Assembly: GCA_025057275.1 (NCBI GenBank)
Contig: JANWXQ010000102.1
Span: 1 to 47,461, forward strand
Reading direction: 5' to 3'
From: Chitinophagales bacterium
GTDB lineage: Bacteria > Bacteroidota > Bacteroidia > Chitinophagales > UBA10324
Length of the DNA stretch: 47,461 nucleotides
Part shown: in pieces, positions 1 to 47,461 of the stretch
Numbering within the stretch: position 1 is the first letter of the stretch
How the letters are laid out: each line of letters begins with the position of its first letter
Translations under genes and position numbers: made by a program
The notes under the pieces: model-generated
The model's database searches: none
Told to the model about the DNA's origin: nothing
Seen by the model: only the letters and a program-made list of their open reading frames with translations

Positions 1-2402
1 CCTGTAAGCAATATCGTTTGGCAAAGGGTATCGCTCATGTCGCAGGTATAATCAAATACAATAAGACAAACCGTATAGGTGCCCAGCGAGGAATAGGTAT
101 GGGCGGGAGCCAGCAGGTTGGAACTGGTTCCGTCACCGAAGTTCCATTGCACTGAAAATTCGGGATTGAAAGTGGAGGTGTTATTAAAGAAAACGGTCAA
201 GCCATTTACATACCATGTGAAATTGGCTATGGCTCCGGCCAGGATGTTGAGCGTAACGATCGTATCGTCGCTGCAACCAAACTGATCGGTAACGGTCAGG
301 GAAATGGCATAGGTTCCGGATGCGGTAAACAGGTGTTGCGGGTTTTGCAACGTGCTGGTGCTGCCGTCACCAAAATTCCAGAACCAGGAAGTAATGGTTG
401 AGCCCAGCGGAGGGTTTGACAGATCAGTGAATGCCACCGGAGTAACCACACAGGGGTCAGGCGAAACGCCGAATTTGGCTTTGGGGTAATCGCGAACCTG
501 TACTTTTTCGTTGTCGGTAGAACTGCATCCCACATTATTGACCACCTGTAGCTTAACGTTGTATTGGCCCACGGCGGCATACGTGTAATAAAAATCCGAG
601 AAAGCAGATGAGTTGCCATCACCCAGGGTCCAGGTAAGTGAGGTGATGTAGGAACTACCTTGTGCATACGATAAATCCACAAAATGGACCGGCACGCCTT
701 TGCAAACGACACTATCCACCTGCATAACAGCCATGACCCCTTCATTTACGGTAATGACAAAAGTGGCTGTGTCGGAGCAGCCCTGATTGTTCTTGACTTC
801 CAGCAAAACAGTGTACACGCCGGGATTGGAATAGCTGATAACGGGATTGGGGACGGTTGCAGTTTGCCCGTCGCCGAAATCCCAGAACCACTGTGTGATG
901 GATGTGCCGGGTGTAGTGATGGACTGGTCAACAAACGAAACGTTGTAAAATGAACAAGTCTTTTTTGATGAAGAAAAAATAGATGCAAATATGCAGGAGG
1001 TTGTCGTTGTGTCCTTGCAATCGGCAAACTGGCTGGTGTTGCCATACGGATCATTAGCCGTGGCAGTGATTTTTCCCTTAATGGGTATTGAAGCAGAAAA
1101 AATTCCCGAATTGTCGGATACCACTGTCAATACATAATCTGCGCCTTCACAGGTGGTGCAGGAGTCGGCCGTGTATAAGTCCACCAATACGTTAGGATAG
1201 GTACTGCCGGTTATGAAGCTACCTGTAACTATCGTAATGGTAGGTGGCTTCAGGCCCTGATTTCCATTATTGACGTTTATGCCCCCACTTCCGGACAACT
1301 GCGAATTGCAAAACATGCGGTTGCCCCGCATCCGGATGTTTTTTACCAGATTGGATTCAAAATAGATGGCTTCCGAGCCGTTGTAGGCAATGAGATTACC
1401 GCCGTACAGTGTGGTGTCGCCTATGGTGTTGTCGTTAGCCTGATTGCGCAGGTATATTCCGTAGGTTCCGTTGCCCAATGGTTTTTTACCGCTGACATCC
1501 GTACCGATGTAATTGCCTTTAATGAAGGAGGTGGAGCCTTCGAATTCTATACCCCGCTCGTAATTACCGGAAATGATGTTCCGGTACTTTACAGAATCAC
1601 CCCCAATGGTAATGTTTTCACAATCCAGATTAACCAAGATACCCGTGGTGTTGGGAACGCTGATGGCGCCGTTCATATCGGTTCCGATGTAGCATTGTTG
1701 TACGGTAATAAACTTGCTGTTATTGATTCGTACGCCGATGTAATTTCCTGATATGATATTGCGCCCCTGGTCGGACTTGCCGCCAATGGTTACTTTTTTG
1801 GAATTGGTTTCCACAAATACGCCCACGGCAAAAGGGGCGGTACCGGCCAGCCCGGTGGTATCTACTCCGACAAAACATCCCACTACACTGCTTTCCTTGC
1901 TGGTAGTAAAGCGAATGCCCTGGGTTGTGTAGCCAGTAAGCACATTTCCCTTGTTTACCTTTCCAAATGTGAAGTAGTCGCAGGATACTACTTTGACACA
2001 AACCTGAAAGCCAGACATCCAAAGACCGTACACTTCACAATCATTAGCATTAACTGCCAAACAGGTTGCTGCATTACCGATGGCAGCGATACGCACCTTG
2101 GCCGGGCTGACTCCAAAATAGCCTCCGGTGGGCTGTGTGGTGCCGTCAATAACAACGGGGGAAGTGATGTTGGGAAGCAACGAATCGCTGTCTATGTAAA
2201 TGGTGCGAGCTGCAACGGAGGTGCCGGGAAGATTAAAGGTTATGGTGTCTTTACCCGGATTACTGTTCGCGCTGGTGATGGCTGCGGCCAGAGATCCGGT
2301 ACCGCTGGCATGGGTAGAGGTTACCGGATAGGTGGCTGCATGGGCTACGAAACAAAAGAAAAGAGATATCAGGGCCAACCCTCCGGGTCTGCAAGGTCGC
2401 AT
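1..2402 (-). CDS. Secreted beta-helix/PKD surface protein (C-terminus outside window)
   Basis: The reading frame enters from the left edge, so only about the first 800 residues are visible. The start at 2402 gives a clean signal peptide (basic n-region, hydrophobic run ending in AHA). An in-frame ATG at 2414 is possible, but a -7 promoter box lies only 7 nt before it. Residues about 25-330 look like a right-handed parallel beta-helix, with recurring GNYIGTD-type and NIISGNY turns and Gly/Asn-rich rungs. Four PKD domains follow at about 80-residue spacing, each marked by a W-x-(F/L)GDG core near residues 505, 590, 675 and 752. Such proteins are normally exported and fixed to the surface by the type IX system; the sorting domain would lie beyond the window. 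The role is unknown; adhesion or polysaccharide binding is an inference. Confidence 0.88.
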   Translation of the reverse strand, partial: MRPCRPGGLALISLFFCFVAHAATYPVTSTHASGTGSLAAAITSANSNPGKDTITFNLPGTSVAARTIYIDSDSLLPNITSPVVIDGTTQPTGGYFGVSPAKVRIAAIGNAATCLAVNANDCEVYGLWMSGFQVCVKVVSCDYFTFGKVNKGNVLTGYTTQGIRFTTSKESSVVGCFVGVDTTGLAGTAPFAVGVFVETNSKKVTIGGKSDQGRNIISGNYIGVRINNSKFITVQQCYIGTDMNGAISVPNTTGILVNLDCENITIGGDSVKYRNIISGNYERGIEFEGSTSFIKGNYIGTDVSGKKPLGNGTYGIYLRNQANDNTIGDTTLYGGNLIAYNGSEAIYFESNLVKNIRMRGNRMFCNSQLSGSGGINVNNGNQGLKPPTITIVTGSFITGSTYPNVLVDLYTADSCTTCEGADYVLTVVSDNSGIFSASIPIKGKITATANDPYGNTSQFADCKDTTTTSCIFASIFSSSKKTCSFYNVSFVDQSITTPGTSITQWFWDFGDGQTATVPNPVISYSNPGVYTVLLEVKNNQGCSDTATFVITVNEGVMAVMQVDSVVCKGVPVHFVDLSYAQGSSYITSLTWTLGDGNSSAFSDFYYTYAAVGQYNVKLQVVNNVGCSSTDNEKVQVRDYPKAKFGVSPDPCVVTPVAFTDLSNPPLGSTITSWFWNFGDGSTSTLQNPQHLFTASGTYAISLTVTDQFGCSDDTIVTLNILAGAIANFTWYVNGLTVFFNNTSTFNPEFSVQWNFGDGTSSNLLAPAHTYSSLGTYTVCLIVFDYTCDMSDTLCQTILLT

Positions 2403-2421
2403 TAACCAACACATTATCAGA

Positions 2422-2429
2422 CAAAAATA
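2422..2429 (-). promoter_or_regulatory. -7 promoter element of the beta-helix/PKD gene
   Basis: Read on the minus strand this is TATTTTTG, matching the Bacteroidota -7 consensus TAnnTTTG. A TTG at 2450-2452 lies 20 nt upstream in the -33 position. It sits 19 nt before the ATG at 2402, which supports that start. Confidence 0.5.
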
Positions 2430-2493
2430 GGCCATATCGTTTGACAGGGCAACGAATCGGGTAATAAGGAGCACCAAAAAAAGGAAACAAAGA

Positions 2494-2513
2494 GGGGGCA
2501 CCACGGTGCCCCC
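2494..2513 (-). terminator. Possible terminator downstream of htrA
   Basis: A GC-rich inverted repeat (gggggcac/gtgccccc, 4-nt loop) lies 28 nt past the htrA stop. In the minus direction it is followed by a pyrimidine-rich stretch containing seven T. The T-run is not immediately adjacent to the stem, so this is a moderate call. Confidence 0.5.
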
Positions 2514-2541
2514 CTTGAATGATTCATGAGAAAAAGTTGAA

Positions 2542-4032
2542 TTACAATATAAAGGAATACGCCAGATATTGATTCGGATAATCCGGATAGCGCCCGGCAA
2601 TAGTTACAATCTCCTTTTGCTTTTTCTGACTCAATATGGCTTTGAGTTCTTCCACGTTGCGCACGGGCTTGTTGTCTACGGAAGTAATGATGAACCCTTC
2701 ACGGATTTTGGTGTTGCGGCTCAGCTTGCCGTCTTTGAGGGAAACGACCTTAACACCGCCCTCTACGCCGAGATCCTTGCGCTCTCTGGAGGTCAGGTTG
2801 GCAAATTCGGCGCCCAGCGATTCAATGCTGGCTGTTTCCACCTTTTTGACTACTTCGGTGTTGCCTTCGTTGTTTTTAAGAACGGCAGTGACCGTTCGTA
2901 TTTTTCCTCCGCGCCGGAACGTAACCTCTATGCGATCGCCCGGCCGATGCCGGCTGATTTGCTCCTGCAGTTCCGGAGCTGTATTGACTGTTACGCCGTT
3001 GATTTTCAAAATCACATCACCCCGTTTCAGCCCGGCTTCTTCGGCGCCGCTACCGGCATTGACCGAATCAATCCATACCCCGGCCAGATCTTCCAAACCT
3101 TCCTTCTTGGCCAGTTCGCTGGTTACGGTAGCAATCTGAACTCCCAGAAATCCGCGCTGTACCACACCGTACTTGATGATGTCGTTTACCACTTTATGAG
3201 CCAGATTGGAGGGTACGGCAAACGAATAACCGGCGAAGGTGCCTGTGGGCGTCGCAATAGCGGTGTTGATGCCGATTAACTCACCCCGCAGGTTAACCAG
3301 TGCTCCGCCACTGTTGCCGGGGTTGACTGCAGCATCCGTCTGAATGAAGGCTTCAATGGCGGTATTATCCCGACTGCGCAACAGATTGAGGTTTCTGCCT
3401 TTTGCGCTGACAATGCCTGCCGTTACGGTTGACTCCAGATTGAACGGATTGCCCACCGCCAGAACCCATTCACCCACATCCACCGAATCGGAGTTTCCGA
3501 ACAAGAGGTACGGAAGGCTTTCAGCTTCGATCTTAATGACGGCCAGATCGGTGGAAGGGTCGCTGCCTACCAACGTGGCCTCGTACTGCTTCTTGTTAAA
3601 CAGGACTACCTCAATTCGGTCACCCTTTTCCACCACGTGGTTATTGGTTACGATGTAGCCGTCACTGGTGATGATTACGCCCGAGCCGCTGGATTGTCGG
3701 GGTTGGTTTTGCTGGGGAGGCATCTGAAAGGGCATCCAGAAATCTTCCCCAAACCAATCCCGGAACGGGTTGTAGAAGTCCCGATTGACCTGAGTGGGGT
3801 TATAGGTGGTGCGAATGTGAACTACCGTTGGCGTGGCCACCTTGGCCGGATAACGGAAATCCAAACCGGTCGGCATTTCCGTCTTGCCGTTCAGGCTAAC
3901 CTGGGCCAGCGGCACAGCTGCATTCTGAATAACAACTGGTTCTTTATCAAAAAAGTAATGAAAAACAGCTGCCGAGCCTACAGCAGTAACTGCAGCTACC
4001 AATGCCACCAAAACGAGATTTCGCAATTTCAT
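2542..4032 (-). CDS. htrA: Do/HtrA-family periplasmic serine protease
   Basis: A 496-residue protease-chaperone that degrades or refolds damaged envelope proteins. An N-terminal hydrophobic segment (residues 5-27) acts as signal or anchor. The trypsin-like domain carries the full triad: His132 in TNNHVV, Asp162 in STDLAVIK and Ser241 in GNSGGAL. A first PDZ domain (about 290-385) contains the GLKRGDVILKINGV core. A second, more divergent PDZ spans about 405-496 (REGFIITSVDNKPV). Length and order fit DegP/DegQ. It is transcribed away from dapF, with a 256-bp divergent region between them, and has a likely terminator just downstream. Family membership is certain; whether it behaves as DegP, DegQ or DegS cannot be read from sequence. 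Confidence 0.97.
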   Translation of the reverse strand: MKLRNLVLVALVAAVTAVGSAAVFHYFFDKEPVVIQNAAVPLAQVSLNGKTEMPTGLDFRYPAKVATPTVVHIRTTYNPTQVNRDFYNPFRDWFGEDFWMPFQMPPQQNQPRQSSGSGVIITSDGYIVTNNHVVEKGDRIEVVLFNKKQYEATLVGSDPSTDLAVIKIEAESLPYLLFGNSDSVDVGEWVLAVGNPFNLESTVTAGIVSAKGRNLNLLRSRDNTAIEAFIQTDAAVNPGNSGGALVNLRGELIGINTAIATPTGTFAGYSFAVPSNLAHKVVNDIIKYGVVQRGFLGVQIATVTSELAKKEGLEDLAGVWIDSVNAGSGAEEAGLKRGDVILKINGVTVNTAPELQEQISRHRPGDRIEVTFRRGGKIRTVTAVLKNNEGNTEVVKKVETASIESLGAEFANLTSRERKDLGVEGGVKVVSLKDGKLSRNTKIREGFIITSVDNKPVRNVEELKAILSQKKQKEIVTIAGRYPDYPNQYLAYSFIL

Positions 4033-4272
4033 ATGCTTGAGGGTTTGAGTCGTTTGCTTGTTTTCAAAAAATGTGCCTTAAAGTTCCCGGGTCCGGTATT
4101 TTACTGCCAGCAGGGACGAATAAGACCAAAACCTGACAGGTTTTCATTCTGACTTCAGGACATCCACCCATGCAAAGTTAACGGCAGATTTGGGGGTTGC
4201 TGAGAAAACCTGTTTGGGAAACGTTAGCTTCAACCGGTTATTGTGCCCGAAAGTACAGGCCGCAAACAGAGC

Positions 4273-4280
4273 TAATTTTG
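4273..4280 (+). promoter_or_regulatory. -7 promoter element of dapF
   Basis: TAATTTTG matches TAnnTTTG and ends 8 nt before the dapF ATG. Transcription should start within a few bases of the codon. No well-spaced -33 TTG is seen. The 256-bp gap 4033-4288 holds nothing else I can recognise. Confidence 0.5.
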
Positions 4281-4288
4281 ATAGCTCA

Positions 4289-5080
4289 ATGAAAATTGCT
4301 TTTGTCAAATACCACGGCGCCGGAAACGATTTTATTCTGACGTATGGAGGAAAAAAGGGCCTGGGCCTCCGTCCACAGCAAATCAGGAACCTGTGCCACC
4401 GGCAACTGGGTATAGGCGCCGACGGCTTTTTGGAAATCATGCGCACGCCTCAGGCAGATTTTGCCGTTCGTTACCACAATTCCGATGGCAACGTAGGAAC
4501 GCTGTGCGGCAATGGCAGCCGCTGTGCCGTTCACTTTGCCCGAAAACTAAAACTGTGTGGACGAAAGGCCCGTTTTCTAGCCGCTGACGGTTTGCACGAA
4601 GGCTATTTGACCCAGAAACGCACGGTCCGTATCAGCATCAGGGATGTACACCTTACCCCAAACACCCTCCCCCTGTTTGTGGACACCGGATCGCCTCATC
4701 TGGTTTTTCAGGTTCCTGACCTGGATGCCGTTGATGTGGAGCAGCAGGGAAGGCTCATTCGCTTCAGTGACGCCTATCGCGCCACCGGCGTCAATGTAAA
4801 TTTTATGAGCCTGGAAGATGGCCAGCTGCGCCTGCGCACCTACGAACGGGGGGTGGAGGCAGAAACGCTTTCCTGCGGCAGTGGGGCTGTGGCTGCAGCT
4901 ATTGCAGCAGCGGTATGGCGTAATCAGCAAGGGGCATCCATCCGGGTGCCGGTGGTTTCGGCCGGTGGTACTTTGGTGGTGACCTTCTCCAGGGAAAAGC
5001 CCGAATGGTTCACCGATATCTGGCTGGAGGGTCCCGTAGAACCCGTTTTTTCCGGAACAATTACCATTGGTAAAGCATGA
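4289..5080 (+). CDS. dapF: Diaminopimelate epimerase
   Basis: Converts LL-diaminopimelate to meso-DAP for lysine and peptidoglycan synthesis, in the cytoplasm. It has 263 residues from the ATG at 4289. The frame is open further upstream, but the protein proper starts at MKIAFVKYHGAGNDF, the typical DapF N-terminus, and a -7 box lies just before it. Both catalytic cysteines are present: Cys73 in GTLCGNGSRC and Cys196 in ETLSCGSGA, one in each half of the pseudo-symmetric fold. The last four bases overlap the start of the next gene (ATGA), so the two are translationally coupled. No anomaly seen. Confidence 0.97.
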   Translation: MKIAFVKYHGAGNDFILTYGGKKGLGLRPQQIRNLCHRQLGIGADGFLEIMRTPQADFAVRYHNSDGNVGTLCGNGSRCAVHFARKLKLCGRKARFLAADGLHEGYLTQKRTVRISIRDVHLTPNTLPLFVDTGSPHLVFQVPDLDAVDVEQQGRLIRFSDAYRATGVNVNFMSLEDGQLRLRTYERGVEAETLSCGSGAVAAAIAAAVWRNQQGASIRVPVVSAGGTLVVTFSREKPEWFTDIWLEGPVEPVFSGTITIGKA

Positions 5081-6456
5081 AAAGCCAATATCTCATCTTG
5101 ATTTTTGGTCATTTGCCGGTGGCCTATTGCGTTTTCTGGTTTACGGCCGTAATCCGAAGGATGTTTGGTGTCGCCATGCTGATCATGCTTCCCTATTTCG
5201 TTCAGGGACAATTGTTACCGACAATTGGATTGCATGATGTGCCCACTGCCGACGACAGCATTTGCGACATTCCGCTGCGGCTGCAGGGCAATTTTGATGA
5301 GCTGGGCTTTCAGGAAGGCAGCCCGGTTCCCGATTTTACCTTTTACGACATTTACAACAATCCATTTACCCTTTCTGCCGCTCTGAATCTGGGAAAGCCC
5401 GCCTTATTTATTACCTGCAGTTACACCTGTCCCGTATTTCGCGACCGGCTTTCCGCCATCAATGCCCTGCAAGCCCAGTTCGGCGATCAGGTGACCATTG
5501 TGCTCATCTATACCGTTGAGGCCCATCCCAAAGGCGATGTCAGTCCGTATTTTGGTTTTGAGAATGTATCAGCGGCCAACTATCAGGAAGGCATATTGTA
5601 CGGGCAGCCAAAGACCTATGGCGAACGCCTTAGCATAGTGTCCGACATGCTGGCCAACCTGCAGGTAAATGTTCCGGTGTATTTAGACGGCCCATGCAAT
5701 GAGTTTTGGGTCAACTATCAGTGCGGGCCGGTTACCGCTTATCTGGTGGATACCAACGGCTTATTGTTTTCCAAGCACGGTTGGTTTAACTCTTTTCCTG
5801 ACAACATGACCAATGATCTGTTGCTGTTACTGGGCAACCAGCCAACACCGGACGACAGTCTGGGCGGAAGCGTTGCCTTCAGCTTGATCGATGGCCCCTC
5901 TGCCGCCGTTGATCCTCAAGAGCCTGCTGTTTTCTATGGCTGGCTATACAATTCCGATTCCTCTGCCGGAGCGGTAGCAGAAGTTTTTAAGACCGCACAA
6001 AGGCTGCCGCAGGGTTGGTCGGCCAGCCTATGCACCGACATTTGTTATTCGCCCTTTCAGGATTACATCAGCGTTTACCTGCCTGCCGGCGACAGCGTCT
6101 TGTTTTCCCTGCATGTATACACCGCAACAGTTCCCGACTCTGCGGCCATCAGCGTTCGGTTTCGCAACCTTACCGACACATTGCAACAGCAGGAATTGGT
6201 GTTTCGGGTAACCACCCTGTCCCCACCGCCCCCCATGCCTGGTGTTTATCCCAATCCTGCTTCCGGTTTTGTAATCCTAACCGTTCCATCCCAACCCGAA
6301 TTAGAGAGCCAAGTCCGGATTTTTAACAGCAGCGGACGTGTGGTGTATGAATTTATCCCCCGAACTGCCGTTTCGGTTCTGGAGGTCAGCCACTGGCCTG
6401 CAGGATATTATGTTGTCGTGTTGGGGAATGCGCGCATACCGCTGATCAAGTTCTGA
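5077..6456 (+). CDS. Secreted deiodinase-like thioredoxin-fold protein with T9SS sorting domain
   Basis: A 459-residue secreted protein. The N-terminus is hydrophobic; an internal Met at residue 29 (5161) would give a cleaner signal peptide, but the ATGA overlap with dapF favours 5077. Residues about 78-250 form a thioredoxin-like domain opening with SPVPDFTFYDI. The core T-C-S-Y-T-C-P-x-F (Cys114, Cys118) and E-A-H-P (148-151) match the active-site region of iodothyronine deiodinases, with Cys where animal enzymes have selenocysteine. A middle region (about 260-385) looks like a beta-sandwich. The tail has a T9SS type-A sorting domain beginning PGVYPNPASG and ending in an AGYYVV strand. Likely an extracellular or surface redox protein; the substrate is unknown. 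SCO1- or peroxiredoxin-like activity is the main alternative. Confidence 0.85.
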   Translation: MKSQYLILIFGHLPVAYCVFWFTAVIRRMFGVAMLIMLPYFVQGQLLPTIGLHDVPTADDSICDIPLRLQGNFDELGFQEGSPVPDFTFYDIYNNPFTLSAALNLGKPALFITCSYTCPVFRDRLSAINALQAQFGDQVTIVLIYTVEAHPKGDVSPYFGFENVSAANYQEGILYGQPKTYGERLSIVSDMLANLQVNVPVYLDGPCNEFWVNYQCGPVTAYLVDTNGLLFSKHGWFNSFPDNMTNDLLLLLGNQPTPDDSLGGSVAFSLIDGPSAAVDPQEPAVFYGWLYNSDSSAGAVAEVFKTAQRLPQGWSASLCTDICYSPFQDYISVYLPAGDSVLFSLHVYTATVPDSAAISVRFRNLTDTLQQQELVFRVTTLSPPPPMPGVYPNPASGFVILTVPSQPELESQVRIFNSSGRVVYEFIPRTAVSVLEVSHWPAGYYVVVLGNARIPLIKF

Positions 6457-6499
6457 GCAGACCTTTTTACCGGGAAACAGCAAGAGATAGCCTGCTGCT

Positions 6500-7450
6500 T
6501 TACTGTTTATGTAATGATATTTTTTTCCATGTTTTCGCCTGAGGCCATCCGTTCAGAAAGTCGTCGTAGCGCAAGGGATTGCGTCCCGGCCTTTGCAGCA
6601 GGGTGGGGGCCAGAAAACCATCGGCACAGGCCAGCAACAGGCGTCCGGTCTCATCCGTGCAGGGCGTGCCGGGAGGCATTTCAGGGTTAGTGAACACCGG
6701 TTCGGCCATCAGAATTTTAATCGGCTCACCGTTCAGTTGCAGGTAGGCTGCCGGCACGGGAGACAGGGCGCGCACCTGATTATACAGTTGGTGCACGGGT
6801 TTTTGAAAATCCAGAATCCGGTCAGCAGGCCGGATTTTTGGGGCCTTTTTTGGTGAGCCTGCTGCGGGCTGTGGCAGGGGATGGACATCACCTGCAGCAA
6901 TACGGTCAACGGTTTGGGCTACCAGATCGGCCCCAAGCACTTTCAGGCGGTCGTGGAGGCTGCCACCGGTTTCGTTATCCTCAATAGGCACAGCTTGCTG
7001 CAGCACAATATGTCCGGTGTCCAGCTCATCGTTGATAAAAAAAGTAGTAAGCCCGGTGGTGCGCTCGCCGGCCATCAGGGCACGCTGAATGGGGGCAGCG
7101 CCACGGTAGTCGGGAAGCAGGGAAGCATGCAGGTTAATGGTGCCCAGGCGGGGAAGGGACCATACCGTGCGGGGTAATTTGCGGAACGCCACCACGATCC
7201 CCAAGTCGGGGTGCAGTTTTCGTAAGGTATTAATAAATTCTTCATCCTTCAGATCGGCAGGCTGAAGCACAGGAAGATGCAGACGAAGAGCTGCCGTCTT
7301 CACGGGGCAGGGTTGCAGCCGCAGGCCACGGCCGGCGGGCCGGTCAGGAGGGGTGACGACGGCAACCACCTCCCTGCCATCGGCGTGAAGGCGCTCCAGG
7401 GTGGGCACGGCAAAATCCGGCGTGCCCATAAAGACCAGCCGAAGCCCCAT
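6500..7450 (-). CDS. fmt: Methionyl-tRNA formyltransferase
   Basis: Formylates the initiator Met-tRNA using 10-formyl-tetrahydrofolate. It has 316 residues, normal for the family. The N-terminal Rossmann-like domain opens with LVFMGTPDFAVPTL. The formyl-transfer site is intact: Asn106, His108 and Asp144, with the SLLPDYRG signature at 110-117. The C-terminal OB-like domain begins near residue 205. It lies 29 bp downstream of namZ on the same strand but has its own -7 box immediately before the ATG, so it may be transcribed separately and without a leader. Confidence 0.97.
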   Translation of the reverse strand: MGLRLVFMGTPDFAVPTLERLHADGREVVAVVTPPDRPAGRGLRLQPCPVKTAALRLHLPVLQPADLKDEEFINTLRKLHPDLGIVVAFRKLPRTVWSLPRLGTINLHASLLPDYRGAAPIQRALMAGERTTGLTTFFINDELDTGHIVLQQAVPIEDNETGGSLHDRLKVLGADLVAQTVDRIAAGDVHPLPQPAAGSPKKAPKIRPADRILDFQKPVHQLYNQVRALSPVPAAYLQLNGEPIKILMAEPVFTNPEMPPGTPCTDETGRLLLACADGFLAPTLLQRPGRNPLRYDDFLNGWPQAKTWKKISLHKQ

Positions 7451-7455
7451 GTGTG

Positions 7456-7463
7456 CAAAAGTA
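7456..7463 (-). promoter_or_regulatory. -7 promoter element of fmt
   Basis: Minus-strand TACTTTTG matches TAnnTTTG. Only 5 nt separate it from the fmt ATG, so a transcript from here would be essentially leaderless. Confidence 0.5.
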
Positions 7464-7479
7464 GAAGTGACGTGCGGCG

Positions 7480-8679
7480 CTATTCAAAGTCGGGATACAG
7501 CAGGTATTTTTTTCTGATCTCCCGAAATGCTTCCAATTGTGGCTTCCAGGTTTCCCGGATAGCGGCTTCGTTGAGGCCGTCACGGATTTGTTGCTGCAAC
7601 AGGTTGGTGCCGGCCAGCTTATTGAAAAACGGAAGGAAAAACCGGCTTTTATCAGGAAAACTCTGATACATATCCATCAGCCAGTACAGGTTGATGCTAC
7701 GCCGCTCGTAGAAGTATGCTTCGGTAAGTATGGACAGGTCGTGTCCGTGCACTTCCTGGCCGGAATACGGTGGCGCTGTTGCGCCGGCCATCGGCTGAGG
7801 AATGAACAAGGTGCTGCCGCGGCGGTAGCCCGGATAGCCAAAAAGCAGAAAGGGCTTTTCCGTGCCGCGACCGACACTGACTGGCGTGCCTTCGAAAAAG
7901 CACAATGAGGGATAAGCAAGTACGGCTTTCAAGGAACGCAGGTTCGGGGATGGGGGCACTGGCAACGGATAGAGCATGCTGTGGTCGTAATTCCGGCAGG
8001 GAATCACAGTGAGCGAGCAGGTTCTGTTGCCGGCCAGCCATCCTTCTCCATTGATCATGCGGGCATATTCGCCAACCGTCATACCATACACAACCGGCAC
8101 CGGATGCATGCCGACAAAAGAGCGAAAGGCCGTGTCCAGCACAGGCCCGTCCACGTAAAATCCGTTGGGATTGGGCCGGTCTAAAACAATGAGGGGCTTA
8201 TTGTTTTCCGCACAGGCCTCCATCACGTAATGCAGCGTGGATAGGTAGGTATAGAAGCGAACCCCCACGTCCTGAATGTCGTAAACGACCACATCCACAT
8301 CCTGCAGCTGCTGGGTGGTAGGTTTATAATTTTTTCCATACAACGACAAAACGGGCAATCCGGTTTGCTCATCCCGGGAGCTGGGCACGGGCATGCCGGC
8401 ATCGGCAAGTCCACGAAAGCCGTGTTCTGGAGAGAAAATTTTCTTGACGGAAATGCCTGCCCTTAGCAGCGAGTCGGCCAGATGCGTGGTTCCAATGCGT
8501 GCACTGTGGTTAACGACTAATGCCACATTTCTGCCGCGAAGCAGGTTCCAATAGCTTTCGGTACGTTCGGCGCCGGTAACAACAGAATCGGCCCAACGCA
8601 CCTCCGGTTGGGCGTGCAAAGACAAGGAAAGCAGAAGGCCCGGCAGGCAGGCAGCCCATTTCCTACAGGGAATGTTCAT
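7480..8679 (-). CDS. namZ: Exo-beta-N-acetylmuramidase NamZ (DUF1343)
   Basis: A 399-residue exported protein with a signal peptide ending near LSLHAQ (residues 1-24). The rest matches the DUF1343/GH171 family, shown in Tannerella and Bacillus to release N-acetylmuramic acid from the non-reducing end of peptidoglycan chains. Visible family motifs include VVNHSARIG, IFSPEHGFRG, LPVLSLYG, VVVYDIQDVGVRFYTY and VLDRPNPNG. The family uses Glu/Asp-rich loops in this N-terminal half for catalysis. It probably acts in the periplasm in cell-wall turnover. The start is set by the signal peptide. It is divergent from the permease gene at 8740, with only 60 bp between them. Confidence 0.9.
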   Translation of the reverse strand: MNIPCRKWAACLPGLLLSLSLHAQPEVRWADSVVTGAERTESYWNLLRGRNVALVVNHSARIGTTHLADSLLRAGISVKKIFSPEHGFRGLADAGMPVPSSRDEQTGLPVLSLYGKNYKPTTQQLQDVDVVVYDIQDVGVRFYTYLSTLHYVMEACAENNKPLIVLDRPNPNGFYVDGPVLDTAFRSFVGMHPVPVVYGMTVGEYARMINGEGWLAGNRTCSLTVIPCRNYDHSMLYPLPVPPSPNLRSLKAVLAYPSLCFFEGTPVSVGRGTEKPFLLFGYPGYRRGSTLFIPQPMAGATAPPYSGQEVHGHDLSILTEAYFYERRSINLYWLMDMYQSFPDKSRFFLPFFNKLAGTNLLQQQIRDGLNEAAIRETWKPQLEAFREIRKKYLLYPDFE

Positions 8680-8739
8680 GAACGGGTAAAGCTATGGGGT
8701 GAGCGGAAAATCCGAATCTTTGCCACTCGGCCTACGTCG

Positions 8740-9963
8740 ATGACCAATTTGTCGCTATTCATTGCCCGCAAGCTGGCTGTTGAGGGAGGGCCTTCTTTTT
8801 CGCGTTTCATCATCCGGGTGGCCATTGTTGCAGTAACGCTAAGCATGGCCGTCATGATACTGGCCGGGGCTATTGTGAGAGGCTTTCAGCAGGAAGTAAG
8901 CGGAAAAGTTTTTGGCTTCTGGGGGCATATGCTTATCAAGGCTTATCAGGAAGATGTCATGTACGGTGAAGAAGCCATCAGCATGCGGCAGCCGTTCTAT
9001 CCCTCACTGAGCGCCGTACAAGGTATAACGCATATTCAGGTGTATGCCACCAAGCCGGGAATCATCAAGACGGGAGAAGAAATCGAAGGCATTATTCTTA
9101 AGGGAGTGGGCAGCGATTTCCGGTCTGACTTTATGCGTTCCTGCCTGCAACAGGGCACCTTTATTAATCCTTCCGATTCGCTGGCGGAACGCCACATGGT
9201 GGTTTCCGCAGCCACGGCCAACCGGTTGCGCCTGAAGGTGGGCGATGAGGTTACGATTTTTTTTGTTCAGGAACCCATGCGCTACCGCAGGCTGACGGTC
9301 ATCGGCATTTACAAGACCGGAGTCGAAGAATACGACCGCATGTATGCTTTGGTTGATCTTCGCCTGATCCAGCGGCTCAACAACTGGTCGCCCGATGAAG
9401 TGGGCGGTTTTGAGGTTTTTGTTTCCGACGTAAACAAATTGCAACGGCTCACCGACCTGGTCAACGATCAGTATCTGGGAACCAGACTTCAGGCTTTTTC
9501 GCTGCGCGACATCAACCCCAACCTGTTCGATTGGCTGAATCTGCAAAGCACCAATGAGCGGGTCATTATTATTCTGATGATGCTGGTAGCCGTGATCAAC
9601 ATCATTACCGTTCTGCTCATTCTGATTCTGGAGCGAGCCGGCATGATTGGTATTCTCAAAGCCCTGGGTGCCCACGACGGACTGATCCGCCGCATTTTCG
9701 TTTTTCATGCTGCCTATGTAGCTGCTTTAGGCTTGTTGTTCGGCAACCTGCTGGGCTTAACTCTGGCATGGGTTCAGAAGCATTTTCAGATCATTACACT
9801 TAATGAAGAATCCTACTATGTGGCTGTGGCGCCTATTGCACTGGATCCCGTGTATCTCGTAGCGCTCAATGTGGGTACGCTGGCCATTTGCCTGATCACC
9901 CTGCTGCTTCCTTCCTACCTGGTTACCCGCATTTCCCCGATTCAGGTTATTCGTTTTGGTTAG
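8740..9963 (+). CDS. FtsX-family ABC transporter permease (LolC/LolE-like)
   Basis: 407 residues from the ATG at 8740. The frame extends upstream into namZ, but the typical N-terminus (LSLFIARKLA) starts here. One membrane helix at about 24-46 is followed by a large periplasmic MacB-type domain (about 47-270), then three helices near 278-300, 325-350 and 375-397, ending in the SPIQVIRFG tail typical of LolC/E permeases. It probably helps release lipoproteins from the inner membrane or works in a related MacB-like exporter. No ATPase gene is adjacent, which is common in Bacteroidota, where the LolD-type subunit is encoded elsewhere. The 3' end overlaps the convergent DUF5522 gene by 17 bp. Confidence 0.88.
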   Translation: MTNLSLFIARKLAVEGGPSFSRFIIRVAIVAVTLSMAVMILAGAIVRGFQQEVSGKVFGFWGHMLIKAYQEDVMYGEEAISMRQPFYPSLSAVQGITHIQVYATKPGIIKTGEEIEGIILKGVGSDFRSDFMRSCLQQGTFINPSDSLAERHMVVSAATANRLRLKVGDEVTIFFVQEPMRYRRLTVIGIYKTGVEEYDRMYALVDLRLIQRLNNWSPDEVGGFEVFVSDVNKLQRLTDLVNDQYLGTRLQAFSLRDINPNLFDWLNLQSTNERVIIILMMLVAVINIITVLLILILERAGMIGILKALGAHDGLIRRIFVFHAAYVAALGLLFGNLLGLTLAWVQKHFQIITLNEESYYVAVAPIALDPVYLVALNVGTLAICLITLLLPSYLVTRISPIQVIRFG

Positions 9964-10147
9964 TAAAAAACGGTTCTCCGGCGTCTGGATGAGATTTTCC
10001 TGCAATCGGAGACAACAAATTGCTTTTGCTTTCATAAGGACAATGCCGGCAACCGCAGCCGCAACAATACCCGCGGCCCAGCAGGTAAGCTTCGGTAAAA
10101 ACATAGTTCCCGTTTTCGTCTATGTAGAAATCGACTCCTTCGCGCAC
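9947..10147 (-). CDS. Small Cys-rich DUF5522 protein
   Basis: A 66-residue protein with a compact cysteine cluster, GYCCGCGCRHCPY, near residues 26-38. This is the hallmark of DUF5522, a short Bacteroidota family that may bind a metal; function is unknown. The start is GTG at 10147; a stop codon lies seven codons upstream in frame and no ATG is available. The GTG is only 5 nt past the purB stop, so it is probably co-translated with purB. The last 17 bp overlap the end of the convergent permease gene. The C-terminal 25 residues are poorly conserved-looking and could be tolerated as overlap sequence. Confidence 0.8.
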   Translation of the reverse strand: MREGVDFYIDENGNYVFTEAYLLGRGYCCGCGCRHCPYESKSNLLSPIAGKSHPDAGEPFFTNQNE

Positions 10148-10152
10148 AGCTG

Positions 10153-11505
10153 TCAGCTTACCGATTTACCGAGGTAGTTGAAAGGGGTAATGCGTCGGAG
10201 TTCATCCTTCACCTGGTCGCTGACCGATAGTGAGTCAATAAAGGCATGAACGTCTTTTTCAGAGAGGTAAGGCCGCCCGCGGGTAAAGGTTTTCAGCGCT
10301 TCATAGGCATCCGGGTACTGCTCGCGGCGCAGGATGGTTTGTATGGCTTCAGCTACTACCGACCAATTTTCACTCAGGTCTTTACGAAGTGCTTCATCAT
10401 TGAGCGATAATTTGCCGAGACCTTTTTCTATGGCGCGAAGGGCAATCAGGGAATGCGCCAGCGGCACGCCCAGGTTACGCAGCACGGTGGAATCGGTCAG
10501 GTCACGCTGCAGCCGGGAAACCGGCAGTTTGGCCGCAAGATGTTTGAACACGGCACTGGCCAGGCCCAGATTGCCTTCTGCATTTTCAAAATCTATGGGG
10601 TTGACCTTATGCGGCATGGTTGATGAGCCGACTTCCTGTTCCTGAATCTGTTGACGGAAATAATTCATGGATATGTAGAGCCAGATGTCGCGGCACAGGT
10701 CAATCAATACGGTGTTGATGCGGCACAAGGCATCGCATTGAGCGGCCAGATAGTCGTAGTGGTCTATTTGCGTGGTCGGGAAGGAACGTTTCAGGCCAAG
10801 GGTTTCATTCACGAACCGAAAAGCGAACCGCTGCCAGTTGACTTCAGGAAAGGCGGCATAATGAGCGTTGAGGTTTCCGTTGGCCCCGCCGAATTTAGCG
10901 GCATGAGGAATGCGAACCAGCTCGTCTTTCTGCTGAATGATTCGGGTAACAAATACCTGAAGCTCTTTGCCCAGCAGCGTGGGAGATGCGGGCTGACCAT
11001 GGGTGCGGGCCAGCATAGGAACATCCTGCCAGCTTTGAGCCATCGTGCGCAGGCGCTCTACTACGGCGGCGAGTGCCGGCAAGTAGACGTTTTTTAAGGC
11101 ATCGCGAAAAGCCAGCGGAACGGCTGTGTTGTTGATGTCCTGTGAAGTGAGTCCAAAATGAACATACGGAATAAACTGCTGCAACTGCATGGCCTTCAGG
11201 CGTTCCTGCAGGTAGTATTCCACCGCTTTCACATCGTGCTGTGTGATGTGCTCTATTTCTTTGATGCGCTGGGCATCTTGAGGGGAAAAGTCTCGGTACA
11301 GTTGTCGCAACGCCTCCTGCTGATTGCCATCAGCCTGGGGAATGGAGTCCATTTGAAGCGTTCCAAGGGCAATCAGGTATTCTATTTCCACATGGATACG
11401 GTAGCGCATGAGTGCGTATTCCGAGAAATAGGCAGCCAAAGGCTGAGCAACCGTCCGGTAGCGTCCGTCAATGGGAGATACGGAAGTCAGCGGGGATAAT
11501 TCCAC
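10153..11505 (-). CDS. purB: Adenylosuccinate lyase
   Basis: Catalyses two fumarate-releasing steps of purine synthesis: SAICAR to AICAR and adenylosuccinate to AMP. At 450 residues it is full length for the Bacteroidota/E. coli-type enzyme. The fumarase/lyase superfamily signature SSTMPHKVNPIDFENAEGN lies near residue 290 and holds the catalytic serine loop; HDVKAVEYYL and the TSQDINNTA motif are also present. It follows the NAD(P)HX repair gene by 36 bp and is followed by the DUF5522 gene 5 bp later, suggesting one transcript. No defect seen. Confidence 0.97.
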   Translation of the reverse strand: MELSPLTSVSPIDGRYRTVAQPLAAYFSEYALMRYRIHVEIEYLIALGTLQMDSIPQADGNQQEALRQLYRDFSPQDAQRIKEIEHITQHDVKAVEYYLQERLKAMQLQQFIPYVHFGLTSQDINNTAVPLAFRDALKNVYLPALAAVVERLRTMAQSWQDVPMLARTHGQPASPTLLGKELQVFVTRIIQQKDELVRIPHAAKFGGANGNLNAHYAAFPEVNWQRFAFRFVNETLGLKRSFPTTQIDHYDYLAAQCDALCRINTVLIDLCRDIWLYISMNYFRQQIQEQEVGSSTMPHKVNPIDFENAEGNLGLASAVFKHLAAKLPVSRLQRDLTDSTVLRNLGVPLAHSLIALRAIEKGLGKLSLNDEALRKDLSENWSVVAEAIQTILRREQYPDAYEALKTFTRGRPYLSEKDVHAFIDSLSVSDQVKDELRRITPFNYLGKSVS

Positions 11506-11541
11506 GGCTTAAAGATACGCGCTGTGCAGGGAGCTTTTGGG

Positions 11542-13038
11542 CTAGCCGTGCTGGCCTTTCAACTGTCGAAAGGCCTGACCAAGGTGGTGAATCAGATCGG
11601 AAGGAGTAAGCGCGATGTCGCCGGTTTGGAGAACGGCCAGGTCGCCGGCCAGGCCATGAACATAGGTGCCCAGCAGTGCTGCTTCCCACGGATCATAACC
11701 CTGTGCCAGCAGCGCACCGATCATTCCCGTTAACACATCACCACTTCCGCCTTTGGCCATACCGCTGTTGCCGGTAGGGTTGAAACAGCAGCGGCCATCC
11801 GGGCCGGAGATGCAGGAGTATGCTCCTTTGCGTACCACCATGCACTTATGGCGGACGCTCAGTTCCTGTTGCCGTTGAAGGCTTTTGAGCCAGTCGGTGC
11901 TTTTTTCCGTCAATCGTTCCCATTCTTTCGGATGAGGGGTAAGAACGGTTCCCGGAGGCAGTTGCGACAACAGGTTATGCTGTGCAAGTAAAGTCAGCGC
12001 ATCGGCGTCCAGCACCAGGCGCCGGTGTTGCAGCACGGCGTTCAGCAGTTGAAGCCCTGCCTCGTCGGTACCCATGCCCGGCCCGGCAGCAACAGCAGTA
12101 AACCGGCTTAACTGCATGGCCGAAAAGGTTTCCCTGCTTAAGGTCATGGCTTCGGGCACGGTCATGTTGATGACAGCACGCAGTGCAGAGGGTATTAAGG
12201 CAGTGGTCAACCCTGCGCCGCTGCGCACGCAGGCCTGCGTGCTGAGCACTGCTGCACCGGCGGTGGGTTCGCTGCCCGCAACGATCAGGGCATGTCCGAA
12301 ATGACCTTTATGCGCAAACCGTGGCCGCTCCTTCAGCAGGGAAGCCACATCCTGTTGTTCCAAAAGGAAATAGGAGGTATTTGCCTTAGCTATTGCCTGA
12401 CGGCTCAGGCCAATATCTACTACCGACCAGTTGCCTACACTGGTGGCGTTTTCGGCCATCAAAAAAGACAGTTTGGGCAACTGAAAAGTGAAGGTGTGGT
12501 GAGCGCTGAAGACAGGGCCTGTGCAGGGCTGGTCCACATACAGACCGCTGGGCACATCAATGGCCAGGCGCAGGGCATGGCTTTGGTTCAGGTAAGTAAC
12601 CAACTGCGCCGTGAATCCGTCAAGGGGACGGTTCAGTCCCGTTCCAAACAAGGCATCAATCACAATGCTGCCGGAAGGAATTTGCGGAAAATCGGCCGCT
12701 GAGCCCAAAACCACCGGTTGCAGCTTTTCTTCTACCTGTTTCCGATAATGTTCAAAAGAAGGACTGCCGTCGCGGCTCAGCAGGAAAACGTAAACGGGCT
12801 GAATGGCTTCTTCCAGAAAATGCAGGGCCACAACCAAACCATCGCCGCCATTGTTACTGGGTCCGCAAAAAATGAATACGGGAGCATGGCTGAGCCCTGC
12901 GCTGCGGATGCGGGCTTTGACCTGACGAAACAGCAGCGAAGCCGCTCGCCACATCAGTTCGGCGTCGGAAATGCCCTGCTCGATGAGCGTGGCCTGATCT
13001 ACGCTTCGGATCTGACGGGCATCAAGAAGCGGCAACAT
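11542..13038 (-). CDS. nnr: Bifunctional NAD(P)H-hydrate epimerase / ADP- or ATP-dependent dehydratase
   Basis: Repairs NAD(P)HX, the hydrated and damaged form of NAD(P)H. In this 498-residue fusion, residues about 1-215 are the epimerase (YjeF_N, with FCGPSNNGGDGLV at 57-69 and DALFGTG). Residues about 225-498 are the ribokinase-like dehydratase, with AHKGHFGHALIVAGS and the C-terminal motif GNSGMAKGGSGDVLTGMIGALLAQG. Fusion of the two activities is the usual bacterial arrangement. The start at 13038 matches the family N-terminus (LDARQIRSVDQATL). A 170-bp gap separates it from the upstream peptidase gene; I see nothing but short inverted repeats there. Confidence 0.96.
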   Translation of the reverse strand: MLPLLDARQIRSVDQATLIEQGISDAELMWRAASLLFRQVKARIRSAGLSHAPVFIFCGPSNNGGDGLVVALHFLEEAIQPVYVFLLSRDGSPSFEHYRKQVEEKLQPVVLGSAADFPQIPSGSIVIDALFGTGLNRPLDGFTAQLVTYLNQSHALRLAIDVPSGLYVDQPCTGPVFSAHHTFTFQLPKLSFLMAENATSVGNWSVVDIGLSRQAIAKANTSYFLLEQQDVASLLKERPRFAHKGHFGHALIVAGSEPTAGAAVLSTQACVRSGAGLTTALIPSALRAVINMTVPEAMTLSRETFSAMQLSRFTAVAAGPGMGTDEAGLQLLNAVLQHRRLVLDADALTLLAQHNLLSQLPPGTVLTPHPKEWERLTEKSTDWLKSLQRQQELSVRHKCMVVRKGAYSCISGPDGRCCFNPTGNSGMAKGGSGDVLTGMIGALLAQGYDPWEAALLGTYVHGLAGDLAVLQTGDIALTPSDLIHHLGQAFRQLKGQHG

Positions 13039-13208
13039 GCTGAAACGATGAGGGGCTGGGCAGCAAGATTTCCCAAACGGACTAAGGTAGCAAGAAAGTC
13101 AGGGGGCAAGAACAAAACCGCAGTACTGTAACGAGAAGCAATGTGAATCGGAAAGTAAAATGTTTTATATACCAAGCATACTTATGCATCGTTCAGCTCA
13201 AGCTGAAG

Positions 13209-13988
13209 CTAAATCAGTCGACGGATGAGGCGCAGCTTATGGCTGTATCGGCCGCTTTGCCGGTTGAAGATACCAAAGTGATCAATGGGGTCTATGCGCA
13301 CCGATCCCGAAGCATGAATGATTTTCTGACGGGGCAACAGAATTCCGGTGTGCACGATGCGTCCCTCGTCGTTGGAAAAAAAGGCCAGATCGCCGGGCCG
13401 GGCCTGTTGCAGAAAGGGAACCAGCACGCCCTCATTTGCCTGCTGCCAGGCATCACGGGGCAGGTACAGAGCCGCCATTTTCATGACCACCTGTGTAAGG
13501 CCGGAGCAGTCTATGCCAAACGGCGTACGGCCGCCCCACAGATAAGGACATCCGGCAAACTTCAGTGCGTACCAGACGATTCGCTCCGGATAACTGCGAC
13601 CGCCGGCCGGCGTGGCTGTGGTTTCGGTAACAAACTCTTCATCGCCTACACGGAAGGTTTGATGCGTCTTGTCGTAAAACGGCAAGGTGGCGCCGGCACA
13701 TAGTGTAACACGGCGACGGGATGAATACGCTTCGCCGATTAAATCGGATACGGTAGCCCGTAGCGCTTGATCCAATTTCTGGCCCTCTGCCTCATCAATT
13801 GTTCGGCCCTGCCGGTTCCAGATCCAGCCGATGTATTTATCGTACAAGCAACGCACCTGCAGCCATTCCTTTTCCGACTTCAGGATTTCAGCCTGCTCGC
13901 CAAACAGCAATTGCGAAACCATCTCGCTGCGGTGATCGGGCTCGGCACGCAGCGGCAGGACTGTTTCGGTGCAAACAATGCGGTTCAT
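13209..13988 (-). CDS. NlpC/P60 (C40) cysteine peptidase with N-terminal SH3-like domains
   Basis: A 259-residue peptidase likely to cut gamma-D-glutamyl-diamino acid bonds in peptidoglycan peptides, like YkfC. Residues about 1-120 form two bacterial SH3-like modules (VLPLRAEPDHRSEMVSQLLFGE, then a second to about 125). The catalytic domain has Cys161 in GIDCSGL, His213 in IVHTGI and a third polar residue at His225 in IIHASG. No signal peptide is visible, so it is either cytoplasmic and acts in muropeptide recycling, or exported by another route. It lies between a lipoprotein gene and nnr on the same strand. Confidence 0.92.
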   Translation of the reverse strand: MNRIVCTETVLPLRAEPDHRSEMVSQLLFGEQAEILKSEKEWLQVRCLYDKYIGWIWNRQGRTIDEAEGQKLDQALRATVSDLIGEAYSSRRRVTLCAGATLPFYDKTHQTFRVGDEEFVTETTATPAGGRSYPERIVWYALKFAGCPYLWGGRTPFGIDCSGLTQVVMKMAALYLPRDAWQQANEGVLVPFLQQARPGDLAFFSNDEGRIVHTGILLPRQKIIHASGSVRIDPIDHFGIFNRQSGRYSHKLRLIRRLI

Positions 13989-14058
13989 GAAAGGGGAACG
14001 TCCAAGATATTGCCTGTGCCGGAGCTTTTGTCAACGAAAAGGAAAAGGGCCTTCTGGT

Positions 14059-14640
14059 TTAACGCCTGTGGTCCGAATACTGAAAAGCCCCCGCTACAGC
14101 AAGCACCTGTTCTCCGAAAAAGCGGTTGCGGGTCACCGAGCGCATGGAATAGCCTGCTCCGGGAAGGTAATTCAGCTCTTCTTCCTGAGTGGCCAGCCAG
14201 CCCGATGAGGCATTTTGGATGTGAATCTTCTGCAGGGTGCCGTTCAGGTAATGCAGCTCTATAAGGCGAGTACGAAGTGAGGCATCGTCTGCGGCAAATG
14301 TTACGATCATGGTGTCGTTGTTGCTTATGGTATCGCAGCGGTAGCGGGCTGCCACCGACGGGCTACTGATATCGGATTGATAAAAAACAGCCAGTTCCTT
14401 TTTCCAGTCCACCCAGCGAAGGACATGCTGACTGCGCTGCTCGTTGATCATCGTCGTTCGGGCAACAGTTACGGAATCGCGGTATAAGCCCTGGACCTCA
14501 GCATCGAGGAGAGCGGTCAGATCAGGTCCCCGCACGTCAGGTACATGGTCGGGGGACGAGCAGGCTGCAGCCAGGAAAGCCCCTATGCCGAATGCGAGCC
14601 GGGCTGCAAGACTTCTAAACGTATAGAAAAAAACATTCAT
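14059..14640 (-). CDS. Putative lipoprotein, function unknown
   Basis: 193 residues with a type II signal peptide: a hydrophobic stretch ending in LAAAC-SS, giving a lipidated Cys near residue 27. I do not recognise a family. The mature part alternates charged and beta-prone segments (HVLRWVDWKKELAVFYQSD, LIELHYLNGTLQKIHI), suggesting an outer-membrane-facing beta-sandwich rather than an enzyme. The ATG overlaps the gpmI stop codon (ATGA), so the two are translationally coupled. No link to glycolysis is implied. The N-terminal MNVFFYTFRSLAARL could be trimmed, but the overlap favours this start. Confidence 0.8.
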   Translation of the reverse strand: MNVFFYTFRSLAARLAFGIGAFLAAACSSPDHVPDVRGPDLTALLDAEVQGLYRDSVTVARTTMINEQRSQHVLRWVDWKKELAVFYQSDISSPSVAARYRCDTISNNDTMIVTFAADDASLRTRLIELHYLNGTLQKIHIQNASSGWLATQEEELNYLPGAGYSMRSVTRNRFFGEQVLAVAGAFQYSDHRR

Positions 14641-16193
14641 GTTTTCAACAGGATTTCCCCATCCATTTCAGGAGGCTGGGGCAATTGCATCAGGCTCAGC
14701 ACGGTGGGCGCCAGATCGGCCAGTTTACCCGGACGCAGCCGCGCTGAGGCCGGACCGTTTAGCAGAAAGAGCGGCACAGGGTTAAGCGTATGGGCTGTGT
14801 TGGGCGTGCCGTCTTCATTGATCATGTAATCGGCATTGCCGTGATCAGCCGTAAGCAGAATGCGGTAGCCCATTCCGGTCAGTACATCCATCAGGCGGGC
14901 CACGCAGCGGTCCACTGCTTCCACCGCCTGGATGACGGCCTGCATATTGCCGGTATGACCTACCATATCGGCGTTGGCAAAATTGAGGCAGATGAAATGG
15001 GGATTGTGGTTGTCCAGATAGCTCAGTAACGAATCGGTAACTTCCGGAGCGCTCATCTCGGGTTTGAGGTCGTAGGTAGCCACCCGAGGTGAAGGAACCA
15101 GTATGCGGTCTTCGCCGGCAAACGGTTCTTCGCGGCCACCATTGAAGAAGTAAGTAACATGAGGATATTTTTCTGTTTCGGCAATACGAAGTTGCCTTCC
15201 GTCCTGCTCACTGATGACCTGCCCCAGGGTGTTCGTGAGGTCCTGTCCCGAAAGAAGAAAAGACACATTGACGAAGGTAGGATCGTACTGGGTCATGGTT
15301 ACGAAGCGCAGAGGCAGGCGCTGCATGTTCCACTCGGGCAAATCGTGCTGCGTCAGCACACGGGTAATCTGACGACAGCGGTCGGTACGAAAGTTGAAAC
15401 ACAACACCGCATCGCCCGGCTGCAAAGTGGCCAGCGGCTTATCCTGCCCATCAACGATTACAACGGGTTCAATGAACTCGTCGGTCACGTCGCGGGCGTA
15501 AGACTGTTGAATGGCGGTTACCGGATCCCGGGCTTTTTCGCCCAGGCCATGTACGAGCAGGTCATAGGCCAGGCGCGTGCGCTGCCAGCGGTTATCGCGG
15601 TCCATGGCGTAGTAACGGCCAACTACTGAGGCCACAACGGCAGATGTACCGGCAATGGCCTCCTGCACCTGTTTCAGAAAAGCAACGCCGCTGCGGGGGT
15701 CGGTGTCGCGGCCATCAGTAAAAGCATGAATGAACACCGGGCTTACACCGGCACGATGCGCAAAACGTACAATGGCCAACAGGTGGGACAGGTGGGAATG
15801 CACCCCGCCGTCACTTACCAGGCCCATCAGGTGCAGCGGTTTTTTTTCGTTCATGCAGTAGGCGAACAAATCCTGAAGCACCAGGTTACGCTCCAGCGAT
15901 CCGTCGCGGATGGCGCGGTTGATGCGCACCAGTTCCTGATACACAACCCGACCTGCACCAATGTTCAGGTGACCCACTTCCGAATTGCCCATCTGCCCTT
16001 CCGGCAAGCCCACGGCTTCGCCGCAGGTGATCAGTTCCGTATGGGGATAACGGCTGTACAGGCTTTTGATGAAAGGAACTTGAGCTTGATAGATGGCATC
16101 GCTGGCAGGATGACGTCCATGGCCCCAGCCATCCAGGATAATCAACGCAACGTGCTGCACGCGCAGCAAAATTAGCGGTACCCCGCAGCCCAT
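14637..16193 (-). CDS. gpmI: 2,3-bisphosphoglycerate-independent phosphoglycerate mutase
   Basis: Interconverts 3- and 2-phosphoglycerate in glycolysis, using two Mn ions and a phosphoserine intermediate. At 518 residues it is standard length. The metal-binding Asp21 (LDGWG) and catalytic Ser71 (GQMGNSEVGHLNIGAGR) are intact, as are FTDGRDTDP and the C-terminal TADHGNADYM and NPVPLFLL motifs. The ATG at 16193 adds about 12 residues before the usual VALIILDGWG start; a GTG at codon 12 is an alternative. It is co-transcribed with the downstream lipoprotein gene by a 4-bp overlap. Confidence 0.96.
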   Translation of the reverse strand: MGCGVPLILLRVQHVALIILDGWGHGRHPASDAIYQAQVPFIKSLYSRYPHTELITCGEAVGLPEGQMGNSEVGHLNIGAGRVVYQELVRINRAIRDGSLERNLVLQDLFAYCMNEKKPLHLMGLVSDGGVHSHLSHLLAIVRFAHRAGVSPVFIHAFTDGRDTDPRSGVAFLKQVQEAIAGTSAVVASVVGRYYAMDRDNRWQRTRLAYDLLVHGLGEKARDPVTAIQQSYARDVTDEFIEPVVIVDGQDKPLATLQPGDAVLCFNFRTDRCRQITRVLTQHDLPEWNMQRLPLRFVTMTQYDPTFVNVSFLLSGQDLTNTLGQVISEQDGRQLRIAETEKYPHVTYFFNGGREEPFAGEDRILVPSPRVATYDLKPEMSAPEVTDSLLSYLDNHNPHFICLNFANADMVGHTGNMQAVIQAVEAVDRCVARLMDVLTGMGYRILLTADHGNADYMINEDGTPNTAHTLNPVPLFLLNGPASARLRPGKLADLAPTVLSLMQLPQPPEMDGEILLKT

Positions 16194-16263
16194 GCAGGAA
16201 AACCTGTGCTGTCCGTTTCTTATTACTTTTGAAGGACAAGCTACTTGTTTTTGAGGTTGGCAA

Positions 16264-16271
16264 TATTTTTG
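16264..16271 (+). promoter_or_regulatory. -7 promoter element of the DUF4783-nadC pair
   Basis: TATTTTTG matches TAnnTTTG and ends 14 nt before the ATG at 16286. A second match (TACTTTTG, 16224-16231) lies 40 nt further upstream. A purine-rich GAGGAAAGG precedes the ATG and may be a weak ribosome-binding site. Confidence 0.5.
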
Positions 16272-16285
16272 ATTGAGGAAAGGAA

Positions 16286-16723
16286 ATGAATTGGCTGATG
16301 AAAAAAGATGCTCCTCTTTACCAGGGTTCCCTGAAGCATCTTTTTTGGGTTACGTTGATTTTATTCGGCCTGGGAACTTCCGTAGCAGCGCAAAACAGTC
16401 CTGTGGATGCAGTTGCGGCATCCATTCGCATGGGCAATTCGCGTGACCTGGCTCGTTATTTTGACGATCAGGTGCAAATCGGCATTCTGTCGCGTCAGGC
16501 CACTTACAGCAAGACGCAGGGAGAAATGGTTTTGCGCGATTTTTTTACCAAGAACAAAGTAAAGAGCTTTGACCTCGTGCACCGGGGCAGCACCGCCAAC
16601 CGGGGCGCTGATTTTGCCATTGGAAATCTGGTTACCGCCACGCAAACCTTTCGCGTCTATTTTCTTATGAAGCAGCAGGGAGGGCAGTATCTGCTTCAGG
16701 AAATCAATTTTGAAAAACCCTGA
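16286..16723 (+). CDS. DUF4783 family exported protein
   Basis: 145 residues with a signal peptide (hydrophobic run near 19-33 ending SVAAQ). The remainder matches DUF4783, a Bacteroidota family with an NTF2-like fold. Features are an N-terminal helix (PVDAVAASIRMGNSRDLARYF), the YSKTQGEMVLRDFFTKN motif, and the closing VYFLMKQQGGQYLLQEINFEK strand pair. Function is unknown; the fold suggests ligand binding in the periplasm. The stop is followed 3 nt later by the nadC start, so the two are one operon. Confidence 0.88.
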   Translation: MNWLMKKDAPLYQGSLKHLFWVTLILFGLGTSVAAQNSPVDAVAASIRMGNSRDLARYFDDQVQIGILSRQATYSKTQGEMVLRDFFTKNKVKSFDLVHRGSTANRGADFAIGNLVTATQTFRVYFLMKQQGGQYLLQEINFEKP

Positions 16724-16726
16724 TGC

Positions 16727-17566
16727 TTGAACTGGCAATGGTTTATTGAGCTGGCGCTTGAGGAAGATGTAGGCGCTGGCGATTTCACCTCTGTTTCCTG
16801 TCTTGATGCCCAGGCGCGCGGTAAAGCGGTTATCCGGGTAAAACAGCCCTGCGTGCTGGCTGGTGTGGAACTTGCCGCTGCCGTTTTTCGCTTTGTGGAC
16901 CCCGATGCCGAACTGCAGTTTTTTGCTCGAGACGGCGACCGGCTGGAAGCCGGCACCGAAATCATCATGCTGTCGGCACGGGCGCAGGCATTGCTGTCTG
17001 CTGAACGCCTGGCCCTCAATTGCCTGCAACGCATGAGTGGAGTGGCCACGCTTACCCGTCAGTATGTGGATGCAGTGGCGGGCTTTCCGGCGCGCATTCT
17101 GGATACCCGTAAGACCACGCCGCTGTTCAGGGCTGCTGAGAAGTGGGCCGTTCGCATAGGCGGCGGCCACAATCACCGGTTTGGTCTTTACGACATGATC
17201 TTGATCAAAGACAACCACATTGATTTTTGCGGCGGAGTGGAGCGAGCCATCCATCGGGCGCAGGAGTATCTGCAACGTACGGGAAATAATCTGCCCATTG
17301 AAGTGGAAGCGCGCTCGCTGGAGGAAGTAAAGCGAATTCTTCACTGCGGGGGCATTCAACGCATCCTTTTGGACAACTTGGACTTGAAGCAATTGGCTGA
17401 TGCTGTGCTCCTTATTGGCGGACGTCATGAAACCGAGGCCTCCGGAGGCATTACGTTGGCCAATGTGCGTGCCGTTGCCGCTACCGGTGTGGATTTTATT
17501 TCGGTGGGTGCCCTGACGCATTCCTATCAAAGCATTGACATCAGTATGAAGGCTGTGGTGTCGTGA
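16727..17566 (+). CDS. nadC: Quinolinate phosphoribosyltransferase (carboxylating)
   Basis: Makes nicotinate mononucleotide from quinolinate and PRPP in de novo NAD synthesis. At 279 residues it is full length. Motifs include LALEEDVGAGDFTS at the N-terminus, the ERLALNCLQRMSG helix, DTRKTTPLFRAAEKWAVRIGGGHNHRFGL (PRPP and quinolinate binding), LIKDNH and EVEARSLEE. The start must be TTG at 16727. The preceding in-frame codon but one is the TGA that also ends DUF4783, and the nearby ATG at 16723 is in another frame and hits a stop within nine codons. Neighbouring NAD synthesis genes (nadA, nadB) are not in view. Confidence 0.96.
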   Translation: MNWQWFIELALEEDVGAGDFTSVSCLDAQARGKAVIRVKQPCVLAGVELAAAVFRFVDPDAELQFFARDGDRLEAGTEIIMLSARAQALLSAERLALNCLQRMSGVATLTRQYVDAVAGFPARILDTRKTTPLFRAAEKWAVRIGGGHNHRFGLYDMILIKDNHIDFCGGVERAIHRAQEYLQRTGNNLPIEVEARSLEEVKRILHCGGIQRILLDNLDLKQLADAVLLIGGRHETEASGGITLANVRAVAATGVDFISVGALTHSYQSIDISMKAVVS

Positions 17567-17610
17567 GGCCGGCTGTTGAAAATTTGTTGCGACAAGCCTT
17601 ATGGCTTCCG

Positions 17611-17618
17611 TACTTTTG
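17611..17618 (+). promoter_or_regulatory. -7 promoter element of yciH-dnaE
   Basis: TACTTTTG matches TAnnTTTG. A TTG at 17587-17589 lies 21 nt upstream in the -33 position. The box ends 33 nt before the yciH ATG. Confidence 0.5.
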
Positions 17619-17651
17619 AAAAGCTCAGCGCCAGGTAGCTGATCAGCCTAC

Positions 17652-17957
17652 ATGAGTAAGAGCCGGAATTCCCGAGTGCTGGTGTACAGCACTACAGATG
17701 GTTTCAGCGCAAATTCCGCTGACCGGCAGCAGCGAAAGTTGTGGCTGCGCATGGAGCGCAGGGGGCGTGGTGGCAAAACGGCCACCATCATCGGCGGGTT
17801 TACCGTTTCTGACCAACAAGTGGAGCTGTTGGCCCGCCGGCTGAAAAGCTCCTGTGGCATCGGCGGTAATGTAGTTGACGGTGAAATTGTGCTGCAGGGG
17901 GATGTACGCCAGAAAGCTTCCGCGCTGCTGCGCCAATGGGGATATCCTGTAGGCTGA
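17652..17957 (+). CDS. yciH: SUI1/eIF1-family translation factor YciH
   Basis: A 101-residue protein whose C-terminal two thirds is a SUI1 domain: GRGGKTATIIGGF, then LARRLKSSCGIGGNV and VLQGDVRQKASALLRQWGYPV. The domain is the bacterial relative of eukaryotic eIF1. E. coli YciH discriminates against aberrant start codons and acts as a translation inhibitor under stress. The basic N-terminal half (GRGGK loop, several Arg/Lys) suits RNA or ribosome binding. It lies 39 bp upstream of dnaE and probably shares its transcript, which would be a gene-order curiosity rather than a functional link. Confidence 0.93.
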   Translation: MSKSRNSRVLVYSTTDGFSANSADRQQRKLWLRMERRGRGGKTATIIGGFTVSDQQVELLARRLKSSCGIGGNVVDGEIVLQGDVRQKASALLRQWGYPVG

Positions 17958-17996
17958 ACAATCAGGCGTTGGGCATTCTGCAATCGCCAGATATCC

Positions 17997-20900
17997 ATGG
18001 AGTTCTGTCACCTGCATTGCCACACCCAATATTCCCTGCTGGACGGGGCTGCAGACATTAATGCATTAGCCCAGAAAGCAGTTGCCGATGGACAAAAGGC
18101 TCTGGCCATTACCGACCACGGCAACATGTTCGGCGTCTTTGAGTTTGTCAAGACCGTCCAGAAGCACGGGCTCAAACCCATTGTAGGCTGTGAGTTTTAT
18201 CTCACATTTGACCACAGCCGAAAGGAGATCCTGACCAACTTCGGTATGGATGAAGACGGCACCACGCGGGGCAAAAAAGCTTTTCACCAGCTGCTGTTGG
18301 CCAAGAACGAAACCGGCTACCGTAATCTGCTGCGGCTTTGCTCGCTGGGCTATACAGAGGGCTTCTACTTTTACCCGCGCATTGACTTTGAACAAATCAA
18401 GCAACATGCTGAAGGCCTGATTGCCACCACATGCTGTTTAGGCGGCATTGTGCCTCAACATATTCTTTATCGCAGTGAGCAGGAGGCGGAAGCCATATTC
18501 CTTCAGTGGCTGGAGGTTTTCGGTGACGACTACTACATTGAACTGCAGCGCCATGGCCTCAGCGAGCAGGACCGCGTGAATACCGTTTTGCTTCGCTGGT
18601 CGCAGCGCTACGGGGTACGCGTCATCGCCACCAACGATGTGCACTACGTGAACCGCCAGGATGCGCAAGCGCAGGATATTCTGTTGTGTCTTCAAACCAA
18701 CAAGCAGGTTACCGACCAGCAGCGGATGCGGTTTAGCAACGATGAATTCTTCCTGAAGACCACGGCAGAAATGCAACAGCTTTTTGCTGATTTGCCCCAG
18801 GCATTGGACTCCACCGGCGAGCTGGCTTCCAAGGTGGAAAACCTGGAGCTGAAGCGAAAAATCCTGCTTCCCGTTTTTCCGCTTCCCAAGCCGTTCAGTT
18901 CGGTTCAGCAGTATCTGGAACATCTGGCCCGCAAGGGACTGCGGGAGCGTTACGAAAGCCCTTCCCCCGAGGCCGAAGAGCGTTTGAATTACGAACTGAG
19001 CATCATTGAAAAAACCGGTTTTGCCGGATATTTTCTTATCGTTCAGGACTTCATCCAAGCAGCCCGGGAGCTGGGCGTTTGGGTGGGCCCGGGTCGCGGT
19101 TCGGCCGCCGGTTCCCTTGTAGCCTACTGCATCGGCATTACCCATGTGGATCCGCTGAAATACAATCTGCTTTTCGAGCGCTTCCTCAATCCCGACCGCA
19201 TCACCATGCCCGACATGGATATTGATTTTGATGATGCCGGTCGCGAAAAAGTCATTGACTATGTGGTGAAGCGCTATGGCCGCAATCAGGTGGCGCAGAT
19301 TGTCACTTTCGGTACCATAGGCCCCAAAACTGCCGTGCGCGATGTAGGCCGGGCGTTAGGATTGTCTGCCAGTGAAATGAATGCCCTTGCCCGGCTCATA
19401 CCTGAGGCACCCAATATGTCGTTTGTTCGGGCTTATTCGGAATCGCCCGATCTGGTGCGGTTGAAAAATTCCGGTGATGAACGCATACGAAAGGTGCTGC
19501 GCATAGCCGAAACACTGGAAGGTTGTGTCCGACATCAGGGCATTCATGCAGCAGGAATCATCATAGCTCCGGATGACATCAGCAACATAGTTCCTGTATT
19601 GCTTAACAAGGATAACGGCCTGCTCGTTACCCAATACGAAGGCAAGCTTATTGAAGAGGCCGGCTTGCTCAAAATGGATTTTCTGGGACTAAAAACCCTG
19701 ACCATTCTCAAGGAAGCCGTTGAGGCTATTGCCCGTCGGCACGGCATTCATCTGGATCTGGCTGCGTTGCCGCTGGATGATGAAGCCACCTACCGGCTGT
19801 TTCAGAGCGGAGAAACCATAGGCATTTTTCAGTTTGAATCGGAAGGCATGCGCAAATACCTGCGGGAGCTGCGGCCTACCAACCTGGAAGACCTGATTGC
19901 CATGAATGCACTGTACCGGCCCGGCCCGATGAATTACATTCCCGATTTCATTCAGCGCAAGCACGGTAAACAGCAGGTAAACTACCTGCATCCGCTGGTG
20001 GAACCCATCCTCAAGCCTACCTACGGCATCATGGTGTATCAGGAACAGATCATGCAGGTGGCACAGGTGATTGCCGGCTTTACCCTGGGGCAGGCTGATT
20101 TGTTGCGCCGCGCCATGGGCAAGAAAAACAAGGAAGAGATGCAGCAGCAGCGGCAAACCTTTCTGGATGGCGCTGCCGCCCGCAACATAGACCGCGCCAC
20201 GGCAGAACAACTTTTTCTGATGATGGAAAAGTTTGCCGAATACGGCTTCAACCGGTCGCATGCCGCCGGCTATGCCCTGCTGGCCTATCAGACTGCTTAC
20301 CTGAAAGCTCATTATCCGGCAGAGTTTATGGCAGCCACTTTGTCCAGTTACATGGATTCAGCCGATAACACGGCCTTTTATCTTGCCGAGGTGCAACGAC
20401 TGGGGCTTACTGTGCTGGGCCCCGACATCAACCACAGCGGTGTACGTTTTGAAGCCGGCGACAACCGAACCATCCGCTTTGCGCTGGCTGCTATCAAAGG
20501 ATTGGGCGAAGGGGCGGTTCAGGCCATTGTGAAGGAGCGGGAGGCCGGCGGTCCATATACCAGCGTTTTCAACCTGACGGCCCGCCTGCCTTCGCGCTAT
20601 CTGAACCGAAAAGGCCTGGAATCCTTAGCTGCTGCCGGAGCTTTCGACAGCTTGGGCACCCACCGGGCTTCCTATTTTGCCACTTACCGAAATGAAACGA
20701 CCACAGCGCTGGACCGGGCCATTCGCTACGGCAACGAAGTTCAGCGTCGCAACGAGGAGCACACTTTGTTTGGACCGGCCCAGGGGATTCATCCCGAGCC
20801 TCCGCTTCCCGAAGCAGAGCCTTGGAGCGAGCTGGAAAAGCTTCGCCGCGAAAAGGAGGCCACGGGCGTTTACCTCAGCGGGTATCCGTTGAACGGTTTT

Positions 20901-21464
20901 CATGTGGAGATCGCCAGCTTTTGCAACTGCACGATTGGTCAACTGGCCGATCGGGTCAACGGCGAACTGCGTTTTGCAGCTATTGTTACATCGGTAGCTC
21001 ATCGAACCACGCGCAACGGTAGCGACCTGGTGCGATTTACTCTGGAAGACCAAACAGGCAACATAGAGCTTTCTTTGTTTGGAGAAGAATGCCTGCAATA
21101 CCGGCATTTACTGGAAGAAGGCCGACTGCTTTATGTTAAGGGCCGCCATGAGGCCCGGAGGAATGACCCGCTGCATATCGAGTTCCGAGTCAAGTCACTG
21201 ATGTTGCTTTCCGAGGTGCGCTCCCGGCTTGCACGAAAAGTGCACCTTTCCTTTTCTCTCTCTGACCTTAAGGAAATGCACCTGAACAAACTCAAACAAT
21301 GCTTGACCACCTACAGCGGCGCTCTTCCCGTTTTTGTCCAGTTGGTGGATGAGCATAACAAACCCAGCCTCAAGCTGCGAACCACCCGAGGAGGCTTAAA
21401 CCTGAGTGATGAATGCCTGTACGATCTGACATCGCTTGATGGAATAGAGGTTCGGTTGTCCTGA
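17997..21464 (+). CDS. dnaE: DNA polymerase III alpha subunit
   Basis: The replicative polymerase catalytic subunit, 1155 residues. The N-terminal PHP domain keeps metal-binding motifs His7/His9 (HLHCHTQYSLLDG) and Asp40-His41 (ITDHGN). In the palm, the catalytic aspartates are in PDMDIDFDD (Asp408 and Asp410). Fingers motifs GPGRGSAAGSLVAY, GIHAAGIIIAP and FNRSHAAGYALLAYQTAYLKAHYP are intact. An OB-fold domain follows near residues 985-1060 (LRFAAIVTSVAHRTT). The C-terminal tau-binding part is short, as in other Bacteroidota. The start at 17997 gives the typical short MEFCHLHCHT N-terminus. No insertion or frameshift seen. Confidence 0.98.
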   Translation: MEFCHLHCHTQYSLLDGAADINALAQKAVADGQKALAITDHGNMFGVFEFVKTVQKHGLKPIVGCEFYLTFDHSRKEILTNFGMDEDGTTRGKKAFHQLLLAKNETGYRNLLRLCSLGYTEGFYFYPRIDFEQIKQHAEGLIATTCCLGGIVPQHILYRSEQEAEAIFLQWLEVFGDDYYIELQRHGLSEQDRVNTVLLRWSQRYGVRVIATNDVHYVNRQDAQAQDILLCLQTNKQVTDQQRMRFSNDEFFLKTTAEMQQLFADLPQALDSTGELASKVENLELKRKILLPVFPLPKPFSSVQQYLEHLARKGLRERYESPSPEAEERLNYELSIIEKTGFAGYFLIVQDFIQAARELGVWVGPGRGSAAGSLVAYCIGITHVDPLKYNLLFERFLNPDRITMPDMDIDFDDAGREKVIDYVVKRYGRNQVAQIVTFGTIGPKTAVRDVGRALGLSASEMNALARLIPEAPNMSFVRAYSESPDLVRLKNSGDERIRKVLRIAETLEGCVRHQGIHAAGIIIAPDDISNIVPVLLNKDNGLLVTQYEGKLIEEAGLLKMDFLGLKTLTILKEAVEAIARRHGIHLDLAALPLDDEATYRLFQSGETIGIFQFESEGMRKYLRELRPTNLEDLIAMNALYRPGPMNYIPDFIQRKHGKQQVNYLHPLVEPILKPTYGIMVYQEQIMQVAQVIAGFTLGQADLLRRAMGKKNKEEMQQQRQTFLDGAAARNIDRATAEQLFLMMEKFAEYGFNRSHAAGYALLAYQTAYLKAHYPAEFMAATLSSYMDSADNTAFYLAEVQRLGLTVLGPDINHSGVRFEAGDNRTIRFALAAIKGLGEGAVQAIVKEREAGGPYTSVFNLTARLPSRYLNRKGLESLAAAGAFDSLGTHRASYFATYRNETTTALDRAIRYGNEVQRRNEEHTLFGPAQGIHPEPPLPEAEPWSELEKLRREKEATGVYLSGYPLNGFHVEIASFCNCTIGQLADRVNGELRFAAIVTSVAHRTTRNGSDLVRFTLEDQTGNIELSLFGEECLQYRHLLEEGRLLYVKGRHEARRNDPLHIEFRVKSLMLLSEVRSRLARKVHLSFSLSDLKEMHLNKLKQCLTTYSGALPVFVQLVDEHNKPSLKLRTTRGGLNLSDECLYDLTSLDGIEVRLS

Positions 21465-21480
21465 ACGGAAATGTCTGGCC

Positions 21481-21774
21481 ATGCCCCGATCCAAAAAAAT
21501 CAGCCATTCGCTTTCTACAGCTGGTCTGCCGCCACAGGTTCAAGCCGGCGAGATGCTGCGACAGGCGCTGTTGACGCAACTATGGCGCCACGAAAGACTG
21601 ACTGAAACCGAGTTACGCCGCCTCATCAGCCCAACCCTGCCTGATCTCGGTGATAAAACTTTTGATCGGCTGTTTGCCGAAATAGTGGAACGCCTCATGG
21701 CTGCAAAGGCCATAGAACAGGTCACCAAGGGTCGCCGCAAGTATCTTAGAATCGCGTACCGGCTTGATGGCTGA
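21481..21774 (+). CDS. Small basic protein, possible winged-helix fold
   Basis: 97 residues, no family recognised. It starts 16 bp after dnaE and ends 48 bp before trxA, on the same strand. The N-terminus is basic and disordered-looking (PRSKKISHSLST). Residues about 25-95 alternate helices and a final basic beta-hairpin (LTETELRRLI, TFDRLFAEIVERLMAAKAIEQ, KGRRKYLRIAYRL), the pattern of a winged-helix DNA-binding domain. It could be a small regulator or accessory factor, but that is inference. It is likely real: it fills the space between two firm genes with the right codon character, has no Cys, and is not overlapped by a better frame. Confidence 0.6.
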   Translation: MPRSKKISHSLSTAGLPPQVQAGEMLRQALLTQLWRHERLTETELRRLISPTLPDLGDKTFDRLFAEIVERLMAAKAIEQVTKGRRKYLRIAYRLDG

Positions 21775-21785
21775 GGGGCTTCATG

Positions 21786-21793
21786 TACCTTTG
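21786..21793 (+). promoter_or_regulatory. -7 promoter element of trxA
   Basis: TACCTTTG matches TAnnTTTG, with a TTG at 21764-21766 spaced 19 nt upstream: the best -33/-7 pair in the window. It ends 29 nt before the trxA ATG. Confidence 0.55.
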
Positions 21794-21822
21794 CCGCTCA
21801 CTTCCTTACAACTAAGCAAAAC

Positions 21823-22143
21823 ATGGCCTTAGAACTTACTGACAGCAACTTTCAGTCGTTGGTGCTGGAATCCGACAAGCCGGTATTGGTGGATTTCTGG
21901 GCGGAATGGTGTGGACCCTGCCGCCTTATCGGACCGATCGTGGAAGAGTTGGCTCAGGAATACGAGGGGAAAGCCGTGGTCGGCAAACTGAACGTGGATG
22001 AAAATCCTGAGGTTTCCGTACAGTACGGCATTATGAGTATTCCCACTTTGCTTTTTTTCAAAAACGGAAAGGTGGTAGATAAGCAGGTAGGCGTTGTGCC
22101 CAAAGCAGTGCTGGAAAATAAACTGAAGCAGCACCTGCAATAA
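21823..22143 (+). CDS. trxA: Thioredoxin
   Basis: A 106-residue cytoplasmic thioredoxin, the general protein disulfide reductant working with thioredoxin reductase. The active site is WCGPC with Cys30 and Cys33, preceded by VLVDFWAEW. The conserved cis-proline loop is [11 protein letters not shown], followed by the usual [13 protein letters not shown] helix. No signal peptide. It has its own promoter. The stop codon sits in the loop of a 9-bp hairpin. Confidence 0.97.
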
Positions 22144-22155
22144 GCCTGCAGGTGC
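22131..22155 (+). terminator. Hairpin enclosing the trxA stop codon
   Basis: A perfect 9-bp inverted repeat (gcacctgca / tgcaggtgc) with a 7-nt loop that contains the TAA of trxA. No T-run follows, so it may be a transcript-end stabiliser or an attenuator rather than a classical terminator. Confidence 0.5.
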
Positions 22156-22192
22156 ACGAGTTCCAGCTCTGCGGCAGTTCAAGACAGCAGTC

Positions 22193-23116
22193 ATGCAGGT
22201 TCTACCCGACCGGTACGTTTCGCTGATTAACAATCTGGAGCTGCTGGCCCGGCAGGTAGTGGAAGGCTTTCTGATTGGGCTCCATAAAAGTCCGTTTCAC
22301 GGCTTTTCGGTAGAATTCTCCGAACATCGGTTGTACAATCCCGGCGAAAGCACCCGCCACATTGACTGGAGGGTATTTGCCCGAACCGACAGGCTATACA
22401 CCAAGAAGTACGAGGAAGAAACCAATCTGCGTTGTCAGCTTGTATTGGATTGCTCTTCTTCGATGTATTTTCCGGAGGATGACCAAAAGTCCGTAAGGAA
22501 AATAGATTTTTCCGTGATGTCGGCAGCGGCCATCATGTATCTGCTGCGTCGACAGCGGGATGCTTTTTCGCTGGCTACTTTTTCCGATCAGCTCAGCTAC
22601 ACTTCTGAAACCCGTTCCGGACTGGTGCATTATCGGCAGCTATTAGCCCGTTTGGCGCAATTGCGTAACAAGCCCTCAGGTCGCATGCAGTCGGCTGCGG
22701 CAGCAGCTTTACATGAGCTGGCGGACAAAATCCACCGGCGCTCTTTGGTGGTGATTTTTACGGACTTCTTGGAAAACATGGATCCAAGGGGAATAGATGC
22801 GCTATTTTCTGCCTTACAGCATCTCCGCCATAACAAACACGAAGTCATTGTGTTTTTTGTGGCGGATTACCCAAGGGAGGTATGGTTGGAATACGACAAT
22901 CGGCCTTATCGGTTTGTTGACCTGGAAAGCGGCGAGCAGGTGAAGGTGCAGCCGCGGCAGGTGCAGGCAGTTTACCAAAGCAGCATGCAGGAGCTGCTAA
23001 ACGCATTGCGTCTGCGATGTGCCCAATATCGGGTCGATTTGGTTGAGGCCGACATCAGCAGGGGTTTTGAACAGGTACTGTTGCCCTTCCTGGTCAAGCG
23101 GCAAAAAGCCAACTGA
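22193..23116 (+). CDS. DUF58 domain protein (von Willebrand A-like)
   Basis: 307 residues. The DUF58 signature RLYNPGESTRHIDWRVFARTDRLYTKKYEEE lies near residues 44-75, followed by an integrin-like fold with a MIDAS-type DCSSSM (residues about 84-89). There is no signal peptide or membrane helix. DUF58 proteins usually sit next to a MoxR AAA ATPase and BatA/B-type vWA proteins, forming a chaperone-like or envelope-stress module. Here neither partner is adjacent, so any MoxR partner must be elsewhere. A factor-independent terminator follows 70 bp downstream. Confidence 0.9.
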   Translation: MQVLPDRYVSLINNLELLARQVVEGFLIGLHKSPFHGFSVEFSEHRLYNPGESTRHIDWRVFARTDRLYTKKYEEETNLRCQLVLDCSSSMYFPEDDQKSVRKIDFSVMSAAAIMYLLRRQRDAFSLATFSDQLSYTSETRSGLVHYRQLLARLAQLRNKPSGRMQSAAAAALHELADKIHRRSLVVIFTDFLENMDPRGIDALFSALQHLRHNKHEVIVFFVADYPREVWLEYDNRPYRFVDLESGEQVKVQPRQVQAVYQSSMQELLNALRLRCAQYRVDLVEADISRGFEQVLLPFLVKRQKAN

Positions 23117-23186
23117 TCCCTAACGATTTTTCTGAGAAAAACAGAAATTTCAATAATCTGAACAGGTTGGGAAAGATGGTAAAACG

Positions 23187-23210
23187 GGTCAAGACTCTTG
23201 ACCTTTTTTT
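23187..23210 (+). terminator. Rho-independent terminator after the DUF58 gene
   Basis: A 7-bp stem (ggtcaag/cttgacc, 3-nt loop) is followed directly by seven T. The next promoter box begins only 4 nt after the T-run. Confidence 0.75.
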
Positions 23211-23213
23211 CCG

Positions 23214-23221
23214 TATATTTG
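23214..23221 (+). promoter_or_regulatory. -7 promoter element of the tail-fibre-like gene
   Basis: TATATTTG matches TAnnTTTG and ends 16 nt before the ATG at 23238. The TTG inside the preceding terminator stem is too close (13 nt) to be a good -33 element. Confidence 0.5.
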
Positions 23222-23237
23222 AACAAATCTTTTTGCC

Positions 23238-25523
23238 ATGGTGCCCCGCCTATTGCTTGCTTTACTTTTTGTGCTTTGCTTCCACTATGTGTGGTCACAG
23301 AATGTGGGAATCGGAGTAAGCTCACCGGCACAGAAACTTCATGTAGGTTTAAACACGAGTACCTTGCGACTGGAGGGCTTGAGCAGTGCCTTGGGCGGAA
23401 CGCACATTGTAGCTCCTTCTGTATCTACCGACATGATTGTATTCGTTAACAGCAATGGCGACTTCAAAGCCATGCCTAACGGGGTTGCCGGTCAGGTTCT
23501 TTCCATAAGCGCTGCCGGCGTTCCCACGTGGACTACAGCCGCCACCACAGACTGGACCTTGCTGGGCAATGCCGGCACCAACCCGGCCACCAACTTCATT
23601 GGCACAACGGATAATGTGGATTGGGTCGTACGCACCAACAATACCGAACGCATGCGGGTGGCTGCCGGCGGCTTTGTGGGCATTAATACAGCGCCTTCCT
23701 CATCTGCGCAACTCTTTGTAAGCTCAGGCCTGACGGCGGGATATTCCTTACAGAGTAACAACACGACGACTTCGGGCACTGCCATTCTGGGCCAGATTAC
23801 CGGTGCCGCAGGGTCGGGGACCGCTATTGGCATTAATGGCATAACCAACCAGGCCAATGGTTTTGGCGTGCGCGGCGAAAACAATCAGGCGGCCGGACGG
23901 GCCATCCTGGGGATCAATTCAGCGGCATCAGGTACCACGGCCAATGGGGCCGGAGTGTTCGGTCAGATTGCTCAGGGAGCAAGCAGCACGTCTGCAGGAG
24001 GGATGGGTGTTGTTGGCGTGAATACCAGCAGTACAGGTTATGGCATTCATGCCCTGGGCAATAACATCGGAACTTTCACCTTTCTTACAACCGGAGCGGG
24101 CAGCTTGTCCAGCGGCAGCACGCGGGGAGGCATTGGGGTGGCCAATGTGGCTGCAACAACAGGCAGCAGCACGTTTGGATTACAAGGATTGATCACGCTT
24201 GCCCCGACCGGAACAGGCTACTCTGCTGCCGTTCGCGGCGATGTCACCGCCACTTCCGGTGCGGCCGATGGGGTTTCCGGGGTTTCGGCTTCTTCATCGG
24301 GATCAGGGGTTTATGGGGCGGCAACTTCCATTGCCGCAGGACTTTCTTACGGCGTATTTGGCTATCATACCAGTGGTAGCGGAAATGCAGTCGTTGGCGT
24401 TGGTGATGGATTGGTTACCTATTACACCCTGACTGCCGGTTCAGGCGGTGCATTTTCCAGCGATAATGTCGGTGCTGCCGGCTATGCAACCAACGCCGCT
24501 GCAATTGGTTTGCAGGGAGTTAACGTAGTGGCAGCAAGCACAAGCACAGGCATTGGTGTGTTGGGTCAAACCTCCCAGTCACAGGGTTATGGGGTTTATG
24601 GCGTACAAACCAACGCTATAAGTTCGGCAGCCCATTTTGGTCCTGCCGTTCTGGGCAGCAATTCTGCGGCTACCGGCGCTGGCTATGGTGACGGCGTAGG
24701 AGGGCTTACCAATCAACAGCACGGTTTTGGTGTTTATGGCTTCAACGGCAACAACACCAGTGGCACAGCTGGCGGCACGGGCGTGTTTGGCGCCGGTAAT
24801 AACCAGCTCGGGTTTTATTTAGCTGGAGGTAGCGGTGGAGCGTTTACCGGTCGCCGTTTTGGCGTTTATGGGCGCTCCGGCGCTGACTCTCTTACCGCTG
24901 ATAATGCCGGAGGTTATTTCTATTCCAATTTAAATGCTTTTGCCTATGTTGGGGCCCGGATAGGCGGGACGAACTACAAGATTACCGGCACGGGTAGTGT
25001 GGCTACGTGGGTTCGCGACCTGAACAACGAATGGAGAATCATGCATGCTCCCGAAGCACCGGAACCGCTGCTTACCGATTACGGAACGGGTCAGTTGGTT
25101 AATGGCTTTGCCCACGTAGCGCTGGATCCCATCTTTAGCAAAAACATACAGGTAGATGCCAATAATCCGTTGCGGGTATTTATTCAACTGGAAGGAGACT
25201 GCAAAGGGGTTTATGTGACCAACAAGACAGCCACCGGTTTCGATGTAGTGGAATTGCAGGGGGGAACGTCGAACGTTTCTTTCAGCTGGCAGGTAGTGGC
25301 CAGCCGTGCCGATGAATACAACCCCGATGGCACGTTGGCTTCCAAATTTGCCGGAAAGCGTTTCGACAAGGCGCCCCAACTTCCCGAAAGTGCATCATCC
25401 AAGCATCCGGATCAGTTTGAGCAGATGCCCGTGTTGCCCGAAAACAAGTTGCACAAGGCAGAATTGCGACTCAAGATTCGCTCGGCGCATGAACAAAACA
25501 TCGCCACAGGAAAAGTGGAATAA
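23238..25523 (+). CDS. Secreted tail-fibre-like repetitive surface protein
   Basis: 761 residues with a signal peptide (about 1-20, ending YVWSQ). After it comes NVGIGVSSPAQKLHVG, an opening shared by many phage-tail-like and adhesin proteins. Residues about 140-560 are built of degenerate 25-35-residue Gly/Ser/Ala-rich repeats, each with a G-V-x-G or YGVYG turn, resembling a fibrous trimeric beta structure. The C-terminal region (about 575-715) matches a widespread domain with LVNGFAHVALDPIFSKNI, GDCKGVYVTNKTATGFDVVELQGG and FSWQVVASRADEY. There is no recognisable T9SS sorting domain; the end is charged and short. Probably a surface fibre or adhesin. No other phage genes are nearby. Confidence 0.8.
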   Translation: MVPRLLLALLFVLCFHYVWSQNVGIGVSSPAQKLHVGLNTSTLRLEGLSSALGGTHIVAPSVSTDMIVFVNSNGDFKAMPNGVAGQVLSISAAGVPTWTTAATTDWTLLGNAGTNPATNFIGTTDNVDWVVRTNNTERMRVAAGGFVGINTAPSSSAQLFVSSGLTAGYSLQSNNTTTSGTAILGQITGAAGSGTAIGINGITNQANGFGVRGENNQAAGRAILGINSAASGTTANGAGVFGQIAQGASSTSAGGMGVVGVNTSSTGYGIHALGNNIGTFTFLTTGAGSLSSGSTRGGIGVANVAATTGSSTFGLQGLITLAPTGTGYSAAVRGDVTATSGAADGVSGVSASSSGSGVYGAATSIAAGLSYGVFGYHTSGSGNAVVGVGDGLVTYYTLTAGSGGAFSSDNVGAAGYATNAAAIGLQGVNVVAASTSTGIGVLGQTSQSQGYGVYGVQTNAISSAAHFGPAVLGSNSAATGAGYGDGVGGLTNQQHGFGVYGFNGNNTSGTAGGTGVFGAGNNQLGFYLAGGSGGAFTGRRFGVYGRSGADSLTADNAGGYFYSNLNAFAYVGARIGGTNYKITGTGSVATWVRDLNNEWRIMHAPEAPEPLLTDYGTGQLVNGFAHVALDPIFSKNIQVDANNPLRVFIQLEGDCKGVYVTNKTATGFDVVELQGGTSNVSFSWQVVASRADEYNPDGTLASKFAGKRFDKAPQLPESASSKHPDQFEQMPVLPENKLHKAELRLKIRSAHEQNIATGKVE

Positions 25524-25540
25524 GAGGAAAACTGATCATT

Positions 25541-25568
25541 AAAAAGCCGGCATTTGCCGGCTTTTTTT
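25541..25568. terminator. Bidirectional rho-independent terminator
   Basis: An 11-bp stem (aaaaagccggc/gccggcttttt) with a 4-nt loop, A-rich on one side and T-rich on the other. It serves both the plus-strand surface-protein gene and the minus-strand DUF3098 gene. Confidence 0.88.
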
Positions 25569-25587
25569 GTTCAATGAACCAAAGGAA

Positions 25588-25872
25588 TCAGTCGGAGTGT
25601 TTGCCTTTAGCGAAAATGGACAACAGCACCAATACCAAACCGGCAGCAACCAAAATGGTAGATAGCGTAATGCGCCTGAAACCGTAGATGACTTCTTCGT
25701 TCCACTGATCAGGAGGCTGGCTTCCTCCGCTCATCAATGCATACCCCAGAGCCATAACAGCAATTCCAGCCAGCAGAAAAGCATAATTACGACGGCCAAA
25801 AAGCATCTTGGTTCCACTTGAGTTTTCAGATACAACTGCGCCGCTTCGCCCTTTTTTTGCTGAGGTACTCAT
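25588..25872 (-). CDS. DUF3098 membrane protein
   Basis: 94 residues with two membrane helices (about 29-48 and 70-90) joined by a loop containing GGSQPPDQWNEEVIYGFRRITLS, the DUF3098 signature. The family is Bacteroidota-specific and is usually encoded directly after ftsX, suggesting a role in the cell-division or envelope-remodelling machinery. Here ftsX is on the same strand but separated by a 2.2-kb secreted-protein gene. It has its own promoter box upstream and a strong terminator downstream. Confidence 0.9.
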   Translation of the reverse strand: MSTSAKKGRSGAVVSENSSGTKMLFGRRNYAFLLAGIAVMALGYALMSGGSQPPDQWNEEVIYGFRRITLSTILVAAGLVLVLLSIFAKGKHSD

Positions 25873-25888
25873 TAGTTGTAGAGAGGGG

Positions 25889-25896
25889 CAAAAGTA
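25889..25896 (-). promoter_or_regulatory. -7 promoter element of the DUF3098 gene
   Basis: Minus-strand TACTTTTG matches TAnnTTTG, 16 nt before the ATG at 25872. It gives the gene a promoter independent of ftsX. Confidence 0.48.
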
Positions 25897-25912
25897 GCGC
25901 TCGGTGGTGGTT

Positions 25913-28099
25913 TTAGCGGCTCTTCAGGTATTTAAATACCTGGGCCGTCCGGTCTTCAGCTACTACGGAAACCGCATATACGCCATACGGCACCGTCAGT
26001 TGACCCAGATAATCGTGAACTGCACCTCGCTGGGTACGTCCGGCGTGAAGCATACGTCCCGAAAGGTCAAACAGCTGAACAACTACCATTTGGCCGGGGT
26101 CAGAAAAATTGCAGGAACTGGTTTGTAACACTTCTTTTTTTCCGTTGAAATCAACCTGGCTGAGGCGATAATAGTTCAATCCGCTGAAGGGCATCTGATC
26201 GGCAATGAAATAGATGGTTTCCGTCAGGCTGGTGCCTTTTCCGGGAATGGTGGTAAGCACATCATAATTTTCGCCGTCAGCAGAGCGCTCCACGATGAAA
26301 TACTTGTTATTGAATTCGGCGGCTGTATGCCATTCCAGAACGATCTGATTGCCCTCGTGGCTGCAACTGAAACTGGTCAGATCCACTGGCAAAACGGTGC
26401 AATCCAACGATGCACCGTTAGTCAGATCCCAAAACAGCGTAAAGCCATCGCCCCCGTTTGTCCACTTGTTGATGCATAGGTAGTAAGTCTGACCGGCGGT
26501 AACGTTGAGTGTGCTTACCCAACCGTTGCCCGTAACTATTTCGCTGACATCCGTAGCACCGTTACCCATGCCGGTATTGCCGGAGTTGGCCGCATAGCTG
26601 CAGCGGATGGGGGAGCCGAGTGCATTGCAGTTAGTTCCCGGGCCGAACAACACAAAATCGTAATCGTCGCTGTTGGTAATCGGGTCAATGGTCAGTCCCA
26701 GGGTTCCGCTGGATTGAATGGTGATCCTGTACCAGTTGGTGTAGTTTTCGGCGAGCATGCAACCGGCGCCCCCGTCGGAAATGAGGCCGGGGCCGGAACT
26801 GGCATCGTCAATACTGGCGTTACTGCATACCGGAATGGCATTCACGCAATCGTAATTAGCTGTTCCCGTAGGACCGTTAGGACAGGGCACACAAGTGAAG
26901 GTGGCTGCAAAGCCGCTGTTATTCCCCGAATTGTTAGAATTAAAACGTAACGACAAGCAGCCGCTTTGATCGTAAGAAGTGTAAGGGCCTACGCCACTGC
27001 CTACGCAGTTCGCGTAGCTGCTGCATGAGCCGTTCAAGTTGCCGCTTAGCGTCGGGCCATTTTGCGTTGGCGTGCTGGACACGTTCAGCCAGTCGGGACT
27101 GACGATGTTCATGCTGTAAAAATCCATGCGAAGGCACATGCCCGGAGTGCTGGGGCAGAAGTTACGGTATATCTGATTGATGTTGTGGCTGTAATTTCCC
27201 GACAGCCCACCGTTGTCAGCTATGGTTCCGCCACAGGTATTGACCATGTTGCCCCCGCAATACGTGTTGTCCAGCCCAACGGTGTACATGGTCCAGGTAG
27301 CCGTAGCGCCTAAAGGCGTGGGGCAGGGCTCGCAGGTGAGCACTCCTGACCAGCCCAGGTTTGTACCGGTGCTGTTGGAAGTAAACTGAAACGTCAACGA
27401 ACCCGACGACGACAACAGCCGCACATTGGGAATGGAAGCGCCGCTGTAGCTGCCCATCAGCGGCGCTGACGTGCTCGTTCCGTCATAAACGTTGAGTACA
27501 TCGCCGCTGGCAATGTTAAATGTGTAAAAAATGAATTTTAAGCATTGTCCTGCAATGCCGGAGGTAAAGGTCTGTGTGAAACTTTCATTGTTTCCGTAAT
27601 TGCTACTGGGACCGCCGCTGTCGTAAAAAAGAGCATCGCACGTAATGGTAGTGCCGTTGCTGATGTTGTATGCCGGCGGCGGCGATACGCAACTGATGTT
27701 TGCCACCCATCCCGTCTTGTTGTTGTTCGCGTTGGTTTGAAAACGGAAAGTCAGTGAGCTGGTGCTGCTGATGACGGTGCCGGGAGAGGTTAGACCGGAA
27801 AACGTACCGATTACCGGACTGGACGTATTCGGTCCATCGTAAATCGTCAATACATCGTTGTTCTGCTGGGTAAGAAAGGAAGTAAATACAAATTGCAGGG
27901 ATTGGCCGGTAGAACTGGTAAACGTCACTGTGGCGCCTCCTGTTGACGGGCTGTAGTTAGCCCCCGCACCGCCGCTGTCGTAAAAAGTTCCGCCACAGGT
28001 TGTGTGGCTGGTGGTACCCGATGTGGGCATATTGTACGTCTGTGCGCTTGCAGCAACTGACAGCAGCATCAGAACGAACCAGGTTAACGGAGATCGCAT
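25913..28099 (-). CDS. Secreted CUB-domain protein with a C-terminal sorting-like region
   Basis: 728 residues from the ATG at 28099, which begins a good signal peptide (ending AASAQ). An ATG at 28180 lies inside the promoter box and is unlikely. Three CUB-like domains of about 110 residues start at CGGTFYDSGG, CDALFYDSGG and CGGTIADNGG, each with IYDG or VYDG strands. A Cys-rich PPC-like domain follows (CVNAIPVCSNAS to LFWDL, about 410-560), then a fibronectin-like domain (LPVDLTSFSC to YRLSQVDFNGKKE). The tail (VVQLFDLSGRML to GVYAVSVV) resembles the second half of a T9SS type-A sorting domain but lacks the YPNP start. Probably a surface binding protein; the ligand is unknown. Confidence 0.87.
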   Translation of the reverse strand: MRSPLTWFVLMLLSVAASAQTYNMPTSGTTSHTTCGGTFYDSGGAGANYSPSTGGATVTFTSSTGQSLQFVFTSFLTQQNNDVLTIYDGPNTSSPVIGTFSGLTSPGTVISSTSSLTFRFQTNANNNKTGWVANISCVSPPPAYNISNGTTITCDALFYDSGGPSSNYGNNESFTQTFTSGIAGQCLKFIFYTFNIASGDVLNVYDGTSTSAPLMGSYSGASIPNVRLLSSSGSLTFQFTSNSTGTNLGWSGVLTCEPCPTPLGATATWTMYTVGLDNTYCGGNMVNTCGGTIADNGGLSGNYSHNINQIYRNFCPSTPGMCLRMDFYSMNIVSPDWLNVSSTPTQNGPTLSGNLNGSCSSYANCVGSGVGPYTSYDQSGCLSLRFNSNNSGNNSGFAATFTCVPCPNGPTGTANYDCVNAIPVCSNASIDDASSGPGLISDGGAGCMLAENYTNWYRITIQSSGTLGLTIDPITNSDDYDFVLFGPGTNCNALGSPIRCSYAANSGNTGMGNGATDVSEIVTGNGWVSTLNVTAGQTYYLCINKWTNGGDGFTLFWDLTNGASLDCTVLPVDLTSFSCSHEGNQIVLEWHTAAEFNNKYFIVERSADGENYDVLTTIPGKGTSLTETIYFIADQMPFSGLNYYRLSQVDFNGKKEVLQTSSCNFSDPGQMVVVQLFDLSGRMLHAGRTQRGAVHDYLGQLTVPYGVYAVSVVAEDRTAQVFKYLKSR

Positions 28100-28177
28100 G
28101 GCAGGATGTTTTTGCCGAACAGTTTGAGGTTTGATGAGATTGTTATCCTGACAGCCTTTGGTTCTACAGTAATTGCT

Positions 28178-28185
28178 CAAAGTTA
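28178..28185 (-). promoter_or_regulatory. -7 promoter element of the CUB-domain gene
   Basis: Minus-strand TAACTTTG matches TAnnTTTG. It overlaps the upstream in-frame ATG at 28180, so the start at 28099 (78 nt downstream) is preferred. Confidence 0.45.
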
Positions 28186-28282
28186 AGAGTTCTGGGACAT
28201 AGAATTACTTGGTTATGGTCAAACTTTAGTAAAATACCAATTTTTAGGTAGCTGAAGGGGAAAACTCTTTGAAACCCTCAGC

Positions 28283-29149
28283 TTAATACAGTTCATCTAC
28301 CCGCATCCGCAGGTACTTTCGTACGGCCAGCCAGGTGCTGACCAGTGAAAACAGCATACCAAGGATCAGCAAACTACCGGAAACGATGATCAGCGTGGTC
28401 CAGGGAACCACATCGGCCATTTCCGGCAATCGGGCTAAGACCAGGCGAAAAAGCGTCAGCAACAGGCCAATGGCCAGGGCCGTGGCCAACAGGCCGTTCA
28501 AAAGGCCGCGCCGCAGAAAAGGGGTCATAATAAAGCGGGAAGTAGCTCCAACCAGTTGCATGCTCCGGATGAGCATCCGGCTGGCATAAACTGCCAGGCG
28601 GATGGTAGAGTCGATGATGCTGAACGAAACCACCAGCAGCAGCAGGGCAATTCCCAAAAGAACCAGCGCCACGTTATTCAGGTGGCGGTGCAGCAAGGTG
28701 ATGATGGGTCTTTCGTAATAGAATTCTGAAATTTTTTTGTTTTCCTGAAGCATTGCCTCCAGCCGGGCCAGGCTATCCGGATGCGTATAGGCAGCATGAA
28801 GCTTGAGAATGACGGAAGAAAAAAGCGGATTGTAGTCTAGCAGATCGGAGAAATCTTCACCGGTTTGTTCGGTAAACCGTCGGGCAGCTTCTTCTTTGGA
28901 AACGTACGTCGCCTCCTTTACCCAGGGCTTCCTTTGTAAGGAATCGCAGAGCTGCTGCGCTTCTTTGGCCGAAACATTGTCTTTCAGAATTAAGGTAAAC
29001 TCCAGTTGTTCCCTCAGCTTGCGAGCCAATTCATGCCCGGCAAAAAACACAATACCCAGTAATCCAAAAGTAAACAGCACGAGCATGGTGCTGATTACCA
29101 CGTAAACATAGGAAGGCTGAAAACGACGGCGGCGCCCGTAATTCTGCAT
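28283..29149 (-). CDS. ftsX: Cell-division permease-like protein FtsX
   Basis: 288 residues. The topology is N-in, with helix 1 at about 17-38, an extracytoplasmic domain to about 165, then three helices (about 168-190, 215-238 and 255-278), the FtsX pattern. The C-terminal domain ends WLAVRKYLRMRVDELY. With the ATPase FtsE (not in the window) it activates septal peptidoglycan hydrolases. The extracytoplasmic part has the FtsX-ECD core (EFTLILKDNVSAKEAQQLCDSL). The window also holds M23 and NlpC/P60 peptidases, possible hydrolase partners in principle, but neither is adjacent. It is divergent from leuS. Confidence 0.95.
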   Translation of the reverse strand: MQNYGRRRRFQPSYVYVVISTMLVLFTFGLLGIVFFAGHELARKLREQLEFTLILKDNVSAKEAQQLCDSLQRKPWVKEATYVSKEEAARRFTEQTGEDFSDLLDYNPLFSSVILKLHAAYTHPDSLARLEAMLQENKKISEFYYERPIITLLHRHLNNVALVLLGIALLLLVVSFSIIDSTIRLAVYASRMLIRSMQLVGATSRFIMTPFLRRGLLNGLLATALAIGLLLTLFRLVLARLPEMADVVPWTTLIIVSGSLLILGMLFSLVSTWLAVRKYLRMRVDELY

Positions 29150-29273
29150 GGTTGAACGCGTGAAGTTATAGGCAACGTCTCTTGCCGTAGGGTTTGCCCG
29201 CTCTGGTTTTCAACAGCAGACCGCAACCGTCGCCGGGCATGCGTTGGCGGCGCACCATTGAAGGGCACTGAAT

Positions 29274-29281
29274 TAGCTTTG
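29274..29281 (+). promoter_or_regulatory. -7 promoter element of leuS
   Basis: TAGCTTTG matches TAnnTTTG and ends 10 nt before the leuS ATG. No well-spaced -33 element is seen. Confidence 0.5.
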
Positions 29282-29291
29282 TCGCTCTGCC

Positions 29292-32087
29292 ATGAAGGTC
29301 CGGGAAATAGAACAATACGTACGGAAGTTTTGGGAGGAACACCAGGTGTATCGGGTTCAAAACCACGATGCGAAACCCAAATGCTACGTTTTGGACATGT
29401 TTCCCTATCCTTCCGGAGCAGGCTTACATGTGGGGCATCCGCTGGGGTACATCGCCTCTGACATTTTTGCTCGCTTCAGGCGACTGCAGGGTTACAACGT
29501 GTTGCATCCCATGGGTTACGATTCGTTTGGCCTTCCGGCCGAGCAGTATGCCATTCAAACCGGGCAACATCCGGCCATCACGACCCGGAATAACATAGCC
29601 ACCTTTCGCCGGCAGCTGGATCAGTTGGGATTTTCTTACGACTGGTCGCGCGAAATCCGCACCAGCGACCCTTCTTTTTATCGCTGGACCCAATGGTTTT
29701 TTATCCGTCTGTTTGAAAGCTGGTACAACCGGAAAACGAATCGTGCAGAACCGATTTCCGAATTAATCCGACAGTTTGAGCTAAACGGTAACCAGCAGGT
29801 GGATGCCTGGTGCGGCAAGGTGCCGTTGTTCACAGCTGCCGATTGGAAGAGGTATTCCGAAAAACAGAAAAGCGACATACTACTTCAGTACCGTCTGGCC
29901 TATCTGGATGAAGCCTGGGTCAACTGGTGTCCGGCGTTGGGAACAGTGCTGGCCAACGATGAAGTGAAGGACGGACGCAGCGAACGGGGCGGCCATCCGG
30001 TGGAGCGGCGCCGCATGAAACAATGGATGCTGCGCATCACCGCTTATGCCGACCGCCTGTTGGAAGGGTTGAAGGACGTGCAATGGCCGGAGTCGGTCTG
30101 TGAGGCGCAACGGAACTGGATTGGCCGAAGTCGCGGCTGTACCCTTCGCTTTCCCCTGGCTAACCCGGCGGCAGCGTCCGACATGCAGCTCCGGGAAATA
30201 GAAGTGTTTACTACAAGGCCTGACACCGTGTTCGGGGCCACCTTCCTTGTGGTAGCCCCGGAATACCCTGCCCTGCAATCGCTGACGCCACCTGACTTTG
30301 CTGATGCAGTGCAACAGTATGTTGCTTACGCTGCCGGCCGTTCCGAGCGCGACCGCATGGCCGATGTGCATTCCGTTACCGGTCAGTTTACCGGTGCCTA
30401 TGTCCGGCATCCCTTCACCCATGCTCTGCTGCCGGTCTATGTTTCAGAATATGTTCTGGCCGGCTACGGCACAGGTGCTCTGATGGGTGTTCCTGGCCAC
30501 GATCAGCGCGACCATCGCTTTGCCCGGGCATTTCATTTACCCATCGTCAGCATCATTGAGGGGCGCGACGTTCAGGAGGCCGCTTATGAAGAAAGGGAAG
30601 GCACCCTTACCCAAAGCGATTTTCTTAACGGCTTGTCGGTGTCGGAAGCGATTGAAGCCGCAATTGCTGAAGCGGAACGCCGGGGTCTCGGTGAGGAACG
30701 CATTCAATACCGCCTGCGCGATGCCGTCTTTGGCCGTCAGCGTTACTGGGGCGAGCCTATACCCATCTATTACGACGGGCAGGGCATTCCGCATGCCTTG
30801 GCCGACGACGACCTTCCCCTGATTTTGCCCGACATAGACGCCTACCTGCCTACGGCTGAAGGTGAACCTCCACTGGCCCGGGCCACCGACTGGAAGTATA
30901 AAGGAAAATATGAATACGAAAAGACCACCATGCCCGGATGGGCTGGCAGCAGCTGGTATTATCTGCGCTTTGCTGATCCGCACAACGATCAGGCTTTTGC
31001 CTCGCCAGAAGCCATATGCTATTGGGGAGCTATTGACCTGTACATCGGCGGCGATGAACATGCCACCGGCCACCTGATCTACTTCCGGTTCTGGACCCAT
31101 TTTCTCCACGATCTGGGCCTGCTGCCTTTTCGCGAACCGGCCCTGCGGCTGGTGAATCAGGGAAAAATTCAGGGACGTTCCTGTCTGATTTACCGACTGG
31201 ATGACGGACGCCTCCTTTCCGCCCGAAGGCGTTCAGAACCCGAATTTCAAAACCTGCATACGGTGCAGCTTCATGTGCCGGTTTCTCTTTGCGACGGCGA
31301 TGTGGTGGATGTGGCAGGCCTGCGTCAATGGCGCCCGGAATGGGCCGAGGCAACTTTTCTTACCGAACCGGACGGCACCTTTCGCTGTACGCATCTGGTG
31401 GAGAAAATGTCCAAGTCCAAGTTCAATGTGGTGAATCCCGATGATATTGTCGCTCAATACGGCGCCGACTGTTTCAGGCTGTATGAAATGTTTCTCGGTC
31501 CGCTGGAACAGGATAAGCCATGGGATACCAAGGGAATTGATGGCTGTTACCGCTTTCTGCGCAAGCTATGGCGTTTGGTTGCTGGCGATGACGATCGGCC
31601 GAACCTTTCGGATGAGATCCCTTCCGATGCCGAATTGCGCATCGTTCATCGCCTCATCCGTAAGGTAACACACGACATTGAACAGCTTTCGCTCAACACC
31701 GCCGTCAGCGCCTTCATGATAGCGGTCAATGAGCTTACAGAGCTACGCTGTAATAAGCGTTCTGTATTGGAACCGCTGCTCATCTGTCTGTCTCCGTTTG
31801 CTCCTCATGTCTGTGAATACCTGTGGCAACATACTGGACATCACCAGTCCATCGTATTGGAACAATGGCCGGCCTGGGACGACCGTTATCTGAAGGAAGA
31901 AACCTTTGATTATCCGGTGGCCATTAATGGCCGTACCCGTTTTAAGGTGACGCTGGCATTAGACCTTCCCGAAGAGCGCATAGCCGAAGAGGTTCTTGCA
32001 GAAGAAGGGTTGCGTCGTTATCTGGAAGGCCGAACGCCCAAAAAAGTCATCGTCGTTAAAGGTCGGATGATTAATGTGGTGGTCTGA
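29292..32087 (+). CDS. leuS: Leucyl-tRNA synthetase
   Basis: A class I synthetase, 931 residues. The HIGH motif is HVGH at 46-49 (PYPSGAGLHVGHPLG), and the KMSKS loop is KMSKSKFNVVNPDD at 705. The CP1 editing domain is present from about residue 300 (TTRPDTVFGATFLVVAPE) with the GVPGHDQRD loop that removes mischarged tRNA. An insertion of about 70 residues just before KMSKS (GRSCLIYRLDDGR to DGTFRCTHLVE) is the leucine-specific domain in its Bacteroidota form. The anticodon-binding domain starts near 765. The start is set by MKVREIEQYVRKFWEE and the promoter 10 nt upstream. Confidence 0.98.
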   Translation: MKVREIEQYVRKFWEEHQVYRVQNHDAKPKCYVLDMFPYPSGAGLHVGHPLGYIASDIFARFRRLQGYNVLHPMGYDSFGLPAEQYAIQTGQHPAITTRNNIATFRRQLDQLGFSYDWSREIRTSDPSFYRWTQWFFIRLFESWYNRKTNRAEPISELIRQFELNGNQQVDAWCGKVPLFTAADWKRYSEKQKSDILLQYRLAYLDEAWVNWCPALGTVLANDEVKDGRSERGGHPVERRRMKQWMLRITAYADRLLEGLKDVQWPESVCEAQRNWIGRSRGCTLRFPLANPAAASDMQLREIEVFTTRPDTVFGATFLVVAPEYPALQSLTPPDFADAVQQYVAYAAGRSERDRMADVHSVTGQFTGAYVRHPFTHALLPVYVSEYVLAGYGTGALMGVPGHDQRDHRFARAFHLPIVSIIEGRDVQEAAYEEREGTLTQSDFLNGLSVSEAIEAAIAEAERRGLGEERIQYRLRDAVFGRQRYWGEPIPIYYDGQGIPHALADDDLPLILPDIDAYLPTAEGEPPLARATDWKYKGKYEYEKTTMPGWAGSSWYYLRFADPHNDQAFASPEAICYWGAIDLYIGGDEHATGHLIYFRFWTHFLHDLGLLPFREPALRLVNQGKIQGRSCLIYRLDDGRLLSARRRSEPEFQNLHTVQLHVPVSLCDGDVVDVAGLRQWRPEWAEATFLTEPDGTFRCTHLVEKMSKSKFNVVNPDDIVAQYGADCFRLYEMFLGPLEQDKPWDTKGIDGCYRFLRKLWRLVAGDDDRPNLSDEIPSDAELRIVHRLIRKVTHDIEQLSLNTAVSAFMIAVNELTELRCNKRSVLEPLLICLSPFAPHVCEYLWQHTGHHQSIVLEQWPAWDDRYLKEETFDYPVAINGRTRFKVTLALDLPEERIAEEVLAEEGLRRYLEGRTPKKVIVVKGRMINVVV

Positions 32088-32155
32088 ACGGAAAATAGTT
32101 GCTGACGGGTTGGCTATTGTTTACAGCATGGAATCTCGCACTAAAGTGTCGGCCC

Positions 32156-33298
32156 TTAATTCAGCATCTTGCTCAATGCGGCTTCCAGCGCACTGCCGCG
32201 CGGATTAACGGCCACCACGCGGCCCTCACGGTCCAGCAGGTAACTGGCCGGAATGCTTCTGATGTTGTACTCCTGACAAATGGGTGACTGCCAGCCCTTC
32301 AACTGACTGACGTGATATGGCCAGGTCAGCTTGTCCTTTTCAATGGCGGTGATCCAACGGTTGCGGTCCATATCCAGCGACACACTGAACACGGTAAATC
32401 CTTTTGCCTTATATTGCTCGTAGGCACGGACGATATTGGGGTTTTCCATCCGGCACGGACCGCACCATGAGGCCCAGAAGTCCAGCAGAACGACTTTGCC
32501 GCGTAACGATGACAGCTTGAGCATGTTGCCGTTGACATCAGCCATTTCTATATCGGGAACCACGTCTCCTACTTTAAATTTGGGCGCATAGGGATCGCCC
32601 TGCTGGGCAGTGCGCTGGTCGGCCATCATGGTCAGGAACGACTGCTCCAGCGGTGAAGGTTGAGGGTTGGTTTTAAGTTTCTGTTCCAGCTGCTCAAAGG
32701 TTGCCCGCTCGCGGTCTGGGTCCAGGTTACTTACGGCAAACAGCGCTACAACAGGATGACTTACTGTGTCCACATGTTGTTTAATAAATTGCCGCAGGGA
32801 GCTGTCGGCCCGGGTTACGTTGTGTTCCAAAGTCGCCATATCGCCGCTGTTGGATGCGGCCGAGCTTTGATAAACACGGATGGCCTCGTTGAGTGCATCC
32901 GACAGTTTTTTTTGTTCAGCGATAAGCCGGCGCAGTTGTTCGGATGGCGCCGACCCCGACAGGCGGAACGTAAAGGACCGTAGCGAGGCGGTGTCGCCTT
33001 CAATGGTAATGGAAAAAGGTTTCTCATCCAGTGCCAGCAGAAGGGCTGCCTGCTGATTAAATTTTATCTGATACAATCCTTTGTGGCGGATCTGGGGTCG
33101 GAAGGAAAAGGACCCCCCCGCATCAATCTGAGCGGTATCTATCGCATAGCGGCCGGTGAAGGTAAGTTCTTCCAGATAGGCATAGCCGCCGTTAAGGCCG
33201 CGAATGGTTCCTTTTATGGAATGGCCGCTTTTGTTTTGGCTATTCGAACAGGAGGTGCCGATGGCCAGCAACAATACGGACAACAGGGTGCGTTTCAT
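32156..33298 (-). CDS. TlpA/ResA-like thioredoxin-fold lipoprotein with DUF4369 domain
   Basis: 380 residues from the ATG at 33298; the frame extends further up but this start gives the signal sequence. A lipoprotein-type signal ends in LAIGTSC (Cys17), an imperfect lipobox. Residues about 28-120 match DUF4369 (IKGTIRGLNGGYAYLEEL), then a helical linker to about 225. The C-terminal thioredoxin domain has VGDVVPDIEMADVNG and the WCGPC active site (Cys279, Cys282), with SIPASYLLDREG as the cis-Pro loop. Such proteins reduce periplasmic disulfides, for example during cytochrome c maturation. It is followed immediately upstream on the same strand by the DUF5723 gene. Confidence 0.92.
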   Translation of the reverse strand: MKRTLLSVLLLAIGTSCSNSQNKSGHSIKGTIRGLNGGYAYLEELTFTGRYAIDTAQIDAGGSFSFRPQIRHKGLYQIKFNQQAALLLALDEKPFSITIEGDTASLRSFTFRLSGSAPSEQLRRLIAEQKKLSDALNEAIRVYQSSAASNSGDMATLEHNVTRADSSLRQFIKQHVDTVSHPVVALFAVSNLDPDRERATFEQLEQKLKTNPQPSPLEQSFLTMMADQRTAQQGDPYAPKFKVGDVVPDIEMADVNGNMLKLSSLRGKVVLLDFWASWCGPCRMENPNIVRAYEQYKAKGFTVFSVSLDMDRNRWITAIEKDKLTWPYHVSQLKGWQSPICQEYNIRSIPASYLLDREGRVVAVNPRGSALEAALSKMLN

Positions 33299-33336
33299 AG
33301 CCGGCAAAGATAGGGGGTGCAGGCCACCTGCTGAGT

Positions 33337-34758
33337 TTAATGAAACTGAAACCGGCTTAAAGCCAGCCGCAGGGACAGGGTGGGCCGGTCCTGACGTACC
33401 AGCGATATCACGTCGCCGGTGCCGAAACCCAGTTGCCAGATTTCCCTTGGGGTAAAGGTGAAAACAATGCCTGCCGGAATATTCAGCACTTCGCGGCCAT
33501 CCAGCTTCAGGCCTGCTGAAAGCTTTACGGCCGGCACCACCCGCATGTCCAACGTAGCGCTTAAACGCGGCTCCGACCAATAAGCCACTGCATCGTTAAC
33601 CGGAACCACTACGTTCAGTCCCAGCCGCACATCGGATGACATATACCAACCCGCACCCAACCTCAACATGGTAGGCAGGGTGGTTTCGTAGTTTGCTTCC
33701 GGCAGATAGCGAAACAATCCTTTTGCATTGAAAATGGTTTCCAGGTCAGAAAAAACCGTGGCATAATTCAGCCCCAAATAATTGATCAGGGAATCGGTAA
33801 GGGTTTGTGTGACGGTAACCAGATTGCCGGTGTAGGACATGCGGCCGATATCGGTTACGGCGCCCGACAGCAGCAGCGATCGCCCCAGCCGAAGAGTCAG
33901 GCCCACATCAAAACCCATTCCCTTGCCTACAGGAGCAAAGCGGCCGCCCAATTGCACGTCGGGATCGGTAAGATTGCCGTAATTGATATCAAACAAACTG
34001 GAAAAAGCGGCGAAACCGGTAACGGTATCGTCCTGAATCTGCACGTCGGCCAGCGCATTGCTTTGCACAAACTTCACCGCTCCTCCGGCATAAAGGGAAA
34101 TTGCTCCTCCGGCAAACAGTTGTCGCCCGGCGCTGATCGTATAGTCGCGCAGCCAGTTGTACTGAATCTGCGAACCGTTAAACAATTCGTAAAAGTTATA
34201 CGAAGTGTCTGCTATGCCTATGAGATCGTTGGTTACACCCACAAAAACAGAGTCAATGTATGCTGACTCCAATCCATTGAACAAGAGGTCGGCAAACGGT
34301 TCGCTGAGCACGGCATTTCCTGTAAAACGTTCCTGCCAGGTAAAAGAAACCCCAAGAAAACGGGGAAACTGAACGCAGATACCCAGTGGCAAAATGGAAG
34401 TGGACATCACATGGCCGTTGGTGGCAAACTGCTGGGCCAGGCTGCGTCGCTCATCGGCCGACAGTGTTTCACCGCGAAACAATGAAGGAAGCAGATCGCT
34501 TTTTGGCAGAGCATCGGAATAGAACATGCCGGATGCTTCCAACAACCCCAAAGTGACGATAGGTACTTCGTGATCCATCGGATACAGCCCCAGGTTGGCC
34601 GGGTTAATGCCGGCGCTTTGGTAGTCACGGGCCAGTGCAATGCTGGTCTCCACCGGCATGGGGTTGAAGCTGATCAGCCCCTGATCCACCTGAGCTACAG
34701 CTGTAGCCGGCAACAGGCCAAGCCCGATACCGATCAGTTGTTGACGAATCGTTTTCAC
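33337..34758 (-). CDS. DUF5723 family outer-membrane beta-barrel protein
   Basis: 473 residues from a GTG at 34758. The frame also opens at TTG codons (34788 and 34764), but the GTG starts a compact signal peptide (KTIRQQLIGIGLGLLPATAVAQ). The mature protein begins with the hallmark INPANLGLYP near residue 50 and continues with many alternating amphipathic beta-strands ending in aromatic residues (LSLRLALSRFQFH at the C-terminus). This pattern indicates an outer-membrane barrel related to the PorV/FadL-like DUF5723 family. Function is unknown; a transport or T9SS-accessory role is only an inference. It is 38 bp upstream of the TlpA-like gene, likely the same transcript. Confidence 0.85.
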   Translation of the reverse strand: MKTIRQQLIGIGLGLLPATAVAQVDQGLISFNPMPVETSIALARDYQSAGINPANLGLYPMDHEVPIVTLGLLEASGMFYSDALPKSDLLPSLFRGETLSADERRSLAQQFATNGHVMSTSILPLGICVQFPRFLGVSFTWQERFTGNAVLSEPFADLLFNGLESAYIDSVFVGVTNDLIGIADTSYNFYELFNGSQIQYNWLRDYTISAGRQLFAGGAISLYAGGAVKFVQSNALADVQIQDDTVTGFAAFSSLFDINYGNLTDPDVQLGGRFAPVGKGMGFDVGLTLRLGRSLLLSGAVTDIGRMSYTGNLVTVTQTLTDSLINYLGLNYATVFSDLETIFNAKGLFRYLPEANYETTLPTMLRLGAGWYMSSDVRLGLNVVVPVNDAVAYWSEPRLSATLDMRVVPAVKLSAGLKLDGREVLNIPAGIVFTFTPREIWQLGFGTGDVISLVRQDRPTLSLRLALSRFQFH

Positions 34759-34847
34759 GCTCAAAAGATAGGAGAAATCGTTTTGCAATACCTTCCAATC
34801 AGACCCGACAGCACGTGCATATGCCGGCCTGGTGAGGGCAAATGCTT

Positions 34848-34855
34848 TAGTTTTG
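34848..34855 (+). promoter_or_regulatory. -7 promoter element of the 34861 lipoprotein gene
   Basis: TAGTTTTG matches TAnnTTTG and ends only 5 nt before the ATG, implying a leaderless mRNA. Confidence 0.5.
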
Positions 34856-34860
34856 CAGCT

Positions 34861-35307
34861 ATGCGTCGGTTGACTGCATGGGCTGCATTGCTGACTCTGG
34901 CACTGTTCACAGCCTGCGAAGACGAACGGCCCGTTATTCCTCCCACGAACGATGATCCGGATCTGGTAAACAAATATGCCGGTACGTACGAAGGCTTGTT
35001 TCAGATTAAGAAAAACGGGGTGGATGAAGAGGGTGTTTTTAAATGGGACAGTTCCTATGCCTATACCGTAACCGTATTGGATGCCGGCAATGATCTGGTG
35101 ACCATAGTAAAAGGACCCTTATCATTAAACGACATTTGGGTTGACAGCCTGGGCTATTTCACCGCAGCGTCCGGTTCCTACAAGCTGGAAGGTCGTTTCG
35201 TTTCCGACAGCCTGTACATTAACCACAAATCCTTAAGCGGCTCGCATACGCCACCTTATTGGTTTGTCATTACCGACATTTCGTTCAGTGGCCGAAAGCT
35301 TTATTGA
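34861..35307 (+). CDS. Small lipoprotein, function unknown
   Basis: 148 residues from the ATG at 34861; longer upstream readings run into the DUF5723 gene on the other strand. A clear lipoprotein signal ends in LALFTAC (Cys19), followed by an Asp/Pro-rich linker typical of surface or periplasmic lipoproteins. The rest is beta-rich (YAGTYEGLFQIKKNG, YAYTVTVLDAGNDLVTIV, GSYKLEGRFVSDSLYINH), a lipocalin- or calycin-like pattern. No family recognised. The stop overlaps the convergent alaS stop by 7 bp. Confidence 0.85.
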   Translation: MRRLTAWAALLTLALFTACEDERPVIPPTNDDPDLVNKYAGTYEGLFQIKKNGVDEEGVFKWDSSYAYTVTVLDAGNDLVTIVKGPLSLNDIWVDSLGYFTAASGSYKLEGRFVSDSLYINHKSLSGSHTPPYWFVITDISFSGRKLY

Positions 35308-37961
35308 GCGGCCCGTTGGCTGATCAGTTGGACGAAGCTCTGCAGGGCCTGTGGAATGCCTTCAGCCTTTGATCCTCCTGCAGCAGCAAATGAAGCATTG
35401 CCGCCCCCTCCTCCGCCAATGGTCTTGCTCAGCTCTTTAATCAGTTCTGCGGCACTCAGCTGATGCAGCCGGATCAGGTCTTCACCTACCGCAATGGCCA
35501 GATGCGCTTTGCCGCCGATGCGGGCAGCCAGCGCCACAACCAGTTCCGGTCGGTCTTTTTTCAGAGACAAACCCAATTTCTTCAATGCATCAGGACCTGA
35601 CACGGCCACTTCCCTGGCCAAAAAACGGATTGGGCCGGCATATTGCAGGTCGGCCAGCAGGGCGTCGCGCTGGCGCAGCAGTTCTTGTTCTTCGGCATGT
35701 TCCAGCTTTTTGCGCAGCACAGCATTTTCCTCCAGAAGACCGGAAACGGCCTGTTCAATGTCTTTGCCTAACAACTGACGCAAACGTTCCTGAATGCGAA
35801 AAGCCTGTTCCATGAGGCGAACAGCGGCACGGCCGCTGACGGCTTCGATGCGGCGGACGCCAGCTGCTATCGCGGATTCTGAGGTAATGAGAAACCAGCT
35901 TAGGTGATTCGTGTTGGGCACGTGGGTTCCGCCGCATAGCTCGCGGGAGAACGAGCGGTCAAACGTTACCACCCGGACCCGTTCACCATACTTCTCTCCA
36001 AACAATGCTATTGCTCCGGAGGCTAAGGCATCCTGAAGGGGCATGAATTCCACTTCACGCATCAGACCAGCACGGATTTTTTCATTGACCAACGATTCCA
36101 CGGCATGCAGTTCCTCGTTGGTGAGTTTGGCATAGTGGGCAAAGTCAAAACGCAGGTAGTCGGGAGCCACCAGCGAACCTTTTTGCTGCACGTGCGGGCC
36201 CAGCACCTGACGCAGGGCAGCATGAAGCAGGTGGGTGGCTGTGTGATGACACATGATATCGGCCCGACGCTGGGCATCAACTACGGCATGAACCGGCACA
36301 TCGGGATCATCGGGAAGTTCCTCGGTTAAGTGAACGATGACGTCGTTCTCCTTTTTGGTATCTATCACCCGAATGGCCTGCTCGCCGAAGTACAAAACAC
36401 CGGTATCGCCCACCTGACCGCCGCCTTCAGCATAAAAAGGTGTTTGCTGAAGCACCAATTGATAGAGCTGTCGGTTTTTCAGTTGTTGTGACCGGTAACG
36501 GACCAGCAGGGTGGTTTCTTCGGTTTGGTCGTAACCAACAAAAAGCGAATGCGTTCCTTCATGGACAGGAGTCCAGTCGCCGCTGATAACTGCCGTGGCT
36601 TTACGGCTTCGTGCTTTTTGCAATTCCATTTCGCGCCTGAAGCCTTCTTCATCGACGGTCCAGTTTCGCTCTGCAGCCAGCAGCCGGGTCAGGTCCAGCG
36701 GAAAGCCGTAGGTGTCGTAGAGTTCAAAAGCCACTTCGCCGCTGAGCACCTGATGACCATTGACGGCCTGGGGTTCAATCTGACTGAGGCGGCGCAGGCC
36801 GGCATCCAGCGTGCGCAGAAAAGAAGCTTCCTCTTCTTCTATAACCCTGCTGACGAAGTCCTGCTGATGATGCAAAACAGGAAATACCTGTTCAAACGAT
36901 CTGGCCACGTGAGGTACAAGCAGGTGAAGCAACGGCTGACGCTGATCCAGAAAGCTGTAGTAGTAGCGCACGGCACGGCGCAGAATACGTCGGATCACAT
37001 AACCGGCTCCGGTGTTGGAAGGTAGTTGCCCGTCAGCTATGGCAAAAGCAATGGCACGGATGTGATCGGCCAGCACCCGCATGGCCACGTCGGAACGATT
37101 ATCGGCGCCGTAGCTTTTTCCGGTCACTGATTCCACCACGGCGATCAGCGGGCGAAACACATCGGTGTCGTAATTGGAGTTTTTTCCTTGCAGCACACGC
37201 GTCAGTCGTTCAAAACCCATTCCCGTGTCCACATGCTTGGCTGGCAACAACTGCAGGGAACCGCCGGCCAAACGATTGTATTGGATAAAAACCAGGTTCC
37301 AGATTTCGATCACCTGGGGATGGCCGGTATTAACCAGCGAAGCGCCGTCGGTGCGGCGCCTGTCTTCTTCGCTGCGTAGATCCACATGAATTTCCGAGCA
37401 GGGGCCGCATGGACCGGTATCGCCCATTTCCCAGAAGTTGTCTTTTTTATTTCCCCACAGAATGCGTTGCGGGGCAATCCATTTGCTCCACAGGCTTCGG
37501 GCTTCTTCGTCGGGTGGGAGCTGTTCGGATGGTTCCCCCTCAAAGACCGTAACGTAAAGCCGTTCTTTGTCTAGGCCATACACTTCGGTAAGCAACTGCC
37601 AGGCCCACGCTATAGCTTCTTTTTTAAAGTATCCGGCGCCTATACCATCGGCAGCCTCAGGGTCGCCGAAGCTCCAGTTGCCCAGCATTTCAAAAAAAGT
37701 GTGGTGATAAGTGTCCAGGCCTACTTCTTCCAGATCGTTGTGCTTGCCCGAGACGCGCAGGCAACGTTGCGTGTTGGCTACACGCCGGCAGGCAGGCTGA
37801 CGATAGCCCAGAAAATAATCCTTGAACTGATTCATTCCGGCATTGGTGAACAGGAGCGTGGGATCGTTGCGCACCACCAACGGGGCAGAAGGCACCAACT
37901 CATGACCTTGCCGGTGGAAAAAATCCAGAAAGGCTTGTCGGATTTCGTTGGCCGTTGTCAC
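35301..37961 (-). CDS. alaS: Alanyl-tRNA synthetase
   Basis: A class II synthetase, 886 residues, starting at GTG 37961 (TTANEIRQAFLDFFHRQGHELV is the usual N-terminus). The aminoacylation domain has LLFTNAGMNQFKDYFLG and NTGMGFERLTRVLQG. The editing domain has the Zn-binding HHTATHLLHAALR and CGGTHVPNT. The C-terminal domain carries the glycine-rich IGGGGGGNASFAAAGG near residue 850, which contacts the tRNA. All parts are present. It is convergent with the lipoprotein gene by a 7-bp overlap and divergent from the M23 peptidase gene. Confidence 0.98.
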   Translation of the reverse strand: MTTANEIRQAFLDFFHRQGHELVPSAPLVVRNDPTLLFTNAGMNQFKDYFLGYRQPACRRVANTQRCLRVSGKHNDLEEVGLDTYHHTFFEMLGNWSFGDPEAADGIGAGYFKKEAIAWAWQLLTEVYGLDKERLYVTVFEGEPSEQLPPDEEARSLWSKWIAPQRILWGNKKDNFWEMGDTGPCGPCSEIHVDLRSEEDRRRTDGASLVNTGHPQVIEIWNLVFIQYNRLAGGSLQLLPAKHVDTGMGFERLTRVLQGKNSNYDTDVFRPLIAVVESVTGKSYGADNRSDVAMRVLADHIRAIAFAIADGQLPSNTGAGYVIRRILRRAVRYYYSFLDQRQPLLHLLVPHVARSFEQVFPVLHHQQDFVSRVIEEEEASFLRTLDAGLRRLSQIEPQAVNGHQVLSGEVAFELYDTYGFPLDLTRLLAAERNWTVDEEGFRREMELQKARSRKATAVISGDWTPVHEGTHSLFVGYDQTEETTLLVRYRSQQLKNRQLYQLVLQQTPFYAEGGGQVGDTGVLYFGEQAIRVIDTKKENDVIVHLTEELPDDPDVPVHAVVDAQRRADIMCHHTATHLLHAALRQVLGPHVQQKGSLVAPDYLRFDFAHYAKLTNEELHAVESLVNEKIRAGLMREVEFMPLQDALASGAIALFGEKYGERVRVVTFDRSFSRELCGGTHVPNTNHLSWFLITSESAIAAGVRRIEAVSGRAAVRLMEQAFRIQERLRQLLGKDIEQAVSGLLEENAVLRKKLEHAEEQELLRQRDALLADLQYAGPIRFLAREVAVSGPDALKKLGLSLKKDRPELVVALAARIGGKAHLAIAVGEDLIRLHQLSAAELIKELSKTIGGGGGGNASFAAAGGSKAEGIPQALQSFVQLISQRAAQ

Positions 37962-37988
37962 TAGCTTGCTTTGCTGTTGGTTGTCGGT

Positions 37989-37996
37989 TATTTTTG
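37989..37996 (+). promoter_or_regulatory. -7 promoter element of the M23 peptidase gene
   Basis: TATTTTTG matches TAnnTTTG, with a TTG at 37966-37968 spaced 20 nt upstream. The 5' leader would be about 70 nt. Confidence 0.48.
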
Positions 37997-38071
37997 CGCC
38001 GCCGGAAAGGGTCAGCCGGCAATTTTCGGGCGGCCAAATTTAACCAAAGCCTTTCAGCAGCAGGATTCTGT

Positions 38072-39043
38072 ATGAAAAAGATCCGGTATTACTACAACAC
38101 GCAGACGCTACGGTACGAGAAATACGAGACGCCGTGGCAAATCAAGGTGCTGCGTTTTGTGGGCTTTCTGTCGGCCGCGCTGGTCTTTGCGTTTATCATT
38201 ATGGCATTAGCCTACACCTATCTGGATTCGCCGAAAGAAAAAGCGCTGAAGCGGGAAATTGCCATGCTCCGTTTGCAGTATCGCGAACTCAACAGCCAGA
38301 TCAGTCAGCTTCAGGCAGTAGCCCATGATCTGCAGCAGCGCGACGATCAGATTTACCGCGTCATCTTTGAAGCCGAGCCCATATCGGCCAGCGTTAGACA
38401 GGCCGGCAGCGGCGGTGTGAACCGGTACCGCGACTTGCTCAATTACGATAATGGAGAGCTGGTAGTCGCTACAGCACAGAAGCTGGATCAGTTGCGAAAG
38501 CAACTGTACATACAGTCCAAGTCGTACGACGAGATTGCCGCGCTCATGGAACAGCGTGAAGAAGTGCTGGCATCCATTCCGGCTATTCAACCCATATCCA
38601 ATAAAAACCTCAAGCACATTGCTTCGGGATTTGGTATGCGCATCGATCCGATTTACAAGATTCCCAAGATGCACGAAGGCATAGACTTTACCGCTCCGGT
38701 AGGCACGCCGGTTTATGCCACGGGCGATGCGGTGGTGCATGAAGTGGAATACAGCCGCAGTGGTTACGGGAATCATGTCATACTTAGCCATAAAATCGGT
38801 TACAAGACGTTGTATGCCCATTTAAGCCGAATTGTGGTGCGGCGCGGGCAGCAGGTGAAAAGAGGAGACTTGCTGGGGTATGTAGGCTCCAGTGGCAAAT
38901 CCACGGCACCCCATCTGCATTACGAAGTATGGAAGAACAACGTGAAGCTGGATCCGATTAATTTCTTCTTCAATGATCTGACGCCCGAGCAATACGAAGA
39001 ATTGCTCAAGCTGGCCAATCAGTCGAATCAGTCGTTTGACTAA
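38072..39043 (+). CDS. Membrane-anchored M23 family peptidoglycan endopeptidase
   Basis: 323 residues from the ATG at 38072, whose first residues (MKKIRYYYNTQTLRYEK) are typical of this Bacteroidota family. A membrane helix (27-48) is followed by a coiled-coil region (about 52-165, heptads around REIAMLRLQYRELNSQISQL). The C-terminal LytM/M23 domain has Zn ligands His201 and Asp205 (HEGIDF) and His283 in HLHYE; His250 and His281 are further conserved active-site histidines. It cuts peptide cross-links in the periplasm. The coiled coil plus intact Zn site suggests a catalytically active hydrolase, possibly division-linked like EnvC relatives, although EnvC itself is inactive. Confidence 0.94.
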   Translation: MKKIRYYYNTQTLRYEKYETPWQIKVLRFVGFLSAALVFAFIIMALAYTYLDSPKEKALKREIAMLRLQYRELNSQISQLQAVAHDLQQRDDQIYRVIFEAEPISASVRQAGSGGVNRYRDLLNYDNGELVVATAQKLDQLRKQLYIQSKSYDEIAALMEQREEVLASIPAIQPISNKNLKHIASGFGMRIDPIYKIPKMHEGIDFTAPVGTPVYATGDAVVHEVEYSRSGYGNHVILSHKIGYKTLYAHLSRIVVRRGQQVKRGDLLGYVGSSGKSTAPHLHYEVWKNNVKLDPINFFFNDLTPEQYEELLKLANQSNQSFD

Positions 39044-39100
39044 AGCAAGAGCCTTCGGTGCTTCATGCACCAGCAACACAACTTTGCTTTTGTTCCGGCA

Positions 39101-39140
39101 TAAAAAACAGAAAGGCCCCGACCTCGTCGGGGCCTTTCTG
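39101..39140 (-). terminator. Rho-independent terminator of the Lys-rich mini-gene
   Basis: A 15-bp perfect stem (39108-39122 with 39126-39140, 3-nt loop). On the minus strand it is followed by six T. It ends transcription of the tiny minus-strand gene and may also serve the convergent M23 gene. Confidence 0.85.
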
Positions 39141-39159
39141 GCCTTGCAAAGAGAACTGC

Positions 39160-39234
39160 TTATTTCTTTTTCTTAGCAGACTTCTTCGCGCCTTTCTTGG
39201 CGGATTTCTTTGCAGCTTTCTTTTTCGTAGCCAT
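39160..39234 (-). CDS. 24-residue lysine/alanine-rich protein (histone H1 tail-like)
   Basis: A very short frame, ATG to TAA, encoding 24 residues: 14 Lys, five Ala, two Ser, one Gly, one Thr and the initiator Met, arranged as repeating A-K-K and S-A-K-K units. It resembles the Lys/Ala tails of bacterial histone H1-like proteins, but with no globular part. A strong terminator starts 19 nt after the stop, as expected for a real transcript. Lys codons mix AAA and AAG, so this is not a simple DNA repeat. Likely a DNA- or RNA-binding peptide; function is an inference. It is below the usual length cut-off of gene finders. Confidence 0.7.
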   Translation of the reverse strand: MATKKKAAKKSAKKGAKKSAKKKK

Positions 39235-39398
39235 AGTTAGAGATTTTGTTGAACCAAAGAACGAATGATTTAACGCAGAACTAAAATTTTCGCAAACTCA
39301 ATTATACACACAAAAATGTGGATAGCAAAATGCTATTCGCGGATCAGAAGCTCATGCGAAGCGTCTGATCATTTGTCGTCGCAGCAAGAAGGTTGGCA

Positions 39399-39794
39399 TC
39401 AACGAACTTTCCGGTAGTTGAGCGAGAGCTGATCGTCGTGCAAAGGTTGTAATGTCAAAACACTGTCGTTCACAGCGAGAATACGCATGGTGTGAACGGT
39501 AGCTGTTGTGGCATCGGTAACGATCAGCAGTTGTTGCGCATCATCCAGCAACCAGGTGCCGGCAAGCAGGGCATCGGGCGCGAAGCCCTGATGAACGGTG
39601 AAATCGGAATGCAGCTTCAGGAGAAAGGTAGCTGCAACAGGCGAACTGTTCTGCTGCCCAACAACCTGTGGCTGCAGCATCCACGTTCCAATCAATTGAT
39701 GAGGGGTTGCTTTTTTCTGTGCTGCAGCCGCCAGGGAAAACAGAATAACAACAGCAACACCCAGGCAAAGGCCAAAGATTCTGCTGCACCGCAT
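39399..39794 (-). CDS. Lipocalin-like exported protein
   Basis: 131 residues from the ATG at 39794. A GTG at 39815 abuts the hppD stop and is possible, but the ATG gives a compact signal peptide (ending SLAAAAQ). The mature part matches the lipocalin-like pattern LIGTWMLQPQ, then HSDFTVHQGF, LLAGTWLLDDAQQLLIVTD and MRILAVNDSVLTLQ, a short beta-barrel. It starts about 20 nt after hppD on the same strand and is probably co-transcribed. The ligand is unknown. The 165-bp stretch upstream of the Lys-rich gene (39235-39398) holds no gene. Confidence 0.75.
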   Translation of the reverse strand: MRCSRIFGLCLGVAVVILFSLAAAAQKKATPHQLIGTWMLQPQVVGQQNSSPVAATFLLKLHSDFTVHQGFAPDALLAGTWLLDDAQQLLIVTDATTATVHTMRILAVNDSVLTLQPLHDDQLSLNYRKVR

Positions 39795-39815
39795 GCCGAT
39801 GTGTTGCCGAGGCAC

Positions 39816-40943
39816 TTAAAGCGTTCCCCGCAGCATCTGCTCGCGTTCAATGGCTTCAAACAGCGCTTTGAAATTTCCTTTTCCGAAGGATCGGGCTCCC
39901 TTGCGTTGAATGATTTCGTAAAACAGCGTAGGGCGATCGGCGACCGGCTTGGTGAAAATCTGCAACAGATAGCCTTCATCGTCGCGGTCAACGAGAATAC
40001 CCAGGTCGCGCAATGCGGTAAGTTCCTCATCGATGTGCCCGACCCGGTCCAGCAGGTGATCGTAATAGGTGGAGGGAACAGAAAGGAAATCCACGCCCCG
40101 GCTGCGCAACTGGCTTACGGTTTCAATGATGTTGTCGGTAGCACAGGCGATGTGTTGCACTCCGGGACCGATGTAAAAGTCCAGATACTCTTCCACCTGC
40201 GATTTTTTCTTGCCTTCTGCCGGTTCGTTAATCGGGAATTTGATCCGGCCGTTGCCGTTGCTCATCACCTTACTCATCAGGGCAGAGTATTCGGTGCTGA
40301 TGTCTTTATCATCAAACGAGAGAATGTTTTTAAAGCCCATGACCTGTTCGTAAAAGCGCACCCAGATGTTCATCTCATTCCATCCCACATTACCTACCAT
40401 ATGGTCCACGTACTTCAATCCGGTAGGAACGGTAGGCATCAGGGAGCGGAAGGGACGGTAGCCGGGCAAAAACACGCCCGCGTAGTTTTTTCGCTCTACA
40501 AACAGATGAACGGTGTCGCCGTAGATGTGTATGCCGGATCGCACCACGTGGCCGTGGTCATCGGCTTCGGTGGTAGGTTTGAGGAATGGGCGTGCACCTC
40601 GACGCACGGTTTCTTCGAAAGCAGAGGTAGCATCATCTACCTCCAGAGCGATGACGCGCACACCGTCACCGTGTTTTTTATGATGCTCGGCAATTTCGCC
40701 GTGGGGCTGCAGGGGGGCTGTGAGCACCAGCCGGATCTTGTTTTGCTGCAGCACATACGAGGCGGCATCGCGCCGTCCGGTTTCCAATCCGGCATATGCT
40801 ACAGGTTCAAAGCCGAAAGCTGTCTGATAAAAATGGGCAGCCTGTTTGGCATTGCCGACATAAAACTCCACGTAGTCGGTGCCGATCAGCGGAAGGAAAT
40901 CGGTTTGTGGTTGCGAGGTGTTGGGAGCAACTGCCGTTGTCAT
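39816..40943 (-). CDS. hppD: 4-Hydroxyphenylpyruvate dioxygenase
   Basis: Uses O2 and Fe(II) to turn 4-hydroxyphenylpyruvate into homogentisate in tyrosine breakdown. It has 375 residues: two vicinal-oxygen-chelate domains, with only the C-terminal one catalytic. All three iron ligands are present: His181 (YVDHMVGNV), His264 (GVQHIAC) and Glu343 (FYEIIQRKG). The C-terminal gate helix GARSFGKGNFKALFEAIEREQ is intact. Homogentisate dioxygenase (hmgA) and fumarylacetoacetase are not in the window. It lies 67 bp downstream of scoB, whose product would activate the acetoacetate this pathway yields. Confidence 0.97.
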   Translation of the reverse strand: MTTAVAPNTSQPQTDFLPLIGTDYVEFYVGNAKQAAHFYQTAFGFEPVAYAGLETGRRDAASYVLQQNKIRLVLTAPLQPHGEIAEHHKKHGDGVRVIALEVDDATSAFEETVRRGARPFLKPTTEADDHGHVVRSGIHIYGDTVHLFVERKNYAGVFLPGYRPFRSLMPTVPTGLKYVDHMVGNVGWNEMNIWVRFYEQVMGFKNILSFDDKDISTEYSALMSKVMSNGNGRIKFPINEPAEGKKKSQVEEYLDFYIGPGVQHIACATDNIIETVSQLRSRGVDFLSVPSTYYDHLLDRVGHIDEELTALRDLGILVDRDDEGYLLQIFTKPVADRPTLFYEIIQRKGARSFGKGNFKALFEAIEREQMLRGTL

Positions 40944-41010
40944 GAGTTCAGCGTTTAATCGGGATTACAAATGATAAAATTACAAAGGCAGGCGGGTAGC
41001 GCCTATGACT

Positions 41011-41670
41011 TTAGTCAATCCGCATTTCGGGAATTTCACCTTCCACGATGAGGGTGCCTGCTGTTTTGGCGCGGATTTCTTCGATGCTGACACCCGGTGC
41101 GCGTTCGCGCAGCGAAAAACCCTGTTCGGTGATGTCCAGCACGGCCAGATCGGTTACCACCCGGCGCACGCAGCGGACGCCGGTAAGGGGCAGCGTACAT
41201 TTCGGGAGCAGCTTGGATTCCCCTCGCGGATTGGTATGCATCATGGCTACTATGATGTTTTTGGCTGAGGCCACCAGGTCCATGGCGCCGCCCATGCCCT
41301 TCACCATTTTGCCCGGTATTTTCCAGTTTGCAATATCACCGGTCTGGGAAACTTCCATGGCACCCAACACCGTTAAATCGATTCGTCCTGCGCGGATCAT
41401 ACCAAAACTTTCTGCCGAATCAAAAAAAGCGGCGCCCGGAATCACAGTAACGGTTTCCTTTCCTGCATTGATCAGATCAGGGTCCACTTCCTGCTCGGTG
41501 GGGTACGGGCCCATGCCCAGAATCCCGTTTTCCGACTGAAAGATTATGGTCATGCCTTTGGGCACGTAATTGGCCACCAGCGTGGGAATGCCAATGCCCA
41601 GATTGACGTAGTAGCCGTCGCGCAGCTCCTGAGCTATGCGTTTGGCAATACCGAATTTATCCAGTGCCAC
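41011..41670 (-). CDS. scoB: 3-Oxoacid CoA-transferase subunit B
   Basis: 219 residues, starting at GTG 41670, 8 nt after the scoA stop. The catalytic glutamate that carries the CoA thioester is Glu47 in [10 protein letters not shown]. The rest, including the G-x-G-M-D-L (GMGGAMDL) loop and the closing region, fits the SCOT beta subunit. With ScoA it moves CoA from succinyl-CoA to acetoacetate, producing acetoacetyl-CoA for oxidation. The start-stop spacing indicates translational coupling with scoA. Confidence 0.96.
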
Positions 41671-41678
41671 GGTACAGG

Positions 41679-42380
41679 TTATTGGGTGAGCCGAACGGTA
41701 CGGCGCTCAATACGTTTTTCGTAGTGAGCACCCTGAAAAATGCGTTTGACGTATATGGAAGCCACATCTACCTCATCAGGATCCAGTTCACCGGGCTGAA
41801 CCAAAACTTCCACTTCAGCGATGGTGAAGTCAGCAGCTTTGGCCATGGGCACGGAAAAATTTCGGGTGGTCTTACGAAAAACCAGATTGCCCATCGTGTC
41901 GCCCTTCCAGGCTTTTACGATAGCATAGGGTGCATGCAGCGCATATTCCATCAGATATTGCTTATTGCCGAATTGGCGGATCTCTTTTCCTTCGGCCACT
42001 TCGGTGCCAAAGCCTGCCGGAGTATAAAATGCCGGAATGCCCATGGCGGCCATCTGAATGCGGGTGGCCAATGTGCCTTGCGGGATGAGCTCCACCTCCA
42101 ATTCACCGCTTAGCATCTGCCGTTCAAACTCGGCATTTTCCCCTACATAGCTGGAAATCATCTTGCGGATCTGGCGACGTTGCAGCAGCAGCCCCAGACC
42201 AAAATCATCCACTCCGCAGTTGTTGGATATGGCCGTTATGCCTGTAATGCCTTTGCGCACCAGGGCAGCGATGCAGTTTTCCGGTATGCCGCACAGGCCA
42301 AAGCCACCAAACATGATGGTGGCATGGTCCGGAATGTCGTGAACGGCCGCATCGGCATTTACGACGGTCTTGTCAATCAT
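41679..42380 (-). CDS. scoA: 3-Oxoacid CoA-transferase subunit A
   Basis: 233 residues. The N-terminal glycine motif [19 protein letters not shown] and [14 protein letters not shown] match the SCOT alpha subunit, as do the [27 protein letters not shown] and [10 protein letters not shown] motifs. It pairs with ScoB. A promoter box lies upstream at 42398. Together with hppD it forms a short minus-strand run concerned with acetoacetate use. Confidence 0.97.
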
Positions 42381-42397
42381 GCCGGCAAAAGTTTGGG

Positions 42398-42405
42398 CAA
42401 AAGTA
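42398..42405 (-). promoter_or_regulatory. -7 promoter element of scoA-scoB
   Basis: Minus-strand TACTTTTG matches TAnnTTTG, ending 17 nt before the scoA ATG. No -33 match is visible. Confidence 0.48.
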
Positions 42406-42428
42406 GCAAAGGAGTCAGCTTGACACGG

Positions 42429-42815
42429 TCAGGGCCGACGCGGCGGACTAACGGGTGCCGGCTGATAGTTGCCGCTGTTGCGTATTTCCGCCTCCATGTC
42501 CGTCAGGCGCTTGATCACCTCATCGTATATGGCAGCCAATTGCTCCGGATGCGCCAGGTAATGATTATAGGATGCAACGAATTGTTCATAGCTCACCTGA
42601 TGGCGTTGCAACAAGGCAGCGTAGCGCTCGGCCATAAGCGCATTGAGCTGATCCAGGTTGTAGCCTGTACCCGCTCCGGCTTCCGCCAGTTGGATTTCGG
42701 TAAGCAGGTCCACCATGCGGCTCTTGCTCAGCAAACCGGTTGGGGTTACGTTTGTTTTGCGGTTGCAGGAAAACAATAAAACGACGGCAAACAACACGAA
42801 GAACCGCTGCATCAT
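42429..42815 (-). CDS. DUF4296 lipoprotein
   Basis: 128 residues with a lipoprotein signal ending VVLLFSC (Cys17). The mature part matches DUF4296, a Bacteroidota family: the SRMVDLLTEIQLAEAG motif, then a helix-rich stretch with YAALLQRHQVSYEQFVASYNHYLAHPEQLAAIYDEVIKRL. Function is unknown. The C-terminus is Pro/Arg-rich. It is divergent from the yggS gene, with 22 bp between the starts. The start is well defined by the signal peptide. Confidence 0.88.
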   Translation of the reverse strand: MMQRFFVLFAVVLLFSCNRKTNVTPTGLLSKSRMVDLLTEIQLAEAGAGTGYNLDQLNALMAERYAALLQRHQVSYEQFVASYNHYLAHPEQLAAIYDEVIKRLTDMEAEIRNSGNYQPAPVSPPRRP

Positions 42816-42837
42816 ACAGCAAAACTACTGGTCACCG

Positions 42838-43485
42838 GTGGATGTCAGCCGATACCTTCAAATACGGAACTTCTGCGATGCACATGGTGTGACCCTTGTT
42901 GCAGTAACCAAAGGAAGGACGACCGGCGATGTGCTTGCTTTGTACGAAGCGGGGCAACGCATCTTCGCAGAAAACCGCGTGCAGCAGTTGGTTGAGCGCC
43001 TCAGCGCTTTTCCTCATGCGGCGGATTGGCATCTGATCGGGCATCTGCAATCCAATAAGGTACGCTTGTTGCCCAGACAACTGAAGCTCATTCACTCGGT
43101 GGACCGGGAGAAGCTTTTTCCGCAACTGAATGAATGGGCCCGACAACGGCAGCAACCCGTCGAGGTGTTGCTCCAGATCCGCATTGCCCGGGAGGCCACC
43201 AAGTACGGCATGAGCGAAGAACAAGCACGGCAGCTTCTGTTATCGCCGGCACTCCATGTCTATCCTTTCTGTGCAGTGGTTGGCCTGATGGGAATGGCCA
43301 CCCTCACTGACGACAGCGGGCAGGTGCGTCGCGAATTCCGGCGCTTGCGGCAACTCTATGAAGAGCTTCGGCGTTATGCGCCACAGATAAACATTCTCTC
43401 TATGGGAATGAGCAGCGATTACCTGATTGCCGTAGAGGAAGGCAGCACCATGGTGCGTATCGGCAGTGCCTTGTTTGCCGGCTAA
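42838..43485 (+). CDS. yggS: PLP homeostasis protein (YggS/PLPBP family)
   Basis: 215 residues from GTG 42838; the frame extends upstream into the DUF4296 gene, but homologues start near here. The PLP-binding lysine is Lys25 in TLVAVTKGR. Other family motifs are FAENRVQQ, WHLIGHLQSNKVR, LIHSVDREKL, ATKYGMSEEQ and the C-terminal MGMSSDYLIAVEEGSTMVRIGSALFG. YggS is not an enzyme; it carries and buffers pyridoxal phosphate in the cytoplasm. The last 4 bp overlap the convergent HMG-CoA lyase gene. Confidence 0.94.
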   Translation: MDVSRYLQIRNFCDAHGVTLVAVTKGRTTGDVLALYEAGQRIFAENRVQQLVERLSAFPHAADWHLIGHLQSNKVRLLPRQLKLIHSVDREKLFPQLNEWARQRQQPVEVLLQIRIAREATKYGMSEEQARQLLLSPALHVYPFCAVVGLMGMATLTDDSGQVRREFRRLRQLYEELRRYAPQINILSMGMSSDYLIAVEEGSTMVRIGSALFAG

Positions 43486-44375
43486 ACTGCAACGGGCTGA
43501 AAGGTTTCCGAAGCCAGCAAAAGGACCTGGGTTAATCGTTCCCTATCCACACCGGTGGCCACGCCCATTTCATGAAAATATGCTACCATATTTTCCATGG
43601 GCATGTTGCCTACCAAATGATCAGCGGCCATGGGGCAGCCGCCCAAACCGCGTAATGCACCGTCGAAGCGGCGACAGCCACAAGCCCAGGCCACATCCAT
43701 TTTCTCCCTCCAGCTTTGCGGCGTAGTATGAAGGTGCAACCCCAACGTTATGCCGCCGGCATGGGGCATCACGGCGGTCAGCACCTGCCGGATCAACGGT
43801 GCATCGGCAATGCCTGTGGTGTCGGCCAGCGAAACCCAGCGCACTTCCAGAGCAACCAGTTTTTCCAGCCATTGCAAAATGATTTCGGGATGCCAAGGGT
43901 CACCATACGGATTACCAAAAGCCATACTCAGGTAAACGACCAGGCGCTTGCCGTTTTTCTGACACAGACTCTGAATGTCCTCCACACGACCCAGCGATTC
44001 CTGAATGGAAGCATGGGCGTTTCGTTGCTGAAAGGTTTCCGACAGGGAAAAAGGAAATCCGATGTAGCTGATGGATTCGTAGGCGACGGCCTGCTGGGCA
44101 CCGCGGCTGTTAGCCACGATGACGAGCAGGGCGCTTTTATCCGGCGACCAGTTCAGCGCCCGGATCACCTCTGCCGTATCGGCCATTTGGGGTATGGCTT
44201 TCGGGGAAACAAAGCTGCCGCAGTCCAGTGTGTCGAATCCTACCTCCAATAAGGCATTGAGGTAACGGATTTTTTTTTCGGTGGGAATAAAATAATCCAG
44301 CCCCTGCATGGCATCTCGGGGACATTCAATCAGCTTAACGGATGCAGCAGAAACCGGAGTTTGTTCCATATCCAA
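43482..44375 (-). CDS. Hydroxymethylglutaryl-CoA lyase
   Basis: Splits HMG-CoA into acetyl-CoA and acetoacetate, the last step of leucine breakdown. It has 297 residues as a TIM barrel. Active-site residues are visible: Arg20-Asp21 (CPRDAMQG), His214 and His216 (LGLHLHTTP) as metal ligands, and Cys247 in the signature DGALRGLGGCPMA. SFVSPKAIPQMADTAEV also matches the family. Its acetoacetate product could feed ScoAB encoded about 1.1 kb away, although yggS and DUF4296 lie between them. It is 99 bp downstream of purM on the same strand. Confidence 0.94.
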   Translation of the reverse strand: MDMEQTPVSAASVKLIECPRDAMQGLDYFIPTEKKIRYLNALLEVGFDTLDCGSFVSPKAIPQMADTAEVIRALNWSPDKSALLVIVANSRGAQQAVAYESISYIGFPFSLSETFQQRNAHASIQESLGRVEDIQSLCQKNGKRLVVYLSMAFGNPYGDPWHPEIILQWLEKLVALEVRWVSLADTTGIADAPLIRQVLTAVMPHAGGITLGLHLHTTPQSWREKMDVAWACGCRRFDGALRGLGGCPMAADHLVGNMPMENMVAYFHEMGVATGVDRERLTQVLLLASETFQPVAV

Positions 44376-44474
44376 ACAAAACTAATCGGAAATCGGCGCC
44401 TACAGCAAGGGCGTTGATCTCCACATTCCGGACTTCATCACCATGCAATGCGTTTGTCCGATGGTTGCAAGCTT

Positions 44475-45641
44475 TCAATAATCCACTGTTTCCTGCTCTA
44501 TGGTCAATGTCAGCCTTGGCCGCTCCGAAGAATTGACCCTGCCGATGATGCGGGCTTCTATGCGAAACGCCGCTGCAAGGGCTATCAGTTTTTCGGCAAT
44601 AGGTTCGGTGCAATACACTTCCAAACGGTGCCCCATGTTGTACACGGCATACAGTTCTTTCCATGAGGACCGGCTTTCCCGACGGATCAGCTCAAACACC
44701 GGAGGCAGGGGAAACAGGTTGTCTTTCACCACGTGCAGCTGATCGATGAAGTGCAATACCTTGGTTTGGCCTCCACCGGTGCAATGAATAATGCCGCTGA
44801 CGGAATCAATATAGTTTTCGTGTATTTCCCGGAGCAAAGGCACATAGGTCCGGGTCGGTGAGAGCAACAAAGCGGCAACCGTATGGTTGGCATAGGTATC
44901 GGACAGCAGATGCGAGCCGCAGTAAATCAGCCTGGGGTCTGTAGCCGGGTCAACGGTTTCGGGATAGCGTTGTCCATAAAGCGGCTGCAGCACATCGTGG
45001 CGGGCGCTGGTAAGTCCATTGCAACCGATCCCGCTGTTGTAAGCACGCTCGTAGGTAGTCTGGCCAAACGATGCAAAACCTACGATCAGGTCGCCGGCCC
45101 GAATCTCGTTTTTTACTATTCGATTGCGAGGCAGGCGGCAGGTTAGTGTGCCGTCAACGGTAAGGGTGCGCACCGCATCGCCTACATCGGCGGTTTCGCC
45201 GCCCATGTAGTGCAGGTGTACGCCAAAGGGTTCCAGATCGGCGGCAGCCTCCAGGGTGCCCTCCACCAAAGCGTTGAGCACCGCTCCCGGCACCAGATGG
45301 CGGTTGCGGTTGATCAGGGAACAGAAGGCCAGATGCTGCGGCGCTCCGGTGCAGAACACGTCGTCGGTGTTCATGACGACTACATCCCGGGCAATGCCTT
45401 TCCAAACAGACAGGTCACCGGTTTCTTTCCACCACAAATAAGCGAGCACGGCTTTGGTACCGGCGCCATCGCCATGCACCAGCATGGCCCAGTCATCGTT
45501 GCCGGTGAGTACATCGGGATACAGGCGACAAAAGGCTCGGTGAAAAAGCGGCTGAGGAAGCCGGCCAACGGCGGCATGCACTTCCTCTTTGGATGCGCTC
45601 ACGCCCCGTTGCGAGTAGAGGGGATCATCTGCGGGGGTCAC
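44475..45641 (-). CDS. purM: Phosphoribosylformylglycinamidine cyclo-ligase (AIR synthetase)
   Basis: Makes aminoimidazole ribotide in purine synthesis. It has 388 residues from GTG 45641; the frame runs further into the end of eno, but the protein proper starts with the typical DDPLYSQRGVSASKEEVHAAV. The ATP-binding region has HGDGAGTKAVLAYLWWKET and ARDVVVMNTDDVFCTGA; the C-terminal domain has HCTGGGQTKVLHF and YNMGHRLEVYC. The length and the KETG form are those of Bacteroidota PurM, somewhat longer than the E. coli protein. It starts 11 bp after the eno stop, so it is probably in the eno operon. Confidence 0.95.
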   Translation of the reverse strand: MTPADDPLYSQRGVSASKEEVHAAVGRLPQPLFHRAFCRLYPDVLTGNDDWAMLVHGDGAGTKAVLAYLWWKETGDLSVWKGIARDVVVMNTDDVFCTGAPQHLAFCSLINRNRHLVPGAVLNALVEGTLEAAADLEPFGVHLHYMGGETADVGDAVRTLTVDGTLTCRLPRNRIVKNEIRAGDLIVGFASFGQTTYERAYNSGIGCNGLTSARHDVLQPLYGQRYPETVDPATDPRLIYCGSHLLSDTYANHTVAALLLSPTRTYVPLLREIHENYIDSVSGIIHCTGGGQTKVLHFIDQLHVVKDNLFPLPPVFELIRRESRSSWKELYAVYNMGHRLEVYCTEPIAEKLIALAAAFRIEARIIGRVNSSERPRLTLTIEQETVDY

Positions 45642-45652
45642 GGGGCTAAGGG

Positions 45653-47461
<1,809 letters not shown>

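Follow-up and report, generated by a model that had tools for sequence, protein, structure and literature searches.

The iodothyronine deiodinases DIO1-3 (PF00837) are eukaryotic membrane-anchored enzymes with a thioredoxin fold and a selenocysteine (Sec) in the active site. For Dio2 the proton relay comprises Ser127, Thr129, Tyr157, Glu160, His162 and His182 (PMC11592359). Sec of DIO1 forms a selenenyl-sulfide with a cysteine that precedes it by two residues; for a second, distal cysteine, which follows 69-76 residues downstream of Sec, no role has been proven (PMC9141512). Deiodinase-like proteins of bacteria, some with Cys and others with Sec, go back to a 2005 report on the Sargasso Sea set, the accessible part of which does not describe them as cargo of the type IX secretion system (T9SS) (PMC1088965). 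They are still without known function (PMC13188914). Also comparable in part are PorA of Porphyromonas gingivalis, a protein of 246 residues (PMC7712824) in which an immunoglobulin-like sandwich precedes a type A T9SS tail, and the thiol-disulfide oxidoreductases of the TlpA/ResA type, which are extracytoplasmic, have a thioredoxin fold and carry a CxxC motif.

Here we analyzed a stretch of 47,461 nucleotides from a Chitinophagales bacterium (the window). One of its proteins has a deiodinase-like head with Cys in place of Sec, followed by a PorA-N-like sandwich and a sorting tail. The features are as follows.

5077-6456, + strand: whole open reading frame, 459 aa, with signal sequence, deiodinase-like domain, PorA-N-like beta-sandwich and T9SS type A tail
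5077-5208, + strand: N-terminal export signal region; the start is either ATG 5077 or ATG 5161 (Met29)
5263-5265, + strand: codon of Cys63, present in 50 of 50 aligned sequences, probable disulfide partner of Cys207
5311-5835, + strand: deiodinase-like thioredoxin-fold domain, residues 79-253 (profile NF038285 at 79-252; structure model closest to DIO3 and DIO2)
5428-5430, + strand: codon of Cys118 (TGT) at the catalytic Sec position; in alignments with DIO3 and DIO2 it falls on their active-site residue
5518-5529, + strand: E-A-H-P, residues 148-151, which aligns with EAHP in DIO3 and DIO2 and contains the Glu and His that deiodinases use in their proton relay
5695-5697, + strand: codon of Cys207 in the motif D-G-P-C-N-x-x-W, present in 50 of 50 sequences from a search whose pattern required it, and in 15 of 15 in alignment A2, whose members came from profile and protein searches
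5860-6234, + strand: PorA-N-like beta-sandwich (model pLDDT 96.6; PorA-N 6kjk is the top match in Foldseek and VIA-align)
6244-6429, + strand: T9SS type A sorting domain, residues 390-451 (Por_Secre_tail, TIGR04183)

The open reading frame is real, and at its core lies a thioredoxin fold of the deiodinase-like kind. Full-length relatives share the architecture at 30-44% identity to the window protein. The initial annotation had correctly placed the reading frame, the core T-C-S-Y-T-C-P-V-F (residues 113-121, with Cys114 and Cys118), the E-A-H-P and the C-terminal sorting domain. In our view the protein is best explained, with a probability of about 0.7, as a surface-displayed T9SS cargo whose deiodinase-like head would use Cys118 as catalytic thiolate for a chemistry of the peroxiredoxin/deiodinase type. 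The surface-directed three-part form and its conserved features look new as far as the literature was searched, where we found no paper joining deiodinases, type IX secretion and Bacteroidetes; bacterial deiodinase-like proteins as such were already known.

By far the best NCBIfam profile is NF038285, "deiodinase family protein" (1.2e-17), to which the Sargasso Sea proteins also belong. The score of 64.4 bits is below the curated cut-off of 250 for this model of 347 positions, only the last half of which (positions 177-344) is covered by the window protein; a search of 198 genomes of the phylum gave no protein that reaches the cut-off either. T4_deiodinase (PF00837) scores 18.3 bits with the window protein and 19.8 with the domain alone, short of the gathering cut-off of 27, which two relatives pass (30.0 and 37.3). 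For the single window protein the Pfam scores of T4_deiodinase, Redoxin and AhpC-TSA are about equal and all sub-threshold. Across 15 domain sequences of the family NF038285 matches all (best 6.7e-25) and T4_deiodinase matches 13 (best 2.9e-13); the best values of Redoxin and AhpC-TSA are 6.7e-7 and 2.6e-5. SCO1/SenC gave no Pfam match to the window protein up to E = 10, and an identity as SCO1 is rejected. Searched against PDB sequences, the window protein alone already finds mouse DIO3 first (E = 0.006); the family profile finds mouse DIO3 at 3.8e-8 and DIO2 next. The resemblance to deiodinases is thus well beyond chance. Neither SCO1 nor a redoxin matches clearly better: Redoxin and AhpC-TSA are weaker family-wide, in NCBIfam and in the structure searches. 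The family assignment proposed earlier is mostly right.

The predicted structure agrees. An AlphaFold2 model of residues 45-262 (mean pLDDT 93.8) retrieves DIO3 as the top Foldseek match (1.8e-9). With VIA-align, mouse DIO3 (4tr3) reaches Z 17.8 with 168 residues aligned at an rmsd of 2.9, and DIO2 (9h48) Z 17.3. The superposition on DIO3, together with the sequence alignment of both motifs, implies that Cys118 and His150 would lie at one site.

We aligned the window protein with 49 relatives. Invariant in these 50 sequences are Cys63, Glu148, His150, Pro151, Tyr181, Asp204, Cys207, Asn208 and Trp211. Cys118 is a cysteine in 49; the fiftieth, L129, has TGA in its place, the only such codon seen; the window gene itself has TGT. 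Thr117 is kept in 48 and Tyr145 in 49 of the sequences, and position 115 is Ser in 38 and Asn in 12. The window protein carries the nucleophile within S/N-x-T-(U/C)-P-x-F, followed by Tyr and Glu-x-His-Pro, and by these motifs we map the Dio2 relay to Ser115, Thr117, Tyr145, Glu148 and His150. Profiles, alignment and fold thus support what had been read from the motif, namely a putative active site of the deiodinase type with Cys at the Sec position. There are also differences to DIO1-3. The proximal cysteine of DIO1 and DIO3, two before Sec, is Tyr116 in the window protein, the loop after EAHP differs, and His182 and the Trp after EAHP of Dio2 are without clear counterpart. The CxxxC pair of Cys114 and Cys118 which the initial annotation had considered is rejected as a family feature, since position 114 is Cys in only 6 of the 50 sequences and mostly Gly (33).

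The invariant cysteines Cys63 and Cys207, overlooked earlier and a difference to the Sargasso Sea proteins as they are described in the accessible part of the report, probably form a structural disulfide. Both are absent from three homologues outside the family, namely a lipoprotein (L166), a short protein that has no tail (L034) and L035, another deiodinase-like protein with a T9SS tail. This joint absence suggests that the two cysteines pair with each other and that Cys118 is the lone reactive thiol. Cys207, 89 residues after Cys118, would then differ in role as well as in spacing from the distal cysteine of deiodinases; as a resolving cysteine it is disfavoured by the joint loss, and a redox role would be the less likely alternative. 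At residues 246 (5812-5814) and 259 (5851-5853), 36 of the 50 sequences each have a cysteine which the window protein lacks, probably a disulfide that was lost here.

We suggest that the protein could work in these following steps. Exported first, it would cross the outer membrane by means of its C-terminal sorting domain and be displayed on the surface, the PorA-like sandwich and the tail serving as the module for secretion and anchoring. Cys118, which takes the position of Sec in deiodinases, could then act as the one catalytic thiolate, with Thr117, Tyr145, Glu148 and His150 as proton relay, as conservation and alignment indicate. It may take an electrophilic atom from an extracellular small molecule, either a peroxide oxygen or the halogen of an activated organohalide. 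The relay would protonate the leaving group and, if Cys118 is the single reactive thiol, an external thiol would regenerate the enzyme. The Cys63-Cys207 disulfide would stabilise the protein and would suit the extracellular setting. The sequence fits peroxide and organohalide substrates alike; dehalogenation is possible, and peroxide reduction is at least as likely.

A possible selenocysteine form bears on this mechanism. In L129, from a Bacteroidales bacterium, an in-frame TGA (L129:5226-5228) stands at the Cys118 codon within S-F-T-TGA-P-K-F, in a family member which is otherwise intact, and the same TGA was picked up by a separate, independent search. Its genome encodes a tRNA-Sec whose anticodon is TCA, and two genes score above the cut-off for SelD. 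The assembly yielded neither SelA nor SelB; a frame of 655 aa among the matches of the SelB search is CysN/CysC. The RNA 3′ to the TGA folds no better than shuffled sequences and has no significant stem-loop. In this gene 40 of 454 codons are one substitution away from TGA, thus a random nonsense mutation or error could by chance strike such a codon about once in 40. The right codon, tRNA-Sec and SelD are present but neither SelA nor SelB was found, and so the Sec form is plausible, with about even odds, short of proof. If true it would be strong evidence for position 118 as the catalytic one. Its motif would be UPKF; in a recent list the bacterial Sec form appears as UxxC (PMC13188914). In the genome of the window no SelD over the cut-off was found. 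In a further genome we noticed an open reading frame of 758 aa (L157:2655-4931) which appears to be a fusion of a NifS-like cysteine desulfurase with SelD.

A narrower form of our explanation is that the protein is a true reductive dehalogenase of the cell surface which removes iodine or bromine from environmental aromatics. The active-site pattern, which agrees with the deiodinases position by position in the alignment, and the possible Sec form of L129 are consistent with it. However, no halogen-related genes were found among the neighbours of the window gene or of its relatives at the loci examined, and the loop after EAHP is unlike that of the deiodinases. Moreover, Cys variants of the mammalian deiodinases are poor enzymes. 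We thus consider the dehalogenase unlikely. The more general statement, that the surfaces of several Bacteroidota carry a reductive dehalogenase of the deiodinase type, brought there by T9SS in a Cys and at least one Sec form, which strips halogen from extracellular aromatics, appears decidedly unlikely. Should the protein nevertheless be active on halogens, the deiodinase fold would be used without thyroid hormones.

Alternatively, the head could belong to the TlpA/ResA-type thiol-disulfide oxidoreductases, have converged on deiodinase-like motifs and act at the cell surface on disulfides in proteins. Folds of the ResA/TlpA/DsbE type do come directly after the deiodinases in VIA-align (Z 16.0, about 137 residues aligned), and MauD- and ResA-like models are the next profile neighbours (TIGR02661, 2.9e-5; PRK03147, 6.6e-5). 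Yet the models of MauD, ResA and DsbE match only some of the 15 domain sequences (best 2.9e-5), and deiodinase profiles and folds rank higher, the catalytic core of DIO3 and DIO2 being closest to the predicted structure. The window protein has C-P-V-F and no CxxC, the relatives have Phe, Tyr, Val or Trp at position 121, and Cys114 is not conserved; EAHP and the relay residues are conserved instead. A role of this type is in our opinion quite improbable. Least probable of all, a catalytically inert deiodinase-like domain serving as binding or structural head would fit the fusion to a PorA-N-like module and the DAHP found instead of EAHP in the lipoprotein homologue L166, but hardly the near-strict conservation of Cys118, Thr117, Tyr145, Glu148, His150 and Pro151 over about 50 divergent sequences, nor a single TGA in L129 exactly at the Cys118 codon. 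The gene of this lipoprotein (L166:1528-2085, - strand) lies in a single-contig genome and has no T9SS tail; Thr replaces Cys207.

For the surface-displayed cargo which we favour, the C-terminal half is informative. Por_Secre_tail (34.8 bits, cut-off 27, 2e-8) and TIGR04183 (36.3, cut-off 23) are both over their cut-offs, and the genome of the window encodes the SprA translocon (2483 bits, cut-off 200). Sorting tail and SprA together make display on the surface well supported, and the action outside the cell that was proposed earlier is consistent with this probable location. The proposed fusion to a beta-sandwich and a T9SS tail is supported by the sorting profiles and the PorA-N-like fold. 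In the PDB comparison of the sandwich model PorA-N (6kjk) comes first, with 1.3e-6 in Foldseek and Z 12.8 in VIA-align (next match 10.9). There is no sequence match to PorA and the identity is 16%, so the relation would be one of fold only. The window protein differs from PorA by its N-terminal deiodinase head. Proteins that consist of sandwich and sorting tail alone, about 230-250 aa long, also occur in many genomes across the order, including that of the window, which has one. An example of such a counterpart to window positions 5860-6453 is found at G000 C90:7832-8398.

A pattern search from the single window protein gave nothing; an alignment-based search of the GTDB species genomes then gave 50 loci, from Chitinophagales, Saprospiraceae, Flavobacteriales, Kapaibacterium and other Bacteroidota, nearly all of them metagenome-assembled genomes. 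In whole-genome searches, members of this architecture turned up in about 15 of 298 genomes of the order; in a phylum-wide draw of 395 genomes they turned up in only a few. No neighbour family recurs widely around the relatives, except other T9SS-tailed proteins.

The initial annotation had further described translational coupling to dapF. The ATGA overlap on which this is based exists if ATG 5077 is the start. Of the 49 aligned relatives nearly all lack an equivalent of window residues 8-29; the N-termini of the relatives are mostly about 20-25 residues upstream of a conserved Q-x-L-x-P-S-I-G, and a start at ATG 5161 brings the N-terminus of the window protein closer to theirs. Among the loci with flanks dapF is upstream of the gene only in L118, which keeps the whole run degQ-dapF-gene-fmt-DUF1343-FtsX. 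The coupling is uncertain because in L118 the gene starts about 70 bp past the dapF stop and ATG 5161 leaves a similar gap in the window. A functional link to dapF is rejected, since only L118 shares the order and a relative of the same genus does not.

For the bacterial deiodinase-like proteins, on record for twenty years, no function is known, and an exported form with Cys, for which about 50 relatives are aligned here, offers a convenient way in. Its expression needs no selenocysteine machinery, direct assays are possible, and the residues that it conserves point to the shared parts of the deiodinase site. Some genomes carry the deiodinase-T9SS gene more than once: two nearby copies each are present in L112 (5001-5621 and 6429-7049) and L126 (5001-5606 and 6942-7547), and the genome of another relative, G004, has two to three copies.
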